Source of the DNA: Longimicrobiales bacterium
GTDB taxonomy: Bacteria > Gemmatimonadota > Gemmatimonadetes > Longimicrobiales > Gaopeijiaceae
NCBI GenBank assembly: GCA_029245345.1
Contig: JAQWPM010000021.1
Location: 62,001 to 126,000, forward strand
Direction of reading: 5' to 3'
DNA length: 64,000 nt
Below are positions 1 through 64,000 of the stretch, piece after piece. Both the position numbers and the translations under genes were made by a program. How positions within the stretch are numbered: position 1 is the first letter of the stretch; each line of letters opens with the position of its first letter. The notes under the pieces were generated by a model, which made no database searches, had not been told where the DNA came from, and worked only from the letters and a program-made list of their open reading frames with translations.

Positions 1-2
1 TC

Positions 3-179
3 ACCCGTGAGCCGACTTCCGCACCTGACGAACTAGATCCGGTCGGCGAGTTGAGTCTCGAGTTGGCCAAGAAGGTGCGCCGGCGCGCACTCTCGGACGG
101 TACGGCGGACCACCCTGAGGCCCTCAAAGATCTGGCCGACGCATTCTTCCCCTTCCCCGACACACCATTGGTCCATTGA
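3..179 (+). CDS. C-terminal end of an unrecognised protein
   Basis: The reading frame is open from the window edge and ends at TGA (177-179), giving the last 58 residues. The tail is mixed charged and hydrophobic, with a basic stretch KKVRRR near its middle and an end rich in Phe and Pro (FFPFPDTPLVH). Codon use fits the neighbours. No family motif is visible in so short a piece. It converges on gatB, with about 70 bases between the two stops and no clear terminator. Confidence 0.45.
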   Translation, partial: TREPTSAPDELDPVGELSLELAKKVRRRALSDGTADHPEALKDLADAFFPFPDTPLVH

Positions 180-249
180 CCACGCATAAAGGACCCGGAC
201 TTCGGCGCGGGCGTCACATCGCGCAGGGCCGCTAAGCACGCGCTGGGCG

Positions 250-1680
250 CTATCTGTCCAACCGGCCAACAAGTAGTTCGTTCACTCGTCGAGGATCAGC
301 CTGCCCCTTGGATCGCTTCATGACCTGTCCCATGAGGAAGCCCAAGATTTTCTTTTCTCCCCCACGGTAGCGATCTGCCTCAGCTGGATGTGCCTCGAGG
401 GTCGCGTCCACCCAAGACAAGAGTGGTCCTTCGTCACGGACCTGAAGGAGCCCCATGGCTTGGACAACAGCGCGAGGCTCACCGCCCTGTTCCGCGATCG
501 CGGCGAGTACCTTCTTCGCTCCACCTTCGGACACCGTCCCGTCCAGAACGAGGCCAATCAGGTCAGCAAGTTGCGCGGGCCGCACAGGTAATGTGATCGC
601 GTCGCAGCCGCGGTCGTTCATGAGCGCCTGCACCGGGCCCATCATCCAGTTGGCCGCCACCTTCGCGTCACCTACCTGCGCCGAGACGTTCTCGAAATAA
701 TCGGCGGTCACACGGGACTGCGTGAGCACACCCGCGTCATACGGCACGAGGCCCAACTGATTCTGTAGACGATGCCGGCGCGCACGGGGGAGTTCTGGGA
801 GGGCCTTCTTCGCCTCGCGAATGGCCTCTGGCGCCACCCGCAGAGGAGGGAGGTCGGGATCAGGGAAGTAGCGATAGTCGTGACTCTCTTCCTTGGATCG
901 CATGGGGCGAACCTCACCCTTGTGATCGTCCCATAAAAGCGTCTGCTGTTGGATCGTGCCTCCCCCATCAAGAACGTGCCTCTGGCGTTCAATCTCAATT
1001 TCGAGAGCACGCTGAATGCCCGAGAACGAGTTGACGTTCTTGATCTCGGTCTTCACTCCCAACTCTGAAGAACCCGTAGGACGTAGCGAGATGTTCGCAT
1101 CGGCTCGAAGCGATCCTTCCTCCATGTTGCAATCGCTGACTTCCACGTACTCGAGTGTCTGCTTGAGCGCACTCAAAAACGCACGGGTGTCCGCAGGAGA
1201 ATGGAGATCGGGTTCGGTCACGATCTCGACCAGCGGAGTCCCCGCCCGATTGAGGTCGACAGCCGTCGATCCAGGAATCCGATCGTGTAGTGACTTCCCG
1301 GCGTCTTCCTCCATGTGAACCCTTCGGATTCGCACGGACTTTTCTCCATCGTCGGTATCGAAGACCACCGTGCCACCGGTCGCGATCGGACGATCGAACT
1401 GGGTGACCTGATATCCCTTTGGCAGGTCCGGGTAGAAGTAGTTCTTGCGGGCCCAAACACTCTCGGTGTGAACCGTGCAGCCGAGAGACAGCGCCGATCT
1501 CACAGCGAGTCTGACAGCCTCCGGATTGGTCGCAGGCAGGGCTCCAGGAAGCCCGAGGCATACCGGGCACACGTGGGTGTTGGGCGCGTCCCCAAAGACG
1601 ACTTCGTCGGCGCAAAACAGCTTCCGGTCGGTTCGAAGTTGGGCATGCACCTCGATGCCGATCACGGCTTCCCATGTCAT
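250..1680 (-). CDS. gatB: Asp/Glu-tRNA(Asn/Gln) amidotransferase subunit B
   Basis: GatB recognises misacylated Glu-tRNA(Gln) or Asp-tRNA(Asn) and activates it for amidation with ammonia from GatA. The 476-residue protein has the family start (WEAVIGIEVHAQL), the PVCLGLPGALP segment, the RKNYFYPDLPKGYQ motif of the kinase-like cradle domain, and a C-terminal helical/YqeY-like tail ending near KRSKGQADPRRVNELL. I chose the ATG at 1680 over an upstream in-frame start because it overlaps the gatA stop as ATGA and matches the normal GatB N-terminus. It is the last gene of the pcrA-gatC-gatA-gatB run, and its presence implies indirect Gln- and/or Asn-tRNA synthesis. Confidence 0.97.
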   Translation of the reverse strand: MTWEAVIGIEVHAQLRTDRKLFCADEVVFGDAPNTHVCPVCLGLPGALPATNPEAVRLAVRSALSLGCTVHTESVWARKNYFYPDLPKGYQVTQFDRPIATGGTVVFDTDDGEKSVRIRRVHMEEDAGKSLHDRIPGSTAVDLNRAGTPLVEIVTEPDLHSPADTRAFLSALKQTLEYVEVSDCNMEEGSLRADANISLRPTGSSELGVKTEIKNVNSFSGIQRALEIEIERQRHVLDGGGTIQQQTLLWDDHKGEVRPMRSKEESHDYRYFPDPDLPPLRVAPEAIREAKKALPELPRARRHRLQNQLGLVPYDAGVLTQSRVTADYFENVSAQVGDAKVAANWMMGPVQALMNDRGCDAITLPVRPAQLADLIGLVLDGTVSEGGAKKVLAAIAEQGGEPRAVVQAMGLLQVRDEGPLLSWVDATLEAHPAEADRYRGGEKKILGFLMGQVMKRSKGQADPRRVNELLVGRLDR

Positions 1681-3074
1681 GTCGATTCCTCCGCGAACGA
1701 CGCCTCTAGCGCGCCCGCAGCCGCAATCATGGTTTGTTCTTCCCACCAAGGAGCGAGGAACTGCCCGCCTACCGGAAGTCCCCCCAACTCGCCGATCGGA
1801 ACCGACATGCCCGGAATACCAGCGAGGTTGGCAGTCACCGTAAAGACGTCGGATAGATACATCGCGACCGGATCGTCCGTGTTCTCGCCGAGGTTGAACG
1901 CCGGCGTCGGCGCGGTGGGTGTGAAGAGCACATCGACATCTTTGAAAACGGCTTCGAAGTCCTGCGCGATCAGGCCACGAGCTCTTTGAGCGGTCCCGTA
2001 GTACTCATGGTAGTAGCCTGCCGACAGTACGTACGTCCCAAGCATGATCCTGCGCTTTACCTCCCTCCCGAAGGCATCTCGTGTCGCACGATACATGTCT
2101 CCGATATCGCGTCCCTCCCCTCTCACACCAAACCTCGCACCGTCGTATCGAGCCAAATTGCTAGATGCCTCGGCTGGTGCGAGCACATAGTACGTCGGGA
2201 TCGCGTAATTCGTGTGCGGCAGCGATACCCGCGAGACCACAGCCCCGCGATCCACCAAGCGTTCCAGAGCCTCGTCAATGAGACGCCGCACACCCGGGTC
2301 GAGCGCCGCCGGCAAGTACTCGTCTGGCACGCCGATCCTAAGCCCCGCCACCCCTCTCTTTCCGGCTCCGGAGAAGTCAGGGACCTCTCGTTGAACAGAC
2401 GTCGAGTCGCGAGGATCGTGTCCAGAGATCACTTCGAGAGCGAGAGACGCATCCCGGACGGTCCGTCCGAAGGTCCCGACCTGGTCCAGCGACGAGGCGA
2501 AGGCGACCAGGCCGTAACGGCTAACACGGCCATACGTCGGCTTAATGCCCACAACACCACAGAAGGACGCCGGTTGTCTCACCGAGCCTCCGGTGTCCGA
2601 CCCTAGAGCGATCGGCGTATACCCGGCAGCGACGGCGGCGGCAGACCCGCCCGAACTCCCCCCCGGCACACGGTCGCGATCGTGAGGGTTCAACGTCGGG
2701 CCAAACGCCGAATTCTCGGTCGACGACCCCATCGCGAACTCGTCCAGATTGGTCTTTCCAACGATGACCCCACCCGCTTCCCTGAGCCGACGCACCACGG
2801 TGGCTTCAAACGGGGAAACGTGCCCGTCAAGAATCTTCGATCCGCACGTAGTGGGCAGGTCCGTTGTCGCGAGATTGTCCTTGATGGCTACCGGCACGCC
2901 AGCCAGCAGCCCTGATGAGGCCCCGGTCAGGGCGGACTCAGGATTCAAGGACACGAAGGCGTTCAGAGCTTCCGGTCCGGACTCGGCTTCTGAGATCGCG
3001 ACGAGGGCAGAACGAGCGGGGCCAAGCGGTGTCTCGCCATCCCTAACACATTCCGCAATCTGGAAAGCGCTCAT
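1677..3074 (-). CDS. gatA: Asp/Glu-tRNA(Asn/Gln) amidotransferase subunit A
   Basis: GatA is the amidase-signature glutaminase subunit of GatCAB and releases ammonia from glutamine for transfer to the tRNA-bound acid. The 465 residues carry the full Ser-cisSer-Lys triad. Lys65 sits in VAIKDN, the cis-Ser at about 140 lies in PGGSSGGSAAAVAAG, and the nucleophile at about 164 lies in SDTGGSVR. Length is normal for the family. Both ends are coupled by 4-base ATGA overlaps, with gatC upstream and gatB downstream, so the three subunits are probably made stoichiometrically from one message. Confidence 0.97.
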   Translation of the reverse strand: MSAFQIAECVRDGETPLGPARSALVAISEAESGPEALNAFVSLNPESALTGASSGLLAGVPVAIKDNLATTDLPTTCGSKILDGHVSPFEATVVRRLREAGGVIVGKTNLDEFAMGSSTENSAFGPTLNPHDRDRVPGGSSGGSAAAVAAGYTPIALGSDTGGSVRQPASFCGVVGIKPTYGRVSRYGLVAFASSLDQVGTFGRTVRDASLALEVISGHDPRDSTSVQREVPDFSGAGKRGVAGLRIGVPDEYLPAALDPGVRRLIDEALERLVDRGAVVSRVSLPHTNYAIPTYYVLAPAEASSNLARYDGARFGVRGEGRDIGDMYRATRDAFGREVKRRIMLGTYVLSAGYYHEYYGTAQRARGLIAQDFEAVFKDVDVLFTPTAPTPAFNLGENTDDPVAMYLSDVFTVTANLAGIPGMSVPIGELGGLPVGGQFLAPWWEEQTMIAAAGALEASFAEEST

Positions 3075-3385
3075 TTCGAGCCCTCCCCCTCCAATCCAGG
3101 AGGTGGGGGCACGACGAAAAAGCCATCGCGGACATCGGGGGCGAAGTCTTCGAGTGTCACCGTCAGTCGGTCACGCTCTTCGCGGTCGGCGGACCGGGTC
3201 GATGGAAGTGGCGTGCGAATCTGAGGAGTGAGATCCGAAAGCTCTGCGAGTTCCAGGCCACGAAGGCCGTCGACGTGTTCGAGAATCCGATTGAGTTCCC
3301 CAGTGAGATCTCCCGCCTCGTCAGCCGAAAGGCTGATGTGCGCCAACGACGCGACGCGGGCTACATCCTGCGGATCTACACTCAC
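3071..3385 (-). CDS. gatC: Asp/Glu-tRNA(Asn/Gln) amidotransferase subunit C
   Basis: GatC is the small belt subunit that wraps GatA and stabilises GatAB. The 104-residue protein shows the family pattern VARVASLAHISLS near the N-terminus and the helix LNRILEHVDGLRGLEL. The C-terminal part carries the usual acidic LEDFAPDVRDGFFVVPPP segment. I place the start at GTG 3385: GGAGAAGG ends 7 bases upstream and the GTG overlaps the pcrA stop as GTGA. An in-frame TTG two codons earlier sits too close to that ribosome binding site. Confidence 0.93.
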   Translation of the reverse strand: MSVDPQDVARVASLAHISLSADEAGDLTGELNRILEHVDGLRGLELAELSDLTPQIRTPLPSTRSADREERDRLTVTLEDFAPDVRDGFFVVPPPPGLEGEGSK

Positions 3386-5655
3386 GGCCAATCCTTCTCC
3401 AAGCTGGCATACCGAATAAGGAGTTTCTTCCTGCCGGCAGCATCGAAATCGACCGTGACTTTGAGATCCCGGCCGAAACCGCTGAGCTCAACGACGGACC
3501 CGGACCCGAACGTGGGGTGCACCACTCTCTCGCCTTTGACGAACCGCGGCATGTCTTGATTGAGAGTATCGTCATCATCCGGCTCCTGATCGACCTGGAC
3601 AGCGTCGCGCCGGCGGTAGCCACTTCTCCCGCCACGGTGGGGTGTCGAGGTCCGGGCACTCGTCAACTGACGACTCCGCCTCCGGTCGACCAACTCCTCC
3701 GGAACCGATTCGACGAATGTCGAGAGAGTTCCGTATGTGAAGTCTCCGGCCCTTCGGCGCTGGCGAGCCCACGTGAAGCACAACTTGTCTTCTGCCCGGG
3801 TGATGCCGACGTAGAAGAGTCGCCGCTCCTCTTCAAGAGACTTCGGGTCGTCGTAGGACCGGCTTAACGGGAACAGGCCCTCTTCCAAGCCGGCAATAAA
3901 TACGACCGCAAACTCAAGTCCCTTGGCATTGTGCAAGGTCATTATAGTGACCGTCTCTGCGTCCGGATCAAGTCGATCCACGTCGGCCACCAATGCGACC
4001 TGTTGAAGGAAAAGATCGAGTTCGGAGAACGTGTCGATCTCTTCTTCGTCCATCGTCTGCATTAGCGCAGCATCGAAATCGAGCGCACCCGCAATGAGCT
4101 CCGACACGTTGCGCGCACGGTCCTCTCCGTCCGGACCCTCGTCGTGAAGGTGACGCACAAGATCCAGATCATCGACGAGTTCTTCGAGCAATTCACCGAT
4201 AGTCGCATGGACCGCTCGAACACTGAATCGCTGAATCAATTCAGCGAAGCCCACGAGCCCTTTGGCACCGGCCGCTCTGATTTCTGGAATTTCCGCAGCG
4301 CGGGCGGCCGCTTCAAGCAATGTGACGCCCTGGACCCCAGCCCAACGCTTGAGGTGCTCCTGCGACGTCAATCCGACGCTGCGCCTCGGATAATTGACAA
4401 CTCGACCAAACGCCACGGCATCTTTCGGATTCGAGATCAAGCGGAGGTAGGCCAAAACGTCTTGGATTTCCCTACGCTCGTAAAAACGCACGCCGCCAAC
4501 CACCTGATACGGCACACCCTCACGGCGGAAGGCGTCTTCCATCGCTCGTGCCTGGGCGTTCGTGCGGTAAAGAACGGCACACCCACCGTGCGAAAGAGTC
4601 GGTGTGTCCTGAACACGGGCCTCGATCTCACCCACGATCCAGCGTGCCTCGTCGTTCTCGTCGAAGGTCTCGACCATGGTGATCAGTTCGCCGCCCTCAC
4701 GGTTCGTACGCAGCGTCTTCTCGGGGCGGTCGGTGTTCTCTTCGATGACGGCATTCGCTGCGTCGAGAATCTTGGCTGTAGATCGATAGTTGATCTCCAG
4801 CGGCACGATGGACGCGCGGGGAAAGCTCACTTCGAAGTCCAAGATGTTGCGGATATCAGCCCCTCTCCACCCATAGATGGATTGATCCGGATCACCCACG
4901 ACCATCAAGTTTTCGTGCTTCTGAGCGAGCAACTCTACGAACCGGTACTGCGCCTTGTTCGTGTCCTGGTACTCGTCGACGAGGATAAACGAGAAGCGAT
5001 TTCGGTATCTCTCGAGCAGGTCCGGGTGGTCCTCGAACAACTGGACGGGCTTCATGAGGAGGTCGTCGAAGTCGAAGGCATTTTGGTTTTTCAGCGCCTT
5101 CTGATATTCCGGAAATACCTTCCCTACGTTGCGTAGGAAGAGGTCGAACGACCCTTCCGTTTCTCGGGCGAACGTGTCCCCGTCGATGAGTTGGTTCTTC
5201 GCGTTGCTCATCTCTGACCGCAGAGCCTTGGGGCTCCACTTTTTGGGATCGAGCCCGACCGAGTCTTGGACGTTCTTAACCAGCCTCAAGGACTGGTCTG
5301 CGTCAAAGATCGAGAAGTTGCGATCCCATCCGAGCCGGTCGGCGTGGCGTCGTAGCAACCGGGCCCCAAGTGAGTGGAACGTACCCATCCACATCCCCTT
5401 CGGCTCACTACCCAGGAGCCTAGTGATGCGCTCCTTCATTTCACCGGCTGCCTTGTTGGTGAATGTGACCGCAAGAATGCGGTCGGGCGCCACACCGTGC
5501 TCTTCGACCAGATTGCACACACGCGCAGTCAACACTCGTGTCTTTCCGGACCCAGCTCCGGCCAAGACCAAGATGGGTCCCTCGAAATGTGTCGTCGCTT
5601 CGAGTTGTTCTGGATTGAGCCCGTTCAGGTGGGCCCCGCCCTTGAGATCAAGCAT
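3382..5655 (-). CDS. pcrA: UvrD/PcrA-type superfamily 1 DNA helicase
   Basis: This is a 3'-5' DNA helicase of repair and plasmid/replication housekeeping (UvrD/Rep/PcrA). In order it shows NGLNPEQLEA, Walker A AGAGSGKTRVL (about residues 36-46), motif II DEYQDTNKAQ, the GDPDQSIYGWRGA motif III region, TLHNAKGLEF, and the GITRAEDKLCF motif VI. A disordered linker then leads to a C-terminal beta domain around ERVVHPTFGSGSVVEL that is typical of PcrA and binds RNA polymerase in known members. At 757 residues it has normal length. It overlaps the upstream kinase gene by 8 bases and gatC by 4, so it belongs to the serS-gatB operon. Confidence 0.95.
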   Translation of the reverse strand: MLDLKGGAHLNGLNPEQLEATTHFEGPILVLAGAGSGKTRVLTARVCNLVEEHGVAPDRILAVTFTNKAAGEMKERITRLLGSEPKGMWMGTFHSLGARLLRRHADRLGWDRNFSIFDADQSLRLVKNVQDSVGLDPKKWSPKALRSEMSNAKNQLIDGDTFARETEGSFDLFLRNVGKVFPEYQKALKNQNAFDFDDLLMKPVQLFEDHPDLLERYRNRFSFILVDEYQDTNKAQYRFVELLAQKHENLMVVGDPDQSIYGWRGADIRNILDFEVSFPRASIVPLEINYRSTAKILDAANAVIEENTDRPEKTLRTNREGGELITMVETFDENDEARWIVGEIEARVQDTPTLSHGGCAVLYRTNAQARAMEDAFRREGVPYQVVGGVRFYERREIQDVLAYLRLISNPKDAVAFGRVVNYPRRSVGLTSQEHLKRWAGVQGVTLLEAAARAAEIPEIRAAGAKGLVGFAELIQRFSVRAVHATIGELLEELVDDLDLVRHLHDEGPDGEDRARNVSELIAGALDFDAALMQTMDEEEIDTFSELDLFLQQVALVADVDRLDPDAETVTIMTLHNAKGLEFAVVFIAGLEEGLFPLSRSYDDPKSLEEERRLFYVGITRAEDKLCFTWARQRRRAGDFTYGTLSTFVESVPEELVDRRRSRQLTSARTSTPHRGGRSGYRRRDAVQVDQEPDDDDTLNQDMPRFVKGERVVHPTFGSGSVVELSGFGRDLKVTVDFDAAGRKKLLIRYASLEKDWP

Positions 5656-6829
5656 CCGCTACCGGGAGTCGGATTTGGAAGGTGGTGCCCTCGAAGCCTT
5701 CGAGGAGCTCGATCCGGCCTTTGTGCACGCCCTCGACGATGCGCCTTGAGAGGGCCAGTCCCACACCCCAACCCCTCGCTTTGGAGGTAATGCCGGGCTC
5801 GAAGATCTTGTCGCGGATCTCAGGGTCCACGCCGGGGCCAGTGTCGCGAATTCGAACGGACACCCATTGACCGCTCACTTCACGCGCGTAGATCGTGATC
5901 TTGCCGCCCCGGCCCGCTAGGGCGTCGAGCGCGTTTTTCACCACGTTCTCCAAGGCCCAAATCAGAAGCACTTCGTTCCCCATGATGCGGGGAAGACCGG
6001 TTGGCATATCTACGACGAGATCGACGCCTTTTCTGGTGAGTCGCGGGATGCGGGCCGCAAGATAACGCTCCAAGTCTCCAACAACTTGCCTGACGGAAAG
6101 CGATTCGAGATCGGGCTCGCGGCCAATCAACTCGAAGCGATGACTGATGCGCTCCAGTCGTTCCAGGTCCTCACCGATCGAGCCAGCGATCTCAGCGTCA
6201 TTGAGATTCCCTGGCCGCTCCTGGGGAGCGAGCCTCAGCACTTCGAGCCATCCGGCCAATGAGGACAACGGAGTGCCGAGTTGATGCGCCAATTCCCGGG
6301 CCATAGAAGTCCACGCCTTCTCGCTTTCGGCCCGGCGCTGGTATCGAATCACCGAGAAGCCGATGAAAACCACGAGCGACAGGCCACCTGCCTGGAGATA
6401 CGGCACCCACCGGAGATTCCGTACCTCGGGTGTGTCTCCGAAGTGGATGTGTTGGAGGTCGGGGTTCCCCACCGGCGCATTTCGCTCATCGAGACGGCGC
6501 GCATAGGCCCGGACCTCGGCCTGCCCCTCCACAGTCTCTAGGTCCACCTCGAACGGAAGGTTCACCACGCTGATGACGGTATCCGCCGCACCCATAAGAA
6601 TGAGCGGCACCTGGGACTCGTTGATGATGCGCTGGAGGTTGGCCAGCGCCTGGGTTTCCTCCGTTGGATCCTCGGTTGCGAGGCCCCCATGAACCTCGAC
6701 GAAGATCTCGGACAGGCGCCTAGAACTGTCCTGGACCTGCCTGACAATGCCTTGGGTGTAGACCAGATACCATCCAAGGAGAAGGAAGAACATCGTCGCT
6801 AGAGCGATCGGCCACTTGATGCGCATCAT
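5648..6829 (-). CDS. Orphan membrane sensor histidine kinase
   Basis: A two-component sensor of 393 residues. Two membrane spans (about 6-26 and 142-162) flank a roughly 115-residue extracytoplasmic sensor domain that I cannot assign. The cytoplasmic part has an H-box ELAHQLGTPLSSL with His182, an N-box ENVVKNALDAL and G-boxes DTGPGVDP and GWGVGLALS. No response regulator gene adjoins it, so the partner is unknown. It lies between serS and pcrA. I start at the first ATG of MMRIKWP (6829), 17 bases past the serS stop, rather than an upstream start inside serS. Confidence 0.9.
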   Translation of the reverse strand: MMRIKWPIALATMFFLLLGWYLVYTQGIVRQVQDSSRRLSEIFVEVHGGLATEDPTEETQALANLQRIINESQVPLILMGAADTVISVVNLPFEVDLETVEGQAEVRAYARRLDERNAPVGNPDLQHIHFGDTPEVRNLRWVPYLQAGGLSLVVFIGFSVIRYQRRAESEKAWTSMARELAHQLGTPLSSLAGWLEVLRLAPQERPGNLNDAEIAGSIGEDLERLERISHRFELIGREPDLESLSVRQVVGDLERYLAARIPRLTRKGVDLVVDMPTGLPRIMGNEVLLIWALENVVKNALDALAGRGGKITIYAREVSGQWVSVRIRDTGPGVDPEIRDKIFEPGITSKARGWGVGLALSRRIVEGVHKGRIELLEGFEGTTFQIRLPVADA

Positions 6830-6845
6830 GCGGACCGGCCCGTGC

Positions 6846-8126
6846 TCAGGACGGCGCCGCCAGCCGATCACACCCCACGTACGAGTGCAGAACTTCCGGC
6901 AACGAGATGCTGCCGTCGGCTTCTTGGAAGGTCTCGAGAATAGCCGCGACGATACGCGGCAGCGCGAGGCCGGAACCGTTCAATGTGTGCACGAACTGCG
7001 GCTTTTCACTCTGCGCCTCGCGAAAGCGAATGTTGGCACGCCGCGCTTGGTAATCCGTGAACGTCGTGCAGCTCGAGACTTCGAGCCATCGTTCGACCCC
7101 GGGAGCCCATACCTCGAGATCGTAGGTGAGCGCACCGCTGGCACCCGTATCATCCGCGGCTAACAGGACCCGTCGATAATGAAGTCCGAGCCGTTCGAGA
7201 AGGACCTCGGCATTCCGGGTCAGTTCCTCTAGAGCCTCTAAGCTACGCTCCGGACGCACATACCGGACCATCTCGACTTTGTCGAACTGGTGCACCCTCA
7301 GTAGGCCTCGTGTGTCCTTACCGGCCGCTCCTGCCTCTCTCCGAAAACACGGAGAATACGCGGTGTACTGCAACGGCATGTCGTCGCCGGACAGGAGTTC
7401 GTCACGGTGCATGTTGGTCATCGGGACCTCTGCAGTCGGGATCAGCCACAGATCGTCTCGCTCTGACTGATAGGACTCCTCCGAGAACTTCGGTAGTTGG
7501 CCCGTTCCAGTCATGGAGTCCGAGGTCACCAGGTACGGCACGCGAAGTTCCGTGTACCCATGCTCAGTCGTGTGTACGTCGAGAAAGAAGTTGATCAAGC
7601 CACGCTGTAGCCGCGCGCCGAGCCCCTTCATCACCGGGAACCCTGATCCGCTGATTTTAGATCCCCGAGCGAGATCAAAGAGACCGAGTTGTTCTCCTAG
7701 CTCCCAGTGGGGGAGCGGCGTGAAGTCGAACGTGACCGGTTCACCCCAAGTCATCAGGACTTCATTGGCTTCTTCACCACCCGCACACACTCGGTCCAAG
7801 GGTGTGTTCGGGATCGCCAGCAAGAGATCCGCGATCTCCTCATCCGCCTCCCGTACCTTCTCGTCCAACTCCGCGATTCGGTCGCCCACCTCACGCATTT
7901 TCAGGATCAACGCGTCGGCGTCCCCGCCCTCACGCTTGAGTGCGCCGATCCGTTTTGAGGCCTCGTTCCGTTTTGCCTTGAGATCGTTGACCACACCCAA
8001 TGCATCGCGACGGATCTCATCCAATTCGAGAATGCGGTCCACGAGCGGAGGAAGATCAGGGTCCCGCTTTATCAGGGCGACCTTCACCTCATCGGGCTCG
8101 GCCCGCAGCCGGCGAATGTCGAGCAT
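6846..8126 (-). CDS. serS: Seryl-tRNA synthetase
   Basis: This class II synthetase charges tRNA(Ser). The 426 residues begin with the usual MLDIRRLRAEPDEV and a long antiparallel coiled-coil arm (about 30-105) that grips the long variable arm of the tRNA. The catalytic core follows with motif 2 SPCFRREAGAAGKDTRGL and motif 3 around GSGLALPRIVAAILETFQ. Length and layout are typical. The ATG overlaps the stop of the upstream lipoprotein gene in TGATG, so translation is probably coupled. Confidence 0.97.
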   Translation of the reverse strand: MLDIRRLRAEPDEVKVALIKRDPDLPPLVDRILELDEIRRDALGVVNDLKAKRNEASKRIGALKREGGDADALILKMREVGDRIAELDEKVREADEEIADLLLAIPNTPLDRVCAGGEEANEVLMTWGEPVTFDFTPLPHWELGEQLGLFDLARGSKISGSGFPVMKGLGARLQRGLINFFLDVHTTEHGYTELRVPYLVTSDSMTGTGQLPKFSEESYQSERDDLWLIPTAEVPMTNMHRDELLSGDDMPLQYTAYSPCFRREAGAAGKDTRGLLRVHQFDKVEMVRYVRPERSLEALEELTRNAEVLLERLGLHYRRVLLAADDTGASGALTYDLEVWAPGVERWLEVSSCTTFTDYQARRANIRFREAQSEKPQFVHTLNGSGLALPRIVAAILETFQEADGSISLPEVLHSYVGCDRLAAPS

Positions 8127-8722
8127 CAGTCAGGCGGGACGAGTCGAAAATCGTTGCAAACAGGACTCGCCTCGAATACGAAGCTGAGCGTACCGCCCGC
8201 GACGTCGATATCAATGGGCTCCAGCTTAGCGTAGTACACGCAGTTCGTCCCGAATACGCCCATGCTCTGGTCGGTGCGGAACACATAGACCGTCCCCGCC
8301 TGAATAGGCACGGGCTCATTCGCGGAGTACACCAGCGTGTCCTCCGGCGCGCGCAAGACGTCTGCGAAGGCTTCGCCAGGGAACGTCGTGATTCTGGCCC
8401 GAGAGCGAATGCCCAGAGCCCCCGGCGGCAGAAACACCAACTGCCCACCGCGAGTGTCGAGCGCTACATCCCAATTGCCGGTCGCATTCGCGGACTCAAT
8501 CCGATGGCTCCTTCCCGTGTGGAAATTGAACCCAGATTCGAGGTTCAGCTCCGGGCGGGCTAAGGAATACAGAAGCACTGTGTCCGGCGACGATTGCCAA
8601 GGAATCGCAAACGGGTCGCTGCTACACGCCAGGACCACGGCAGAAAGCAGAAGCGTGACCGCCAACGCCGCGCGGCGAGAGCCGCGGTGGGCAAGACGTT
8701 CCAGGTTATTACTTGGTGTCAC
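8126..8722 (-). CDS. Predicted lipoprotein of unknown function
   Basis: A basic n-region, a hydrophobic stretch AALAVTLLLSAVV and a lipobox VLAC|SS mark a type II signal peptide. The mature part is about 170 residues, rich in beta-forming residues, with three further cysteines (one near FGTNCVYY, one at SPVCNDF). I do not recognise the family. I prefer GTG 8722, which has GAGG upstream, over the GTG five codons earlier. It is the first gene of the serS-pcrA-gatCAB run and its stop overlaps serS, an odd partner for translation genes. On this strand TTGACA occurs at 8787-8782 as a possible -35, but no good -10 follows. Confidence 0.7.
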   Translation of the reverse strand: MTPSNNLERLAHRGSRRAALAVTLLLSAVVLACSSDPFAIPWQSSPDTVLLYSLARPELNLESGFNFHTGRSHRIESANATGNWDVALDTRGGQLVFLPPGALGIRSRARITTFPGEAFADVLRAPEDTLVYSANEPVPIQAGTVYVFRTDQSMGVFGTNCVYYAKLEPIDIDVAGGTLSFVFEASPVCNDFRLVPPD

Positions 8723-8809
8723 GTTACATGTCCTCACGAAGACCGAAGAAGGAGCGAAAGGTGCCTGATCTCGGATAGGAGTGTCAAGCCCAAAAAGACC
8801 TGTAATTCC

Positions 8810-8838
8810 TTGACTTTACCCCGCGTGCCGGGTAGGTT
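8810..8838 (+). promoter_or_regulatory. Probable promoter of the receiver/manC operon
   Basis: TTGACT (8810-8815), a 17-base spacer and TAGGTT (8833-8838) form a sigma70-type promoter about 70 bases before the response regulator start. The -10 reads TAGGTTTG, which also fits the TAnnTTTG element described for Bacteroidota. The spacer holds an imperfect inverted repeat (TACCCCG/CGGGTA). The leader contains a perfect 6-bp hairpin GCTACC-GTGG-GGTAGC (8867-8882), possibly an operator or RNA stem. Confidence 0.6.
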
Positions 8839-8909
8839 TGCCGCCGTCGTCGTCTTTATCAGCCCAGCTACCGTGGGGTAGCCCGACGCACAGCGAGTGA
8901 GGTGCACCG

Positions 8910-9308
8910 GTGCCCAACCCCTCATCCACCCAAAGAGGCGGATGCATCCTCGTAGTTGACGACGAGCCCCACATCCGCCGTGTCCTGGCAACCATTCTTA
9001 GAAACGACGGTTTTCAGGCGTATGAAGCCTCCGACGGAGTAGAGGGAATGGAGGCGATCAACTCGGACCAGGATTTCGACTTCATCTTGTTGGATTTCAT
9101 GATGCCGGGCGCCACGGGCCTCGAGGTCTTGGCACGAATCCGATCTCATCCCCGTCGGGCGGACATTCCGGTCATTATCCTGACCGCAAAAGGCCAAGAC
9201 GCCGACCGACAGGCCGCTCTGGCTGGCGGTGCCAACGACTTCCTGACGAAACCATTCAGCCCGAAGAAACTCGTTGCCCGAATCCATGAGATCCTCGACC
9301 AGGCCTGA
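8910..9308 (+). CDS. Receiver-domain-only response regulator
   Basis: A 132-residue CheY-like receiver with no output domain. It has the acidic pair VVDDEP (about 16-20), the phospho-acceptor Asp62 in ILLDFMMPG, Thr92 in ILTAKG, and the conserved Lys114 in FLTKPFS. The start is GTG 8910, with GTGAGG upstream. It is the first gene after the divergent promoter region, and its 3' end overlaps the manC start. Whether it controls sugar-nucleotide synthesis or is merely cotranscribed cannot be told from sequence. No kinase is nearby. Confidence 0.9.
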   Translation: MPNPSSTQRGGCILVVDDEPHIRRVLATILRNDGFQAYEASDGVEGMEAINSDQDFDFILLDFMMPGATGLEVLARIRSHPRRADIPVIILTAKGQDADRQAALAGGANDFLTKPFSPKKLVARIHEILDQA

Positions 9309-10338
9309 CGGCCTGTGGGCCGTCGTGTTAGCCGGAGGGATCGGCTCTCGTTTCTGGCCAGTCAGCACCCGCGAACGGCCTAAGCAGCTCCTCCCGCTGG
9401 CCAGCGAACGCCCGCTCATCGTTGACACAGTTGAGCGAGCGACGGGCATTACCGACTTGGAGCGAATCCGGATCCTTGCTGGTGACCACCTCGCTGCGCC
9501 CTTCAAGACCGTGCTTCCTGAGGTGCCGTCAACGAGTTACTGGGTTGAGCCCGAGGCGCGTGGGACCTGTCCGGTCCTCGCCTGGGCCGCTTGGGAGATC
9601 CACAAACAAGATCCCGATGGCGTCATGATCTCGCTCCATTCGGATCACCAAATCGAGCCGCTGTCCGCATTCCAAGACACCCTATGGTCCGCGGCTCGAA
9701 TCGCCCGGGACCAAGATTTGTTGTTATGCATTGGTGCTGTCCCCGACAGGGTGGAACCCGCCTTCGGTCATGTAGAACCGGGCTCACCGATCGAGGGATT
9801 CGGCGTCGACGCACACCGAGTGACCGCCTTCCATGAAAAGCCGGATGCACAGACAGCCGCGAGGTACGTCGCCGACGGGTACCTGTGGAACACGGGGATC
9901 TTCGTCTGGAAGGCTTCAACCTTCCTCGAGGAAGTCGCCAAGCATGCCCCCGAGGTAGCTCAGCATCTGCCGTTACTGGAAGACAGTCCAGAGGCATTCT
10001 TCTCCGCCGTGCCGGTGTGCGTCGTCGACAAGGCTGTCATGGAACGATCCGATCGCGTAGCCACGGTCCGGGCCACGTTCTCATGGGACGACGTCGGGGG
10101 CTGGGAGGCGCTGTCCCGAACGCGGACCCCGGACGCCACCGGAAACGTGGGCTACGGGGATGCGGTTGTTGTAGACGGTACGGGCAACATCGTATTCGCT
10201 GACGGCGGGCGGATCGTGCTCTTTGATGTGGATGACCTCGTGGTCGTGCGAACCGATACCACCACGTTGGTCCTCCCCAGGGAGCGCGCCGGCGACATCA
10301 AGGCGCTACTCGCGAAACTGGACGGCGCCCAGACATGA
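9286..10338 (+). CDS. manC: Mannose-1-phosphate guanylyltransferase
   Basis: This enzyme makes GDP-mannose from mannose-1-phosphate and GTP. The N-terminus has the nucleotidyltransferase signature GGIGSRFWPVSTRERPKQ, later FHEKPD, and the WNTGIFVWK and FSWDDVGGWEAL segments typical of ManC/GMP. At 350 residues it lacks the phosphomannose isomerase domain of the bifunctional form. The ATG at 9286 lies inside the response regulator gene, implying translational coupling; an in-frame TTG four codons earlier is possible. It overlaps the next gene by ATGA. Confidence 0.93.
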   Translation: MRSSTRPDGLWAVVLAGGIGSRFWPVSTRERPKQLLPLASERPLIVDTVERATGITDLERIRILAGDHLAAPFKTVLPEVPSTSYWVEPEARGTCPVLAWAAWEIHKQDPDGVMISLHSDHQIEPLSAFQDTLWSAARIARDQDLLLCIGAVPDRVEPAFGHVEPGSPIEGFGVDAHRVTAFHEKPDAQTAARYVADGYLWNTGIFVWKASTFLEEVAKHAPEVAQHLPLLEDSPEAFFSAVPVCVVDKAVMERSDRVATVRATFSWDDVGGWEALSRTRTPDATGNVGYGDAVVVDGTGNIVFADGGRIVLFDVDDLVVVRTDTTTLVLPRERAGDIKALLAKLDGAQT

Positions 10339-11552
10339 GCACGCCCGCCCTCTATATCTTCGACGATGGTCGGGCACGCCGGTGGGCGCCGTTCTCGCTG
10401 ACCCGTCCTATCGCGGAAATCAGTTTCGGTTGCGGTCTGCTCCGCACTCGGACGGAATCGGCACTAGGACTCGAATGTGCGGGGCACTTGTCCCGAAGGG
10501 CCTTGGCCGGCTTCAAAGAGGCCGGGTCACCTCCTGTTGTATCGACCGAGGAGGTCAACACGGAGTCGGGCGCAGTGCTCATCTCTTCCCGTGTGGTGTT
10601 GACCGCCCCTGTCGACGCCATTCGGGAAGGCGTTTCCCGAATCGAAGTTGCCGGCGTCACCGTGGGTTGGGTCATCCCGCCGGGGGGAGACACCCCGTCC
10701 GACCTGTGGCTCCGCGACCCTGCTGCCGCCCCCCGCGACGGTGAATCCTTGAGTTGGGAGGGAGCACTACTGGCTCATCCCTGGGACCTCGTGGAACACA
10801 ATCCCGATGCAATCTCAGCAGACATTGCGGCCCTTGGCGCGACGAGCCCACCACCCGTAGGTGTCGTGATGATCGGCGACGGCGGTCTTTCGATCGCAGA
10901 GAGTGCGGTGATCGAACCGGGTGTCGTGTTGGACACCCGCGCGGGGCCCATTCGCCTCGCTGACTCCGTCCGGGTCGAAGGGCCAGCCCGCTTGGTCGGC
11001 CCGCTCGCGGTGGGTGAAGGCACGATTCTACTGGGTGGATCCATCGGCGGGAGTTCCATAGGCCGCGACTGCAAGGTCCGCGGCGAATTGTGGGGTAGCC
11101 TCTTGGGAGATCGTGTTAACAAGGCCCATGAAGGCCACATAGGGCGGGCCGTCATCGGGGCCTGGGTCAACCTCGGGGCCGGAACGACCAACTCAGACCT
11201 CAAGAACAACTACGGGACGGTGACGGTCTGGACACCCGACGGCGATGTGGACACAGGTCGAATCAAGGTCGGGTGCTTCATAGGCGACCACGTGAAGACA
11301 GGAATCGGCACGCTCCTCAATACCGGAACCGTCATCGGCGCGGGAAGCAACGTTTTTGGTGGAGCGATGCCCCCGACAGCTGTTCCGCCATTCAGTTGGG
11401 GCTCAGGAGCGAATCTCGCGACCCACAAGATCGAGAGGTTTCTCGAGACTACGGAACGCGTGATGTCTCGGCGCTCACTGGAGCTCGATGATTCGATGAA
11501 GGCCCTCTTCAAGCGAGCATGGTCGGTGACGGCAACCCAGCGACCAGAATGA
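10335..11552 (+). CDS. GlmU-like sugar nucleotidyltransferase/acyltransferase
   Basis: The 405-residue protein joins an N-terminal nucleotidyltransferase-like domain (LYIFDDGRARRWAPFSLTRP, about 1-180) to a left-handed beta-helix of hexapeptide repeats (about 190-370). It has the signature LGAGTTNSDLKNNYGTVTVW of the Bacteroidota-type alternative GlmU. Family members are thought to make UDP-GlcNAc or a related sugar nucleotide, but the exact substrate is not shown here. It overlaps manC (ATGA) and precedes the metallo-hydrolase gene, so this operon probably supplies precursors for cell-surface glycans. Confidence 0.85.
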   Translation: MSTPALYIFDDGRARRWAPFSLTRPIAEISFGCGLLRTRTESALGLECAGHLSRRALAGFKEAGSPPVVSTEEVNTESGAVLISSRVVLTAPVDAIREGVSRIEVAGVTVGWVIPPGGDTPSDLWLRDPAAAPRDGESLSWEGALLAHPWDLVEHNPDAISADIAALGATSPPPVGVVMIGDGGLSIAESAVIEPGVVLDTRAGPIRLADSVRVEGPARLVGPLAVGEGTILLGGSIGGSSIGRDCKVRGELWGSLLGDRVNKAHEGHIGRAVIGAWVNLGAGTTNSDLKNNYGTVTVWTPDGDVDTGRIKVGCFIGDHVKTGIGTLLNTGTVIGAGSNVFGGAMPPTAVPPFSWGSGANLATHKIERFLETTERVMSRRSLELDDSMKALFKRAWSVTATQRPE

Positions 11553-11568
11553 CGCGAGACAACCAACA

Positions 11569-12390
11569 GTGAGGGTCTCCGTTCTCGGCAGTGGGAGCGC
11601 GGGCAACGCCACACTGGTTTGGGCCGGAAACACCCGCGTATTGATCGACGCAGGCTTCAGCGGCAAGGACCTCGCCCGCCGAATGGCTGTCTTGTCCATC
11701 GACCCTGAGTCGGTGGATGCCATCGTGATCACACACGACCATGGTGACCACACAAAGGGCATGGGTGTCTTCGCACGTCGCCACGGCACGCCGTTGTATA
11801 TGACCGAGCCGACCCGTGACGCTTGCTCAAAACTCCTAAAAGGAGAAGAGGACGTCATCACCTATCGGGCCGGGCGTCCGTTCAATATTGGCGACGTCCG
11901 AATCGAGCCGTTTATCACCGTCCACGATGCAGTAGATCCGGTCGGGGTCGCCGTCGTAGATGAATGCACAGGCTTACGCCTCGGTGTCGCCACAGACCTC
12001 GGCCGCCCGACCGCACAAATTCGCCATGCACTTTCGGAGTGTGACTTTCTCGTCCTAGAAGCCAATCACGACGAAGTGCTTCTCCACACGAGCGCCTACC
12101 CCGTGTCCGTCCGGCGGAGGATCGCGTCGAGCCACGGGCACCTATCGAACCAAGCGGCGGCAGGGTTCGTCCTGGAACTTCTCCACCCTCGCCTGACTGC
12201 CGTAGTGCTCGCCCACCTATCCAATGAATGCAATCGTCCCGCCATGGCCTTACAGGTGGTAGGCGATGCTCTGAAGAACGCGGGATGGTCTGGGCATCTG
12301 GAGGTCGCTCGTCAGGACCGACCGACCCAACTCTTCGATGTCGAAGAACTCCGATATCGAACGGGCCCGACTCAACTGAGCCTCCTCTAG
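11569..12390 (+). CDS. Metallo-beta-lactamase-fold hydrolase (YycJ/WalJ type)
   Basis: The protein starts MRVSVLGSGSAGNATLV and carries the metal site THDHGDHTKG (HxHxDH). It then has LEANHDEVLL and an SHGHLSNQAA segment, all typical of the YycJ/WalJ branch of the beta-lactamase fold. Members act as cytoplasmic exonucleases or are linked to cell-wall regulation. At 273 residues it is full length. The start is GTG 11569, 16 bases after the preceding stop. It is the last gene of the plus-strand cluster and converges on the next gene with only 25 bases between. Confidence 0.88.
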   Translation: MRVSVLGSGSAGNATLVWAGNTRVLIDAGFSGKDLARRMAVLSIDPESVDAIVITHDHGDHTKGMGVFARRHGTPLYMTEPTRDACSKLLKGEEDVITYRAGRPFNIGDVRIEPFITVHDAVDPVGVAVVDECTGLRLGVATDLGRPTAQIRHALSECDFLVLEANHDEVLLHTSAYPVSVRRRIASSHGHLSNQAAAGFVLELLHPRLTAVVLAHLSNECNRPAMALQVVGDALKNAGWSGHLEVARQDRPTQLFDVEELRYRTGPTQLSLL

Positions 12391-12415
12391 CTTCTTCTAG
12401 CGAGCGTGTGCACGG

Positions 12416-13165
12416 TCAGGCGCAGCCCCAGGACAGCGGCTGTAGTCGACGGCCCTCCCGCATCGCGCGTTGTACGAACGAACGTGTGTAGACCCGGACC
12501 TGCGTCACGTCGAAGACCTCGACCAGATACAACTCCAAAGGATCATACTGGTCTAACTCACTGATTCCTGCGTACGCCGGGACCTCATCGATACAGATTG
12601 AGACCCTTCTTCGCCCACCTCTTCTGTACGCACACAGATCGGTGAGATCCGACCGGCACGGGCGAGCGAACGGGATGATTCTCCGGACGGCGTCATACGC
12701 CGTACCCGCTGAACGCATGAGCAGCGCTTGGTCGAGGATCCGGACGGTCCCGTTGAAGAACCGTCGCCTCCGTTCGAATCGATCGACCAACACTTCGAGT
12801 CCCTCTAGAGCAATCGGATTTACCGGAAGGTTGATCGTTGTGAAGTCAGTGAGAGCCGAAGCCGGTACCGACACTTCTATAGTCGCATACCCGAGTTGCT
12901 CGACGGACAAACGGTATCCGAAATCATCAGGATATACATCCAATCGGAAATGGCCGAGCGAGTCCGTCATATACCCGGTTACTCCACCCAACAGCATGAC
13001 AATCGCCCCTTCGAGTGGTACTCGTGTGGCCTCGTCGAGCACCCTGCCCCGAATGGCCGTGGGGGCATCCTGGGACATGGCCCCACCAGCTCCCCCGAAC
13101 AGCCCTATGAGAACGAGCGCAGATACAGTTCCAGATCGTCGAATCGCGGTGTCCATGAGACTCAT
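12416..13165 (-). CDS. Secreted protein with carboxypeptidase-regulatory-like domain
   Basis: A signal peptide (hydrophobic SALVLIGLFGGAGGA, cleavage near MSQDA) precedes a beta-sandwich of the CarboxypepD_reg kind: IRGRVLDEATRVPLEGA, then TDSLGHFRLDV and LGYATIEV (about residues 35-120). The C-terminal 110 residues have an Arg-rich segment (FERRRRFFNG) and several cysteines and match nothing I know. Such domains usually sit at the N-terminus of TonB receptors; here it stands alone. The start is placed at ATG 13165, two bases after the upstream stop. Role unknown, probably periplasmic. Confidence 0.7.
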   Translation of the reverse strand: MSLMDTAIRRSGTVSALVLIGLFGGAGGAMSQDAPTAIRGRVLDEATRVPLEGAIVMLLGGVTGYMTDSLGHFRLDVYPDDFGYRLSVEQLGYATIEVSVPASALTDFTTINLPVNPIALEGLEVLVDRFERRRRFFNGTVRILDQALLMRSAGTAYDAVRRIIPFARPCRSDLTDLCAYRRGGRRRVSICIDEVPAYAGISELDQYDPLELYLVEVFDVTQVRVYTRSFVQRAMREGRRLQPLSWGCA

Positions 13166-13166
13166 G

Positions 13167-13760
13167 CTACGCGTCCAAGGTCCGACCGTCGATCGCATCG
13201 AAGGCAGCATGTCGGCGTTTTAATTCAGCTCTAGCCAAAGCCAGCGCTGATTCGGCAGCCCGCCTGACCGCCGTGCATGTCCCCGCTTCGAGGCCCTCTA
13301 GGACCGTGAGCAGCTCGGCGGCGACCTCGATCGTGATATCGCGATGGCGATACTCATGACGTGTAATGCGCAGGAGGACCTCCCTCCACCGGAGTTGCTC
13401 ATCCGCGACGGAGTGAACTGCGGCCCGCCACCGTGGAAGGGTGATTGTGATATCCACATCCACACTCACCGCGGTGATCCCACAACCCTCCCCAAGCACC
13501 TCGAACTTCCACTGCGGGGTTACGCGGTAGTCGGTGAGGCCCTGGCTAAACGCGGCGCCCTCTCCCTCGAGCCGCATCTCGTTCAGGAGTTCAACTACCT
13601 GCCCCAGACGCTCAGCCACTAGCTCGTACCGCTCCTCCCGGGAAACAACGTTGAGTCCCTCCGGGACACCTGGGGGACGTACGGATTGACCTGCCACTGG
13701 GACGGCGAACAGAATCAACGCCGTACACGACAAGATTTGAGCACATGTCCGCGTCTTCAT
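13167..13760 (-). CDS. Secreted DUF922-type putative zinc peptidase
   Basis: The protein starts at ATG 13760 with a signal peptide (ILSCTALILFAVPVAGQS). The body has the DUF922 pattern: a beta-rich N-terminal half (YRVTPQWKFEV), LPRWRA, then the metal motif RHEYRH (HExxH, about residues 135-139) followed by a long helix. DUF922 proteins are predicted secreted zinc peptidases without an established substrate. It is followed at once by the carboxypeptidase-regulatory-like protein and lies downstream of rseP on the same strand. Confidence 0.72.
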   Translation of the reverse strand: MKTRTCAQILSCTALILFAVPVAGQSVRPPGVPEGLNVVSREERYELVAERLGQVVELLNEMRLEGEGAAFSQGLTDYRVTPQWKFEVLGEGCGITAVSVDVDITITLPRWRAAVHSVADEQLRWREVLLRITRHEYRHRDITIEVAAELLTVLEGLEAGTCTAVRRAAESALALARAELKRRHAAFDAIDGRTLDA

Positions 13761-13835
13761 GACGAACACATACGGCGCTGCCGCGGCTGAGCTACAGGCT
13801 GCGCGACGTCGGTCGCTCCTCAACCGAGGGGCGGG

Positions 13836-15191
13836 TTAGATCCCGAGCAGTCTGAGGAAGTCGTTCGATAGGGCCCAAAGCATGATCGCGACAACGATCA
13901 AGAAGCCCACGTTACTCCATCGAAGTTTTTGCTCGAGCGTCAATCCGCGCCCACCGCGAATCGCCTCGATGCCCAGAAAGACCAAATGCCCGCCATCCAA
14001 CACTGGGATCGGCAGGAGGTTCAGAATCGCGAGGTTGACGCTGAACATCCCCATGAAGCGAAGGAACGAATCCATACCGGCAGCCGCTGCTTGTCCTGAG
14101 GCTTCACCAATCGTGACGATGCTCCCCACGGAACGAGGGGAAACCCCGCCGGTCACCAGCTGCCCTAGAAAGCCGAAAATGGCGCCCGCGACGGCTTTGG
14201 TCTCACGATATCCATATCGAGCGGACTCCCCGAGGCCGACACGAGCGTAGGTGAGATCTCCGATCGGGGGATAGATACCGATCTTCCCCACCTGCATGAT
14301 GGAGCCATCCGCGCGCTCTGCGTCCTCAGCATCGAGCGTTACCGCCCGAATGATCTCGCGATCTTCGCGCACCACAGTCAGCTCGACCCTCTCGCCCGGT
14401 TTCGATTCGACTTGTGCGACGAACTCAAACCAATTCGCTACGGGTACGTCAGAAACGGCGGTGACCCGGTCCCCCGCCTCCAGGCCTGCCTTGTCCGCCG
14501 GGGAGCCCGGGTTCACGGCCCCAACGCCTGCCTCAACCCAGCTCGCGACTGAACCCGCGAGGGCGCGTCGCTCCAGTTCATCCGTAGGAATTCGGATCTG
14601 GACCGTTGCGGATGGTTCGACAAACCGCACCTCGAGGGGGCCGGGAGCAGAGGACAAGAGTCCTCCCCTTACGTCCCCCCAATCCTCGACCGGCATCTCC
14701 CCGAAACTGACGAAGCGGCTCCCGGGCATGATCGAGGCGAGTTCCTCTGTACCGGCTGGGAGCGTCTCCGCCCTCACGAGACCCATCCTCGTTGTGCTGA
14801 GCTCGGGGACACCCCACTTCGCGATCACGAACGTGTAGACGCCGAAGGCGAACAACATGTTCATGATCACGCCAGCCGAGATCACGAGGGTGCGTGCCCA
14901 AATCGACTTGGAATCGAAGTCGCGATCACTGGGTTCGCGGGTGACTTCGGTGCCGCCCTCGAGCCGCTCCATCACCTCATCGTCCATCCCGCCCATCTTC
15001 ACGTAGCCCCCCAACGGGAGCAGGCTCAGGACATACTCAGTCTCACCATATTTGAACCCGAGGACCTTGGGACCGAACCCGATGGAGAAGCACTGAACTT
15101 CCACCCCTACGGCCTTGGCGGCCCAGAAGTGCCCTAGTTCGTGCACGAAGATCAGCACGCCCAAAACGATGACTGTCGCGAGAATCGTCAT
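13836..15191 (-). CDS. rseP: RseP-type intramembrane site-2 zinc metalloprotease
   Basis: This M50-family protease cuts membrane-bound anti-sigma factors and signal peptides inside the inner membrane. The first span holds the zinc motif HELGHFWAAK (about 17-26), and the last core span holds LPIPVLDGGH with the third ligand Asp. Between them is a degenerate first PDZ-like stretch and a clear second PDZ (NPGSPADKAGLEAGDRV). At 451 residues it has normal length. The ATG overlaps the dxr stop as ATGA. It closes the uppS-cdsA-dxr-rseP order found in many bacteria. Confidence 0.95.
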   Translation of the reverse strand: MTILATVIVLGVLIFVHELGHFWAAKAVGVEVQCFSIGFGPKVLGFKYGETEYVLSLLPLGGYVKMGGMDDEVMERLEGGTEVTREPSDRDFDSKSIWARTLVISAGVIMNMLFAFGVYTFVIAKWGVPELSTTRMGLVRAETLPAGTEELASIMPGSRFVSFGEMPVEDWGDVRGGLLSSAPGPLEVRFVEPSATVQIRIPTDELERRALAGSVASWVEAGVGAVNPGSPADKAGLEAGDRVTAVSDVPVANWFEFVAQVESKPGERVELTVVREDREIIRAVTLDAEDAERADGSIMQVGKIGIYPPIGDLTYARVGLGESARYGYRETKAVAGAIFGFLGQLVTGGVSPRSVGSIVTIGEASGQAAAAGMDSFLRFMGMFSVNLAILNLLPIPVLDGGHLVFLGIEAIRGGRGLTLEQKLRWSNVGFLIVVAIMLWALSNDFLRLLGI

Positions 15192-16357
15192 TGAGTTGTT
15201 TCTATCCTTGCATCGCCAAGCCGTTCGGCTGCCTCCGCCGCGATCACTCGCGCCGCCGCATCCACGGCTATCACGTCATCTGTATTGGTTAGTTGGCTCG
15301 AACCTACTCGGGTGATCGCTTCGTTCACGACATCCGCCATCTCCGGAAAGCGAATCCCACCCTTTAAGAACGCCTGAACGGCGATCTCGTTCCCCGCATT
15401 GTACACAGCAGGTGAAACACCACCCGCGGCGCCCGCCTCCACACCCAGACCAAAGAGCGGGAACACGGCATGGTCGATCTCTTCGAACGTCATCGGCGAC
15501 GAACGCACAGGATCGTACGTTTGAAGCACCCCGTCAGTGATCCGTTCAGGGTGACTGAGCGCGTACAAAATCGGCAGCTCCATGGTCGGAAAGCCGAGTT
15601 GCGCCAATACGGACCCGTCGACGAACTCCACGAAGGAGTGGACGACCGACTGCGGGTGTATCACTGCATCGATGCGGTCATACCCCAGTCGGTAGAGAAA
15701 GTGAGCCTCGATCACCTCCAAGGCCTTGTTGGCCAAGGTCGCTGAGTCGATCGTGATCTTCGACCCCATATCCCAGGTGGGGTGCCTTAGCGCTTCCTCA
15801 GGTCCTACGTGCCACAGGTCGTCGGAGTTCCGACCCCGAAACGGGCCGCCGGAGGCGGTTAGGATGACGCGCTGGACCGCCTCTCTCGGCTGTCCCTCCA
15901 TGCACTGCAGAATCGCGCTGTGTTCGGAATCGATGGGCACGAGTTCCCCGCCACCACGGGCAGCCGCCTCGAGCACGAGATCCCCGCCAGCCACGAGTGA
16001 TTCTTTGTTCGCGAGTGCGAGTCGATGTCCGGCCTCGAGCGCAGTCAGTGTCGGTTCAAGGCCGGCCGCGCCGACCAACGCGTTCACAACGACATCGACT
16101 TCCGGGTCAGCGGCCAAGGCGATCAGTGCCTCCCTACCGCTCTGCCAATCAACTCCCCCACCCGACGGACGAGCGACGTCCAGATCTGCCAGCACAGCGC
16201 GTTTCGGAGAGAAGCGAGATACCTGATCAGCAAGCACGTCCACCCGACGATTCGCCGCGAGCGAAACAACTTCGAATCGTTCCGGATGTCGGGATACCAC
16301 CTGTAGTGTGCTGCGTCCGATAGAACCGGTGGAGCCCAAGATTGCGATACGAATCAA
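15188..16357 (-). CDS. dxr: 1-deoxy-D-xylulose-5-phosphate reductoisomerase
   Basis: This enzyme makes MEP from DXP with NADPH, the committed step of non-mevalonate isoprenoid synthesis. Landmarks are the NADPH loop LGSTGSIGRST, ALANKESLVAGG, the metal/substrate site PIDSEHSAI, the GPFR and TWDMGSKITIDSATL stretches, and HPQSVVHS. About 389 residues, normal. I prefer TTG 16357, which gives the canonical start MIRIAILGSTG, overlaps the cdsA stop as TTGA and lies 9 bases from GGAG. GTG 16363 is the alternative. Confidence 0.95.
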   Translation of the reverse strand: MIRIAILGSTGSIGRSTLQVVSRHPERFEVVSLAANRRVDVLADQVSRFSPKRAVLADLDVARPSGGGVDWQSGREALIALAADPEVDVVVNALVGAAGLEPTLTALEAGHRLALANKESLVAGGDLVLEAAARGGGELVPIDSEHSAILQCMEGQPREAVQRVILTASGGPFRGRNSDDLWHVGPEEALRHPTWDMGSKITIDSATLANKALEVIEAHFLYRLGYDRIDAVIHPQSVVHSFVEFVDGSVLAQLGFPTMELPILYALSHPERITDGVLQTYDPVRSSPMTFEEIDHAVFPLFGLGVEAGAAGGVSPAVYNAGNEIAVQAFLKGGIRFPEMADVVNEAITRVGSSQLTNTDDVIAVDAAARVIAAEAAERLGDARIETTQ

Positions 16358-17259
16358 GCCCACCGCTCCAAGACGAGGACCAAGGCGTAGGCTAAGGGAA
16401 GCGTAACGGTGAGCGCGTCCAGTCGGTCCAACATCCCGCCGTGGCCGCCGAAGATAGTGCCCGAGTCCTTCACTCCAGCTTCGCGCTTCAGAAGGGATTC
16501 AAAGAAATCGCCTATCTGTGCGCCGGCACCGAGTAACACACCCACCCCGGCCGCGGTCGCCAGGCCACGAATAGGCAGCCCGGGCAAGTACGGTTGTGCG
16601 AGCAGGTACCACAGCATGCCAGCCGCAGCAGCAGCCACAAGTCCGGTCCAAGAACCGACCCAACTCTTCTTCGGGCTGATCTTGGGCAGAATTTTTGACC
16701 GCCCCCACTTGATTCCAGCGAAGAATGCCGCCGAGTCTCCCACCCACGTACAAGCGAGAGGTAAGGCGACCATCGCCAAGCCACTCCGCGGATCAGCCAT
16801 CAACGGCCCCCAGCCATACACCGCAGGAGCCGCGTGTAGCAGCGGAATGCACGCCAGCGCGAATCCGACGTACATGGCGCCGAACAGCGTGTGCGACACC
16901 GCTGAGAGGGGTTTACCCTTTGGCCATCGCCACATCATCGCGGAAAAGGCGCTGGTGACGAAAAGCCCGAGGAAGATCACCACCGCCCAAGGCGCCAGAC
17001 CCGTAAAGGTCGGGAAGCGCACAGCGAAAAGCGTCAGCGCGGCAGCCGCTGTCCCACCCAGGATCCTAAATGGCTTGATGTCGGACTGCTCTCCCAGGCG
17101 ATACGTCTCCGTAGCCCCGATCCAAGCCGCGAAGGCCACCGGAACTCCGAGGATCCACCCACCCGAGTAGAGGAGACCAAGAACCGTTGGAATCCCGATG
17201 ATCGTCACGGTCCATCGGCTCTTCAGTTCCCCGTTCTTGGGTCTCGAGGCTTTGGTCAT
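16354..17259 (-). CDS. cdsA: Phosphatidate cytidylyltransferase
   Basis: CdsA converts phosphatidic acid and CTP to CDP-diacylglycerol, the branch point of phospholipid synthesis. The 301 residues form a polytopic membrane protein with about eight hydrophobic spans and the C-terminal family signature LLKREAGVKDSGTIFGGHGG followed by LDRLDAL. I chose ATG 17259 (MTKASRPKN), which overlaps the uppS stop as ATGA, over a start 43 codons upstream inside uppS. Its product feeds PgsA, encoded at 55.3-55.9 kb. Confidence 0.93.
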   Translation of the reverse strand: MTKASRPKNGELKSRWTVTIIGIPTVLGLLYSGGWILGVPVAFAAWIGATETYRLGEQSDIKPFRILGGTAAAALTLFAVRFPTFTGLAPWAVVIFLGLFVTSAFSAMMWRWPKGKPLSAVSHTLFGAMYVGFALACIPLLHAAPAVYGWGPLMADPRSGLAMVALPLACTWVGDSAAFFAGIKWGRSKILPKISPKKSWVGSWTGLVAAAAAGMLWYLLAQPYLPGLPIRGLATAAGVGVLLGAGAQIGDFFESLLKREAGVKDSGTIFGGHGGMLDRLDALTVTLPLAYALVLVLERWA

Positions 17260-17999
17260 GGAACCTCGACACGCCCAAAGCGGCGCTCGCGGCGTTGGTA
17301 ATCGCGAACCGCTTCGAACAGATGCTCCCTGCCGAACTCGGGCCACAACACCGGACTGATGTGTAGTTCGGTATAGGCGAGCTGCCAAAGCATGAAGTTG
17401 CTGATGCGGTATTCGCCCGAGGTCCGGATCAGAAGATCGGGATCAGGCAAGCCTTCGGTAAAAAGGGTCGCGGAGAGGGCGTCCTTATCAATTTCGCTCG
17501 GGTCCATTTCGCCACGGGCCACCCGTTCTGCCAAAATTCGGGCCGATCGAACGATTTCTTCACGACCGCCATAAGAAATCATCAGGTTCAGGCGGAGTTC
17601 TGTTCCACCGCGCGTCCCGTTTACGATTGTGTCGATGGCCTTCCGAGTGGACCCGTCGATCCGGTCGAGCTGGCCCAGTACGTGTACCTCGACGCCCCGG
17701 CGCTTGAGCTCCGCCCGTTCTCTGCGGGCGTACAATTGGAGGAGCCCCATGAGCGCAGAGACTTCCTGCACCGGGCGATTCCAGTTCTCGGTGGAGAACG
17801 CAAAGAGCGTGAGAATTTCCACACCCGCCTCGACTGCGCCCTCAATGGCCTCGCGTACGGATTTCATACCCTCGCGATGACCCAGGTGGCGTGGTAGGCC
17901 GCGCTGCTGCGCCCAGCGACCGTTGCCGTCCATGATCACAGCCACGTGCCTAGGCACGTCGCCACTCACAAGAATCTGGTCCAGCCGCTCTGACGCCAT
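17256..17999 (-). CDS. uppS: Undecaprenyl diphosphate synthase
   Basis: A cis-prenyltransferase that builds the C55 carrier lipid for peptidoglycan and other glycans. It has the catalytic loop VIMDGNGRWAQQRG (about 21-34), LTLFAFSTENWNRP, and the C-terminal RTSGEYRISNFMLWQLAYTE with the conserved Arg and Ser. 247 residues, full length. It lies 24 bases after frr and overlaps cdsA by 4 bases. Confidence 0.96.
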   Translation of the reverse strand: MASERLDQILVSGDVPRHVAVIMDGNGRWAQQRGLPRHLGHREGMKSVREAIEGAVEAGVEILTLFAFSTENWNRPVQEVSALMGLLQLYARRERAELKRRGVEVHVLGQLDRIDGSTRKAIDTIVNGTRGGTELRLNLMISYGGREEIVRSARILAERVARGEMDPSEIDKDALSATLFTEGLPDPDLLIRTSGEYRISNFMLWQLAYTELHISPVLWPEFGREHLFEAVRDYQRRERRFGRVEVP

Positions 18000-18023
18000 G
18001 TGTGTTGGCCCGGGAGGTGCTCC

Positions 18024-18575
18024 CTAAATGGCCATGACCTCTTCTTCTTTGTGCTTGAGTAACTCGTCAATTTTGTTCGAGTACTCATGCGTGACCTTCT
18101 CGATCGAGTCCTCGCGACGTCGACCGTCGTCCTCACTCAACTCGTGATCCTTCACGAGTTGGTGCAATGCCTCGCGTACGAGTCGGCGCGCGTGCCGCAC
18201 CGACACCTTCGCATCTTCCGCCATCTTGTGGAGGATCTTCACGTATTCTCTGCGTCGCTCCTCATTGAGGGGCGGAATGGGGATTCGGATCACATTTCCA
18301 TCGTTTGCAGGATTCAAGCCAAGATCCCCGATCATGATGGCGCGCTCGATGTCCGGGAGGATGGATTTGTCGAACGGCTGCACCATCAGCAAACTCGCCT
18401 CGGGTGTCGACACCGTCGCGACCTGATTGATGGGCATCTTCGAGCCATACACCTCGACACGGATCGTGTCGAGGAGGGCTGGGCTCGCTTTTCCTGTCCG
18501 AACGGTGGCGAACTCACGACGGAGAGAGTCGAGAGCAGCATCCATAGGACTTCTGGCTTCCTCAACGGTCGGCAT
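18024..18575 (-). CDS. frr: Ribosome recycling factor
   Basis: RRF splits post-termination ribosomes with EF-G. The 183 residues show the family pattern FATVRTGKASPALLD, the VYGSKMPINQVATV hinge region, IRIPIPPLNEERR, and the long C-terminal helix ending in KEEEVMAI. The start is ATG 18575: GGAGG lies 5 bases upstream, while the preceding GTG codon is too close to it. It stands between pyrH and uppS, the common bacterial order. Confidence 0.96.
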   Translation of the reverse strand: MPTVEEARSPMDAALDSLRREFATVRTGKASPALLDTIRVEVYGSKMPINQVATVSTPEASLLMVQPFDKSILPDIERAIMIGDLGLNPANDGNVIRIPIPPLNEERRREYVKILHKMAEDAKVSVRHARRLVREALHQLVKDHELSEDDGRRREDSIEKVTHEYSNKIDELLKHKEEEVMAI

Positions 18576-18611
18576 CACTACCTCCGGTATCTCTGAACAG
18601 ATTCGACTTTG

Positions 18612-19337
18612 TTACGATACAAGCGTTCCGATACGCTCACCACGGATTGCATTCCCAACAGCCCCACGATTCTCAAGGTTGAGAACGATAATGGGCAAGC
18701 CGTTCTCTTTGCAGAGCGAGACGGCAGCAGCGTCCATCACTGCAAGTTCCCGCTGCATAACCTCTTGAAACGAGATCGACGGAATGAACTCAGCGCCGGG
18801 GTCCTTCACAGGATCCGCCGTATAGACGCCCTGGACTTTCGTCGCCTTGATCACGACGTCTGAGTCCATTTCGATCGCGCGGAGGACCGCGGCTGTGTCG
18901 GTCGAGAAGTAGGGATTCCCGGTGCCCCCCGCAAAGAGCACGACACGGCCCTTTTCGATGTGACGCATGGCCCGTCGCCGGATATAGGGTTCCGCAATTT
19001 CTTCCATGCGGATCGCGGTCATCACTCGCGTCTCGACGCCCTTGTGCTCCAACAGGTCCTGGACGGCCAGTGCATTGATGACCGTCGAGAGCATGCCCAT
19101 ATAGTCCGCCTGGACCCGATCCATCCCTTCCTTTGAGGCCATCGCACCTCGGACGATGTTTCCACCGCCAATCACCACGCCGAGTGAAACACCCATCTCG
19201 ACGATCGACCGAATCTCATCCGTGAGACGGTCAACCACCGAGGGCTCGATTCCAAACCCTCGGTCGCCGGCCAAAGCCTCACCCGAAAGCTTGAGAAGTA
19301 CTCTCTTATACTTGAGACCCGGGCCGCTTTCGCTCAT
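18612..19337 (-). CDS. pyrH: Uridylate kinase
   Basis: This hexameric amino-acid-kinase-fold UMP kinase makes UDP from UMP and ATP. It begins KRVLLKLSGEALAG, with GVVIGGGNIVRG binding phosphate, then FAGGTGNPYFSTDTAA and KATKVQGVYTADP. 241 residues from ATG 19337 (MSESGPGLKYKR). An in-frame start 14 codons upstream would add only a basic tail. It sits 49 bases after tsf and before frr. Confidence 0.95.
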   Translation of the reverse strand: MSESGPGLKYKRVLLKLSGEALAGDRGFGIEPSVVDRLTDEIRSIVEMGVSLGVVIGGGNIVRGAMASKEGMDRVQADYMGMLSTVINALAVQDLLEHKGVETRVMTAIRMEEIAEPYIRRRAMRHIEKGRVVLFAGGTGNPYFSTDTAAVLRAIEMDSDVVIKATKVQGVYTADPVKDPGAEFIPSISFQEVMQRELAVMDAAAVSLCKENGLPIIVLNLENRGAVGNAIRGERIGTLVS

Positions 19338-19386
19338 GCGATTCCTTTGGTACGGCCTATGTCCAGGCCGTTGACGCACTGTGACG

Positions 19387-19992
19387 TTATCCGCCGATCT
19401 TGATACGGTAGAAACGCGCTACCTGCATCTTCTCACCGGTGCGAGCAGACAGTTCGGTAATCAACTGCTCAATGGTCTTGTCCGAATCCTTCACGAAGGG
19501 CTGCGCCATTAGCGTGCTCTCCTTGAAGAACTTGTTGAGCTTACCCTCAACGATCTTCTCCGCAATGTGCTCCGGCTTCCCCTCTTCCTTCACCTGCTCG
19601 AGGTAAACCGCACGTTCACGGTCGATGACGTCTTGCGCGATGTCATCACTCGAAACCGCAATAGGCGCCATGGACGCAACGTGCAGAGCGATGTCCTTGG
19701 CGAGAGCCTTAAAGTCGTCCGTGTTGGCGACAAAGTCGGTCTCACAGTTGAGCTCGACGATGACCGCAGTCCTATTGTCGAAGTGCACATAGCTCCCGAT
19801 CGTCCCCTCATCGGTGGACTTTTCGGCACGCTTCGCGGCCTTCGAAGCACCCTTGGCACGGAGCAGATCGACGGCTTTCTCGATGTCACCGTCGGTCTCC
19901 GTGAGGGCTCTCTTGCAATCCATCATCCCCGCGCCTGTCATGTCGCGGAGCATCTTTACGTCCTTCGCACTGATCATTGTGACTTCACTCAT
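19387..19992 (-). CDS. tsf: Elongation factor Ts (short form)
   Basis: EF-Ts is the GDP exchange factor for EF-Tu. The N-terminal UBA-like domain has LRDMTGAGMMDCKRAL and the core has the EF-Tu-contact motif CETDFVANTDDF. At 201 residues it is the short form, about 80 shorter than E. coli, as in several non-proteobacterial phyla. I start at ATG 19992 (MSEVTMISAKDV), which has GAGG six bases upstream. It follows rpsB after a 135-base gap containing a hairpin. Confidence 0.95.
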   Translation of the reverse strand: MSEVTMISAKDVKMLRDMTGAGMMDCKRALTETDGDIEKAVDLLRAKGASKAAKRAEKSTDEGTIGSYVHFDNRTAVIVELNCETDFVANTDDFKALAKDIALHVASMAPIAVSSDDIAQDVIDRERAVYLEQVKEEGKPEHIAEKIVEGKLNKFFKESTLMAQPFVKDSDKTIEQLITELSARTGEKMQVARFYRIKIGG

Positions 19993-20096
19993 TGTCATCC
20001 TCGTTGATCGTTCTTGGCTGCGCAAAGAGGCGGAGCGGACCGGGAGCGCCGGTTCGTCTGCCGCCTCTCTCCGACCCCGACCTAAACCGGGGACAG

Positions 20097-20116
20097 ACCG
20101 AGCACAAAGGCTCGGT
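20097..20116 (-). terminator. Hairpin between rpsB and tsf
   Basis: A perfect 7-bp inverted repeat, ACCGAGC and GCTCGGT around a 6-base loop, lies 12 bases past the rpsB stop. No T-run follows, so full intrinsic termination is doubtful. It may be an attenuator or a processing/stability stem that sets the rpsB to tsf ratio. A second weaker stem (CCCCG/CGGGG, 20075-20092) follows it. Confidence 0.4.
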
Positions 20117-20127
20117 AACGAGGGTGA

Positions 20128-21135
20128 CTACCCCTCAGACTTCTCTTCTTCGTTCGTTTCCGGTGCCGGTGTAGCCTCGGCTGCCGCGGCCTCTTCGACG
20201 AGTGCCTCCGGAGCTTCACCCTCTGCCGGAGTTTCAGCATCGGCAGGAACTGCGGACTCGGCGCCCTCTGCAGCACCTTCGACAGGCTTACCGTCTTCTC
20301 CAAGAACTACCCCGATAACCTCAGGCTGGGGGCGACGCTTGCGGCGCGGACGGCGACGCTGCGGCTCCGGCTTCTCGGTCGTCTTCTCACCGGTTTCAGT
20401 GGAGTACGTCGTGGCTTCCATCGCATCGACACGGCGCCGCTCCTCATCCGGAACTTCGAGGCGGGCGGTATCGATCGTGTTCGCTATCGCGTTCGCGATC
20501 AGTCCAACCGATCGCATTGCGTCGTCGTTACCCGGAATGGGATAGTCGACGAGATCAGGGTCCGCGTTGGTATCCGTTATTGCGATGATCGGGATGCCAA
20601 GCTTCGCCGCTTCCTTCACCGCGATCGTCTCGCGTTTCGCGTCGACAATGAACACAGCACCCGGGAGTCGACCCATGTCCTTCACGCCGGACAGATACTT
20701 GTCGAGCTTGATCCGCTCGCGGTCGAGCATGAGGCGCTCTTTCTTCGTGTAGAACTCGTACACGTTCTCTTCCTGGCCACGCTCGAGCTCTTTGAGCCGA
20801 CGAATCTGCTTCCGGATGGTCTGGAAGTTGGTCAGCATGCCTCCCAGCCAACGCTCCGTGACGAAGAAGGAGTTAGACGCCAGTGCTTCCTGCTCAACGA
20901 TGGACCGGAGCTGCTTCTTCGTGCAGACGAAGAGAATTCGGTCACCACGGAGGACGACTTCACGCACAGCCTGCTGAGCGACCGTGAGCCGATCCAGCGT
21001 CTTGCGGAGGTCGATGATATGGATGCCGTTTCGTTCCGTGAAGATGAACGGCTTCATCTTCGGATTCCAACGGCGTGTCTGGTGGCCGAAGTGAACTCCG
21101 GCCTCCAATAGTTGACTGAGGCCTACTTCAGACAT
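20128..21135 (-). CDS. rpsB: 30S ribosomal protein S2 with long C-terminal tail
   Basis: Residues 1-228 are a normal S2, with the start LLEAGVHFGHQTRRWNPKM, the RWLGGMLTNFQTI segment and the ITDTNADPDLVDYPIPGNDD region. A tail of about 105 residues follows: a linker, a basic patch RRRPRRKRRP (about 260-269), a short Gly/Val stretch, and an acidic Ala/Pro/Glu-rich end (280-335). Typical S2 is near 230-260 residues, so the tail is an extension. It is the head of the rpsB-tsf-pyrH-frr group and follows rpsI by about 80 bases. Confidence 0.96.
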   Translation of the reverse strand: MSEVGLSQLLEAGVHFGHQTRRWNPKMKPFIFTERNGIHIIDLRKTLDRLTVAQQAVREVVLRGDRILFVCTKKQLRSIVEQEALASNSFFVTERWLGGMLTNFQTIRKQIRRLKELERGQEENVYEFYTKKERLMLDRERIKLDKYLSGVKDMGRLPGAVFIVDAKRETIAVKEAAKLGIPIIAITDTNADPDLVDYPIPGNDDAMRSVGLIANAIANTIDTARLEVPDEERRRVDAMEATTYSTETGEKTTEKPEPQRRRPRRKRRPQPEVIGVVLGEDGKPVEGAAEGAESAVPADAETPAEGEAPEALVEEAAAAEATPAPETNEEEKSEG

Positions 21136-21154
21136 TCTGGATTCTCTTTTTAGT

Positions 21155-21171
21155 GGGGCTGATTACGCCCC
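21155..21171 (-). promoter_or_regulatory. Hairpin in the rpsB leader
   Basis: GGGGC and GCCCC flank a 7-base loop 20 bases before the rpsB ATG. A competing CTGAT/ATCAG stem overlaps it (minus-strand order CTGAT, CGGGGCGTA, ATCAG). The alternative pairing hints at an S2 autoregulatory leader, as known for rpsB in other phyla, but no established leader motif is recognised. Confidence 0.3.
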
Positions 21172-21215
21172 GATCAGGATACCGGAAGGCTGGCGCCAAC
21201 CGGGTAAAACAACTC

Positions 21216-21614
21216 TTAACGCTTGGAGAATTGGAACCGCTTACGTGCCTTGGGCCTACCAGGCTTCTTCCGTTCTACCTGACGCGCGTCACGCGTCAGC
21301 ATGCCCTTCCCTCGCAGGACGGGACGCAACTCTTCGTCGTGCACGACGATCGCACGGGCAAGGCCCATACGAACCGCATCGGACTGGCCCGTCAGGCCAC
21401 CGCCGTGCACACGGATCGTGACGTCGAACTGCCCGTCGAGTTCCGTAAGCTTGAGTGGTTCCTCGATACGAATCTGATGCGTCGGGCGGGGGAAGTAGTC
21501 TGCCATCGTGCGACCGTTCACCCTCCACTCGCCTTTGCCTGGGCGGAGCATCACACGTGCGACGGACGTCTTACGGCGTCCTACGGTCTGGATCTGGTCC
21601 TGGTTCTCGGACAT
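21216..21614 (-). CDS. rpsI: 30S ribosomal protein S9
   Basis: The protein has the S9 start VGRRKTSVARVML, the core DYFPRPTHQIRIEEPLKLTE, VHGGGLTGQSDAVRMGLAR, and the universal basic end KKPGRPKARKRFQFSKR whose last Arg reaches the P-site tRNA. 132 residues, normal. It lies 16 bases after rplM, the conserved L13-S9 pair. Confidence 0.98.
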   Translation of the reverse strand: MSENQDQIQTVGRRKTSVARVMLRPGKGEWRVNGRTMADYFPRPTHQIRIEEPLKLTELDGQFDVTIRVHGGGLTGQSDAVRMGLARAIVVHDEELRPVLRGKGMLTRDARQVERKKPGRPKARKRFQFSKR

Positions 21615-21630
21615 TATTTCGCTCGAATTC

Positions 21631-22062
21631 CTATTCGAATGTCAGGGGCTCGGGCGCTTGGCCCTGATGCGGATGATCCGCGCCCGCGTAAACCTTCAGT
21701 TTCAATCTCATTGCACGACCCAGGGCGTTCTTCGGAATCATGCCCTTCACCGCAAGCTCAATAACGCGCTCGGGGTGCGACGCGATCATGCGCCGGAAGG
21801 GAATGTGCTTTTCACCACCCATGTAGCCAGAATGGCGGAAGTACGTCTTCTGGTCGGCTTTGTTTCCGGTAAGCGCCACTTTCTCGGCATTGATGACGAC
21901 AACATAATCACCCGTGTCGAGATGGGGCGTGTACATCGGCTTGTGTTTGCCGCGAAGGATCGTAGCGATCTCGGTGGCGAGGCGTCCCAACGGCTTATCT
22001 GCCGCGTCGACGAGCCACCAATGATGCTCAATCTCGTTGGCCTTCGGTGTATACGTTCGCAT
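21631..22062 (-). CDS. rplM: 50S ribosomal protein L13
   Basis: L13 landmarks are [15 protein letters not shown] at the start, the [16 protein letters not shown] core, [10 protein letters not shown], and the [15 protein letters not shown] end. 143 residues from ATG 22062 (MRTYTPKAN), preferred over a GTG two codons upstream. It is the first gene after a strong promoter and probably heads transcription of rplM-rpsI and at least part of the rpsB block. Confidence 0.97.
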
Positions 22063-22104
22063 TCCCACTACTCAATAAAGCGCGGTTCTAGAACAGAGCC
22101 TTAA

Positions 22105-22133
22105 ATGATATCCGAGGCCTTCAGGGGTGTCAA
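22105..22133 (-). promoter_or_regulatory. Strong sigma70-type promoter of rplM-rpsI
   Basis: On the minus strand TTGACA (22133-22128), 17 bases, TATCAT (22110-22105). The -35 matches the consensus fully. The predicted start near 22098 gives a leader of about 36 bases to the rplM ATG. It lies just after the sigma factor gene, in the only sizeable gap before the ribosomal block. Confidence 0.75.
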
Positions 22134-22251
22134 CGGGCGATCGGCCTTATGTGACAGGGCTCTTCGGAGTCTTTCCCAGACTGCCTCATCGCACGCCAAA
22201 CCCGCGCTATGCCGGCCTCCTCTGCCTGCCCCCGCCGAACGTTCTTTCGAG

Positions 22252-23103
22252 CTAGCGGTAGGTCTCCAGGAAGCGCGCCCGGGACGCGTGACGAAGTCGC
22301 ACCAGGGCCTTTTCTTTGATCTGGCGGATCCGCTCTCGAGTGACGCCTAGAATGGTCCCGATCTCCTCGAGAGTCATCGGTTCCTGACCGTCGAGACCGA
22401 AGTAGAGACGCAAGATTTTGGCCTCGCGTTCCTTCAACGAGTGCAACGCCTCTTCGATCGTATGCTTGAGTGCCTGTTCGTATGCCGCGTCCTCCGGTCC
22501 AGGAGCATACTGGTCTGGGAGGTAGTCCAGCAGCCGGTTGTCTTCCCCAGGGGTCATAGGGGCGTCGAGAGACAGGTGGGACTGGGATATGGCGAGGGTC
22601 CGCTCCACTTCGTCCTGCGTGATATCGAGGTCGTCAGCGAGCTCCTCCACCGTCGGCTCACGTCCGAGCTCCTGTAAGAGCGTGGAGCTGCGTCGCCCTA
22701 TTCGATGAAGCGCGCCCGCCCGATTCAACGGCACCCGGACAATCCGACTCTGTTCTGCGAGGGCCTGCAGGATCGCTTGTCGAATCCACCAGACGGCATA
22801 ACTGATGAACTTGATGCCCTTGGTTTCATCGAATTTATGCGCCGCGCGAATGAGGCCGAGATTACCCTCATTGATCACATCAGAGAGTGGCACTCCCTGG
22901 TTCTGGTACTTCTTCGCGACAGATACCACGAAGCGCAGGTTGGACCGCACCAACTTGTCCAACCCCTCTTCCTGACCCCTACGGATCAGCTTGGCCAGGC
23001 GCGCTTCCTCAGCCCTATCAATCAGCGGATATCTGCTGATCTCCTTCAGGTACTGATCCAGCGAGCCTTCCTTGAAAGCCCCGCGTTTGGCGGAGAAGGT
23101 CAT
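22252..23103 (-). CDS. Short primary-type RNA polymerase sigma factor
   Basis: A 283-residue sigma70 protein that lacks region 1.1 and the non-conserved region, the size of the Bacteroidota primary sigma. Region 1.2 is SLDQYLKEISRYPL. Regions 2.1-2.4 include LVRSNLRFVVSVAKKYQNQG and KFISYAVWWIRQAILQAL. Region 3 is around REPTVEELADDL, and 4.2 is TLEEIGTILGVTRERIRQIK. It may be the main housekeeping sigma or a group 2 relative; that cannot be settled without the genome. No obvious ribosome binding site precedes the ATG. Confidence 0.93.
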   Translation of the reverse strand: MTFSAKRGAFKEGSLDQYLKEISRYPLIDRAEEARLAKLIRRGQEEGLDKLVRSNLRFVVSVAKKYQNQGVPLSDVINEGNLGLIRAAHKFDETKGIKFISYAVWWIRQAILQALAEQSRIVRVPLNRAGALHRIGRRSSTLLQELGREPTVEELADDLDITQDEVERTLAISQSHLSLDAPMTPGEDNRLLDYLPDQYAPGPEDAAYEQALKHTIEEALHSLKEREAKILRLYFGLDGQEPMTLEEIGTILGVTRERIRQIKEKALVRLRHASRARFLETYR

Positions 23104-23221
23104 TCTAGCTGGGGAGCGTTGTCGGAGGCATATGAAATCCGTGGCGGACGGCGAAGAATCGGCACCGCGAGGCGACTACGCAACCGGACTCGCCCGGGTC
23201 AGGCCTACTGGGATGCAGCAA

Positions 23222-23974
23222 TTACCGGATCGCCCGACCGACTCGACGCCAACGAATGTACCGAAGCCAAGGCGCGGGCTCCTCCTCACTCGGATCGAAC
23301 GAGTAATACACGAACCACGGCTGCCCCCGGATCGCATCGCGCCGGACGAAGCCCCAATATCTCGAATCTTCGCTGTTATCCCGATTGTCACCCAGAACAA
23401 AAAAGCGTTCTCGGGGCACGACGATGGGCCCCCAGTTATCCCGGGTGGGACGGTACCTGGACGACGCAGAGGCGATGAGATGGTTCGACTGCCACCTCAT
23501 GTCCCGGTGCTCCATGTCGCCACGCCGGTCGATGAACTGAACGTAGGGTTCGTACAGTGGGGACCCGTTGAGGAAGACGTTTTTGTCCCGCATCTCGAGG
23601 GTATCACCCGGCTGCCCGATGAGCCGCTTTACATAGTTCTTGTTCGGCTCGTGCGGCGGGTTGAAGACTACGACATCGCCACGCGTCGGCTCTGCGAACG
23701 CGGGGAGTCGGTAGTCCGTCCCTGGGATTCGTGTCCCATAAACGGACTTATTCACCAACAGGAAATCACCGACGAGGAGGGTGTTCTCCATGGACGACGT
23801 CGGAATCTGGAAAGCCTCGACCACAAAGGCACGAATCACTAAGAATATCAAAAAAGCGACGACGAGGGACTTGGTCCATTCGCGCACGCCGGCCATGACT
23901 CCGTTCGCTACACGGTCCTGGTCAACTAGGAGTTCCGTGACAATGCCTCGATCTCGATCCGATACCCCGCGCAC
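23222..23974 (-). CDS. lepB: Signal peptidase I
   Basis: The leader peptidase removes signal peptides at the membrane. One N-terminal span (SLVVAFLIFLVIRAFVVEAF) leads to the catalytic Ser in QIPTSSMENTLLVGD. The catalytic Lys is in NYVKRLIGQPGD, and box E is FVLGDNRDNSEDSRYWG. I place the start at GTG 23974, with GAGG five bases upstream, giving 250 residues. ATG 23896, nearer the span, is the alternative, and the frame is open further upstream to 24130. A large beta insert between boxes C and D (PLYEPYVQFIDRRGD region) is normal for the family. Confidence 0.92.
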   Translation of the reverse strand: MRGVSDRDRGIVTELLVDQDRVANGVMAGVREWTKSLVVAFLIFLVIRAFVVEAFQIPTSSMENTLLVGDFLLVNKSVYGTRIPGTDYRLPAFAEPTRGDVVVFNPPHEPNKNYVKRLIGQPGDTLEMRDKNVFLNGSPLYEPYVQFIDRRGDMEHRDMRWQSNHLIASASSRYRPTRDNWGPIVVPRERFFVLGDNRDNSEDSRYWGFVRRDAIRGQPWFVYYSFDPSEEEPAPWLRYIRWRRVGRAIR

Positions 23975-24360
23975 GCCATCCTCACTCTTGGATCCATCAG
24001 TGACCCGCCGCAGCGATGTCAACATACACGATGTCGCAGAGGCTCGTTCCCCGTCTTGAAAGTTTCCGACCCCGACGTCGCCACCTAGTCTTGGACGAGG
24101 GCCGTCCTGCCTGAAATTCGCCTTCACCAAAAACCCACATGCCTTCCAGCGGTCGCCCGTTCAACCCGATGTCCTTTCTTGCCGTGATGTGCGGCCCCCC
24201 CTAGACGGAGCGTCTGCTCGCCGCGGAGTAGGCCAAGCACTCGGGGGCGGCTTCACGGTGCCCACGGTTCAGGCCGAGGAAGCTTGCGTACGCGCGGGCT
24301 ACCTCCGCTCAGGCTTCGATCAACCATGTCCCCCTGCCCACCTCCGAATCCGCTGGGGAC
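23975..24360. other. Gap upstream of lepB with decayed DNA
   Basis: About 390 bases separate lepB from the recognisable protease relic. On the minus strand TTGACA (24022-24017) could be a -35 for lepB, but the hexamers 15-18 bases on are poor. The lepB frame stays open here without a credible start. On the plus strand a frame from 24189 (ending near 24437) may hold a frameshifted upstream piece of the matrixin relic. Nothing else is supported. Confidence 0.35.
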
Positions 24361-24783
24361 ACGCGACGGCTAGAGAACGCTGCGGCTGCCGGAATCTGAG
24401 CATGGAACGGGCAGCCCTTTCCCGTCTCGGTCGATGAACGCGGCCATCGGGAGGCACACTTCTCAGTTCGATGGTCCTACTCACTGCGAGGCCGACAAAT
24501 CGGACTCGCAAGAACACAGTCGCCGCCGGACACTGGGCTGGAGGTCGTAGAACTTCAGTTGGCCACGCATAGCACGTATCGACAAAACCAAGTCATCGAC
24601 CCACAACAGGTCAGGCTCACCGCCGCACACGAGATGGGCCACACGTTAGAGATCCTGATGCGAAGCGATTCTGAACGCGACGTCATAAATCACACGAACA
24701 CCGCGACCTCGCTCAGCCCCCAGGACTACCTGACGATGGAGGTCCTCCACAGCCTCGCGGACGGTACTCGCATCATCCGGTAG
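24361..24783 (+). pseudogene. Degraded matrixin-like zinc metalloprotease
   Basis: One frame reads RLENAAAAGI, TGA stop (24397-24399), then AWNGQPFPVSVDERG, FSVRWSYSLRGRQIGLART, VVELQLATHST, VRLTAAHEMGHTLEI, and ends LSPQDYLTMEVLHSLADGTR. This is the order of secreted M10-like proteases: AWNG helix, VRW strand, HExxH, and a D-hinge before LSPRD...LYSLP. HEMGH is at 24628-24642. The in-frame stop, loss of the third zinc His and the HS/DVM pattern (LMRSDSERDV instead), and no clear signal peptide in frame all mark it as broken. A fragment from an in-frame TTG (24559) could still be translated but should not be catalytic. Confidence 0.7.
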
Positions 24784-24810
24784 CCGGACCGGGGGCTCAC
24801 CGTCACTGGA

Positions 24811-26847
24811 TCAGCGCCCGAACGCGAGGGAGCCGCCGAGATACACCCCGCGACCGGGCGCATCGAATCCGAAGACCTGCTGTATCTCGCGGTCGAGCAC
24901 ATTATCGACGCGGACAGTCAACACAAGACCGGGCCGCCCCACTTGTGCCGGGAGCACGTCGACCGAGGCTCCGATTCCAACATCGGAGTATCGGCGCAGC
25001 ACCACGGGGGTCGCCGGAAAACTCGAGAAGTCACGATCTGCTCTCACGCCCACGACAGACACGTCGGCGAACACGTTGAGCCGCCCACCCACCCGTGCAT
25101 TTGCACTGGCATGAACGGTATGACGCGGCCGGCGGAGCAGTGGCTCACCTACTACGAAGGCGGCGGCTGGCCCTTGATCGAAGCCCGAGTCCGTCACTTC
25201 GGAAGCGAGCAAGGTCCACGAGATCCCACCGGTTAGTCTTCCGCCCTTGACCCTCGCCTCCAATTCCGCACCACGCCCCGTGGCGGCGGCAACGTTGAAG
25301 TAGTTCGGATCACCGGGCGCCGCGGGTGCGAGCGTGTACTGAATCAAGTTGCGAAACGACTGATCGAACCAGGTGCCGCGGACGTGGATCCGCCCCCCAA
25401 ACAGCGACCCATCTGCGCCGACTTCCCAGGACGTCGCGATCTCGGGCTGCAACGCCGGATTCCCGATCGCGAAGCCAGTCGCAAATATTTCGAAGAAGGT
25501 GGGCTCTTTCATGGCCCGGCCTGCAGATACTCGAACGCGAAGACCAGGAGCGCTTGGGACGACCCATGTGGCACCCAGCTGCCACGTCCGAAACGTGCCG
25601 AAGTGCTCGTTGTCTTCGATGCGTCCACCGAGGTTGAAGGCGACTTCACCATTCCCCCCTGTCGCATGGACAAAATACGCACGATTGAGCCGCGAGTTCT
25701 CGCTTCGTCCGGTCGAATTCCCCCACTGGCTCAACGACTCCGTGAACGACCGCTGGCGCTCTTCTTCGAACTCCCACCCGCCCGTGAGAGTCAACTGATC
25801 AGTTTGCCAATGCGCACGAGCATCCATCGAAGCACGGCGAATATGATTGAAGCTCGCAAACCCGAAGAACCCAATGGAGTCCGCGGCATCGTCTTGGGCA
25901 TCCTCCGAGCCTCCATCCGTGTCGGAAACGGCAGCTCGGGCCTCGACGGAAAGGCGCGGCGTCAGCGTGTGGACAACCTTGACCCCAACCAACGCTTCAT
26001 CTCCGAAGGAACGTGCATTCCTGTCTACTACATTCCCGGAGCCGTCCGTAGGAAAATGGAACGACCGATCTCCGATCCGGAACGAGATATCCGCCTCTGA
26101 GGCGACGCTCGGTGCGAAGCGCGCCCGCCCATTGAGTACGGTATTCGTGTGCTGATTGTTGAAAGCGAGAATGCCGTCTGTATCCAAGCGCGTCACGGAC
26201 AACGAATACCCCGCTCGGGCTCCACCACCGGCCATGCTAGCGGACCAATCGCGCCGTCCATAAGAACCGAACCGACTTGATACGCTTCCTCGCGTCGCAC
26301 CTCCGCCCGACTCCGTGATCACATGAATCACTCCAGCAACCGCGTCAGATCCATGCAGTGCACTGGATGGCCCCCGAACGATCTCGATCCGCGCGACGTT
26401 GGTCAGGGTGAGTGACGAAAAATCGAAGGAGCCCCCGGGCTGGTTGACCTGAACGCCGTCAACCAAGACCAAGACATAGTCGCTCTCCCCCCCTCTCATG
26501 AAGACCGAGGTGGTGGCTCCGAACGATCCGTTCTGGACAATCGCGACCCCGGCGCTACCGCGGAGTGCGTCTCCCACCGTCGTTAGCCCGCGCGCACGCA
26601 CATCCGCTCCGTCAATCACGGTCACGTTCGTGGCGACAGCGCCCACAGCACGAGGAGTGGGGCTCGCGGTGACGATGAGCCCATCAAGAGGGAAGACCTC
26701 TTCCTGGGCCGAAGCTGCCACAGGCAATAGTCCCACCCCGATGAGGAGCCCGGCAAGCACGACTGCCCCCGGTCGGGACCTCTTCGTTCCGGCCTCCTGC
26801 CGTCTCGGTCCCTCGCCGAGATCCGTACTGGAACCTATCTGGTGCAT
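24811..26847 (-). CDS. BtuB-like TonB-dependent outer membrane receptor
   Basis: The 678-residue protein has a signal peptide (GAVVLAGLLIGVGLLPVAASA) and a TonB-box-like LDGLIVTASPTPR. The plug domain has TVGDALRGSAGVAIVQNG, MRGGESDYVLVLVDGVQVN, IVRGPSSALHGSDAVAGVI. A beta-barrel of about 500 residues ends in the aromatic-type terminus YLGGSLAFGR. The plug resembles BtuB, and the cobalamin riboswitch upstream makes corrinoid uptake the likely role. The start ATG 26847 follows the riboswitch hairpin by 6 bases. No btuCDF genes are in the window. Confidence 0.92.
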   Translation of the reverse strand: MHQIGSSTDLGEGPRRQEAGTKRSRPGAVVLAGLLIGVGLLPVAASAQEEVFPLDGLIVTASPTPRAVGAVATNVTVIDGADVRARGLTTVGDALRGSAGVAIVQNGSFGATTSVFMRGGESDYVLVLVDGVQVNQPGGSFDFSSLTLTNVARIEIVRGPSSALHGSDAVAGVIHVITESGGGATRGSVSSRFGSYGRRDWSASMAGGGARAGYSLSVTRLDTDGILAFNNQHTNTVLNGRARFAPSVASEADISFRIGDRSFHFPTDGSGNVVDRNARSFGDEALVGVKVVHTLTPRLSVEARAAVSDTDGGSEDAQDDAADSIGFFGFASFNHIRRASMDARAHWQTDQLTLTGGWEFEEERQRSFTESLSQWGNSTGRSENSRLNRAYFVHATGGNGEVAFNLGGRIEDNEHFGTFRTWQLGATWVVPSAPGLRVRVSAGRAMKEPTFFEIFATGFAIGNPALQPEIATSWEVGADGSLFGGRIHVRGTWFDQSFRNLIQYTLAPAAPGDPNYFNVAAATGRGAELEARVKGGRLTGGISWTLLASEVTDSGFDQGPAAAFVVGEPLLRRPRHTVHASANARVGGRLNVFADVSVVGVRADRDFSSFPATPVVLRRYSDVGIGASVDVLPAQVGRPGLVLTVRVDNVLDREIQQVFGFDAPGRGVYLGGSLAFGR

Positions 26848-26853
26848 AAAATT

Positions 26854-26882
26854 CCCCGTCCTTCTCCGACGAAAGGACGGGG
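26854..26882 (-). terminator. Terminator/RBS-masking hairpin of the riboswitch
   Basis: A perfect 10-bp stem, CCCCGTCCTT and AAGGACGGGG with a 9-base loop, is followed by AATTTT and the btuB-like ATG. The 3' arm holds the only Shine-Dalgarno-like bases (AAGGA/GGGGA), so the stem would hide the ribosome site. The short T-run could also allow termination. The arm sequence CCCGTCC occurs again at 26934-26928, next to the closing stem of the aptamer. Confidence 0.7.
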
Positions 26883-26930
26883 CATGTGCCGAAACACCCG
26901 CCCATCCCCCCACGGAGATATTGGCATGGA

Positions 26931-27088
26931 CGGGTGGTCCAGGTCTCCTGGCTCGAGGCCGATTCACTCGCCTTCCCAGAGGATCATCCTCCAGTGGCTA
27001 TCCGAGTGTACGTTCCGAGATAAACTCGGACCTCTCACAGTGGCGGGGCCGCGCCGGAATCACACCGGCTTCCTTGATGGCCCACCCG
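26931..27088 (-). ncRNA. Cobalamin riboswitch aptamer
   Basis: On the minus strand the core reads GCCGGTGTGATTCCGG, then GCGGCCCCGCCACTGTGA (both near 27069-27035), a variable arm with its own stem, and the B12 box GAGCCAGGAGACCTGG (26954-26939). These are the conserved landmarks of the AdoCbl/MeCbl riboswitch family (Rfam cobalamin). CGGGTGG (27088-27082) pairs with CCACCCG (26937-26931) to close the element. It lies in the leader of the BtuB-like receptor gene, the classic target, and should lower receptor synthesis when cobalamin is plentiful. Confidence 0.93.
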
Positions 27089-27107
27089 TTACATCGATTG
27101 TGGCTTT

Positions 27108-27136
27108 ACCCTAACGGGCACGGACAGCGCGCGCAA
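27108..27136 (-). promoter_or_regulatory. Possible promoter of the riboswitch-receptor transcript
   Basis: TTGCGC (27136-27131), 17 bases, TAGGGT (27113-27108) on the minus strand, starting 11 bases after the regulator stop. The predicted start near 27101 would be 13 bases before the aptamer stem, which fits. Each hexamer is a modest match. A wide inverted repeat GGACAGC...GCTGTCC (27125-27159) with a T6 run spans the end of the preceding gene. Confidence 0.45.
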
Positions 27137-27146
27137 AAAACGGCGG

Positions 27147-28508
27147 CTAGCTGTCCCTCACGAGTCCGTACTTTTCGATCTTTTTGTAGAGGTTGGACCG
27201 CGGCATGTCGATGCGTCGCGACGTCTCAGCGACGTTCCAATCATTCTCATGCAACTTGTGCACGATGTATGCGCGCTCCGCATGTTCCTTGAAGTCGGCG
27301 AACGTCTCGTACCCCATAAGCTCTCCACCTGAGGCGGGGCCCCCAGTGCGCCCGGAGGCGAGTAAGTCGACGTCCTCAGCACGCACCTCATCCCCGCTGC
27401 ACAGGATGACCAACCGCTCTACGGTGTTCCGCAGTTCACGGACATTACCTGGCCAGGAGAGCGAGCTGAGTCGGTCGATCGCATCGGCGCTAAACGGGCG
27501 TGGTGCCGCCCCTTCTCGGTTCGCCATCTTCTCGGTGAAGTGAGTGATAAGCATGGGGATGTCCTCCCTACGTCCTCGCAAAGGAGGCACCCGAATGGGA
27601 ACCACGTTCAGCCGGTAGAAGAGGTCCTCTCGGAAGGTCCCGTCTTCAATCGCCTTCTCCAGGTCCTTGTTCGTGGCAGCCACGACCCGCACGTCGACCT
27701 GGATCGCTTTCGATCCTCCAACCCTGGTCAGAACGCCTTCCTCGAGGACTCTGAGAACTTTCGCCTGAGCATCAAGGGACATATCCCCGATCTCATCAAG
27801 AAAGAGAGTTCCGCCGTCCGCGAGCTCGAACTTCCCCGCCCGGTCGGCCACAGCTCCGGTGAAGGAACCCTTCATGTGCCCGAACAGCGCGGACTCGATC
27901 AACTCGGTGGGGATGGCAGCACAGTTGACCTCGATGAAGGCCTCGTCTGCTCTTGGAGACAACCGATGGACGGCTCGCGCCACGAGCTCCTTCCCGGTCC
28001 CATTCTCTCCGGTGACCAACACGCGCGCTTCGGTGGGAGACACCTTCTCCACACGGTCGAGCACCTGCCTGATTTGATAGGAAACGCCGACGATCTCGTA
28101 CCGGCTTTCAACCTGGCTCCGGAGATCAGCAATGTTCTCGGTGAGTCCTTTTAGTTCTAGCGCCCGGCGGAGCGTCACAAGGAGCCGGTCAGTGTCGAGC
28201 GGCTTCTCCAGAAAGTCGTAGGCCCCACGACGCGTCGCGTCGATCGCTGTCTCAATCGTACCGTGCCCGGAGATCATCACTACGACCGCACCTGGGGCTT
28301 CGTCGCCCAAGCGGGCCAACACGTCCAGTCCATCCATGCCGGGCATCTTCACGTCGAGGAAGATCACATCAGGATGGTAGGCTGCCGCAGCCAGCAGCCC
28401 ATCCGGACCGTCCTCGGCCGCCCTCACCTCATGTCCTTCATACTCGAAAACCTGGACGAGCGCTTCGCGGATGCCTTTTTCGTCGTCGACGACCAGAAGC
28501 CGCGCCAT
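27147..28508 (-). CDS. NtrC-type sigma54-dependent response regulator
   Basis: The 453 residues comprise a receiver (acidic VVDDEKG, phospho-acceptor Asp52 in FLDVKMPGMDG, Lys102 in FLEKPLD) and an AAA+ domain (Walker A GENGTGKE 167-174, Walker B GTLFLDEIGDM, RxDLFYRLNVVPI). A Fis-type HTH follows (WNVAETSRRIDMPRSNLYKK). The sigma54-contact loop is GSFTGA (214-219) where most have GAFTGA. The ATG overlaps the upstream stop as TAATG. It should need RpoN and a partner kinase, neither adjacent; no -24/-12 promoter was seen in the window. Confidence 0.94.
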   Translation of the reverse strand: MARLLVVDDEKGIREALVQVFEYEGHEVRAAEDGPDGLLAAAAYHPDVIFLDVKMPGMDGLDVLARLGDEAPGAVVVMISGHGTIETAIDATRRGAYDFLEKPLDTDRLLVTLRRALELKGLTENIADLRSQVESRYEIVGVSYQIRQVLDRVEKVSPTEARVLVTGENGTGKELVARAVHRLSPRADEAFIEVNCAAIPTELIESALFGHMKGSFTGAVADRAGKFELADGGTLFLDEIGDMSLDAQAKVLRVLEEGVLTRVGGSKAIQVDVRVVAATNKDLEKAIEDGTFREDLFYRLNVVPIRVPPLRGRREDIPMLITHFTEKMANREGAAPRPFSADAIDRLSSLSWPGNVRELRNTVERLVILCSGDEVRAEDVDLLASGRTGGPASGGELMGYETFADFKEHAERAYIVHKLHENDWNVAETSRRIDMPRSNLYKKIEKYGLVRDS

Positions 28509-29179
28509 TAGTTGCCTTCGCCTTGGGCAGACTCGTCGTCGTTCTTCGCCAGCAGAACAAGGCTGTCTCGCTGGACGAAAATCGACTCGAGTCCGTCTGG
28601 CATCGGGACTATGAGAGCATCCTCAGGCAGGCTCGCGGGTCCCTGACGGCCCAGGCCGTCCAGGACCCCTGCCACCATACGAGAGGGAATGGGAATATTC
28701 GCCGCCTGGACCCGGTCGATCTGGAGCGCCAGCACACCCTGGTCCACTGAGATTAAGGATCCACGCATTTCGATCAATATCGTATCGGGCAGGAGACCCA
28801 AGATCTGATCCAGGCGCGGGAGGCGCGGAAACGCGTCCACTGCGACGCGGGCAGAGACGTGGACCTTCCCGTCTTCGAGGTCGACCGTCGGCTGAGAGAC
28901 ACCTGGAGGGATAATTCCAGGCATCGCATACCGCAGGATAGAGGACAACTCTGTTCCTCCCAAGGCGAGTCGGTCACCGATCTCTCCTGCCCGAAACTCT
29001 TCGAACAAATCGAGTGTCGCCTCGGCCATTTCGGGAGTCGGTCCCAGCTCTTCTTCGACCGCCGCAGGCGGACCGACCCCGAGCACGCGCTCCATGGCGG
29101 GGAAGAACACCGGGCCCCACCGGAATCCTGCGTAGGCCACGCCTACAAGGACGACTATCGTGAGCAGCTTCTTGATCAA
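28508..29179 (-). CDS. Membrane-anchored protein of unknown function
   Basis: An N-terminal span (KKLLTIVVLVGVAYAGFRWG) precedes about 185 extracytoplasmic residues with a mixed helix/strand pattern, and the protein ends in an acidic DDESAQGEGN tail. The region VDLEDGKVHVSARVAVDAF with LLPDTILIEMRGSLISVDQGVLALQID resembles lipid- or polymer-facing beta sheets, but no family is certain. I place the start at TTG 29179, after the thpR stop; an ATG at 29242 would overlap thpR by 47 bases. It is fused by TAATG to the NtrC-type gene, which suggests a shared role. Confidence 0.65.
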   Translation of the reverse strand: MIKKLLTIVVLVGVAYAGFRWGPVFFPAMERVLGVGPPAAVEEELGPTPEMAEATLDLFEEFRAGEIGDRLALGGTELSSILRYAMPGIIPPGVSQPTVDLEDGKVHVSARVAVDAFPRLPRLDQILGLLPDTILIEMRGSLISVDQGVLALQIDRVQAANIPIPSRMVAGVLDGLGRQGPASLPEDALIVPMPDGLESIFVQRDSLVLLAKNDDESAQGEGN

Positions 29180-29195
29180 TGAATATCCCGTCGCG

Positions 29196-29753
29196 TCAGG
29201 TGGCGAGTTTGGCTCTTGAAAGCACTGAATACCGCGCGCCATCCTTGGACATCTGGCTGCGCATCAAGTCGATCGTTCGGACCTTTACGTCCCCGCTGAA
29301 CTCTAGGCCTGCCATGACCTCATCAAGTCCTCTAAACTCTCCCGCTCCGCGTTCGTCGGCCCGCCCCAATGTAATATGCGGATGGAAGGCACGTGTTTCA
29401 GCTTCGAACCCGTGGTCACCGAGCGCCCATTCGAGATCTTGTTTCAGACACCGGAGTTCGGGGCTCGCGCCGACACCGAGCCAGATGAGCCTGGGGCGGC
29501 GGATCGTGGGGAATGCCCCGAAACCACTCAGGCGAATCGAAAAGGTCTTGGTCGCTTGCCCAACCTTGGTGATCGCCTCTTCGATTCCCGCGAGTCGATC
29601 CGACCGCACGTCTCCCAAAAATTTCAGCGTGACATGATAGCTGTCGATGTCGACCCAGCGCACAGGCAGTTCCCTCTCGCGAAGGGCCTTCGCCCTGCGA
29701 CGAATCCACTGGCGCTCCTTCTTAGGGAGATTCAAACCAATGAACAGGCGCAT
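29196..29753 (-). CDS. thpR: RNA 2',3'-cyclic phosphodiesterase (LigT/ThpR)
   Basis: A 2H phosphoesterase of about 185 residues. It starts MRLFIGLNLP and has both catalytic HxTx motifs, HVTLKFLGD and HPHITLGR, in the expected two-lobed layout. Members hydrolyse 2',3'-cyclic phosphate ends of RNA. ATG 29753 has GAGAAG just upstream; a start 21 codons earlier adds an unlikely Cys/Arg tail. It precedes the membrane protein and the NtrC-type gene. Confidence 0.9.
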   Translation of the reverse strand: MRLFIGLNLPKKERQWIRRRAKALRERELPVRWVDIDSYHVTLKFLGDVRSDRLAGIEEAITKVGQATKTFSIRLSGFGAFPTIRRPRLIWLGVGASPELRCLKQDLEWALGDHGFEAETRAFHPHITLGRADERGAGEFRGLDEVMAGLEFSGDVKVRTIDLMRSQMSKDGARYSVLSRAKLAT

Positions 29754-29828
29754 ATCTTCTCGGAGTGCAAGTCTATGGATAGAGCGGAGCGTACCACAGC
29801 GACTACAGCCTCGCACGCGGGATCTACC

Positions 29829-29957
29829 TTAGGCATTGGGACCACATTGTAGCCCCCACCCGGTCATAACACCCCACTCACGGTCAAGCAGGTCCCCTCG
29901 TGTCGGCGTGATTTGCCTTGGGCACGCAGGTGTGCCGAAGATCTCAATTGTCATCAT
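29829..29957 (-). pseudogene. Short glutaredoxin-like relic after the EamA gene
   Basis: ATG 29957 overlaps the transporter stop as ATGA, with GGGGAAG just upstream, and encodes only 42 residues starting MMTIEIFGTPACPR. That start matches the first strand and active-site loop of glutaredoxin/NrdH-type proteins (IEIFGTPxCPxC), but the second Cys is Gln and the frame leaves the fold within 20 residues. I read it as a truncated or frameshifted redox gene. A genuine tiny peptide is the alternative. Confidence 0.4.
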
Positions 29958-30940
29958 ATCTTCCCCGCCGGACCCGCGCGCCGCCGGCCGCCTGTCCCGC
30001 GCGAGCCCCATGACTCCGTCGTAATCAAGACGACCGCTCCCAAGATGATCGCTGCCGCAGCCAGTGAGCGAAGGGTGAGTGGCTCGTCCGCCAAGGCCCA
30101 CCCAAGAAGCATCGCAACAACCGGATTGACATACGCGTAGGTCGCTACCCTTGCTGGCGTCACCACCCGTAGCAACCAGATGTAGGACCCATACCCAACG
30201 AGTGCTCCGAAGAGGATCAGGTACATCAACGCAAGGGACGACTTCATTGAAATACTCGCCACGTCCAATCGAGCGAGGTCCCCGAACGCAAGGGATAACA
30301 TGAGGAGGATCGTGCCCCCAGTAAGCATCTGCATGGACACGAGAGACAGCGGCTCCGGAAGCCCCTGTGCATATCGCGTATAGATCGAACCGGCTGCCCA
30401 AGACATTGCCGCGACAAGCAGGAAAAGTGCCCCAATGAGTTCCTCGCTCCCTCCGGCGCCAACGCCGGGCGATCCCGCGAGCAGCGCGACCCCTACGAAT
30501 CCGATCGCCAGGCCAGCCCAAGCTCGCACGCTTGGGGCGACACGGGATCCGAAGAACCAATCCATCAGCACCATCCACAGCGGAACCGAAGCGACCACGA
30601 GGGCCGCGATTCCAGACGGTACCCACTGTTGGGCAATAACCACAGCCCCGTTTCCCCCAACAAGCAGAAAAGCACCACCGATCGCCGCGGCCTTCCACTG
30701 AGCCCTCGTCGGTATCGGGACACCCTTCGCCAGCTGCCACGCATATAGGAGTGCGCCCGCCACCAGAAAGCGGGCAGCCGCCATGAGCAGAGGCGGCATC
30801 GTCTCGATGGCCCAGCGGATCGCAAGATACGTCGACCCCCAAATGAGATAGACCGCCGCGAAGGCGAGCAAAACGGAGGCCAGCCGGGGGACGTCCTTCG
30901 ACGCGGGCACACCGGTCTCGGCACGGTCGGGAGGAGACAT
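29954..30940 (-). CDS. EamA/DMT-family membrane transporter
   Basis: A ten-span drug/metabolite transporter of 328 residues with two EamA repeats. The first has VYLIWGSTYLAIRWAIE and PPLLMAAARFLVAGALLY. The second has AMSWAAGSIYTRYAQGLPEP and ends with NPVVAMLLGWALADEPLT. Substrate cannot be inferred; relatives export amino acids or other metabolites. The start is ATG 30940, with a TTG two codons upstream as alternative. It follows the ComM-like gene by about 45 bases. Confidence 0.9.
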   Translation of the reverse strand: MSPPDRAETGVPASKDVPRLASVLLAFAAVYLIWGSTYLAIRWAIETMPPLLMAAARFLVAGALLYAWQLAKGVPIPTRAQWKAAAIGGAFLLVGGNGAVVIAQQWVPSGIAALVVASVPLWMVLMDWFFGSRVAPSVRAWAGLAIGFVGVALLAGSPGVGAGGSEELIGALFLLVAAMSWAAGSIYTRYAQGLPEPLSLVSMQMLTGGTILLMLSLAFGDLARLDVASISMKSSLALMYLILFGALVGYGSYIWLLRVVTPARVATYAYVNPVVAMLLGWALADEPLTLRSLAAAAIILGAVVLITTESWGSRGTGGRRRAGPAGKI

Positions 30941-30986
30941 CCGCAAAGCTCACGTTGGACAGCCTTCCGTTCAATCCCAGTCCGGC

Positions 30987-32519
30987 CTACTGCACAACCC
31001 GATCCAGATACCGATACTGCAGGGCCTCTGCGACATGATGCTGCTTAATGGTCTCACTCCCGCCCAGGTCCGCGACCGTCCTCGCAACCTTCAATACTCG
31101 ATGATACGAACGGGCTGATAGTCCCAATCCGTCCACCGCTCGTTGAAGGAGCCGGGCGACGTCCCTAGACGGATGGCACCACTGCCTGAGCTCCCTCACG
31201 GTCATGTGCCCATTCGCGAAGACTCCGGGCGTCCCCTCGAACCGCCTAGCCTGGAGGGCCCGAGCCTCGACGACTCGTTCACGTATGTCGTGAGTCGAAT
31301 CCCCATCACCGGTCTTCGTCAAATGTTGGAAGGCGACCGGCGGCACCTGCACGTGAAGGTCAATTCTGTCCAGCAGGGGACCGGACACTCTCCCCAGGTA
31401 TCGCCGCACCTGGGACGGGTCACACACGCAGCGGTCCGTGCCGTCTCCCCAATACCCACACGGACAAGGGTTCATTGCTGCCAGCAACAGAATTTGAGCG
31501 GGGAAACGGACCGATCCCATAGCTCGAGACAGATGAATAACGCCCTCCTCCAACGGCTGCCGAAGCACATCGAGAACGTTCCGCTTGAACTCTGCGAGCT
31601 CGTCGAGGAACAGGACACCGTGATGTGCGAGGCTCACTTCGCCGGGACGAATGGGCACCCCGCCGCCGACCAGCCCGGCGTCGCTCACCGTGTGATGGGG
31701 AGCCCTGAAGGGGCGCCTTGTAATGAGCGAGCCCCCCTTCCCCATCCGTCCGGCCACCGAGTGCACGCGAGTAGCCTCGAGCGCCTCCTCAACGGTCAAG
31801 GAGGGGAGAATGCCCGGCAACCTTCGCGCCAACATCGTCTTCCCGGAACCTGGCGGACCAATCAGCAGGGCGTTGTGTGAGCCGGCGGCCGCTACCTCGA
31901 GAACGCGTTTGGCGGCCCCCTGACCCCGAACCTCCGAGAAGTCAGGGCCATCCTTCAAAGGGCCGGAGAGGAGCGGTGTCAGATCCGTCTGCACGCATGC
32001 CAGGCGCGTGCCGCCCCTCAGGTGATGAACCACATCGAGCAGCGAAACGGCACCATATACACTCAGGCCATGGACCACCCCAGCCTCAGCTGCGTTGTCC
32101 CTCGGCACAAATAGATCCGACACGCCCGCGGCTGCCAGAGCCGAGGCTGCCGGAAGGGCCCCGCGAACGGGCCGGAGTCCCCCGTCCAGGCCGAGTTCGC
32201 CGAGAAACGCCCATCCCGACAGCACCTCTGGGGCGAGCACACCCGAAGCAGCAAGGAGACCCACGGCGATGGCGAGGTCGAACGCTGTGCCGTCTTTCCT
32301 GACATCGGCCGGGGCTAGGTTGACCGTGACCCGCTTGGGCGGGAGCGGCCACCCACTGTTGGAGAGTGCCGTGGCCACACGTTCTCGGCCCTCCCGGACA
32401 GCGCCTTGAGGCAGGCCCACCACCATGAAAGATGGGAGCCCTGAGGTCATGTTCACCTCCACATTCACTACGAACGGTTCGACCCCGTGAACCGCTGCTG
32501 TTCGGACATTGGTAAGCAT
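30987..32519 (-). CDS. comM: YifB/ComM-type Mg-chelatase-like AAA+ ATPase
   Basis: The 510-residue protein has a Lon-like N-terminal fold (VNVEVNMTSGLPSFMVVGLP), the AAA+ core with Walker A GPPGSGKTMLARRLPG and Walker B HGVLFLDELAEF, and a cysteine-rich insert PCPCGYWGDGTDRCVC. The C-terminal domain ends ARTVADLGGSE. ComM is a branch-migration helicase that helps integrate DNA during natural transformation in studied species; here that role is inference. The start is ATG 32519. It is divergent from pntAA. Confidence 0.93.
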   Translation of the reverse strand: MLTNVRTAAVHGVEPFVVNVEVNMTSGLPSFMVVGLPQGAVREGRERVATALSNSGWPLPPKRVTVNLAPADVRKDGTAFDLAIAVGLLAASGVLAPEVLSGWAFLGELGLDGGLRPVRGALPAASALAAAGVSDLFVPRDNAAEAGVVHGLSVYGAVSLLDVVHHLRGGTRLACVQTDLTPLLSGPLKDGPDFSEVRGQGAAKRVLEVAAAGSHNALLIGPPGSGKTMLARRLPGILPSLTVEEALEATRVHSVAGRMGKGGSLITRRPFRAPHHTVSDAGLVGGGVPIRPGEVSLAHHGVLFLDELAEFKRNVLDVLRQPLEEGVIHLSRAMGSVRFPAQILLLAAMNPCPCGYWGDGTDRCVCDPSQVRRYLGRVSGPLLDRIDLHVQVPPVAFQHLTKTGDGDSTHDIRERVVEARALQARRFEGTPGVFANGHMTVRELRQWCHPSRDVARLLQRAVDGLGLSARSYHRVLKVARTVADLGGSETIKQHHVAEALQYRYLDRVVQ

Positions 32520-32590
32520 CGCGAAGGCTCGTGACGAAGGCCGCAATGCGCGATGTTTCGATGGGTCCTACATCCCTCCACATCGGCCGC

Positions 32591-32619
32591 TTGTGCGGTC
32601 AACAGCGGACCCCTAGGAT
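32591..32619 (+). promoter_or_regulatory. Probable promoter of the pnt operon
   Basis: TTGTGC (32591-32596), 17 bases, TAGGAT (32614-32619) in the 151-base gap between comM and pntAA. The predicted start near 32626 gives a leader of about 45 bases with GGAGAG before the ATG. Confidence 0.55.
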
Positions 32620-32670
32620 GTGGGCGTCACGAGGTGCCTTACCCCTCCAGAACCTATCCGGAGAGCCTTA

Positions 32671-33801
32671 ATGAAGGTCGCTGTCCTAAAGGAAACACGC
32701 ACTGACGAACGGAGGGTCGCCCTAGTTCCGATGGGCGTCCGGACACTCGTCAAGAACGGCCTTGAAGTCGTCGTCGAGAGTGGAGCGGGCGATTCGTCCG
32801 CCGCGTCCGACTCCGAATATATAGAGGCCGGAGCGACGATCGCGGGCAATGCATCGGACGCCGCGAGCGGCGCTCAGATCGTTCTCGGCGTCAACGCACC
32901 CGCGCTCACCGGAATCGCGGAGGGCACGATCCTCGTGTCGTTCATGAATCCGCTAGGAGATTCTGACTTGGTTCGTGGTATGGCGAGCGGGAAGATCACC
33001 GGGATCTCGATGGAGATGGTGCCACGGATCACCCGAGCCCAATCCATGGACGCTCTGTCTTCCCAGGCGACCGTCGCCGGCTACAAGGCCGTGCTCATGG
33101 CGGCCGACCACCTACCGAAGTTCCTGCCCATGTTCACGACCGCGGCTGGAACGATCCGACCAGGAAGGGCCCTCATTCTGGGCGCCGGCGTGGCAGGTCT
33201 TCAGGCTATCGCGACGGCGCGACGCCTGGGTGCCATCGTCGAAGCGTTCGACGTCCGGCCGGCTGTGAAGGAGCAAGTGGAGAGCCTTGGCGCCAAATTC
33301 CTCGAGTCTGAAGAGGAAGTGGTGGCCGAGGGCGAGGGTGGTTACGCCAAGGAGCTCTCCGCGGATCAACATCAAAAGGAACTCGACTTGATCGCGGGAG
33401 CCATCGTGGAGTCGGACATCGTCATCACGACGGCTCAGATCCCCGGACGTGACGCTCCGCTGTTGATCACGGAGGACATGGTCAAGTCCATGAAGGCCGG
33501 CTCTGTGATCGTCGACCTCGCGTCGGAAAGCGGAGGGAACTGCGCACTTACTAGGAGCGGTGAAACCGTTGTTGCCCACGGTGTGCAGGTTCTCGGACCC
33601 GCGAACATCGCCACATTGCTCCCGGTCCATGCAAGCCAGATGTACTCGAAGAACATCGTGACGCTCATCTCTGAGTTCATCGACGAAGAGGGCAAGCTCG
33701 CGCTCGACTTTGAGAACGACGTCGTCGGGCCGTCGACCGTCACGCACGCCGGCGAAATCCGAAATGAGCGTGTCCGTGATGCAATGGGCAGCATCGGTTG
33801 A
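32671..33801 (+). CDS. pntAA: NAD(P) transhydrogenase alpha subunit, NAD-binding part
   Basis: This is soluble domain I of the proton-translocating transhydrogenase, which passes hydride between NADH and NADP+. It starts MKVAVLKETRTDERRVALVP and contains the NAD fold GAGVAGLQAIATARRLGA with AFDVRP, and later the AQIPGRDAPLL and VIVDLASESGGNCALT segments. 376 residues. ATG 32671 has GGAGAG six bases upstream. It is the first of three genes in the split PntAA-PntAB-PntB arrangement. Confidence 0.95.
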   Translation: MKVAVLKETRTDERRVALVPMGVRTLVKNGLEVVVESGAGDSSAASDSEYIEAGATIAGNASDAASGAQIVLGVNAPALTGIAEGTILVSFMNPLGDSDLVRGMASGKITGISMEMVPRITRAQSMDALSSQATVAGYKAVLMAADHLPKFLPMFTTAAGTIRPGRALILGAGVAGLQAIATARRLGAIVEAFDVRPAVKEQVESLGAKFLESEEEVVAEGEGGYAKELSADQHQKELDLIAGAIVESDIVITTAQIPGRDAPLLITEDMVKSMKAGSVIVDLASESGGNCALTRSGETVVAHGVQVLGPANIATLLPVHASQMYSKNIVTLISEFIDEEGKLALDFENDVVGPSTVTHAGEIRNERVRDAMGSIG

Positions 33802-33850
33802 GAGCCCTCACGACACAGCACACCCCTACAGCAGCCTCTCGGGAGACCCC

Positions 33851-34129
33851 ATGGGCGATTTGATGATTGGTCTGTACGTGTTCGTACTCGCGACCCTCGC
33901 AGGCCGCGAGGTGATCACGAAGGTGCCACCCACCCTTCATACGCCCCTGATGTCCGGCGCCAACGCGGTCTCGGGGATCGCCATTGTCGGTGCCATCGTG
34001 GTTGCGGCGAATGCAGATGGCACGCTGCAGACCGTCTTGGGCATCGCCGCCATCGCAATGGCGACGGTCAACGTGATCGGGGGCTTCATGGTCACCGACC
34101 GTATGCTCGCCATGTTCAGGAAGAGGTAG
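33851..34129 (+). CDS. pntAB: NAD(P) transhydrogenase alpha subunit, membrane part
   Basis: A small membrane protein of 92 residues with about three to four hydrophobic spans, including YVFVLATLAGREVITKVPPTLHTPLMSGANAVSGI, the family hallmark (here spanning about residues 8-42). With PntB it forms the proton channel domain. ATG 33851 has GGGAG upstream. It lies between pntAA and pntB, 6 bases before the latter. Confidence 0.93.
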   Translation: MGDLMIGLYVFVLATLAGREVITKVPPTLHTPLMSGANAVSGIAIVGAIVVAANADGTLQTVLGIAAIAMATVNVIGGFMVTDRMLAMFRKR

Positions 34130-34135
34130 GCTACC

Positions 34136-35518
34136 ATGGATACTATGGTCGAGGTAATCTACCTCCTGTCAGCCACACTCTTTGTCGTTGGCCTAAAACG
34201 TCTTCAGTCCCCCGCAACCGCGCGGGCAGGTAACGCGATCGCAGCGTTCGCGATGTTCTTGGCGATCGTCGCCACGGTCGTGGACACAGAGATTCTCACT
34301 TGGAACGGCATCCTCATCGGGGTCGCGATCGGCGGGCTCGTCGGTGGGATTACCGCCCGGCGAGTCGAGATGACCGACATGCCACAGCTGGTCGGGATCT
34401 TCAACGGCTTCGGTGGTGCGGCCTCGGCCCTTGTAGCGGTCGCGGAGTTCCTAGGCACACCGACCATCGGGGTGGGCACGACGGGGGTCACCATCCTGAT
34501 CGGCACCGCGATTGGTGGCGTGACGTTCACAGGCTCCTTCCTTGCCTTCGCCAAACTGCAGGGGCTCATGACCGGGGATCCGATCACTTTCCCCGGCCAG
34601 AACATTTTAAACGCGCTCCTTTTCCTCGGGGTACTCGCGGTCGGAGCCATGACCTTGGGTGCGTTCGGCGGACAAGATCCGCTCACGATGTTCTACGTGT
34701 TCTGCGGGCTGGCCATGCTGATGGGGGTGTTGCTCGTGATCCCGATCGGCGGCGCGGACATGCCCGTGGTCATATCACTTCTGAACTCTTATTCGGGCCT
34801 CGCCGCTAGCGCAGCGGGATTCGTTATAGGCAACATGGTTTTGATCATCTCGGGCGCGTTGGTCGGCGCCTCGGGCCTGATCCTCACGCAGTTGATGTGC
34901 AAAGGCATGAACCGTTCTCTCGCCAACGTTGCGTTCGGCGGCTTCGGTGGATCGGCCAATGTGGATCGGTCACAGATCGGCAAGCGGCCGGTGAAGCGGG
35001 CTGACGCGGAAGCGGTTGCGTTAGAACTCGGGTATGTGAACTCACTGGTGGTGGTGCCGGGCTACGGCCTCGCGGTCGCACAGGCACAGCACGAACTCCG
35101 GAAGGTCGGGGACCTGCTTGAGGAGCGCGGTGTGGATGTGAAGTACGCTGTCCACCCTGTCGCGGGACGCATGCCAGGTCACATGAACGTGCTCCTCGCA
35201 GAAGCCGACGTCAGCTATGACAAGCTGTACGATCTGGAGGAGGTCAACGACGACTTCTCCAACACGGATGTGGTCCTGATCGTCGGGGCGAACGACGTCG
35301 TGAATCCGGCAGCACGTGATCCAGAGTCAATCATCGCCGGCATGCCGATCCTCAACGTAGACAAGGCACGCCGAGTCATCGTGATGAAGCGTTCGCTGTC
35401 CCCTGGCTTCGCTGGGATCGACAACGATCTGTTCTACATGGACAACACGCTCATGTTCTTCGGCGACGCGAAGGAACAGATGTCTGAGCTGGTGCGAGAG
35501 GTTCGCGACCTCCCCTAG
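34136..35518 (+). CDS. pntB: NAD(P) transhydrogenase beta subunit
   Basis: PntB carries most of the membrane channel (about nine spans, residues 1-270) and the NADP-binding domain III. The latter shows VPGYGLAVAQAQHELRK, VHPVAGRMPGHMNVLLAEA and VIVGANDVVNPAA, with VMKRSLSPGFAGIDNDLFY near the end. 460 residues, full length. The enzyme uses the proton gradient to make NADPH. It converges on the decarboxylase gene with a 33-base gap. Confidence 0.96.
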   Translation: MDTMVEVIYLLSATLFVVGLKRLQSPATARAGNAIAAFAMFLAIVATVVDTEILTWNGILIGVAIGGLVGGITARRVEMTDMPQLVGIFNGFGGAASALVAVAEFLGTPTIGVGTTGVTILIGTAIGGVTFTGSFLAFAKLQGLMTGDPITFPGQNILNALLFLGVLAVGAMTLGAFGGQDPLTMFYVFCGLAMLMGVLLVIPIGGADMPVVISLLNSYSGLAASAAGFVIGNMVLIISGALVGASGLILTQLMCKGMNRSLANVAFGGFGGSANVDRSQIGKRPVKRADAEAVALELGYVNSLVVVPGYGLAVAQAQHELRKVGDLLEERGVDVKYAVHPVAGRMPGHMNVLLAEADVSYDKLYDLEEVNDDFSNTDVVLIVGANDVVNPAARDPESIIAGMPILNVDKARRVIVMKRSLSPGFAGIDNDLFYMDNTLMFFGDAKEQMSELVREVRDLP

Positions 35519-35551
35519 GGCATAGCGCGGGGCTGGTCCGAGGTCATCGGG

Positions 35552-37000
35552 TCAGTCCCGCGACAGCTCTGTGGCGGCCTCTTCCAGAAGGCGCCACGCC
35601 TCCGCGACGTGAGCACCCGTAGTCCGCAGATTGCCGACCGCGACGCGCAACGCCACGCGCCCTGCCAATTCCGTGTGGGAGAGGAAGACCGCCCCGTCCT
35701 GATTCACGGCGTCGAGAATCGCCAGGTTTAGGGCATCGTTCTCGCGACCGTCGAGTACGGGATCTTCGTACCGGAATGCAACCGTGGACAATGGAGCGGG
35801 TGCAACGCGCTGCCAGCGAGGCGAGTCGTCGATCCGCGCGACCAAATCCTGCGTAATCGCCACGTGAGCACGCAGCCGGGCGATGAGCCCCTGCCGACCG
35901 AAATAACGCAGGACGAACCAGAGCTTCAAGGACCGGAAGCGCCTGCCTAGCGAGACACCATAGTCCATCAAACTGCGCGGCGCCGAGTCATCTGGGGCCC
36001 GGAGATACTCAGGCACGATCGAGAAGGCTTGCACCAACACTTCAGGTCTACTGCAGTAGAGCACGGAGCAATCCACCGGAGTGAAAAGCCACTTGTGCGG
36101 ATTCACGACAATGGAGTCTGCCCTCTCCCATCCATCTAGGAGGGGCCTGAGTTCCGGGACGATCGCAGCCGGCCCGCCGTATGCGGCATCGACGTGCAGC
36201 CAAAGACCGAACTCCTCAGCGATGTCCGCGATCTCTGCAACCGGATCAATGGAAGAAGTAGACGTCGTGCCCAGCGTCGCCACTACGGCCACAGGCACAA
36301 CCCCTGCGGCGAGGTCCTCTTCGATGGCCGCTCGTAGTTCGGACACACTCATTCGGAAGTGTTCGTCAGAACGGATCTTCCGGTATCCATCTTTCCCGAA
36401 GCCGAGCGTCAGGACGCTCTTCTCGACTGAAGAATGGGTCTGGTCCGAGGCATACACACGGCCCACCGGCTGGCCAAAAAGTCCGGCCTCGTGGGCGCCG
36501 GGATACGCGACTTCGCGTGCCGCGGCCAAGGCATACAAGGAGGATGAAGATGCAGTGTCATTGATGACCCCGTCGAAACCATCGGGAAGTCCCATCAACT
36601 GGCGCAGCCAGTCGGTGGTGACCTCCTCTAGCTCTGTCGCCGCTGGAGAGCTGCGCCAGACCATCGCGTTCACGTTCAGCACAGCCGCCAGCATCTCCCC
36701 AAGCACCCCCGGTCCCGAACCGGTGATGGAGAAGAAGGCCATGAAGCCCGGATGGTTCCAGTGTGTGATTCCGGGCACGATCAACTCTCGGAAATCAGAA
36801 AGCGCCGCATCTAACGACTCGCCTACCTCAGGTGGTGAAGCTGGAAGCGCTTCGTGCAGGTACCCGGGTTCGACTGACGACAGAACAGGAAGGTCCTCGA
36901 CGTCGGAGAGGTAGTCGGCCATCCAGTCCGCAACCTCGTGGGCGTAGGCCCGAAACTGCTCCGGCGGCATGTCACCCAATTTGAGATCATCGTGTGGCAC
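35552..37000 (-). CDS. PLP-dependent group II amino acid decarboxylase
   Basis: The 482 residues are an aromatic-L-amino-acid decarboxylase-like fold. Key sites are HPGFMAFFSITGSG (substrate region), HSSVEKS with stacking His189, the Asp271 of HVDAAYGGPA, and the PLP lysine Lys303 in VVNPHKWLFTPVD. Substrate is uncertain (Trp, Tyr, Phe or Asp-like). I start at GTG 37000: GAGGAG lies 6 bases upstream, directly after the preceding stop; ATG 37024 would overlap the upstream gene. It is the last gene of a kinase/RsbRD_N-like/decarboxylase group. Confidence 0.88.
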   Translation of the reverse strand: MPHDDLKLGDMPPEQFRAYAHEVADWMADYLSDVEDLPVLSSVEPGYLHEALPASPPEVGESLDAALSDFRELIVPGITHWNHPGFMAFFSITGSGPGVLGEMLAAVLNVNAMVWRSSPAATELEEVTTDWLRQLMGLPDGFDGVINDTASSSSLYALAAAREVAYPGAHEAGLFGQPVGRVYASDQTHSSVEKSVLTLGFGKDGYRKIRSDEHFRMSVSELRAAIEEDLAAGVVPVAVVATLGTTSTSSIDPVAEIADIAEEFGLWLHVDAAYGGPAAIVPELRPLLDGWERADSIVVNPHKWLFTPVDCSVLYCSRPEVLVQAFSIVPEYLRAPDDSAPRSLMDYGVSLGRRFRSLKLWFVLRYFGRQGLIARLRAHVAITQDLVARIDDSPRWQRVAPAPLSTVAFRYEDPVLDGRENDALNLAILDAVNQDGAVFLSHTELAGRVALRVAVGNLRTTGAHVAEAWRLLEEAATELSRD

Positions 37001-37010
37001 CGCAGTCTCC

Positions 37011-37664
37011 TCAGTGCTCAGCATCACCCGCGAACGACGGGTCAGCCCCAAGTGCGAGGACGCCCTTCAGTTCGTCCCGGAGCGACGTGATCTGAGCGAG
37101 CACTGCTTCGGCCGTCCGGACGGCTTCCGGTTCGCGCTCTCGATCCCCGTCGTCGAACAACTGAAAGAACAAAGCGTCCGTATGTCCCACGCTTCCGTGC
37201 GTCACGATCCGATCGACTGCGCGGTTCAACAACAGAACATCCCGTAGGGAGAGAGGGGCGACACCTGAGCCCGGTGGATCTCTGTAAAGATCCCGAATGA
37301 CCAACTCACGCAAGATCTGGAGCTCTTCGATTACTTCGCCTGCTGCGAGACCGCGTCCAGCAGCGGTATGCCCAAACAACTCGGCGATGCGCACCCAAAG
37401 GGGCTCAACCTCACGCCGCAATGGTCCGAGCACCGGAACCAGCATCGAAGAGATCACGTCCACGAAACTGCGAACAACATCGTGCCAGTCCGAGCCTCCG
37501 ATGGACTCGCGAGCCTCCAGGCGGGACATCCACCGGCTGCTGATCGACGGCAGCCGCATGCGCAGCCAACGAGTCAATTCGACCGGTGCCGCATTGGGAC
37601 CCACTTGAGGCGGGCGCTCAGCGGATTCGGGAGAAGCGGATAGGTCTGTTGAGTAGTTCGGCAT
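37011..37664 (-). CDS. Helical protein resembling the RsbRD N-terminal domain
   Basis: 217 residues, mostly helical, with a disordered N-terminus. The pattern RWLRMRLPSISSRWMSRLEAR, then GHTAAGRGLAAGEVIEELQ with LRELVIRDLYRD, then LLLNRAVDRIVTHGSVGH is that of the RsbRD_N family, which is found ahead of STAS or histidine-kinase domains. Here it stands alone with no output domain. It ends 10 bases before the decarboxylase GTG and starts 90 bases after the large kinase. Family call by eye only. Confidence 0.5.
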   Translation of the reverse strand: MPNYSTDLSASPESAERPPQVGPNAAPVELTRWLRMRLPSISSRWMSRLEARESIGGSDWHDVVRSFVDVISSMLVPVLGPLRREVEPLWVRIAELFGHTAAGRGLAAGEVIEELQILRELVIRDLYRDPPGSGVAPLSLRDVLLLNRAVDRIVTHGSVGHTDALFFQLFDDGDREREPEAVRTAEAVLAQITSLRDELKGVLALGADPSFAGDAEH

Positions 37665-37753
37665 CCGGTGCGGAACAGGGGCTCGTGCTTCGAGGCCGGC
37701 GGGTCACCTCGGGTCGGGAACAAGATGCCGCGTCCTGCGACGGGGGACCAGCC

Positions 37754-40700
37754 CTAGGTAGATTCCTCGAGCCAAACCGGGATGTGGAGCGTGACAGTAG
37801 TGCCCACACCAACTTCACTCGCCACTGTCACGGTGCCGCCCCAGGTGGCCACGAGCCGCTGAACGATAGGCAGCCCGAGGCCCGCCCCCTTGGAACGGGT
37901 CGAGAATCGCGGTTCGAAAATTCGAGTCAGGACCTCTTCAGGGATGCCGGCACCGTCGTCCACCACGTCCACGCTGACCATCGAGTTGTCTTCCAGACGT
38001 CCCTCGATGGTCACAGATCCGCCCTCTCCGATCGCCTCTCGGGCATTCTCGAGCAGGTTGATCAACACCTCTTTGAGTTCCTCCTGGCGGCATCGCACAG
38101 CGGGCAAGTTCTGAGCGACATGCTGCGAGAACGGTGACACCGATTGCTCGCCACCGTATAGGGTCATGACATCGTCGGCGACAAACTCGACCGACACTGG
38201 TGAAAGGGGCGTTTCGCCGGCGCCACCCGGCGCGCCAAACCTAGAGAAACTGGACGCGATCGCCGCCAATCTGTCGATCTCAGACAACATGGCGTCAGCG
38301 TTTTTGATGAGGATCTCGTCGAAATCGGAACGACCGTCGTTCCACGCCCTTCGGATGTGCTGGATGCTGAGCTTGATCGGAGTGAGGGGGTTCTTCACTT
38401 CATGTGCGACCTGTCGCGCCATCTCACCCCAGGCTAAAACGCGCTCCGTTCGGAGTTCGTCCGTCACATCGTCCATGGCGACGACGACACCCCGGCGAGT
38501 ACCGAGACTCCCCAGTCGTCTCGCGCGCACCCTGACACGCCGGTCGCCTGAGTGAAGTTCTGTGGTCGCCTCCTCGGCGGTCCCGTCAACAAACAGAGCC
38601 ACCCAATCCGAGAGAGCTTCGGACATAGCCCCTTCGGCCGGAACGTTGCGGCCTACAAGAACCTCGGTATCGAGCAGATCTTCGGCGGACGGATTCACGA
38701 GCAGGACACGCCCTGCGGGATCAAGGGCGATCATCCCGACGGCGGCCTCGTCCATGATGGCCTGTGTGCGTCGAGATGTCCTGACGAGCTGTCTTCGGGC
38801 CCGTCGAACTCTGCCGACCATTCGGTTGAAGGCTCGGAACACCGCCCCGAACTCATCGGTGCGCGAACTTGGAAGCCTCATCGCGAGATTCCCGGCTCCG
38901 ACGCCTTCCGACGCCGTCTGGAGCGCTCGAATTGGGCTCGTCAGGGCCCGTCCGGCGACCCACGCCAGCACCAATGAAAGAGCCGCACCCACGAGCACGG
39001 CCAAGCCCAGGAGTTCGATCATGTCGGTGGTGCGGATGGCCGTCGTCCCCGCCTGAATCGGCACCTGCGCCCCCAAGATGTCTCCATCGGGGAGGCGCCG
39101 ATATGCAGTGACGTAGCGCCAGCGACCCAATGAGGTTTCGGTGAACTCGCTGATGCCCTCACGGCCGTCCAGCAACCTGTGTTGGGTCATCGGCATCCAC
39201 CCCTCGTACAAACCGATCTCGACGAGTTCCGCCACGGACCCGCCGCCTCTCAGCTCGCCATCTCTGTACTCAAGGAGTTCTGCTCTCACCTGGCGTGCCA
39301 GGCGATCCATGCGTGTACCCGGGGGGACATCGAGAGACAAATACCAACCCGCCGCATCTTCGACGACCCGCTCTGCGATTACCCGGGCAGACCGGGCAGA
39401 TGCCTGAGCCAACGTCCGGTACGCGAGTGTGCCGAACAAAGCGTTCGCCAGCAGAAAGAATCCGAAGAGTGCCAGCGTGACGCGAGCACGGAACGAAATC
39501 ACGAGTCCGGACAGCCTCATTTCCGGAGGCGCCACATCGCGCAGTAACGCTCTTCCACCGAGCCAGAACGCGAAGAAGATGGCCAGGTTCAATACCAACA
39601 ACAGCGCGCCACGCGCTGTGGCGAGTATGGCTACCGGCATTTCCACCAAGTGGTGAGCGTGGTACGTGGCGTCGTCGAACTGCAGGGCGATCTGGCCCTG
39701 CCACCCTGAGCCGGTCCGCTGCCAGGCCAAGGACTCACCGCCGCGTGGGTCACCCGGGAGCAATGGGATCAAGGTCACAGCAGCGGAGAGTTCTCCCGTC
39801 GCTGCGCCCATCAGCGCTGCAAGCGGTGAACGAGAGGGATCCAGGTCGATCGGTGGCGCAATCACGGTCAGAACGCTCCCACCCGAGAGCGGAATCGACA
39901 TCACGTACCGGGCGTCATAACGGTTGTAGGGAAAAATCATCTGGGCGTCCTCCCCCAGCGCGCGCATGACCAAGTCCGTCATGAAGGCGGGTGGTTCGGC
40001 TCCGACCCCAATTCTGAGTTCCTCACCCTGCTGTCCGTCAGCGTCCCACATGGTGAGTCGAAGGGGAGCGCCTCCTTCCGAGAGACCGCTGCGCCTCCAA
40101 GCTCCATACATGATGTCGACGGGGGATTTCCCCGCGCGTTCCAGGGTGTCGGCGACTGCTCCGAGTCGTTGGAGTCCCCGCTCGAGCTCGGTATCCGTCG
40201 AAGAGGCGAGGCCGGAAAGAAGATGTGACCCGGCCTCGATTCGGGATTCGGTCCGATGGGCCCAAGTCGCTGGCAGTGCCGCACTCGACGCGAGAACGCC
40301 CGCTGCTAGCCATCCGACGAGTGGACGCTGCCATCCTGGCCACGCTCCCATCGACACAGCGACGGCCGCGGTCGGGAGAGCCCACAACGCCGGCCACCAT
40401 GCCGGCAGTCCCGTCGTCCGCTGCACGAAGACCCCACCCACCGCACTAAGAAGAACCGCTACGACGACCCCGGCGGTCGCCGCATACGTCCTCGACTCCG
40501 GCTTGGCGCGACAGAACGCCAGTGCCGATCCCGCCAGCAGGGTGAGGAGCCCAGCCATGGCGACATTGTACACGACATAACCGAGTCGCCCCTCAGCAAG
40601 CCCAAGCGGCAGGACTCCGCCTGAGACCGTGTTGGTCACCAAGGGGAACCCAACCCCAACGAACAGGCCGGCCACCCACGCAGGCACTTCGACACGAGGA

Positions 40701-41821
40701 CGAGGGAGAACGGCCACGGTGGTGAACCCCGCCAAGGTCAACAGCGCCAGCCGTCCCAGGGATATCGGGATGGGGCCCGGCAAGGTGAACAAAGATGGGG
40801 CGAACAAATGCGCGAGCCCATCGATCCGCTCGAACGGAAGAAGCCCCGCAATGAAGAGGAGCCCTCCCGAAGCCATGGTGCCGGAAGCCATGCGAGCGGC
40901 CCCCCCCATTGCCAACAAAAGCCACGCGATGACGACGGCCGCCGACACAACCCCTCGCCAACGACCCATCACTTCGTCGATGCGGTCTGCAGCCACCGGC
41001 CGATCGACGGTAACGCTCAGCAACCGCACTCCGTCCTCAGTCTCGAGGTCGAAAACGCCGGCACTTTGTGTCGGTGACTCCCGCGAGATCGTGATCGCCT
41101 CACCTGTCGCGCGCGAGAACTGGGAAGCGAAATCACCGAGGGGCGCTTCCAACGCAGGGGACACATCCGACCGAAGCAGGTGCGCGACCACGGCAATGCT
41201 GCCGTCCGCGCCGTGGGCAGTGACATAGAGATACCCGAACAACGGCGTATCTCTATACATGTACCGCTCAGCGCCTTGTTGGGCATCTTCAGGTACCCCA
41301 CCCCGGTGAACGCCATCCCACACCAGCAAAGATCCTCGCGAGTCATACAGGGCGACGGCCGCAGCTCCGAACCGCGATCGGAGCCTTCTCACGGTGCCGA
41401 GTTCAGTCAACTCGGGGTCCTCCCTCAATCCAGGCGCGAGCGATGCGAGGGAATCCGCTGCCAACTCTGCGCTTTCGAGTCGTTGTTGGAGAGACTCGTC
41501 GAGCCTCTGTCCGACCTCCGCCTCACGGTCGTCCCAATATCCTTCCCACCCGTTAGCGAGCTGGGATACCTGGCGGTGAGCTCCGAATCCGGCGAGGATG
41601 GCGAGAACGAGAACGGACACACCGCCTCCCCAAGATCGACCTCGACGCTTGGGGCCCCAAAGAGCTGCACATGTAACGCCGGCAGCGGCGAGGAGTAATG
41701 GGGCGAACCCAGGAGATGCGGCCCACAAAGCCAAGGACGCCAGAGAGGTCCACGGCCCGAGCCATCCGGAGGCTCGCCTAGTCTGCCGAAGTCGTTTGTA
41801 TAGGAAGGAAGGTGACGTCAT
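37754..41821 (-). CDS. Very large NtrY-like sensor histidine kinase
   Basis: About 1355 residues with three extracytoplasmic sensor regions separated by membrane blocks. Two spans come first, then a sensor at about 80-300, a run of roughly eight spans at 300-540, a second sensor at 540-750, two spans around FAFWLGG and LALFGFFLLANAL, and a third sensor at 810-960. A span, HAMP (RALTSPIRALQTASEGVG), PAS (GMIALDPAGRVLLVNPSAEDLL), HisKA with His1140 in RQVAHEVKNPLTP and HATPase (INLLENAREAIGEG, GAGLGLPIVQRL) follow. The catalytic end is NtrY/NtrB-like. The start ATG 41821 overlaps the divergent gene's start. Confidence 0.9.
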   Translation of the reverse strand: MTSPSFLYKRLRQTRRASGWLGPWTSLASLALWAASPGFAPLLLAAAGVTCAALWGPKRRGRSWGGGVSVLVLAILAGFGAHRQVSQLANGWEGYWDDREAEVGQRLDESLQQRLESAELAADSLASLAPGLREDPELTELGTVRRLRSRFGAAAVALYDSRGSLLVWDGVHRGGVPEDAQQGAERYMYRDTPLFGYLYVTAHGADGSIAVVAHLLRSDVSPALEAPLGDFASQFSRATGEAITISRESPTQSAGVFDLETEDGVRLLSVTVDRPVAADRIDEVMGRWRGVVSAAVVIAWLLLAMGGAARMASGTMASGGLLFIAGLLPFERIDGLAHLFAPSLFTLPGPIPISLGRLALLTLAGFTTVAVLPRPRVEVPAWVAGLFVGVGFPLVTNTVSGGVLPLGLAEGRLGYVVYNVAMAGLLTLLAGSALAFCRAKPESRTYAATAGVVVAVLLSAVGGVFVQRTTGLPAWWPALWALPTAAVAVSMGAWPGWQRPLVGWLAAGVLASSAALPATWAHRTESRIEAGSHLLSGLASSTDTELERGLQRLGAVADTLERAGKSPVDIMYGAWRRSGLSEGGAPLRLTMWDADGQQGEELRIGVGAEPPAFMTDLVMRALGEDAQMIFPYNRYDARYVMSIPLSGGSVLTVIAPPIDLDPSRSPLAALMGAATGELSAAVTLIPLLPGDPRGGESLAWQRTGSGWQGQIALQFDDATYHAHHLVEMPVAILATARGALLLVLNLAIFFAFWLGGRALLRDVAPPEMRLSGLVISFRARVTLALFGFFLLANALFGTLAYRTLAQASARSARVIAERVVEDAAGWYLSLDVPPGTRMDRLARQVRAELLEYRDGELRGGGSVAELVEIGLYEGWMPMTQHRLLDGREGISEFTETSLGRWRYVTAYRRLPDGDILGAQVPIQAGTTAIRTTDMIELLGLAVLVGAALSLVLAWVAGRALTSPIRALQTASEGVGAGNLAMRLPSSRTDEFGAVFRAFNRMVGRVRRARRQLVRTSRRTQAIMDEAAVGMIALDPAGRVLLVNPSAEDLLDTEVLVGRNVPAEGAMSEALSDWVALFVDGTAEEATTELHSGDRRVRVRARRLGSLGTRRGVVVAMDDVTDELRTERVLAWGEMARQVAHEVKNPLTPIKLSIQHIRRAWNDGRSDFDEILIKNADAMLSEIDRLAAIASSFSRFGAPGGAGETPLSPVSVEFVADDVMTLYGGEQSVSPFSQHVAQNLPAVRCRQEELKEVLINLLENAREAIGEGGSVTIEGRLEDNSMVSVDVVDDGAGIPEEVLTRIFEPRFSTRSKGAGLGLPIVQRLVATWGGTVTVASEVGVGTTVTLHIPVWLEEST

Positions 41822-42543
41822 TCGCACTCGATGTGATGAGTTGGCCAGAGGTCGGACGTGCGCTCGCACGAGATCCTCGACTCATCTTCCCAGTTGGTGC
41901 GATGGATCAACACGGGCCTCACTTACCCTTGGGCGCGGAAGCTGTCTCGCACGCCGTTTCCGATCACCTCGGGATACTCCGCGCTCCGACCTTCTCGTAC
42001 GGTATCAGTGTCGGTGGAGGTCCATTCGCCGGAGCCACCGGGCTGAGACGTAAAACCCTCCACCGTGCCGCAAATGAACTTCTGGCTCAATGCGAGAACG
42101 ATGGCGTCGAGGACTTTGTCATCATCACGGCGCACCGGTTCGAACCGCATTTGGAGGCACTGCTCATGGCCCTCACCGCGACATCAAGCAACAGCGTTTA
42201 CGACCTATGCCAGGTCCATGTCGCTGATGTGCTCGAATCGAACCCAGAATTCGAACACAGAGGGGAGTTGGAGACGTCACTGCTACTCCACCTGGCTCCG
42301 AAGTTGGTCCACATGGAAGAGACCGAAGAGTCTCTCCCAGAGGAACGTTGGCTTCGAAGATACACTCGGGGTAGAGTGCCGACACCCCCGGCAAAGTCCC
42401 GAGGCGTGGGGAGATACCCTCGCCGGGGCACGAAAGAAAAGGGGCGTGTCGTCTTCGATCGGCACCTCGACTCGATCGAGAGGCGCTCACCTCGGACTGA
42501 CATCGTCAAGAGCGGTGCGAACGCGGCACGAAACTTGGTGTAG
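41812..42543 (+). CDS. Creatininase-family-like hydrolase
   Basis: It has the creatininase N-terminal signature LIFPVGAMDQHGPHLPLGAE (metal ligands E/H/D region), GISVGGGPFAGATGLRRKT in place of the usual SGEH strand, and EHRGELETSLLLHL for the HAGxxETS motif. The usual NGHGGN loop reads ITAHRFEPH here. 243 residues, a normal length. Function unknown; relatives are amidohydrolases of cyclic amides such as creatinine or formamidopyrimidines. GTG 41812 lies beyond the start of the divergent kinase gene; ATG 41836 (MSWPEVGRAL) would avoid the overlap. Confidence 0.75.
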   Translation: MTSFALDVMSWPEVGRALARDPRLIFPVGAMDQHGPHLPLGAEAVSHAVSDHLGILRAPTFSYGISVGGGPFAGATGLRRKTLHRAANELLAQCENDGVEDFVIITAHRFEPHLEALLMALTATSSNSVYDLCQVHVADVLESNPEFEHRGELETSLLLHLAPKLVHMEETEESLPEERWLRRYTRGRVPTPPAKSRGVGRYPRRGTKEKGRVVFDRHLDSIERRSPRTDIVKSGANAARNLV

Positions 42544-42546
42544 CAG

Positions 42547-43248
42547 ATGCCCATGACGATTCTGAGAAATGCTGGCTTGACGCTGCTCACCCTTGCTTCC
42601 CTTTCGTCCCCTGCGGCGGCGCAAAGCGTCGTCGATCAAGGGACGTTCTCTATCGAGATCGACGGTTCAGTTGTCGGGACTGAGGAATTCAAAATTCGCC
42701 GCGTGGGGTTCAACCGGAGCGCCATCTTCATCGCCGACGGAGTCGTGGCGCTGGGGGACGAGTCAGGCAGCCAGGAGATACGGCACCTGCTCCGCGTATC
42801 AGGCTCAGCCGGAGCGGCCGAAGCATACGAGCTCACTCTGAGCGGCGCCGAACCGCTAGAGATCACGATGAATCTCGCTCGCCCTCGATTCGTTTCTCGG
42901 TTCGAATCGCCGGAAGGGCAAGAAGAGCGCGAGTTCAGGGCTAGAGAGGAAACACGGATCATTGAAGTGATGGTCGCGCATCACTACTACTTCGTTCGCG
43001 ATCTTCAGGAGGGAGAGTCTGCTCCGATCATTGTGCCGAGAGATCGACGTGAGGGCACAATCAGCACCGGCTCCATCGTGGAGGAGGAATTGCGTTTGGG
43101 GCGGAACCGAGTCGCCGCACGTCGCGTCTCATTCATGGACGATGCCTCCGAGCATCGCGTATGGTTCGACCGCCAAGGGCGCGTACTCCGTGTCGAAATA
43201 CCTGACCTTGGATACGTGGCGACTCGCACCGACCTCGTCGGCGAATAG
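42547..43248 (+). CDS. Secreted protein of unknown function
   Basis: A signal peptide (NAGLTLLTLASLSSPAAAQS) precedes about 210 residues that look almost all beta: GTFSIEIDGSVVGTEEFKI, ITMNLARPRFVSRFESPEG, FDRQGRVLRVEIPDLGYVA. The pattern of repeated strands with a final FDRxGRVLRVE resembles DUF3108/DUF6134-type periplasmic beta proteins, though I cannot assign one. It starts 4 bases after the creatininase-like gene and is followed by a short hairpin. Confidence 0.75.
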   Translation: MPMTILRNAGLTLLTLASLSSPAAAQSVVDQGTFSIEIDGSVVGTEEFKIRRVGFNRSAIFIADGVVALGDESGSQEIRHLLRVSGSAGAAEAYELTLSGAEPLEITMNLARPRFVSRFESPEGQEEREFRAREETRIIEVMVAHHYYFVRDLQEGESAPIIVPRDRREGTISTGSIVEEELRLGRNRVAARRVSFMDDASEHRVWFDRQGRVLRVEIPDLGYVATRTDLVGE

Positions 43249-43254
43249 AAGCAG

Positions 43255-43273
43255 GGCCTTGGAGCGGAAGGCC
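43255..43273 (+). terminator. Weak hairpin after the secreted-protein gene
   Basis: GGCCTT and AAGGCC pair perfectly around GGAGCGG, just past the stop codon, followed by TTCGAATTAGCTTTCTT, which is T-rich but broken. It could act as a leaky terminator separating the creatininase-like pair from the efflux operon. Confidence 0.4.
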
Positions 43274-43286
43274 TTCGAATTAGCTT
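43259..43286 (+). promoter_or_regulatory. Possible promoter of the efflux operon
   Basis: TTGGAG (43259-43264), 16 bases, TAGCTT (43281-43286). The -10 equals that of the SRP RNA promoter. It overlaps the hairpin of the preceding gene and would give a leader of about 150 bases before the TolC-like start. Confidence 0.35.
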
Positions 43287-43445
43287 TCTTGACGCCCGAA
43301 ATGCGTGACTGGTGAAGCATCCACCACCCCGGTGCGTCGTCGCACCCATGGACTTCATCACAGACCGCTTCGATACCCGAAACTACCGATGCTCTGGTGG
43401 CGTACGGGCGGTAGCAGCCCGACTTCCAACGAGGGGTTCGTGAGG

Positions 43446-44939
43446 ATGAGGAACAGTTTGCGCGCGTTGGCCATCATGGCCGCGCTCATCGCATCGCCAC
43501 TGGCAGGACAAGTGACGGTGCCTAGTACACTTTCTTTGGCCGATGCGCTCGATATCGCCCAAGAGAACAACCCGAGCTTCCTGCAGACACGGAATGACGA
43601 GCGACTCGCGGATTGGGACGTCAAGCAGGCCTACGGCCAGCTCCTTCCCACGGCCAGCGCAAATTCCGGTGTCTCGTGGCAAGGTGCTGGCGAACAGCGC
43701 TTTGGGAGCCTGACGCTGGGAGACCTCGGATTCGGCGGGCAACCGTCGTACTACTTCTCCAACTACAGCGTCAACTTCAACTACTCGTTGAGCTGGGCCA
43801 CCCTAAAGGGGCCGGCGCAGGCGAAGGCCAATCGCGGCACGACCGTCGCCCAAATCAGGGTGGCCGAATCGAACCTCGTAGCTCAAGTGACAAACGCCTA
43901 CCTCGAGATGCTCCGCCAGCAGGAGGCTGTACGCCTCACAGAGCAACAGCTCGAGAATACCCAGTTCAACTACAGACTCGCTCAAGGTCAGCTCGAGGTC
44001 GGGTCGGTGACCCCGATCGACGTCGGCCTCGCTGAGATCCAGGTCGGACGGTCTGAAGTGGGTGTGCTACAGGCTCGGAATGCACTGGAAACCGGCCGCA
44101 TGCGCCTTCTCCAGCAGCTCGGGCTCGGCGTAGACCAAGTATTTGAGCTTGGCACGATCTTCGTGTTGACCGAGCCGAGCTGGGATCTGGACGAACTCAT
44201 CGATATGGCGCTGGGTCAGAACCCGACCCTTCAGGCGCGACGTAGCAGCAAAGCATCCGCAGACATCGGGGTCAGCACGGCCCGCTCCGCGTACTACCCG
44301 TCGATCTCTATGTCCACCGGCCTGAGCGGCTTCACGCGCCAGGCCAGCAGTACAGCGTCGCAGGTGGCACAGGCCCAAGGTCAGATCGCCGGATCCGTCG
44401 CAAATTGTCAATTCACAAACGATCTATACAGCCGATTAGCGGACCCACTTCCGGGGCAGGATTGTTCCCGCTTTGCCTTCACCGACACGCAGCGGCAGGC
44501 GATCGAGGACGGAAACAATGCTTTCCCGTTCAATTTCGACAAGTCCCCGCCGAGCCTCTCGTTCGGGATCAGCATCCCGATCTTCCAAGGGCTCTCCCGC
44601 CAGAGGAATCTCGAGGCTGCCCGACTGCAAAGAGACGACATCACTCAGCAGGTCCGCGAACAGGAACTGAGTCTTCAAGCTGATCTCGCGATCGGCTTGG
44701 CCAACGTTCGTACCGCGTTCCAAAGCGCTGAACTCGAAGAGAGAAACCGCGTATTGGCGGAACAACAGCTCCGCTTGGCCCGGGAACGGTACCAACTCGG
44801 AGCCATCACTTTTGTGGAATTGGTAGACGCGCAGACGCTGTTCGCTCAGGCAGATCGTGATCGAACCATCGCGATATTCGCCTACCATGACACCGTGACC
44901 AGCCTGGAGGCGCTCGTCGGCGCCCCCCTTAGAAACTGA
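43446..44939 (+). CDS. TolC-like outer membrane efflux protein
   Basis: The 497-residue protein has a signal peptide (ALAIMAALIASPLAGQ) and the two helical OEP repeats: LSLADALDIAQENNPSFLQ with AYLEMLRQQEAVRLTEQQ, and WDLDELIDMALGQNPTLQA with ERYQLGAITFVELVDAQ. This is the trimeric channel-tunnel of tripartite exporters. ATG 43446 has GAGGGG nine bases upstream. It is the first of four export genes (channel, adaptor, two permeases). Confidence 0.93.
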   Translation: MRNSLRALAIMAALIASPLAGQVTVPSTLSLADALDIAQENNPSFLQTRNDERLADWDVKQAYGQLLPTASANSGVSWQGAGEQRFGSLTLGDLGFGGQPSYYFSNYSVNFNYSLSWATLKGPAQAKANRGTTVAQIRVAESNLVAQVTNAYLEMLRQQEAVRLTEQQLENTQFNYRLAQGQLEVGSVTPIDVGLAEIQVGRSEVGVLQARNALETGRMRLLQQLGLGVDQVFELGTIFVLTEPSWDLDELIDMALGQNPTLQARRSSKASADIGVSTARSAYYPSISMSTGLSGFTRQASSTASQVAQAQGQIAGSVANCQFTNDLYSRLADPLPGQDCSRFAFTDTQRQAIEDGNNAFPFNFDKSPPSLSFGISIPIFQGLSRQRNLEAARLQRDDITQQVREQELSLQADLAIGLANVRTAFQSAELEERNRVLAEQQLRLARERYQLGAITFVELVDAQTLFAQADRDRTIAIFAYHDTVTSLEALVGAPLRN

Positions 44940-44953
44940 GAGACTGACTGACC

Positions 44954-46201
44954 ATGCAGACCCGTACTAAGGTCATTATCGGAGTCATCGTCGTCGCCGT
45001 TCTCGGCACGGCGGCAGCCCTCTCCGCTACCCGCGGGAACGACCGCGGCGCCGAAGTCCGAATGGAAGAGATCGAAGCCCGCGATCTCGTCGAGATCGCT
45101 ACGGCTAGCGGAAACATCCGTGCTCGGCGCACCGTCGACGTAAGCTCGGATGTCTCGGCAAAGGTCGCGGAACTCCTCGTCAAAGAAGGTGACGACGTGG
45201 TCCGAGGACAGGTTCTTCTACGCCTCGATCCCGACCAGTACCAAGCTTCGCTGTCAAGAAACGAGGCGTCGATGGCTCAGGCGCAGGCCCAAATGGCCTC
45301 CCAGCAGGCCAACATGCTTCGTTCCCAGCGTGATCTAGACCGACTTCTGAACCTCCGGGCGAGGGACTCGCTCTTAGTGAGCGGGCAGCAGGTCGATGAC
45401 GCGCACACGAATGTCGACGTCGCAGAGGCCAACCTCACATCCGCTGGGCACGGTGTGGCACAGGCGCGAGCTGCAGTTGATGAGGCCAAAGAGCAGCTGT
45501 CAAAGACGATCTTCACCGCCCCCATGGACGGGAAGATCACACGCCTCAATATCGAAGAGGGCGAGACCGTCATGATCGGGACGATGAACAACCCGGGAAG
45601 TCTGGTCCTCACGATCTCTGACCTCTCCGTCATGGAGGTTGTGGTGCAGGTCGACGAGACGGATGTGCCCGCAATCGCCCTCGGCGATAGCACAACAATC
45701 CGTATCGATGCCTTTCCAGGCGACGAGTTCATTGGGCGTGTCACGGAGATCGGCAACTCCGCGATCAACCCTCCGTCTCAACAGGCCGCAGGCCAGCAGG
45801 CTGCGATCGACTTCGAAGTCGTCATCACTCTCGATGGGACGGACATCGGGCTGCGGCCCGACCTCTCAGCTACGGCAGACATCGTGACAGAGATGCGCGT
45901 CGGGGTGGTTGCAGTGCCGATCATCGCGCTCACGGTCCGAGAAGAGGAACGTGATTCCAGCGTAACGGCCGATGAGGACGAGCCGCTCGAAGACATCGAC
46001 GGAGTCTTCGTTGTCATCGAAGGTGTGGTCTCCTTCATTCAAGTTGAGTACGGCATCGCCGGTCAGGAGTACTTCGAAATCATCTCCGGCGTCAATGTGG
46101 GTGACACCGTGGTTGCGGGCCCGTATCAGAGAATTCGTCAGCTTCGTGACGGTGATGCCGTCAAGTCGTCTGAGGAGTCCGACGATAACAACAACAACTA
46201 G
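44954..46201 (+). CDS. MacA/HlyD-type periplasmic adaptor
   Basis: A membrane fusion protein of 415 residues. The N-terminal anchor is VIIGVIVVAVLGTAAAL, and the biotinyl-lipoyl half motifs are VSAKVAELLVKEGDDVVRGQ and FTAPMDGKITRLNIEEGE. They flank a coiled-coil hairpin of about 95 residues (Ala/Gln/Asp-rich). Beta-barrel and membrane-proximal domains follow, and the end is an unusual SSEESDDNNNN tail. The layout is that of MacA-like adaptors that couple ABC permeases to TolC. It lies 15 bases after the TolC-like gene. Confidence 0.93.
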   Translation: MQTRTKVIIGVIVVAVLGTAAALSATRGNDRGAEVRMEEIEARDLVEIATASGNIRARRTVDVSSDVSAKVAELLVKEGDDVVRGQVLLRLDPDQYQASLSRNEASMAQAQAQMASQQANMLRSQRDLDRLLNLRARDSLLVSGQQVDDAHTNVDVAEANLTSAGHGVAQARAAVDEAKEQLSKTIFTAPMDGKITRLNIEEGETVMIGTMNNPGSLVLTISDLSVMEVVVQVDETDVPAIALGDSTTIRIDAFPGDEFIGRVTEIGNSAINPPSQQAAGQQAAIDFEVVITLDGTDIGLRPDLSATADIVTEMRVGVVAVPIIALTVREEERDSSVTADEDEPLEDIDGVFVVIEGVVSFIQVEYGIAGQEYFEIISGVNVGDTVVAGPYQRIRQLRDGDAVKSSEESDDNNNN

Positions 46202-46220
46202 AACGACGGGCTAACTGACT

Positions 46221-47462
46221 ATGCACCTTTGGGAGGGCGTCGCCCTGGCGATGCATCAGATCCGGAGCGAGAAGATGAAGAGCTTCTTCAGCCTCCTGGG
46301 TGTGATCATGGGCGTCATGTTCCTCATCGTCGTCGTGACGATCGTCGAAGGACTCGACCAATACGTGCGTGTGGAAGTGACCTCCCAGGTCTTCGGGATC
46401 AACACGGTCACAGTCCGCCGATGGGGCGAGTCAGGAGTCGACAACGATCGCGAAGCATGGCGGGCACGGTTGCGGGCGCCACGACTCCGTTATGAAGACG
46501 CCGAAGCCATCCGTGAACGTCTTACCATTCCCGCGTTGATCGGGGTCGAGAGCGACACGAACGCATCGGCCGTTGCGGACAACGGCCGCACAGCGACCGG
46601 GGTTAACGTGGTCGGCGCCAGCATCGAGATATTCGAAATCCGTGACCTGAACGTGAGTCGTGGCCGGATTTTCAGCGACCTAGAAGCTTCGGCGGGCATT
46701 CCCGTTCTCGTCCTCGGGAAGGAAACTGCCGAGGTCTTGTTCGAGGAAGTCGATCCCCTGGGTCGGGTCGTTCGACTCAGAGGATTCCCCTATCGAGTGA
46801 TCGGGGTCCTCGAAGAGCGAGGCTCTTTGTTCGGTCAGTCCCTCGACAATTTTGCGGTGGCCCCGGCGCGGTCACCGATTCAATCGATCACTAACCCACG
46901 CGGTGTGATCGACGAGATCATCGTGCAGACCCTGGATCCAGACCAGATCAGAGAAGCTCAGGCGGAACTCGAAGGCATCATGCGGACGCGGCGTCAACTG
47001 CACCCGAGCGAGCCGAACAATTTTGCGGTCGAGACGGCGGACGACGCGATCAGTTTCTGGGACAACATCTCTAAGATCTTGTTCACCGCCCTACCCGGCC
47101 TAGTCGCGATTTCACTCGTTGTGGGTGGCATCGTGATCATGAACATCATGCTGGTGTCCGTGATGGAACGTACCCGCGAGATCGGCGTCAGAAAGGCGCT
47201 GGGGGCACGGCGTCGAGATATTCTGACCCAGGTCCTCATAGAGTCGACAACGCTGTCCACCGCAGGGGCGATCTTGGGAGTAGCCATGGGGGTCATGCTC
47301 GCCATGTTGGTGGCGGCGATTTCGCCGATGCCTGCCGCGGTCAGCGCGAAGTGGATTGTGATCGGGGTAACCCTCGGCATGTCCGTCGGGATCATGGCCG
47401 GGGTCTACCCCGCCACGCAGGCTTCTAAGCTCGATCCCGTGGATGCGCTCCGCTATGAGTGA
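46221..47462 (+). CDS. MacB-type ABC exporter permease (no ATPase domain)
   Basis: The 413 residues have the MacB layout: an N-terminal span (SFFSLLGVIMGVMFLIVVVTI), a periplasmic MacB_PCD domain of about 230 residues, and a C-terminal FtsX core with three spans and VMERTREIGVRKALGARRRD. It ends DPVDALRYE. The ATPase domain of classical MacB is absent and no ABC ATPase gene is in the operon. It is the first of two permeases that overlap by 8 bases and could form a heterodimer. Confidence 0.93.
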   Translation: MHLWEGVALAMHQIRSEKMKSFFSLLGVIMGVMFLIVVVTIVEGLDQYVRVEVTSQVFGINTVTVRRWGESGVDNDREAWRARLRAPRLRYEDAEAIRERLTIPALIGVESDTNASAVADNGRTATGVNVVGASIEIFEIRDLNVSRGRIFSDLEASAGIPVLVLGKETAEVLFEEVDPLGRVVRLRGFPYRVIGVLEERGSLFGQSLDNFAVAPARSPIQSITNPRGVIDEIIVQTLDPDQIREAQAELEGIMRTRRQLHPSEPNNFAVETADDAISFWDNISKILFTALPGLVAISLVVGGIVIMNIMLVSVMERTREIGVRKALGARRRDILTQVLIESTTLSTAGAILGVAMGVMLAMLVAAISPMPAAVSAKWIVIGVTLGMSVGIMAGVYPATQASKLDPVDALRYE

Positions 47463-48744
47463 TCGGTCGGGGCAGCGGGGCGCTTCGGGCATGACGGCGC
47501 TGGGCGAGGGCCTCATCATCGCCTTCGATGCCATGAGAGCCAATACGATCCGCTCGGCGCTCACCATCTTGGGCGTGGCGGTTGGTGTATCGGTCGTGGT
47601 TGCACTCTCCGCACTCATCACTGGGATTCGCAGCAGCGTCATGGAGGCCTTCGAGTCCGGTGGACCGAACAACTTCCTGGTCATGCGCTTCGACTTCACA
47701 GCCGTGCGAATCTCGGACGACGGTAACAACCGGCCTCCCTGGTGGAACAAGCCGCAACTGGAGGCGTCTGAGGCCCGTCGCTTGGACCAATTGCCCTCCA
47801 TCGAGGCTGCAATGTTCAACTTCGGATTCCAGATCGACTTGGATTACGAGGGCCATGAGGTGCGCAATGTTCAGTCTTCCGCGTCTGATGCGGGCTGGCC
47901 TGCCTATCAGACCGGAGACTTTATCGCGGGGCGTGACTTTACACCTACCGAGGTGGACCAGAACCGGGCTGTAGTGGTCGTGTCCGCCGAGCTGGCCCTA
48001 GAGCTCTTCGGTGAACGCGATCCTATCGGCCGTCGCATCCGGATGCTGAATGTGTTCCGGGGCACGCAGGAGCCGTTCACGGTCATTGGGGTGTACCAAC
48101 TGAAAGACAACATCTTCACGAGCGCAATCAAGCACTGGACTGTAGTCCCGTGGACCGCGGCCAGCCGGCGATTACGACAGTCCATGTGGCAGGCTCAGAT
48201 CCAGGTCGTGCCGAAAGACTCGGTATCCATGTCGCGGGCACAGGACGACGTGATGGCGGCGTTACGCAGAATGCGAAGTCTGGGGCCGAGGGATGAGAAC
48301 AACTTCGCTCTGCTGGCGAGCGCTCAGATCCTTGATCTGTTCAACCAACTCACGGCTGTGTTCTTCCTCGTGATGCTCGCTCTCTCTTCGGCGGGTCTCC
48401 TGGTGGGTGGAGTGGGCGTCATCGGGATCATGCTCATCAGCGTGACGGAGCGAACTCGAGAGATCGGGATTCGAAAAGCCCTCGGAGCGACGAGACGTGA
48501 GATCCTCTGGCAATTCCTTGTGGAAGCTTCCGCGCTCACCGCGGTCGGGGCCATGGTAGGGATGCTTATGGGATGGGGTCTGGCGTCAGGAGTGGCGGCC
48601 TGGACTCCCCTGCCCGCAAAAATCCCCCTGTGGGCTGTATTTGCAGCCCTCGGCATGGCTTCGTTCACAGGGATGTTGTTCGGCCTCCTGCCCGCCATGC
48701 GGGCGAGTCGACTTGATCCCGTAGACGCTCTGAGATACGAATGA
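47455..48744 (+). CDS. Second MacB-type ABC exporter permease
   Basis: The same architecture as its neighbour: an N-terminal span ALTILGVAVGVSVVVALSAL, a periplasmic domain of about 240 residues, an FtsX core with VTERTREIGIRKALGATRRE, and the same end DPVDALRYE. 429 residues from ATG 47455, inside the stop region of the first permease. The shared C-terminus points to an old tandem duplication with strong divergence in the periplasmic part. Confidence 0.93.
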   Translation: MSDRSGQRGASGMTALGEGLIIAFDAMRANTIRSALTILGVAVGVSVVVALSALITGIRSSVMEAFESGGPNNFLVMRFDFTAVRISDDGNNRPPWWNKPQLEASEARRLDQLPSIEAAMFNFGFQIDLDYEGHEVRNVQSSASDAGWPAYQTGDFIAGRDFTPTEVDQNRAVVVVSAELALELFGERDPIGRRIRMLNVFRGTQEPFTVIGVYQLKDNIFTSAIKHWTVVPWTAASRRLRQSMWQAQIQVVPKDSVSMSRAQDDVMAALRRMRSLGPRDENNFALLASAQILDLFNQLTAVFFLVMLALSSAGLLVGGVGVIGIMLISVTERTREIGIRKALGATRREILWQFLVEASALTAVGAMVGMLMGWGLASGVAAWTPLPAKIPLWAVFAALGMASFTGMLFGLLPAMRASRLDPVDALRYE

Positions 48745-49466
48745 CAGCTCCGTTGGACGTCCTGGCGATCATGGCCCACCCGGACGATGCGGAACTCCTC
48801 TGTGGAGGCGCCCTGATCAAGAGCGCCGCAGCGGGCCACCGGGTCGGAGTCCTGGACCTCACTGCAGGAGAAATGGGAAGCGCGGGCTCTCCTGAACAAC
48901 GAGCGATCGAGGCAGGCACCGCAGCAGAAATCATGGGGCTCGCTGAACGGCGATGTGCAGGCCTACCCGACTCCGGTCTCGAGAACGACAACGAGGCCCG
49001 CCATGTGGTCGCCGAGCATCTCCGGGCCCTCCGGCCCAGAGTCGTGATCACACACTGGAAGGTCGGCCGCCACCGAGATCACCGGATCACATCGGAGCTC
49101 GTGAGAGATGCATGTTTCTTGAGTGGGCTCAAGAAGCTGGACGTGCCAGGAGATCCGTTCCGGCCTTCAAAACTGGTGTACGCCACCGCGTTCAGAGAAG
49201 ACGCAGGCCCGCCAGACTTCGTGGTCGACGTATCGTCTCATATCGACGCCCGGATGGACGCGATCGCCGCCTACGGTTCTCAGTTCGCGATGGTCCATCA
49301 GGCGGGAGAAGTCTTCCCCGGGGGGACACGCCCACTCGACCAGCAGATCAAGGCGCAGCTCGCGCACTATGGTTCGCTCATTCGGGTCGCCTACGGCGAA
49401 CCCTACCGCGTCGATGAGACCCTAGAGGTCGAAGACGTTGCCGCCCTCGGCGTCTCGACCTTCTAG
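48741..49466 (+). CDS. BshB1-type PIG-L deacetylase
   Basis: A zinc-dependent LmbE/PIG-L deacetylase with AHPDDAELLCGG (metal ligands His, Asp and Asp), LTAGEMGSAGSPEQRAIEA, and the catalytic/metal HWKVGRHRDHRITSEL. The arrangement matches BshB1, which deacetylates GlcNAc-malate in bacillithiol synthesis. 241 residues, full length. It overlaps the second permease by ATGA. bshA and bshC are not in the window, so the pathway itself is inferred. Confidence 0.85.
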   Translation: MTAPLDVLAIMAHPDDAELLCGGALIKSAAAGHRVGVLDLTAGEMGSAGSPEQRAIEAGTAAEIMGLAERRCAGLPDSGLENDNEARHVVAEHLRALRPRVVITHWKVGRHRDHRITSELVRDACFLSGLKKLDVPGDPFRPSKLVYATAFREDAGPPDFVVDVSSHIDARMDAIAAYGSQFAMVHQAGEVFPGGTRPLDQQIKAQLAHYGSLIRVAYGEPYRVDETLEVEDVAALGVSTF

Positions 49467-49614
49467 GTCTGGTGGACTAGGGTCGACAGACGACCTCGAG
49501 GAGCACGCGTCGCCACGAAGGGGTATCGACTCCGCGAACTCGCACGGCCCTCGCTTCCGCGACACCGCCCGCACACAACCAGGGCCAAAGCCACATCCCG
49601 ATCTCAGGAGGAAG

Positions 49615-49833
49615 ATGTCCGATCGGATCTCCAGACCTGCGATGGACCCATACTTCGGGCGCGTCTTGAACCGGTGGATCCGCCACCAACTGAAGGGGCT
49701 CCCCTTCGCTTACCTGGCCCACGTGTACGACACGTCCTCCGAAGACCGTACCGTGAACGGTCGACCGGAAGCACTTGGGTTGCCCGTCGGGAAACGGTGG
49801 AGAGAAGTGCATCCGATTGGGACTCCGGGCTGA
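49615..49833 (+). CDS. Possible 72-residue orphan protein
   Basis: The 445-base gap 49467-49911 has one candidate gene: ATG 49615 preceded by AGGAGG at 3 bases, encoding MSDRISRPAMDPYFGRVLNR onward and ending near HPIGTPG. It has a basic/aromatic first half (FGRVLNRWIRHQLKGLPFAYL) and no known motif. The minus strand is also open here, so coding is uncertain. The rest of the gap (49467-49614 and 49834-49911) shows only a 10-bp palindrome TAGGTACCTA (49867-49876) before the desulfurase gene. Confidence 0.35.
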   Translation: MSDRISRPAMDPYFGRVLNRWIRHQLKGLPFAYLAHVYDTSSEDRTVNGRPEALGLPVGKRWREVHPIGTPG

Positions 49834-49911
49834 GGCGGTACGGTCCAAGGTCGGCGTCGATTAACTTAGGTACCTACGTTTCTCCAGCAACTCGCTCTGC
49901 CCAAGCCACAG

Positions 49912-51075
49912 ATGATGGATCCGGTATATCTCGACTACGCGGCGACCACACCCGTTAGGGCAGAGGTCCGGGAGGCGATGCTCCCACTTTTGACGGAGAC
50001 GTTTGGGAATCCGTCCAGCCCGCACCGTTGGGGCCGCAAGGCCGCTGAAGCCCTCTCGGACGCCCGGGCGACCGCTGCGCAGGCCCTCGGGGCCACCCCC
50101 GCAGAGATCTTCTTTACGAGGGGAGGCACGGAGTCGGACAATTTGGCTGTACTGGGAAGCACACGGGCTCTGGCCGACGAAGGCCAGATCCCGACCCTCA
50201 TTGTTACCTCGGTGGAGCACCACGCAGTTCACGACGCTGCGGAGAAGGCGGAAAGCGCGGGACAGCTCCGGAGAGTGGTCCTCGACGTCTCCCCCGAGGG
50301 GACCGTCGATATGGATCGACTCGATGAAGTACTCGCCGAGGGGCACTGCGTCGTCTCCGCCATGTGGGTCAACAACGAAACCGGAATCGTCCTTCCGATC
50401 CCTGAGATGGTCGATCGTGTATCTGCGGCAGGAGGCACGATGCATTCCGATGCAGTCCAAGCGTTCGGGAAACTTCCCGTATCAGTGGACGCAGTGCCCA
50501 TCGACCTACTGTCTGTGACAGGTCACAAGATCTACGGCCCCAAGGGGACAGGACTGCTCTTCGTTCGTGCGGGCACTAAGATCTCGCCTCTGCTCTTTGG
50601 CGGAGGCCAGGAACGTGCCCTGCGTCCAGGCACGGAGGACGTGGCGGGCGCGGTCGGCCTCGCCACGGCGATGCGGCTTGGGGTCGATGAGCAGGGAGAT
50701 CTAAGCGCGCGCCTCCACGCGCTCCAGAGTCATCTTGAGACCAGGGTCACGAAGCTGGTACCCCACGTGCGAATCAATGGCGGCATGGCTCAGCGCGGTC
50801 CGCACGTCAGCAGCTTCGGCGTACCGGGCGTCGACGGACAACAGCTTCTGATGGCTCTCGACCTAGAGGGGATCGCAGTCTCTGGCGGGTCCGCTTGTGC
50901 GAGTGGCAGCACAGGTGGCAGCCACGTGATCGCCGCGCTTTACGGGGACGACGACCCGACCGCGACGGTACGCTTTTCGCTCGGCCGGCTCAGTACGAAG
51001 GAAGAACTCGACCGGGCTGCGACGACGTTCGCAGCGGTCGTGGAGCGACTCCGGGGCCTCGGAGCACCCGCATGA
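49912..51075 (+). CDS. Cysteine desulfurase (NifS/IscS family)
   Basis: This PLP enzyme frees sulfur from cysteine as a persulfide. It has YLDYAATTPVRAEV, EHHAV, WVNNETG, the PLP lysine Lys206 in SVTGHKIYGPKG, and the active Cys329 in SGGSACASGS. The loop before the Cys is short, as in the NifS/DndA-like group used with MnmA. 387 residues; two adjacent ATG codons (49912, 49915). It overlaps mnmA by ATGA, so its persulfide most likely feeds tRNA thiolation. Confidence 0.94.
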   Translation: MMDPVYLDYAATTPVRAEVREAMLPLLTETFGNPSSPHRWGRKAAEALSDARATAAQALGATPAEIFFTRGGTESDNLAVLGSTRALADEGQIPTLIVTSVEHHAVHDAAEKAESAGQLRRVVLDVSPEGTVDMDRLDEVLAEGHCVVSAMWVNNETGIVLPIPEMVDRVSAAGGTMHSDAVQAFGKLPVSVDAVPIDLLSVTGHKIYGPKGTGLLFVRAGTKISPLLFGGGQERALRPGTEDVAGAVGLATAMRLGVDEQGDLSARLHALQSHLETRVTKLVPHVRINGGMAQRGPHVSSFGVPGVDGQQLLMALDLEGIAVSGGSACASGSTGGSHVIAALYGDDDPTATVRFSLGRLSTKEELDRAATTFAAVVERLRGLGAPA

Positions 51076-52163
51076 GCAGGGTACTCGTTGCCATGTCGGG
51101 CGGTGTCGATTCTTCGGTCGCCGCTGCGCTCCTCGTCGAAGAGGGTCACGATGTCATCGGGGTAACGATGAAGACCTTCTGCTACGACGGAACCCCTGCG
51201 CACTCCAAGACCTGTTGTGGACTCGATGGAATTATGGACGCCAAACGGGTCGCTGCTGCACTCGATATTCCGCACTACGTATTCGATGTGGAGGAAGACT
51301 TCACAAGGGATGTCATCGACGACTTCGTCTCTGAGTATGCCGTGGGGCGAACTCCGAACCCATGCGTCAGTTGCAACAGCAATACGAAGTTCCCTGAGCT
51401 CCTGGAGCGCGGGCGTGCTCTGGGCTGCGATCAAATCGCTTCCGGCCACTACGTGCGCGTGCAGCACGGCGACAACGGGTCATCCCTACTCCGAGGCCTA
51501 GACCCGGACAAGGACCAGTCGTACTTCCTCTGGGCTATGCCACGAGAGATGCTTCCAAAGCTCCTCTTCCCCGTCGGAGAACTCACCAAAGCCGAAGTGC
51601 GCGATCGAGCCCGAACGTTGGAGCTTGTCACAGCGGAAAAGCCGGAATCCCAAGAGATCTGCTTCGTGCCGTCGGGGAACTACCGCGACCTGCTCGAAAA
51701 GAGACTCGTGGCGACCCACCCCGCCCTTCTACCCGGTCCCATCGTTCGGCGGAACGGAGACGTGGTGGGTGAACATCACGGGTACGCAGGCTTCACGGTC
51801 GGGCAACGGAAAGGGCTCGGTGGGGGGTTTCCTGAGCCTCTATTCGTGCTGGAAGTACGAGCCGAGACGCGTGAGGTCGTAGTGGGAACCCACGAAGAGC
51901 TGTATGAGGACGTCGTAGAAATCGCTGGACTCAATTGGCTACAAGAAGCTCCCGAAGCTGGCTCCATCGTCCACGTGCAAATGCGATACCGTGCGCCCGC
52001 GGCTTCCGGGACAGTGGAGCGGCTGGACGACACGCTGATCATCGCCCTCTGTGAACCGTTCGCGGCCATCACACCTGGACAGTCGGCCGTCATATTCGAC
52101 GACGAAGAGCGCGTTCTTGGTGGAGGCCGAGTCAGCAGGGCCTACACTCGAACCACGGCGTAG
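51072..52163 (+). CDS. mnmA: tRNA-uridine 2-sulfurtransferase
   Basis: MnmA puts sulfur on U34 of Glu, Gln and Lys tRNAs. It has the PP-loop MSGGVDSSVAAALL (8-21), the catalytic pair Cys101 in CVSCNSNTKF and Cys197 in SQEICFVPSGNY, GHYVRV, and the end FAAITPGQSAVIFDDE. 363 residues from ATG 51072, which overlaps the desulfurase stop; an open frame upstream is not used. Confidence 0.95.
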   Translation: MSRVLVAMSGGVDSSVAAALLVEEGHDVIGVTMKTFCYDGTPAHSKTCCGLDGIMDAKRVAAALDIPHYVFDVEEDFTRDVIDDFVSEYAVGRTPNPCVSCNSNTKFPELLERGRALGCDQIASGHYVRVQHGDNGSSLLRGLDPDKDQSYFLWAMPREMLPKLLFPVGELTKAEVRDRARTLELVTAEKPESQEICFVPSGNYRDLLEKRLVATHPALLPGPIVRRNGDVVGEHHGYAGFTVGQRKGLGGGFPEPLFVLEVRAETREVVVGTHEELYEDVVEIAGLNWLQEAPEAGSIVHVQMRYRAPAASGTVERLDDTLIIALCEPFAAITPGQSAVIFDDEERVLGGGRVSRAYTRTTA

Positions 52164-52189
52164 CCCTACTCCTGGGTGCAGCAAACGGC

Positions 52190-53305
52190 CTAGTGCTTCA
52201 GGCCCGTCGCCTCCGCGAATTCTTCCATGGCTTGGCGTTCATCGTCGCTGAGTTCGTCGGGGACCTCGACGAAGACCTCTACCAACTGATCCCCTCTCCG
52301 TTCACCTTTTTCAACGCCTTGTCCGCGAACGCGAAATTTGGTGCCGGACTGAGTACCCTTCGGCACTCTGAGGACGACCTTCTTGCCGCTCACGGTGCGG
52401 ACCCGAACCTTCGATCCCAACGTGGCCTGCACGATGTTGATCGGGACACTGACGTGGATATCCAGGCCATCACGCTTGAAGAAGCGGTGCGACTTCACCT
52501 TGTAGGTGAGAATCAGGTCACCGGCGGCGCCTCCGCTCTTGCCGCGCTCACCCTGCCCTGACAGACGGACCTTCGATCCCGTATCCACACCCGTCGGGAC
52601 ATTGATCTGCAGTTTGCGTTGCTGCCGCACCGTCCCGCGACCTGTACATGACCCGCAGGGGGTCTCGGGAATCATCGCTCGCCCGAAACATGCGGGACAC
52701 GGTCTTTTAACCGCAAAACCGCCTTGTCCGAACGACACATGTCCAGTGCCTTTGCATTCAGCGCAAGTCCGAAGGTCGGTGCCGGGCTTGGCCCCGGCGC
52801 CCCCACAGGTGGCGCAGTCCTCGGTGATCGAGACGTCGACTGAGACTTTCCCGCCACGGACCGCCGTAAGGAACGGGATCTCGACGACATACTCGACGTT
52901 GGGTCCCTTCGCTCGGCCCCTCTGAGGAGCTTCTGGGCCCTTCTTGCCAATGTTGTCGAAGAGAGAGCTAAAGAGATCCGAAATGTTGCCGAAACCACCC
53001 TGAAGGTCTTCGAAAGACAATCCAGGGTCGGCACCCACTCCTCCAGGCCCTGGGCGCCGCGTGCTTCCGAGGCCGAACGAGCCCAAACGCCGCATCTGAT
53101 CGTACTGCTTCCGCTTCGCGGGATTACTCAGGACAGCATAGGCCTCACCAATGCCCTTGAAACGCTCAGATGCTTTGGTATCACCTTGGTTGGCATCAGG
53201 GTGGTACTTCTTGGCGAGCTTCCGATACGCCTTCTTGACTTCATCGGGTGTGGCTTTTTCATCCACACCCAAGATCTTGTAGAAGTCCTTCTTCGGCGCC
53301 GCCAT
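52190..53305 (-). CDS. dnaJ: Chaperone DnaJ
   Basis: An Hsp40 co-chaperone of DnaK. It has the J domain with [20 protein letters not shown] and the HPD triad in KKYHPDANQ, a Gly-rich linker, and four zinc CxxC repeats ([28 protein letters not shown]). The two client-binding beta domains end in [15 protein letters not shown]. 371 residues, normal. It lies 8 bases after grpE. dnaK and hrcA are not in the window. Confidence 0.96.
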
Positions 53306-53313
53306 ACCTGCCC

Positions 53314-53997
53314 CTACCCGTGCTTGTGGACACTCACCCGGGCAGGCCGGACGAGAATACCCTTAAGCGAGTAGCCCTTCTGGAAGACGGCTGCCACCGT
53401 GTCATCTAGGGTCTCATCATCGGTTGGCACACGCATCATCGCTTCCATCCGCTCAGGATCGAAAGCCTCCCCAACCGGGTCGAGCATTTCCACGCCGACA
53501 TCGGTAATTTCCCGCACGAACTTCTTCTCGACCAGATCGATGCCCTCCATAATGGCCTCGACCGTCGCGTTACTAAGGTCCAACTCTGCGACCCGATGAA
53601 GATCGTCCAAGACGCTGAGGAAACCCCCGACCAGGTCTGAACGGGCCCTCGACCACGCCTCGAGTTTCTCTTGTTCCGTACGCCGACGGAAGTTGTTGAA
53701 CTCCGCCGCGAGCCGCAGGTGGCGGTCATTCAGAGCCGCGTAGTCGCCCTTCAGGGCGTCGAGCTCCGATTCGGGCTCCGAATCGTCTACATACGCGTCA
53801 GCTGTCTCCGCGCCATCGTCGTCTTCAGATGCCTCGTTGGCTGCCACTGGACCAATGTCGTCTCCAGCCTCGAAATCAACCGCATCGCCATCCACGACGT
53901 CACCGTCAGGGGCTCCACCGGTCTGTTCTACATCTTCGGCCATCGCGTCCGTCACATCTCCCTCCGACGTGTCCTGCTGGGATACAGAATCCATCAT
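53314..53997 (-). CDS. grpE: Nucleotide exchange factor GrpE
   Basis: The exchange factor for DnaK. It has the GrpE helix [16 protein letters not shown] and, in the C-terminal beta domain, [20 protein letters not shown] and [19 protein letters not shown]. Its N-terminal 75 residues are very acidic and disordered (runs of Asp, Glu and Ala), longer than usual. 227 residues; two adjacent ATG codons at the start. No CIRCE-like inverted repeat was found upstream. Confidence 0.94.
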
Positions 53998-54057
53998 CGT
54001 TTTGTTCTTCTGAGTTCAAGCTGCGGCGTAGAAGATACTACAGGCAGGCGGCGGCGT

Positions 54058-55257
54058 TCAGAGCCCCTCACCCATATGCAAGAGATACTTCTGGGCCAGC
54101 ACTAGCGCTGCCTGCGTTGTGCGTTCCCTCACTGCGTGTCGGTCCCCAGAGAAGCAGGCCGTTTCTGACACAATCCCACGGGGCCCGGCAACCGCCAACC
54201 ATACGGTCCCCACCGGCTTTTCTTCCGTCCCGCCGCCGGGTCCCGCAACCCCCGTGATACCAACGCCGATCGAAGCGCCAAGGGTCATGCGCGCACCCTC
54301 AGCCATATGGCGGGCTACAGGCTCGGACACCGCACCAAATTCGACCATCACTGGCCGTGGAACCCCCAACAATGCCTCCTTCACCTCGTTGGCATAGGAG
54401 ACCACACCACCCAAAAAGACATCGGAAGCGCCAGCCTGCCCTGTCAGGCGGGCGGAGACCATCCCTGCCGTGCAGCTCTCGGCAACCGCCAGCGTTTCTC
54501 CCGACTCGCGTAAGGCGTCGAGCACCGCTTCGGCCATGTCTCCACTGGCGGCGCGGAAACGCCACGGCGCAACAACAGGAGCCAAGAGCGCCTCCGCTCG
54601 ATCAAGCTCGCGCTCAGCCAGAGCGCGGGAAGACGAATGGGCACTCACCCTCATGTCCACCCCACGAAGGTCGGGCAGATAAGCGAGCGAGATCCGGTCG
54701 CCCAACTCTCGATCAAGATCGGGAAACGCCTCTCCGATCAACTCCGCGAGCTGGGACTCAGGGACTCCACTGGTGTGGATCAGCCGATGCCATGTGGGTA
54801 CCATCTGATCCGCATAGCGTTCGCGTAACAGCGCCAAGAAGTCCCCATCGAAGATGGCTTTCATCTCACGCGGCACCCCCGGAAAGAGTACTACCGCGCC
54901 GCCTTCGACGTCCATTGCTATCCCCGGAGCCGTGCCGATCGGGTTTTTCAAGACGCGTGCGCCTTCCGGGCTCTCGAACAGAGTGGCAACCGCATCTCGG
55001 GTCACATCGTCGGGGGTCGGCCCGAGGCCGCCAGTGATCACGACGAGTTCAGCGCTCCGCATGGCTGAAGTGACGCACTCCTGGATCGCCCCGACGTCGT
55101 CTGGGGCGGTGAATCGTCGGACAACCGTCACTCCCTCGGAGGTGAGTCGCCGACCGAGCCACGCAGCGTTGGTGTCTACCGTCTCCCCGAATAGGAGTTC
55201 GTTTCCTACCGAGACGACGGCCGCTCGAAGCGGCCCGGTGTGTGGTTTGGAACTCAC
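54058..55257 (-). CDS. cinA: CinA: competence/damage-inducible protein, NMN amidohydrolase
   Basis: It has two domains. The N-terminal MoCF-like domain has SVGNELLFGETVDTNAAWLG and TGGLGPTPDDVTRDAV and is linked to ADP-ribose pyrophosphatase activity. The C-terminal CinA domain has AESCTAGMVSARLTGQAG and GITGVAGPGGGTEEKPVG and deamidates NMN in NAD salvage. 399 residues, full length. It follows pgsA by 10 bases. No recA lies downstream, unlike in many bacteria. Confidence 0.93.
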   Translation of the reverse strand: MSSKPHTGPLRAAVVSVGNELLFGETVDTNAAWLGRRLTSEGVTVVRRFTAPDDVGAIQECVTSAMRSAELVVITGGLGPTPDDVTRDAVATLFESPEGARVLKNPIGTAPGIAMDVEGGAVVLFPGVPREMKAIFDGDFLALLRERYADQMVPTWHRLIHTSGVPESQLAELIGEAFPDLDRELGDRISLAYLPDLRGVDMRVSAHSSSRALAERELDRAEALLAPVVAPWRFRAASGDMAEAVLDALRESGETLAVAESCTAGMVSARLTGQAGASDVFLGGVVSYANEVKEALLGVPRPVMVEFGAVSEPVARHMAEGARMTLGASIGVGITGVAGPGGGTEEKPVGTVWLAVAGPRGIVSETACFSGDRHAVRERTTQAALVLAQKYLLHMGEGL

Positions 55258-55267
55258 GGCTGCTTCC

Positions 55268-55912
55268 TCAGCTTCGAAGACCGACCAGGGACCGGTAGGA
55301 CCACAGATAGTCCAGCATTGAGTAAACCGTGAGGATCAGGGCCAAGACGAGCGTCACGCCGATCCATCCCGTATGGAATTGCTCCCAGAAAGTCCAAAAC
55401 GGTCCATCCCAAGCATTCGCCTCGGCGGCCATCCGGACGGGGTACCACAAGAGCAGTCCGCCCATGAAAAGTGCCTGCAGCAGTGCCTTTTGTTTGCCCG
55501 ATTTCCCAGCCGGTATGATCACGCCTCTCGCCGCCGCATAACTGCGGAAGATCGTGATGAAAACCTCTCGGCCAAAAATGACGACAAGTACCCAGATCGG
55601 CATGGGACCCAACCACGGGATCAAGTCTCCCTCAACCCCGCGATGCGAGATGATATAGAAGGGCACGAACGCCGCCGCCATGAGCAACTTGTCAGCGAGA
55701 GGGTCAAGGAGCTTACCCATGTCCGTGATAAGGTCGTAGCGCCTCGCCAAGTACCCGTCGTAGACGTCAGAGAGCGCGGCCGCGACGAAAAGGACAAACG
55801 CCCAAACGCGAGTGCTCATGTCCGGAGCCAGCGCCATATATGCGACCGCAGGCGCCACGATAATCCGCACGACCGTGATGACGTTGGGAAGGGTGAAGCG
55901 ATTCTCAGACAC
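55268..55912 (-). CDS. pgsA: CDP-diacylglycerol-glycerol-3-P phosphatidyltransferase
   Basis: It makes phosphatidylglycerol phosphate from CDP-DAG and glycerol-3-phosphate. The CDP-alcohol phosphotransferase motif DxxDGxxAR...GxxxDxxxD is present as SDVYDGYLARRYDLITDMGK followed by LLDPLADKLL (about 46-75). Five to six spans surround it. 214 residues. It starts NRFTLPNVITVVRI, the family hallmark. It uses the product of CdsA. Confidence 0.93.
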   Translation of the reverse strand: MSENRFTLPNVITVVRIIVAPAVAYMALAPDMSTRVWAFVLFVAAALSDVYDGYLARRYDLITDMGKLLDPLADKLLMAAAFVPFYIISHRGVEGDLIPWLGPMPIWVLVVIFGREVFITIFRSYAAARGVIIPAGKSGKQKALLQALFMGGLLLWYPVRMAAEANAWDGPFWTFWEQFHTGWIGVTLVLALILTVYSMLDYLWSYRSLVGLRS

Positions 55913-55931
55913 TGAGTCTCCCCCTAACTAT

Positions 55932-56510
55932 TCACGAGAGCGCTTTGATGACCAGCTTACTCACGCAGGAGAGGGTCTCAAAGACACCCTTCCCCTCGAT
56001 CGCTACACCCTCGAAGTCCGGCACACCCATTGGGTTGATCTGAGCACGGAGTTCTTCCACTGAAAGGATGTTGGGCATATCGCGCTTGTTGTACTGGATC
56101 GAAAACGGGATCGTCTCGAGGTCGTAACCATAGGCCTCGAGGTTGTCATACAGGTTGTGCATCGACTCGATGTTCGCTTCAGCGCGCGTCGCCTGAGAAT
56201 CCCCTACAAAGATCAGGCCATCCACACCCTTCAAGATCAGCCGCCTGCTGGCGTTGTAGTACACCTGGCCAGGGACAGTGTAGAGATGGAAGCGGGTCTT
56301 GAAACCTCTTACTTCGCCCAGGTCGATAGGCAGAAAATCAAAAAAGAGCGTTCGCTCCGTCTCCGTTGCGAGCGAGATCATCTTCCCCGTCGTATCGGGG
56401 TTCACCCTGGAATAGATGTATTCCAAGTTCGTAGTCTTACCCCCGAGACCAGTCCCGTAGTAGACGATTTTGCAGTTGATCTCACGCGAGGCGTAGTTGA
56501 TCATCGACAT
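55932..56510 (-). CDS. mglA: MglA-type Ras-like GTPase
   Basis: A small GTPase of 192 residues with P-loop [15 protein letters not shown] (about 19-33), the switch region with [13 protein letters not shown], the PGQ-type G3 segment [11 protein letters not shown] and the guanine motif QYNKRDMPN. This is the MglA family that sets cell polarity and motility in myxobacteria. In other phyla it is often a conserved single GTPase of unknown role. No MglB roadblock gene adjoins it. It lies just upstream of pgsA on the same strand. Confidence 0.93.
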
Positions 56511-56681
56511 GGGTCGACGCTACCTCTTCTCGCTGGACGGTTGGGAAGTCAGCCGGACCGTACAACGCATCCGGCACTGAGGGCCTACAAGCTAACCCTG
56601 AAAGTGACCGACGGAAAATCCTGTCTCCCCGGGCGGTCGGCAAGGTCGAGTCCGGCCGGTTCGAGGGCAAGATGGGGGTAC

Positions 56682-56972
56682 TCATCCGACATGTGCCACC
56701 TCACCCTCCATCCGCTCAACGATGGCGGCGGCTCTCTCCCTAAGCATCTTGCGCGGCTCCCAGGCAACGAAGTCTCTGAGCAGGCGGATCATGTCCACAG
56801 ATGCAGGCTCTTTGCTTACATGCCCGAGCGCGGCGAGCCGGCGGAGCGCTCGTGGATTGAATAGATCTCGCTGGTGACGTGTGATCTGGTCACGAATAAT
56901 CAGGGCTGCGATCGCCCCCGCCGCAGCTGCCGCGAGCACAGTGAGCCCTGCGCTTCGGATCTTCTTGTTCAT
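56682..56972 (-). CDS. Small membrane-anchored protein
   Basis: 96 residues from ATG 56972, one base after the recR stop. A single N-terminal span (SAGLTVLAAAAAGAIAALII) is followed by a basic helical tail of about 65 residues (RALRRLAALGHVSKEPAS, WEPRKMLRERAAAIVERMEG). No known family. It is translationally linked to recR, and its tail probably faces the cytoplasm. The 171 bases between it and mglA hold no clear promoter. Confidence 0.65.
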   Translation of the reverse strand: MNKKIRSAGLTVLAAAAAGAIAALIIRDQITRHQRDLFNPRALRRLAALGHVSKEPASVDMIRLLRDFVAWEPRKMLRERAAAIVERMEGEVAHVG

Positions 56973-56973
56973 C

Positions 56974-57567
56974 TCACATCTCCCGCCTTCCGACCAACGC
57001 CTGAGCAATGGTCGTCCCGTCCACGTATTCGAGGTCACTCCCGACCGGGATGCCACGGGCCAATCGAGTGACCGTCGGCCCCAACGGCCGAATCTCCTGC
57101 TCCAGATACACGGCGGTGGCCTCACCCTCCACACTGGAGTTCGTGGCCACAATCACTTCTCTGACTTCGCCGCCCGACCCGTTGATGCGGTCCATCAGCG
57201 ACTCCATATGCAACTCATCCGGTCCGATTCCGTCCAACGGGGATAGCCTGCCGCCCAAGACGTGAAAGAGCCCTCTGAACTGCCCTGTCCGCTCGATGGC
57301 ACCTACCTCATAAGCCTCCTCCACCACACAGAGCACGCTGCGATCCCGTTTCGGATCCGCGCACACTTCGCACAATTCGTGTTCTGAGAAATTCCCACAC
57401 ACGTCGCAAGGACGCACCCGATCCGCGACGTCACTCATGGCACGTGCGAGTCGACGAGTGTCCTCCTTGGTGCCCTTCATTAGGTGATGGACGAGTCGAA
57501 GGGCCGTCTTTGGGCCGACGCCAGGAAGGCGAGAAAACTCGCCGGTGAGACGATCAATCACCGACAT
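56974..57567 (-). CDS. recR: Recombination mediator RecR
   Basis: RecR joins RecO/RecF in loading RecA at gaps. It has the HhH segment LPGVGPKTALRLVHHLM, the zinc finger CDVCGNFSEHELCEVC, and a Toprim domain with VVEEAYEVGAIERTGQFRG and VHLGG-like FHVLGGRLSPLDGIGPDEL. 197 residues. It forms the conserved dnaX-ebfC-recR trio. Confidence 0.96.
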   Translation of the reverse strand: MSVIDRLTGEFSRLPGVGPKTALRLVHHLMKGTKEDTRRLARAMSDVADRVRPCDVCGNFSEHELCEVCADPKRDRSVLCVVEEAYEVGAIERTGQFRGLFHVLGGRLSPLDGIGPDELHMESLMDRINGSGGEVREVIVATNSSVEGEATAVYLEQEIRPLGPTVTRLARGIPVGSDLEYVDGTTIAQALVGRREM

Positions 57568-57586
57568 GTGGCAATCCTTTTCCGAA

Positions 57587-57913
57587 TCAGAAGAGTTTCG
57601 GGAGGCCGGGAATATTCATCGGCAGCCCGCCCGTGACCTTCTTCATCTCACCCTCATACTCGGCCTGGGCCTTTGTCTGAGCCTTGTTTACCGCCGCTAG
57701 GACCAAATCCTCAAGCATCTCGACATCGCTTGAGTCCACACAAGTGGGATCGATTTGCACCTGCTTCACAGACCCCTTTCCATCGACCGTAGCGGTGACC
57801 ATCCCACCACCCGAAGAAGCCGAAATCTTCTTTGCCTCCAAGGACTGCTGGAGTTCCGTCATCTTGGCCTGCATCTGCTGGCCGAGTTGCATCAGCTGCG
57901 AAAGATCTGTCAT
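57587..57913 (-). CDS. YbaB/EbfC nucleoid-associated protein
   Basis: A 108-residue DNA-binding protein with the family start (QLGQQMQAKMTELQQSLEAK), the sheet VTATVDGKGSVKQVQIDP, and the DLVLAAVNKAQTKAQ helix. It binds DNA as a dimer and sits between dnaX and recR, as in most bacteria. Confidence 0.93.
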   Translation of the reverse strand: MTDLSQLMQLGQQMQAKMTELQQSLEAKKISASSGGGMVTATVDGKGSVKQVQIDPTCVDSSDVEMLEDLVLAAVNKAQTKAQAEYEGEMKKVTGGLPMNIPGLPKLF

Positions 57914-57936
57914 AGGTTCGGTCGAAGTTGGACTGG

Positions 57937-59649
57937 TTAATCCATCAGCTCTAGGTCGAGTTCTTGTACCGCCTTCTCTAGGCGGGGTTCCTGGCGATAA
58001 AGGGCCTTCAATGTGTCTTCGCGGACCTCATCTTCAGTGACCCGAGCGGGACCTTCCACGGGACTTTCCGAGCTCGGGGCCGCCAATGCCACCGGACGGC
58101 CTAGGTAAGGGCTCAGTCCTCGGATGATCGTAGCCCGGACCGTCGCTTCCCCGATGCGTTCCGAGGCAGGCCCCGGCAACAACGTGATTTCTACGGCGCC
58201 GTCGTCGAGTTCGCGGACCGTCGCGGACCGCAGGAACGCGCTCAGACCTCGGGGTACGTGGTTGCCCGAATCGAGCCATCTCGTCCAGGCTTCTTCCACC
58301 CGAGTTGATGGCACGATGTCATCCTCCGGGATCTCGGAGAGCACAACGGCCTCTGGGGCCTCCTCGATCACTCCATTCACCGGCGTTGCCTGCGACGCCG
58401 ACACGCTCGCCACTTCTTCCGGCGGCGGCGATGCTGCGACGGTGGTGGAGGCTCTTGAACCGCCGCTGCTTCCACCCGCCGCGCCACCCTCAGAAGGCGG
58501 AGCTCCCCCGAGCGCGTGAATCAGCTCCTCGAGCGCGACAGTGCGATCGAGGTAGCCGAGCCGTAACAGAAGCATCTCGATCAGTACACGTGGATTGGGA
58601 CTGCGGCGAAGGCTACCCTGCGCCTCGAGTTCAGCTGCCGCGGCCAGCATCCTCACGAGATCGCCCGACTCGAATAGTTGGGCACGCGCAGCGAACTCGC
58701 CCTTCAATTCCGGTCGAATATCCATCGCCGTATCTGGAGCCAAGCGCAGCCGGAGCAGTGCTCGGAGCGTGTCCAATAGGCCGTGATAGAACTCGACGAG
58801 ATCGTATCCTTCGTCGACCAACCGCTCGACCAAGTCGAAGATCTCAGCGTGACGATCTTCAGAGAGAATATCGAGGAGATCGAGGTATCTCTCCTCCTCC
58901 ACTAGGCCGAGTACTCGGCGAACCGAATCGGCTTCGACGTCTCCACCCGTGAGGGAAATGACCTGGTCGAGAAGCGACAGTGCATCGCGCATTCCGCCGT
59001 CTGCCTTGCGGGCGATGAGGCGCAACGCGTCCTCGGGCGCCTTCGCACCTTCCCGCTCCAGGACCTTGGCAAGCTGACGCATGATGTCTGCGACACCGAT
59101 ACGTCGAAAATCGAATCTCTGGCACCGCGAGAGAATTGGCGCTGCGGATTGCTGGATCTTCTGCGGCTCTGTGGTCGCGAACACGAAGATGACCCGCGGG
59201 GGCGGCTCCTCGAGGATCTTGAGGAGGGCGTTCCAGGCCTCGCGGGTAAGCATGTGCGCCTCATCCACGATATAAATCTTGAAACGCCCATCGCTCGACG
59301 GAGCATACATCGCGCGCTCTCGCAGATCCCTCGCATCGTCGACACCTCGATTCGACGCCGCGTCGATCTCGACTACGTCGAGAGCCGTGTGCCCTGCCCA
59401 GATCCGACCGCAACTGTCGCACTCTCCACACGGTTCGCCGCCGTCGGTTCTCTCGGAGCAGTTGAGCGCCATGGCAAGAACGCGGGCCAGCGTCGTCTTT
59501 CCGACGCCTCTAGGGCCGCAGAACAGGTAGGCGTGTCCAACACGCCCCCCGGACACCGCTCGGCGCAGAGTCTCAGAAACGTGCTCCTGGGTCGCCACGT
59601 CGGCGAACGAGCGCGGCCGGTACTTTCTAGCTAAGGCAGTATGCGCCAA
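57937..59649 (-). CDS. dnaX: DNA polymerase III subunits gamma/tau
   Basis: The clamp-loader ATPase. It starts TALARKYRPRSFADV, with Walker A GPRGVGKTTLARVLA (about 45-59), the zinc site CSERTDGGEPCGECDSC, Walker B IVDEAHMLTREAWNALLK and sensor 1 FATTEPQKI. The C-terminal third is a disordered Ser/Pro/Glu linker and a small tau-like domain. 570 residues. The start is TTG 59649, with no clear ribosome site. No A-run frameshift signal was seen, so a separate gamma form by that route is unlikely. It follows the SRP RNA gene. Confidence 0.95.
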   Translation of the reverse strand: MAHTALARKYRPRSFADVATQEHVSETLRRAVSGGRVGHAYLFCGPRGVGKTTLARVLAMALNCSERTDGGEPCGECDSCGRIWAGHTALDVVEIDAASNRGVDDARDLRERAMYAPSSDGRFKIYIVDEAHMLTREAWNALLKILEEPPPRVIFVFATTEPQKIQQSAAPILSRCQRFDFRRIGVADIMRQLAKVLEREGAKAPEDALRLIARKADGGMRDALSLLDQVISLTGGDVEADSVRRVLGLVEEERYLDLLDILSEDRHAEIFDLVERLVDEGYDLVEFYHGLLDTLRALLRLRLAPDTAMDIRPELKGEFAARAQLFESGDLVRMLAAAAELEAQGSLRRSPNPRVLIEMLLLRLGYLDRTVALEELIHALGGAPPSEGGAAGGSSGGSRASTTVAASPPPEEVASVSASQATPVNGVIEEAPEAVVLSEIPEDDIVPSTRVEEAWTRWLDSGNHVPRGLSAFLRSATVRELDDGAVEITLLPGPASERIGEATVRATIIRGLSPYLGRPVALAAPSSESPVEGPARVTEDEVREDTLKALYRQEPRLEKAVQELDLELMD

Positions 59650-59726
59650 GGAATTACCACATTGCGAGAGCCCCAGGAGCTGATCCCTCCCGTAGCGATT
59701 GGGACTCCGCTAGTAAGGAAGGAAAA

Positions 59727-59826
59727 GTGCCCCAGGCGACCCGCAGCGACGATCACCACACTTACCGCTGCTACCGGCGAGGTCCTGACGGAATTCATGG
59801 GCTTTCACCCTACGGACCTGGGGCAC
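59727..59826 (-). ncRNA. ffs: Small bacterial SRP (4.5S-like) RNA
   Basis: A 100-base RNA whose ends pair perfectly over 10 bases (GTGCCCCAGG with CCTGGGGCAC). The domain IV core reads CCGTCAGG, an 11-base cap, then AGCAGCGGTAAG, the conserved Ffh-binding asymmetric loop (as GUCAGG...AGCAGC in E. coli). The cap is ACC-TCGCC-GGT, so the apical loop is a 5-base UCGCC instead of a GNRA-type GGAA. TTTT follows the 3' end. It lies just before dnaX, as in Bacillus, and has its own promoter. It partners Ffh in membrane-protein targeting. Confidence 0.88.
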
Positions 59827-59830
59827 CACG

Positions 59831-59859
59831 AAGCTATTCTGGGGCGTCGGGTCGGTCAA
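59831..59859 (-). promoter_or_regulatory. Promoter of the SRP RNA gene
   Basis: TTGACC (59859-59854), 17 bases, TAGCTT (59836-59831) on the minus strand. The first base of the predicted RNA lies 5 bases after the -10, right where transcription should start, which supports both calls. Confidence 0.75.
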
Positions 59860-59886
59860 CGCGCAACCGACCTCAAACTCGTTCAA

Positions 59887-60273
59887 TTAGCGCCAGCCAG
59901 GCCTCCATGCGTCTTCAATATGCTCGAGACGCGTAGTGAGCCCCGCGGTATCGACCTCAACGGCAACGACATCGAACCTGACATCCACTTCCGACAAGCC
60001 CATGCGGAAGAGAAAGTCGGCAGCGACGAGCTCAATTTCACGACGCTTGCGCAGATTGACCGCCAACTCGGGAACGCCGAAGGCGCGGCCAGTTCTAGTC
60101 TTGACCTCAACAAACGCTACAAGATCTCTCTTCCGCACAACGAGGTCGACTTCTCTTCTTCCGAACCGGACATTTTGGACAAGGACCTCCCACCCCCGAC
60201 CCTCTAGGCATTCTCGGGCGAGGGCTTCGCCTCGCGCCCCGAGGGAGTGCGGCGGATATTCGGACGTGGTCAT
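59887..60273 (-). CDS. YraN/UPF0102 family predicted endonuclease
   Basis: It has a restriction-endonuclease-like fold: GARGEALARECLEGRGWEV, then the nuclease core NVRFGRREVDLVV with Asp, FVEVKTRTGRAFG (the ExK motif), and a C-terminal RFDVVAVEV strand. 128 residues from ATG 60273. In other bacteria it is often near dprA/ComM-type competence genes; here it is ahead of the SRP RNA gene. Role in DNA processing is predicted, not proven. Confidence 0.88.
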   Translation of the reverse strand: MTTSEYPPHSLGARGEALARECLEGRGWEVLVQNVRFGRREVDLVVRKRDLVAFVEVKTRTGRAFGVPELAVNLRKRREIELVAADFLFRMGLSEVDVRFDVVAVEVDTAGLTTRLEHIEDAWRPGWR

Positions 60274-60338
60274 CGAAGACAAACGTCGATCAAACGACAT
60301 CACGGAATGGTCCAACGAGCCATCTAGAACCCGCTAGC

Positions 60339-61385
60339 TCACGCTGCGGTGACTTCGCCCAAAGGGGCACACACGTCCCGGCCGATGGAGTTGGCGATGA
60401 CCCGGACCTGGTCCATCAACGCGCCAAATTGGTCGGGATACAACGATTGAGCGCCGTCAGACATCGCCTTCGTCGGATCTGGGTGCACCTCAACAATCAA
60501 CCCGTCGGCTCCGGCGGCCACCGCCGCACGTCCCATGGGTGTGACCATGGACCGAATTCCGGTCCCGTGGCTCGGGTCAGCCACGATCGGCAAATGGGAG
60601 AGCGCCTGAACCACGGGGATCGCCGCGAGGTCGAGGACGTTTCTCGTGTGAGTATCGAAGCTGCGCACGCCTCGCTCGCACAGAATCACATTCGGATTCC
60701 CTTCAGCGAGAACATACTCCGCGGCCAGCAAGAACTCTTCGATCGTCGCCGCCATGCCACGCTTCAAGAGTACCGGTTTGCCTGTACGGCCAGCGCGTCG
60801 GAGCAGTGGGTAGTTCTGCATATTGCGGGCGCCGATCTGTACGATGTCTGCATACTCAGCCACCAAGTCCGCGCCGTCCGGATCGAGCGCCTCGGTCACA
60901 ATCGCCATGCCCGTCTCTTCTCTTGCCTTGGCGAGAAGCACGAGTCCATCCTCTCCCAAGCCCTGGAACGAGTATGGCGAAGTGCGGGGTTTGAAAGCTC
61001 CTCCGCGTAACACGGTGGCCCCCATCTCCTTCAATTGATGGGCGACGCCTAGGATCTGGCCTTCACTCTCTACGGCGCAGGGGCCCGCGATAATGACCAA
61101 ATCAGATCCGCCGAAGACCGTGGCGTTCGTCAAACGCACTAGGGTGTCATCAGCCTGCCACTCCCTCGACACCTGCTTGTACGGATGGGTGACCGGGATC
61201 ACCTCTAGCACGCCGTCGAGCCCTTGTAGCCTCCCTGCGTCCACACCACCATCATTGCCAATGAGACCAACAGCAGTGCGCTGTCCGCCCGGAATCGGGC
61301 GGGCATCGTAACCCATATCCTTTATGACCCCGACGACCGATTCAATCTGGTCTGCAGAGGCCGAGTTCTTCATCACGACGAGCAT
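60339..61385 (-). CDS. 3-deoxy-7-phosphoheptulonate synthase, type I beta
   Basis: The first enzyme of the shikimate pathway (PEP plus erythrose-4-phosphate). The N-terminal 75 residues form a ferredoxin-like regulatory domain (MLVVMKNSASADQIESVV), as in the Thermotoga enzyme where it senses Tyr/Phe. The barrel has IAGPCAVESEGQI, GGAFKPRTSPYSFQGLG, VQIGARNMQNY, LLKRGMAATIEE, ERGVRSFD and VADPSHGTGIR. 348 residues, full length. ATG 61385 with GAGAG upstream. Confidence 0.95.
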   Translation of the reverse strand: MLVVMKNSASADQIESVVGVIKDMGYDARPIPGGQRTAVGLIGNDGGVDAGRLQGLDGVLEVIPVTHPYKQVSREWQADDTLVRLTNATVFGGSDLVIIAGPCAVESEGQILGVAHQLKEMGATVLRGGAFKPRTSPYSFQGLGEDGLVLLAKAREETGMAIVTEALDPDGADLVAEYADIVQIGARNMQNYPLLRRAGRTGKPVLLKRGMAATIEEFLLAAEYVLAEGNPNVILCERGVRSFDTHTRNVLDLAAIPVVQALSHLPIVADPSHGTGIRSMVTPMGRAAVAAGADGLIVEVHPDPTKAMSDGAQSLYPDQFGALMDQVRVIANSIGRDVCAPLGEVTAA

Positions 61386-61523
61386 TACATTCTCTCAGTA
61401 TTGGAGGCGGGCCTATGCCTAAACGGGTGTTGCCTACCGCCCGTTGTGTCCTCACGGAGATGCCCCTGCCGTCCCAGGCGGCTAAGCACCGGCCTTCATA
61501 TCCTCTGCTCACTTACTTGTACC

Positions 61524-61544
61524 CCGGCTTCCGGTGTGAGCCGG
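61524..61544 (-). terminator. Hairpin in the gap after smc
   Basis: CCGGCT and AGCCGG pair around a 9-base loop, with a bulged extension (ACCC/GGGT), 25 bases past the smc stop. No T-run follows. It may slow transcription between smc and the DAHP synthase gene or belong to the latter's leader. The rest of the 183-base gap shows nothing recognisable. Confidence 0.35.
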
Positions 61545-61568
61545 AGGGTAGGCTTGCAGTATGTCTTC

Positions 61569-64000
61569 TTAGGCGAGTCCGGCTGCCTGCAGTGCTTCCT
61601 GGAGTTTCACACCAACGATCGTACTCACGCCGGGCTCTTCCATAGTCACACCGTAGATCCAGTCCGCCGCCTCAATCGTGCGCGGATTGTGGGTGATGAT
61701 CACGAATTGGCTTTCACCCTTGAAGTCCTGTAGTAATCTGATGAATCGCCCGATGTTGTTCTCGTCCAACGGGGCATCGACTTCGTCTAGAACACAAAAC
61801 GGGCTCGGTTTGACCAGGTAGATCCCGAAGAGCAGCGAAAGGGCGGTCAGAGCCCGCTCTCCACCCGAAAGCAGATCAATACGCTGAGTCTTCTTTCCCT
61901 TTGGAGAAGCATGAATTTCGATCGGGGCTTCTAGGGGATCTTCCCCTTCCTGGAGCCAGATGTCGGCTTCTCCACCTTCGAACAGCCGGAGAAAGGTCTC
62001 GCGGAAGTTCACTCGAATGGCGTCGAAGGTGCCCATGAAGAGTTCGGTCGCCGTCTTGTTGATCTCACGAATTGCAGACCGAAGATCATTCCGAGCCTCG
62101 ACCAAGTCCGCTCTCTGCTCCGTGAGGAACTCAAGGCGTTGGCTCTCCTCCTCGTGCTCCTCTACGGCCAGCATGTTCACCGGCCCGATCTTATCGAGTG
62201 CGATGACGATCTCGCGCAATTCCGCCTGTAGGTCCTCCTGTTCGCCCTGAACCGGCGAAGCCTCTTCCAACAGAGCTTCGAGCGAACGCCCCCACTCTCC
62301 CTCTAGGCGTTCCCGAATTCGATCAATGCGCCCACCCAGTTCCTGGCGTTCGAGCTCAAGTTCGTGTCGACGATCTGAAGCGGCGCGTTCTGCCGTGCGT
62401 GCTTCACGAACCCGACGTTCTGCGTCCGCCAGTGAGGCAGCAACGGACTGAAGTACCTCGTCACGTTCACGCACTACGGTCTCGGCAACGGTCCGCTCAC
62501 CGAAAAGGCGCTCAGTGGCAACGTCACCCTCAGATCGAATCCGTTGCGCCGCGGCCTGCTCTTCTCGCAGCGTCTTTTCTTCTTGATCCAACGCCTTCAT
62601 TCGTTCAATGGCTTGAGCGTGGGCGGTCCCGATGGACTCGAGGCGCTCGCTCAGACGCTTCACATCGCCTTCGAGTCGGGCCACGTCGACGGCGAGACGT
62701 GCTTCCTCCGCACGTGCTGTTTCCCACTCCTCCTGAACCGCCTCCATTGCCGCGCGCGCTTCGCTACGCTCCTGGTTCAGGCCCTCCTCCTGCTGGAGGA
62801 GAATCTCACGATCACTGCGGGCCTCTTGGGCACGCTGAAGCGCTCGGACTCGGGCGGCCTTGGTCCCCTTTACCTGCCGGGACAATTCGTCCCGGAGTCG
62901 ATCCATTCTTCCCTGCCGATCAGACTGGGCATCGACCTGGCTCTGGACCTTCCTCAGATCGTCTTCGGCACCCCGCATCGCTTCACGCGCCTGCTCGAGT
63001 CCCGATTCCGTGGCAGTGAGGGATTCCTCGGCAGCCACCTGGGCTGCGCGGGCTGTGCTCTCAGCTGCACGCGCCGCGTGGAGATGTTCCGCGACTTCTT
63101 TGATTTCTTCTTTCCGTTCGAGCACGCCCGAGGCACCCGAAGGATTCCCGACACGAACTACGCCCTTCGCTCGCGTGACGATGGCATCTCCACCCTGTGG
63201 ACGATCCGCACCGTCAAGGAGTGCCTTCACCCATGTCGCGCCTTCACCATGCGCACGCACCCCGTCCAGCAGATTGCCGCTCGCCGAGCCGGTGTAGGGG
63301 ACGGAATCCAGCGATAGGAGGATCAAGCCCCCCCCACCTTCCCAGGAAGACGTGAACCACTCGACGACAGCGTCGACGACAGCGGAGTCCCGGACGACCA
63401 ACGCGCGTGTGAGGGCACCCAGGTACGCCTCCACGGCAGAAGCCGACTCCGCGCCGCCCTCCATAAAGTCCGCCAAAGTGCCAAGCACACCGTCTATTCC
63501 AGAAGCCAGCGCCGCCTTCACCGCAGGATCGAACCCCTCCCGATCACGCTCGAGTCTCTCAAGCGCGGAGTGCCGCGCGGCGAGTGAGGCCGCCTGCTCC
63601 GCCGCAACACGCTGCTGAGCACGCGCTGATTCCAACTCGGCTTTGGCCGTAGCGACATCGGCACCGGCCTTTTCGACCCCGGCACGCGCTTCATCAAGGC
63701 GATCGGTGAGGTCCTCAAGTCGGCCGGAAAAGAGGTCCCCCTGCGACTCCAGATCCGAGAGGGCCTCAGCCGCGCCATCGAGTTCTTCGGACACCGAAGA
63801 AAGTCGGTGCTCCAGTTCTTCGGCCTGCGCATCCGAAGACTGAGCATCCCCTTCAAGCTGCGCTCCACGTCGAGCGAGGTCCCGCTCACGCGTCTCTACC
63901 TCATCGAGCCGCCCCCGGGCCTCCTGCAGTCTCGTCCGGATCTCTTGCACGTCCACCGCACGTTCGCCAGCAACCTTCCGAATTTGATCGAGTTCTTCTG
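61569..64000 (-). CDS. smc: Chromosome segregation SMC protein, 3' part
   Basis: About 810 residues of SMC are present; the N-terminal ATP-binding domain lies beyond 64000, where the frame stays open. From the edge come the first coiled-coil arm, the hinge (around DREGFDPAVKAALASGIDG to VRVGNPSGASG, about 150-290 of the visible part), the return coiled coil rich in Glu, Arg and Ala, then the C-terminal head. The head has LLSGGERALTALSLLFG (signature), Walker B PFCVLDEVDAPLDENN and VIITHNPRTIEAADW. SMC with ScpAB condenses chromosomes. GTG 63956 is internal, not the start. Confidence 0.95.
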   Translation of the reverse strand, partial: EELDQIRKVAGERAVDVQEIRTRLQEARGRLDEVETRERDLARRGAQLEGDAQSSDAQAEELEHRLSSVSEELDGAAEALSDLESQGDLFSGRLEDLTDRLDEARAGVEKAGADVATAKAELESARAQQRVAAEQAASLAARHSALERLERDREGFDPAVKAALASGIDGVLGTLADFMEGGAESASAVEAYLGALTRALVVRDSAVVDAVVEWFTSSWEGGGGLILLSLDSVPYTGSASGNLLDGVRAHGEGATWVKALLDGADRPQGGDAIVTRAKGVVRVGNPSGASGVLERKEEIKEVAEHLHAARAAESTARAAQVAAEESLTATESGLEQAREAMRGAEDDLRKVQSQVDAQSDRQGRMDRLRDELSRQVKGTKAARVRALQRAQEARSDREILLQQEEGLNQERSEARAAMEAVQEEWETARAEEARLAVDVARLEGDVKRLSERLESIGTAHAQAIERMKALDQEEKTLREEQAAAQRIRSEGDVATERLFGERTVAETVVRERDEVLQSVAASLADAERRVREARTAERAASDRRHELELERQELGGRIDRIRERLEGEWGRSLEALLEEASPVQGEQEDLQAELREIVIALDKIGPVNMLAVEEHEEESQRLEFLTEQRADLVEARNDLRSAIREINKTATELFMGTFDAIRVNFRETFLRLFEGGEADIWLQEGEDPLEAPIEIHASPKGKKTQRIDLLSGGERALTALSLLFGIYLVKPSPFCVLDEVDAPLDENNIGRFIRLLQDFKGESQFVIITHNPRTIEAADWIYGVTMEEPGVSTIVGVKLQEALQAAGLA

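What the first reader, a model, noticed from the sequence alone, without database searches (positions are those of the whole stretch)
59727..59859. SRP RNA gene with a non-GNRA apical loop
The 100-base RNA has perfect 10-bp ends, the Ffh-binding GUCAGG/AGCAGC core and its own TTGACC-N17-TAGCTT promoter, so it looks functional. Yet the apical cap is ACC-UCGCC-GGU, a 5-base loop, where bacterial SRP RNAs usually show a GGAA or related tetraloop that helps activate the Ffh-FtsY GTPases. If real, the partner proteins may have adapted.
Basis: partly seen in the sequence, partly recalled or inferred. Interest (0 to 1): 0.6.

Follow-up and report, generated by a model that had tools for sequence, protein, structure and literature searches.

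The report
Signal recognition RNA with five-base loop
The RNA that helps this Gemmatimonadota bacterium deliver proteins to its membrane ends in a five-base loop instead of the usual four-base one; relatives across most of its phylum share the change while the partner-protein contacts stay the same, so the loop has probably just gained one flipped-out base.

Summary
A single-copy, 100-nt small bacterial SRP RNA lies on the minus strand at 59826-59727, just upstream of dnaX. Its apical loop is five bases, UCGCC (Rfam RF00169, 36.4 bits, E 2.4e-6, just under the gathering score of 40). It is not a sequencing error: all 69 SRP RNAs read from the same family have 5-base loops. Across the sampled phylum (Gemmatimonadota), 93 of 114 genera carry only pentaloops, 18 only tetraloops, 3 both. 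The deepest lineages keep canonical GGAA, and loop size has changed repeatedly. The pentaloops are tightly patterned: position 3 always G, position 2 always C or U, position 4 free, ends G..A, U..C or C..A. The tetraloops have the same end bases (G..A or U..C). Best reading, inferred and not shown: a GNRA-type fold with one extra flipped-out base, still serving as the FtsY docking tip. The idea that partner proteins adapted is not supported: the FtsY lysine equivalent to E. coli Lys399 is present in 54 of 54 genomes, and no FtsY or Ffh column separates pentaloop from tetraloop genomes. A new variant of a known kind, of modest interest.

The parts
59727..59826 (-). SRP RNA gene (ffs, 4.5S-like, 100 nt); single hairpin with 10-bp perfect ends
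   Evidence: RF00169 36.4 bits E 2.4e-6; fold z -4.2; only copy in the genome; homologue-based model R1 scores the same 100 bases at 107.8 bits (R1 was built from an alignment that includes this sequence)
59784..59789 (-). GUCAGG, 5' side of the Ffh M-domain binding core (symmetric loop)
   Evidence: read from sequence; nearly invariant columns in 43 relatives
59773..59783 (-). apical cap ACC-UCGCC-GGU: 3-bp stem and the five-base loop
   Evidence: sequence; outer pair A-U/C-G/G-C compensatory in relatives, none broken
59767..59772 (-). AGCAGC, 3' side of the Ffh binding core
   Evidence: read from sequence
59831..59859 (-). promoter: TTGACC-N17-TAGCTT
   Evidence: sequence; TTGAC-N17..20-TANNNT upstream of 69 of 135 homologues, 0.1 expected
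57937..59649 (-). dnaX (DNA polymerase III gamma/tau), immediately downstream on the same strand
   Evidence: NCBIfam TIGR02397/NF004046 over cut-off; dnaX-like start within 450 nt downstream in 112 of 138 homologous loci

Best explanation
This is the organism's only recognisable SRP RNA. It binds Ffh through the standard GUCAGG/AGCAGC core, and its tip serves, as in E. coli, as the transient docking site for FtsY in the early targeting complex. The tip is a five-base loop that most likely keeps the GNRA-type backbone fold: bases 1 and 5 form the non-Watson-Crick closing pair (U.C here; G.A or C.A in relatives), base 3 is the obligatory purine, and one extra base, most likely base 4, is flipped out. 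Shown here: the gene, its single copy, the promoter, the five-base loop, its conservation and its position-specific pattern across the phylum, and the unchanged FtsY tether residues. Inferred: the three-dimensional fold, which base is extruded, and that FtsY docking still works the same way.
For: RF00169 match, single copy. Covarying cap stem. All 69 same-family SRP RNAs read have 5-base loops, as do all 38 genera tallied in the window's order. Loop pattern over 111 genus-loop combinations: position 3 G 111/111; position 2 C/U 111/111; position 4 C, A or U; ends G..A 21, U..C 31, C..A 55, C..C 3, U..A 1. Tetraloops of the same phylum are G..A (GGAA, GAAA, GAGA, GGCA) or U..C (UAAC, UAGC). Genus g62 holds U..C loops of both sizes (UAAC, UAGC and UCGCC, UUGCC, UCGAC) and g93 holds GAGA and GUGAA, so the end bases persist when the size changes. 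GNRA folds in pentaloops with a looped-out base are known in solved structures, including insertion before the last base and protein contact by the extra base (PMC12550061). FtsY Lys399 equivalent 54/54, Arg402 31/31 in pentaloop genomes. Two SRP RNAs found by the same pattern in records not labelled Gemmatimonadota have loops of the same type: CCGCA in L096, GUAAA in the actinomycete L168.
Against: No structure was computed or measured; nearest-neighbour folding only shows an open 5-base loop, slightly less stable for UCGCC (-1.8 kcal/mol) than for GGAA (-2.8) in the isolated cap. The commonest class (C..A) and this one (U..C) are not GNRA by sequence; only GUGAA, GUGCA, GCGCA and GCGAA are literally GNR(N)A. 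The preference for a pyrimidine at position 2 is stronger than a GNRA fold requires.
Confidence: 0.62

Rival explanations
1. The pentaloop is a genuinely different tip: base 4 or the whole loop makes new contacts with FtsY or Ffh, and the proteins co-adapted.
For: Strong position-specific conservation of the loop; looped-out bases contact proteins in the boxB, Cas6 and RNase MRP examples (PMC12550061).
Against: No FtsY column (54 genomes) or Ffh column (20 genomes) separates pentaloop from tetraloop genomes; Lys399 and Arg402 equivalents kept. The loop size flips within single genera, which is hard to square with a specialised protein interface.
Confidence: 0.15
2. The tetraloop function is relaxed in this phylum (for example the FtsY docking step is dispensable), and the loop drifts.
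For: Several loop types coexist and sizes interconvert: 10 changes on the best FtsY tree, at least 4 forced by well-supported branches.
Against: Drift would not keep G at position 3 in 111/111, pyrimidine at position 2 in 111/111, or the matched ends; FtsY Lys399 would not be expected to stay invariant.
Confidence: 0.12
3. A pseudogene, chance hairpin or sequencing error in the loop.
For: Score under Rfam's gathering cut-off.
Against: Single copy with conserved promoter, compensatory changes in 14 pairs, same loop in a second species of the genus and in many genera.
Confidence: 0.01

Closest known systems
Bacterial small SRP RNA (Rfam RF00169; E. coli 4.5S RNA, ffs)
   Same: Length, single hairpin, GUCAGG/AGCAGC Ffh core, 3-bp cap stem, near-perfect terminal stem, single copy.
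   Different: Five-base apical loop instead of a GNRA (GGAA) tetraloop; own sequence scores 36.4 bits, below the gathering score of 40.
GNRA-like pentaloops with a looped-out base (phage boxB RNAs, CRISPR repeat bound by Cas6, RNase MRP; PMC12550061)
   Same: Proposed fold: non-canonical 1-5 pair, purine in the stack, one base flipped out. GUGAA/GUGCA relatives fit GNR(N)A literally.
   Different: Not structurally tested here; UCGCC and CCGCA depart from the GNRA sequence. The term 'signal recognition' does not occur in that paper's main text.
Chloroplast SRP RNA of Physcomitrella patens (PMC5115805)
   Same: SRP RNA of bacterial type whose apical loop is not a tetraloop.
   Different: Its loop is about 10 bases and lowers SRP54 affinity; here the loop is 5 bases, tightly patterned and conserved across most of a phylum.

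Membership tests
Bacterial small SRP RNA (RF00169) | Covariance-model match to sequence and structure | tested here: met
   Full-length 1-97, E 2.4e-6 locally and 6.2e-6 genome-wide; 36.4 bits is below the 40-bit gathering score, but relatives with the same kind of loop exceed it (40 of 96 genomes)
Bacterial small SRP RNA (RF00169) | Ffh-binding core GUCAGG / AGCAGC flanking a 3-bp cap | tested here: met
   Sequence; nearly invariant in 43 relatives
Bacterial small SRP RNA (RF00169) | Helix supported by covariation | tested here: met
   14 of 30 consensus pairs with both sides changed; cap pair A-U/C-G/G-C with none broken
Bacterial small SRP RNA (RF00169) | Partner proteins Ffh and FtsY encoded in the genome | tested here: met
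   Ffh TIGR00959 550 bits, FtsY TIGR00064 325 bits, both over cut-off
GNRA tetraloop (the usual SRP RNA tip) | Four-base loop G-N-R-A | tested here: not met
   Loop is UCGCC, five bases
GNRA-like pentaloop fold with an extruded base | Three-dimensional GNRA stack with 1-5 non-canonical pair and a looped-out base | not testable with these tools
   Only the sequence pattern is available: R at position 3, free position 4, matched ends
FtsY docking at the SRP RNA tip | Tether residues equivalent to E. coli FtsY Lys399 and Arg402 present | tested here: met
   Lys399 54/54; Arg402 31/31 pentaloop and 20/23 tetraloop genomes

The most novel reading that the evidence does not exclude
Across most of Gemmatimonadota the near-universal GNRA tip of SRP RNA has been replaced by a five-base module whose flipped-out base adds its own contact to the Ffh-FtsY early complex, giving a lineage-wide variant of the SRP-receptor docking step without visible change at the known FtsY contact residues.
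Probability: 0.2. Interest if true: 0.6.

Novelty: new variant of a known kind. Interest (0 to 1): 0.4.

Why it matters
The tip of SRP RNA is treated as a conserved GGAA/GNRA element needed for fast SRP-receptor assembly. A phylum in which it is mostly five bases, switches size repeatedly and keeps a strict position pattern is a natural mutagenesis series. It suggests which features of the tip matter (end pair, purine at position 3) and which do not (loop length), and it can be tested with purified parts. Practically, it goes some way to explain why Rfam's default threshold misses many Gemmatimonadota SRP RNAs.

Tried and rejected
Sequencing error or pseudogene: rejected by relatives, covariation, promoter conservation and single copy. 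A second, normal SRP RNA in the genome: none. Plus-strand structure: none. Partner-protein adaptation: no column in FtsY (54 genomes) or Ffh (20 genomes) separates loop sizes; within genus g62 a few FtsY and Ffh positions differ but only 3 against 4-5 genomes, so this is uninformative. L158, a core-like sequence in a tRNA cluster, did not fold better than shuffles. Literature: no held paper found on Gemmatimonadota SRP RNA loops or SRP RNA pentaloops; older subscription papers on SRP RNA alignments are not held, so priority could not be fully checked.

Full report
What is there. The minus strand of the window carries a 100-nt SRP RNA gene at 59826-59727. The default Rfam scan does not list it because it scores 36.4 bits against a gathering score of 40, but the permissive scan matches RF00169 end to end with E 2.4e-6. 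The minus strand folds far better than its shuffles (z -4.2); the plus strand does not. It is the only RF00169 match in the genome at E up to 10. dnaX follows 77 nt downstream on the same strand, an arrangement seen in 112 of 138 homologous loci. The TTGAC / TANNNT promoter is conserved: 69 of 135 homologues carry it at 17-20 nt spacing against 0.1 expected.

Is the loop real. 69 SRP RNAs from the same family (69 genomes) were read and every one has a five-base loop. In 43 aligned pentaloop RNAs the outer pair of the cap changes between A-U, C-G and G-C with no broken pair, and 14 of 30 pairs show changes on both sides. The loop is therefore closed by a true 3-bp stem and is five bases long.

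How it is distributed. Records in the named collection identify the clade as Gemmatimonadota. A pattern search allowing loops of 3-7 bases was run over 395 genomes of the phylum and 99 of the order, with RF00169 on genomes that gave no pattern match and a further pattern search of 38 genomes. Compiled by hand from the listed matches, 114 genera gave loops: 93 only pentaloops, 18 only tetraloops, 3 both. The three families of the window's own order have pentaloops only. The other class of the phylum (f11) and families f8 and f10 have GGAA. On an FtsY tree of 54 genomes rooted on f11, loop size changes 10 times (at least 4 forced by well-supported branches). The listing was truncated, so these are counts of what was seen, not of all matches.

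What the pattern says. Over 111 genus-loop combinations position 3 is G in all, position 2 is C or U in all, position 4 is C, A or U, and the ends are G..A (21), U..C (31), C..A (55), C..C (3) or U..A (1). Tetraloops in the same phylum are G..A (GGAA, GAAA, GAGA, GGCA) or U..C (UAAC, UAGC). Within genus g62 U..C loops of both sizes coexist, and within g93 GAGA and GUGAA coexist. The end bases therefore persist when the size changes, which is what one expects if a pentaloop is a GNRA- or URRC-type tetraloop with one base inserted between the purine and the last base. Such GNRA-like pentaloops with a looped-out base, including insertion before the last base, are known from solved structures (PMC12550061), and UMAC loops are known to mimic GNRA (same paper). 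This step is inference: no tool here predicts loop geometry.

The partner proteins. In E. coli FtsY first binds the RNA tip (early state) and the GTPases are activated later at the distal end (PMC5454536, PMC4737761). Lys399 lies in the FtsY site that contacts the RNA (PMC6059433). That Lys399 is the residue tethering the tip is from general knowledge (Shen and Shan 2010, as cited in PMC7775534), and the E. coli numbering was counted on a recalled C-terminal sequence that agrees with the solved-structure alignment. The equivalent lysine is present in all 54 Gemmatimonadota FtsYs and the Arg402 equivalent in all 31 from pentaloop genomes. No column of FtsY (54 genomes) or Ffh (20 genomes) has disjoint residues between pentaloop and tetraloop genomes. 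The window genome's Ffh and FtsY pass their NCBIfam cut-offs. So the proteins look ordinary, and the data favour a loop that still does the ordinary job.

How it compares. Functionally and by descent it is a small bacterial SRP RNA. It is not a member of the GNRA tetraloop class by sequence. Whether it is a GNRA-like pentaloop is a structural question left open. Non-tetraloop SRP RNA tips are known from a moss chloroplast (PMC5115805). No held paper was found that describes the Gemmatimonadota pentaloop; priority cannot be settled with the library at hand.

Verdict. Observation confirmed; interpretation half right. A conserved, phylum-level loop variant of a known RNA, worth a short note and a simple biochemical test, with no sign of a remodelled pathway.

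Noticed in passing
L240-L246, L248-L250, L254, L256 (family f5), L043, L053, L054, L063 (family f1, genus g6): In several genera the Ffh-binding core reads GCCAGG / AGCAAC instead of GUCAGG / AGCAGC: a paired U.G to C.A exchange in the symmetric loop, occurring with both tetraloops (GAAA) and pentaloops (CCGCA).
   Followed up: partly
genomes G219, G221, G224, G240, G347, G380 (family f9) and scattered others (G014, G046, G019, G210, G288, G109, G189, G198, G209, G158): No convincing SRP RNA was found with RF00169 or with a model built from the pentaloop RNAs (or 9 for most of these), although some are single-contig assemblies; either very divergent or lost to the first-look filters (only the 80 or 150 best candidates were scored).
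   Followed up: partly
L168:1341-1071 (minus): An actinomycete large SRP RNA (RF01854, 166.5 bits) with a five-base GUAAA apical loop, i.e. also of the GNR(N)A type.
   Followed up: no
L096:1626-1731: An SRP RNA-like sequence with a CCGCA pentaloop in a bacterium with no phylum in its record title (RF00169 27.3 bits; model R1 40 bits).
   Followed up: no
window 27139-26924 (minus): Cobalamin riboswitch, 78.2 bits.
   Followed up: no
G265 (contig ends C143, C187) and G354 (C52, C137): Two copies of the SRP RNA core in one assembly, probably assembly overlap for G265, where the matches begin at base 58 and base 62 of their contigs.
   Followed up: no
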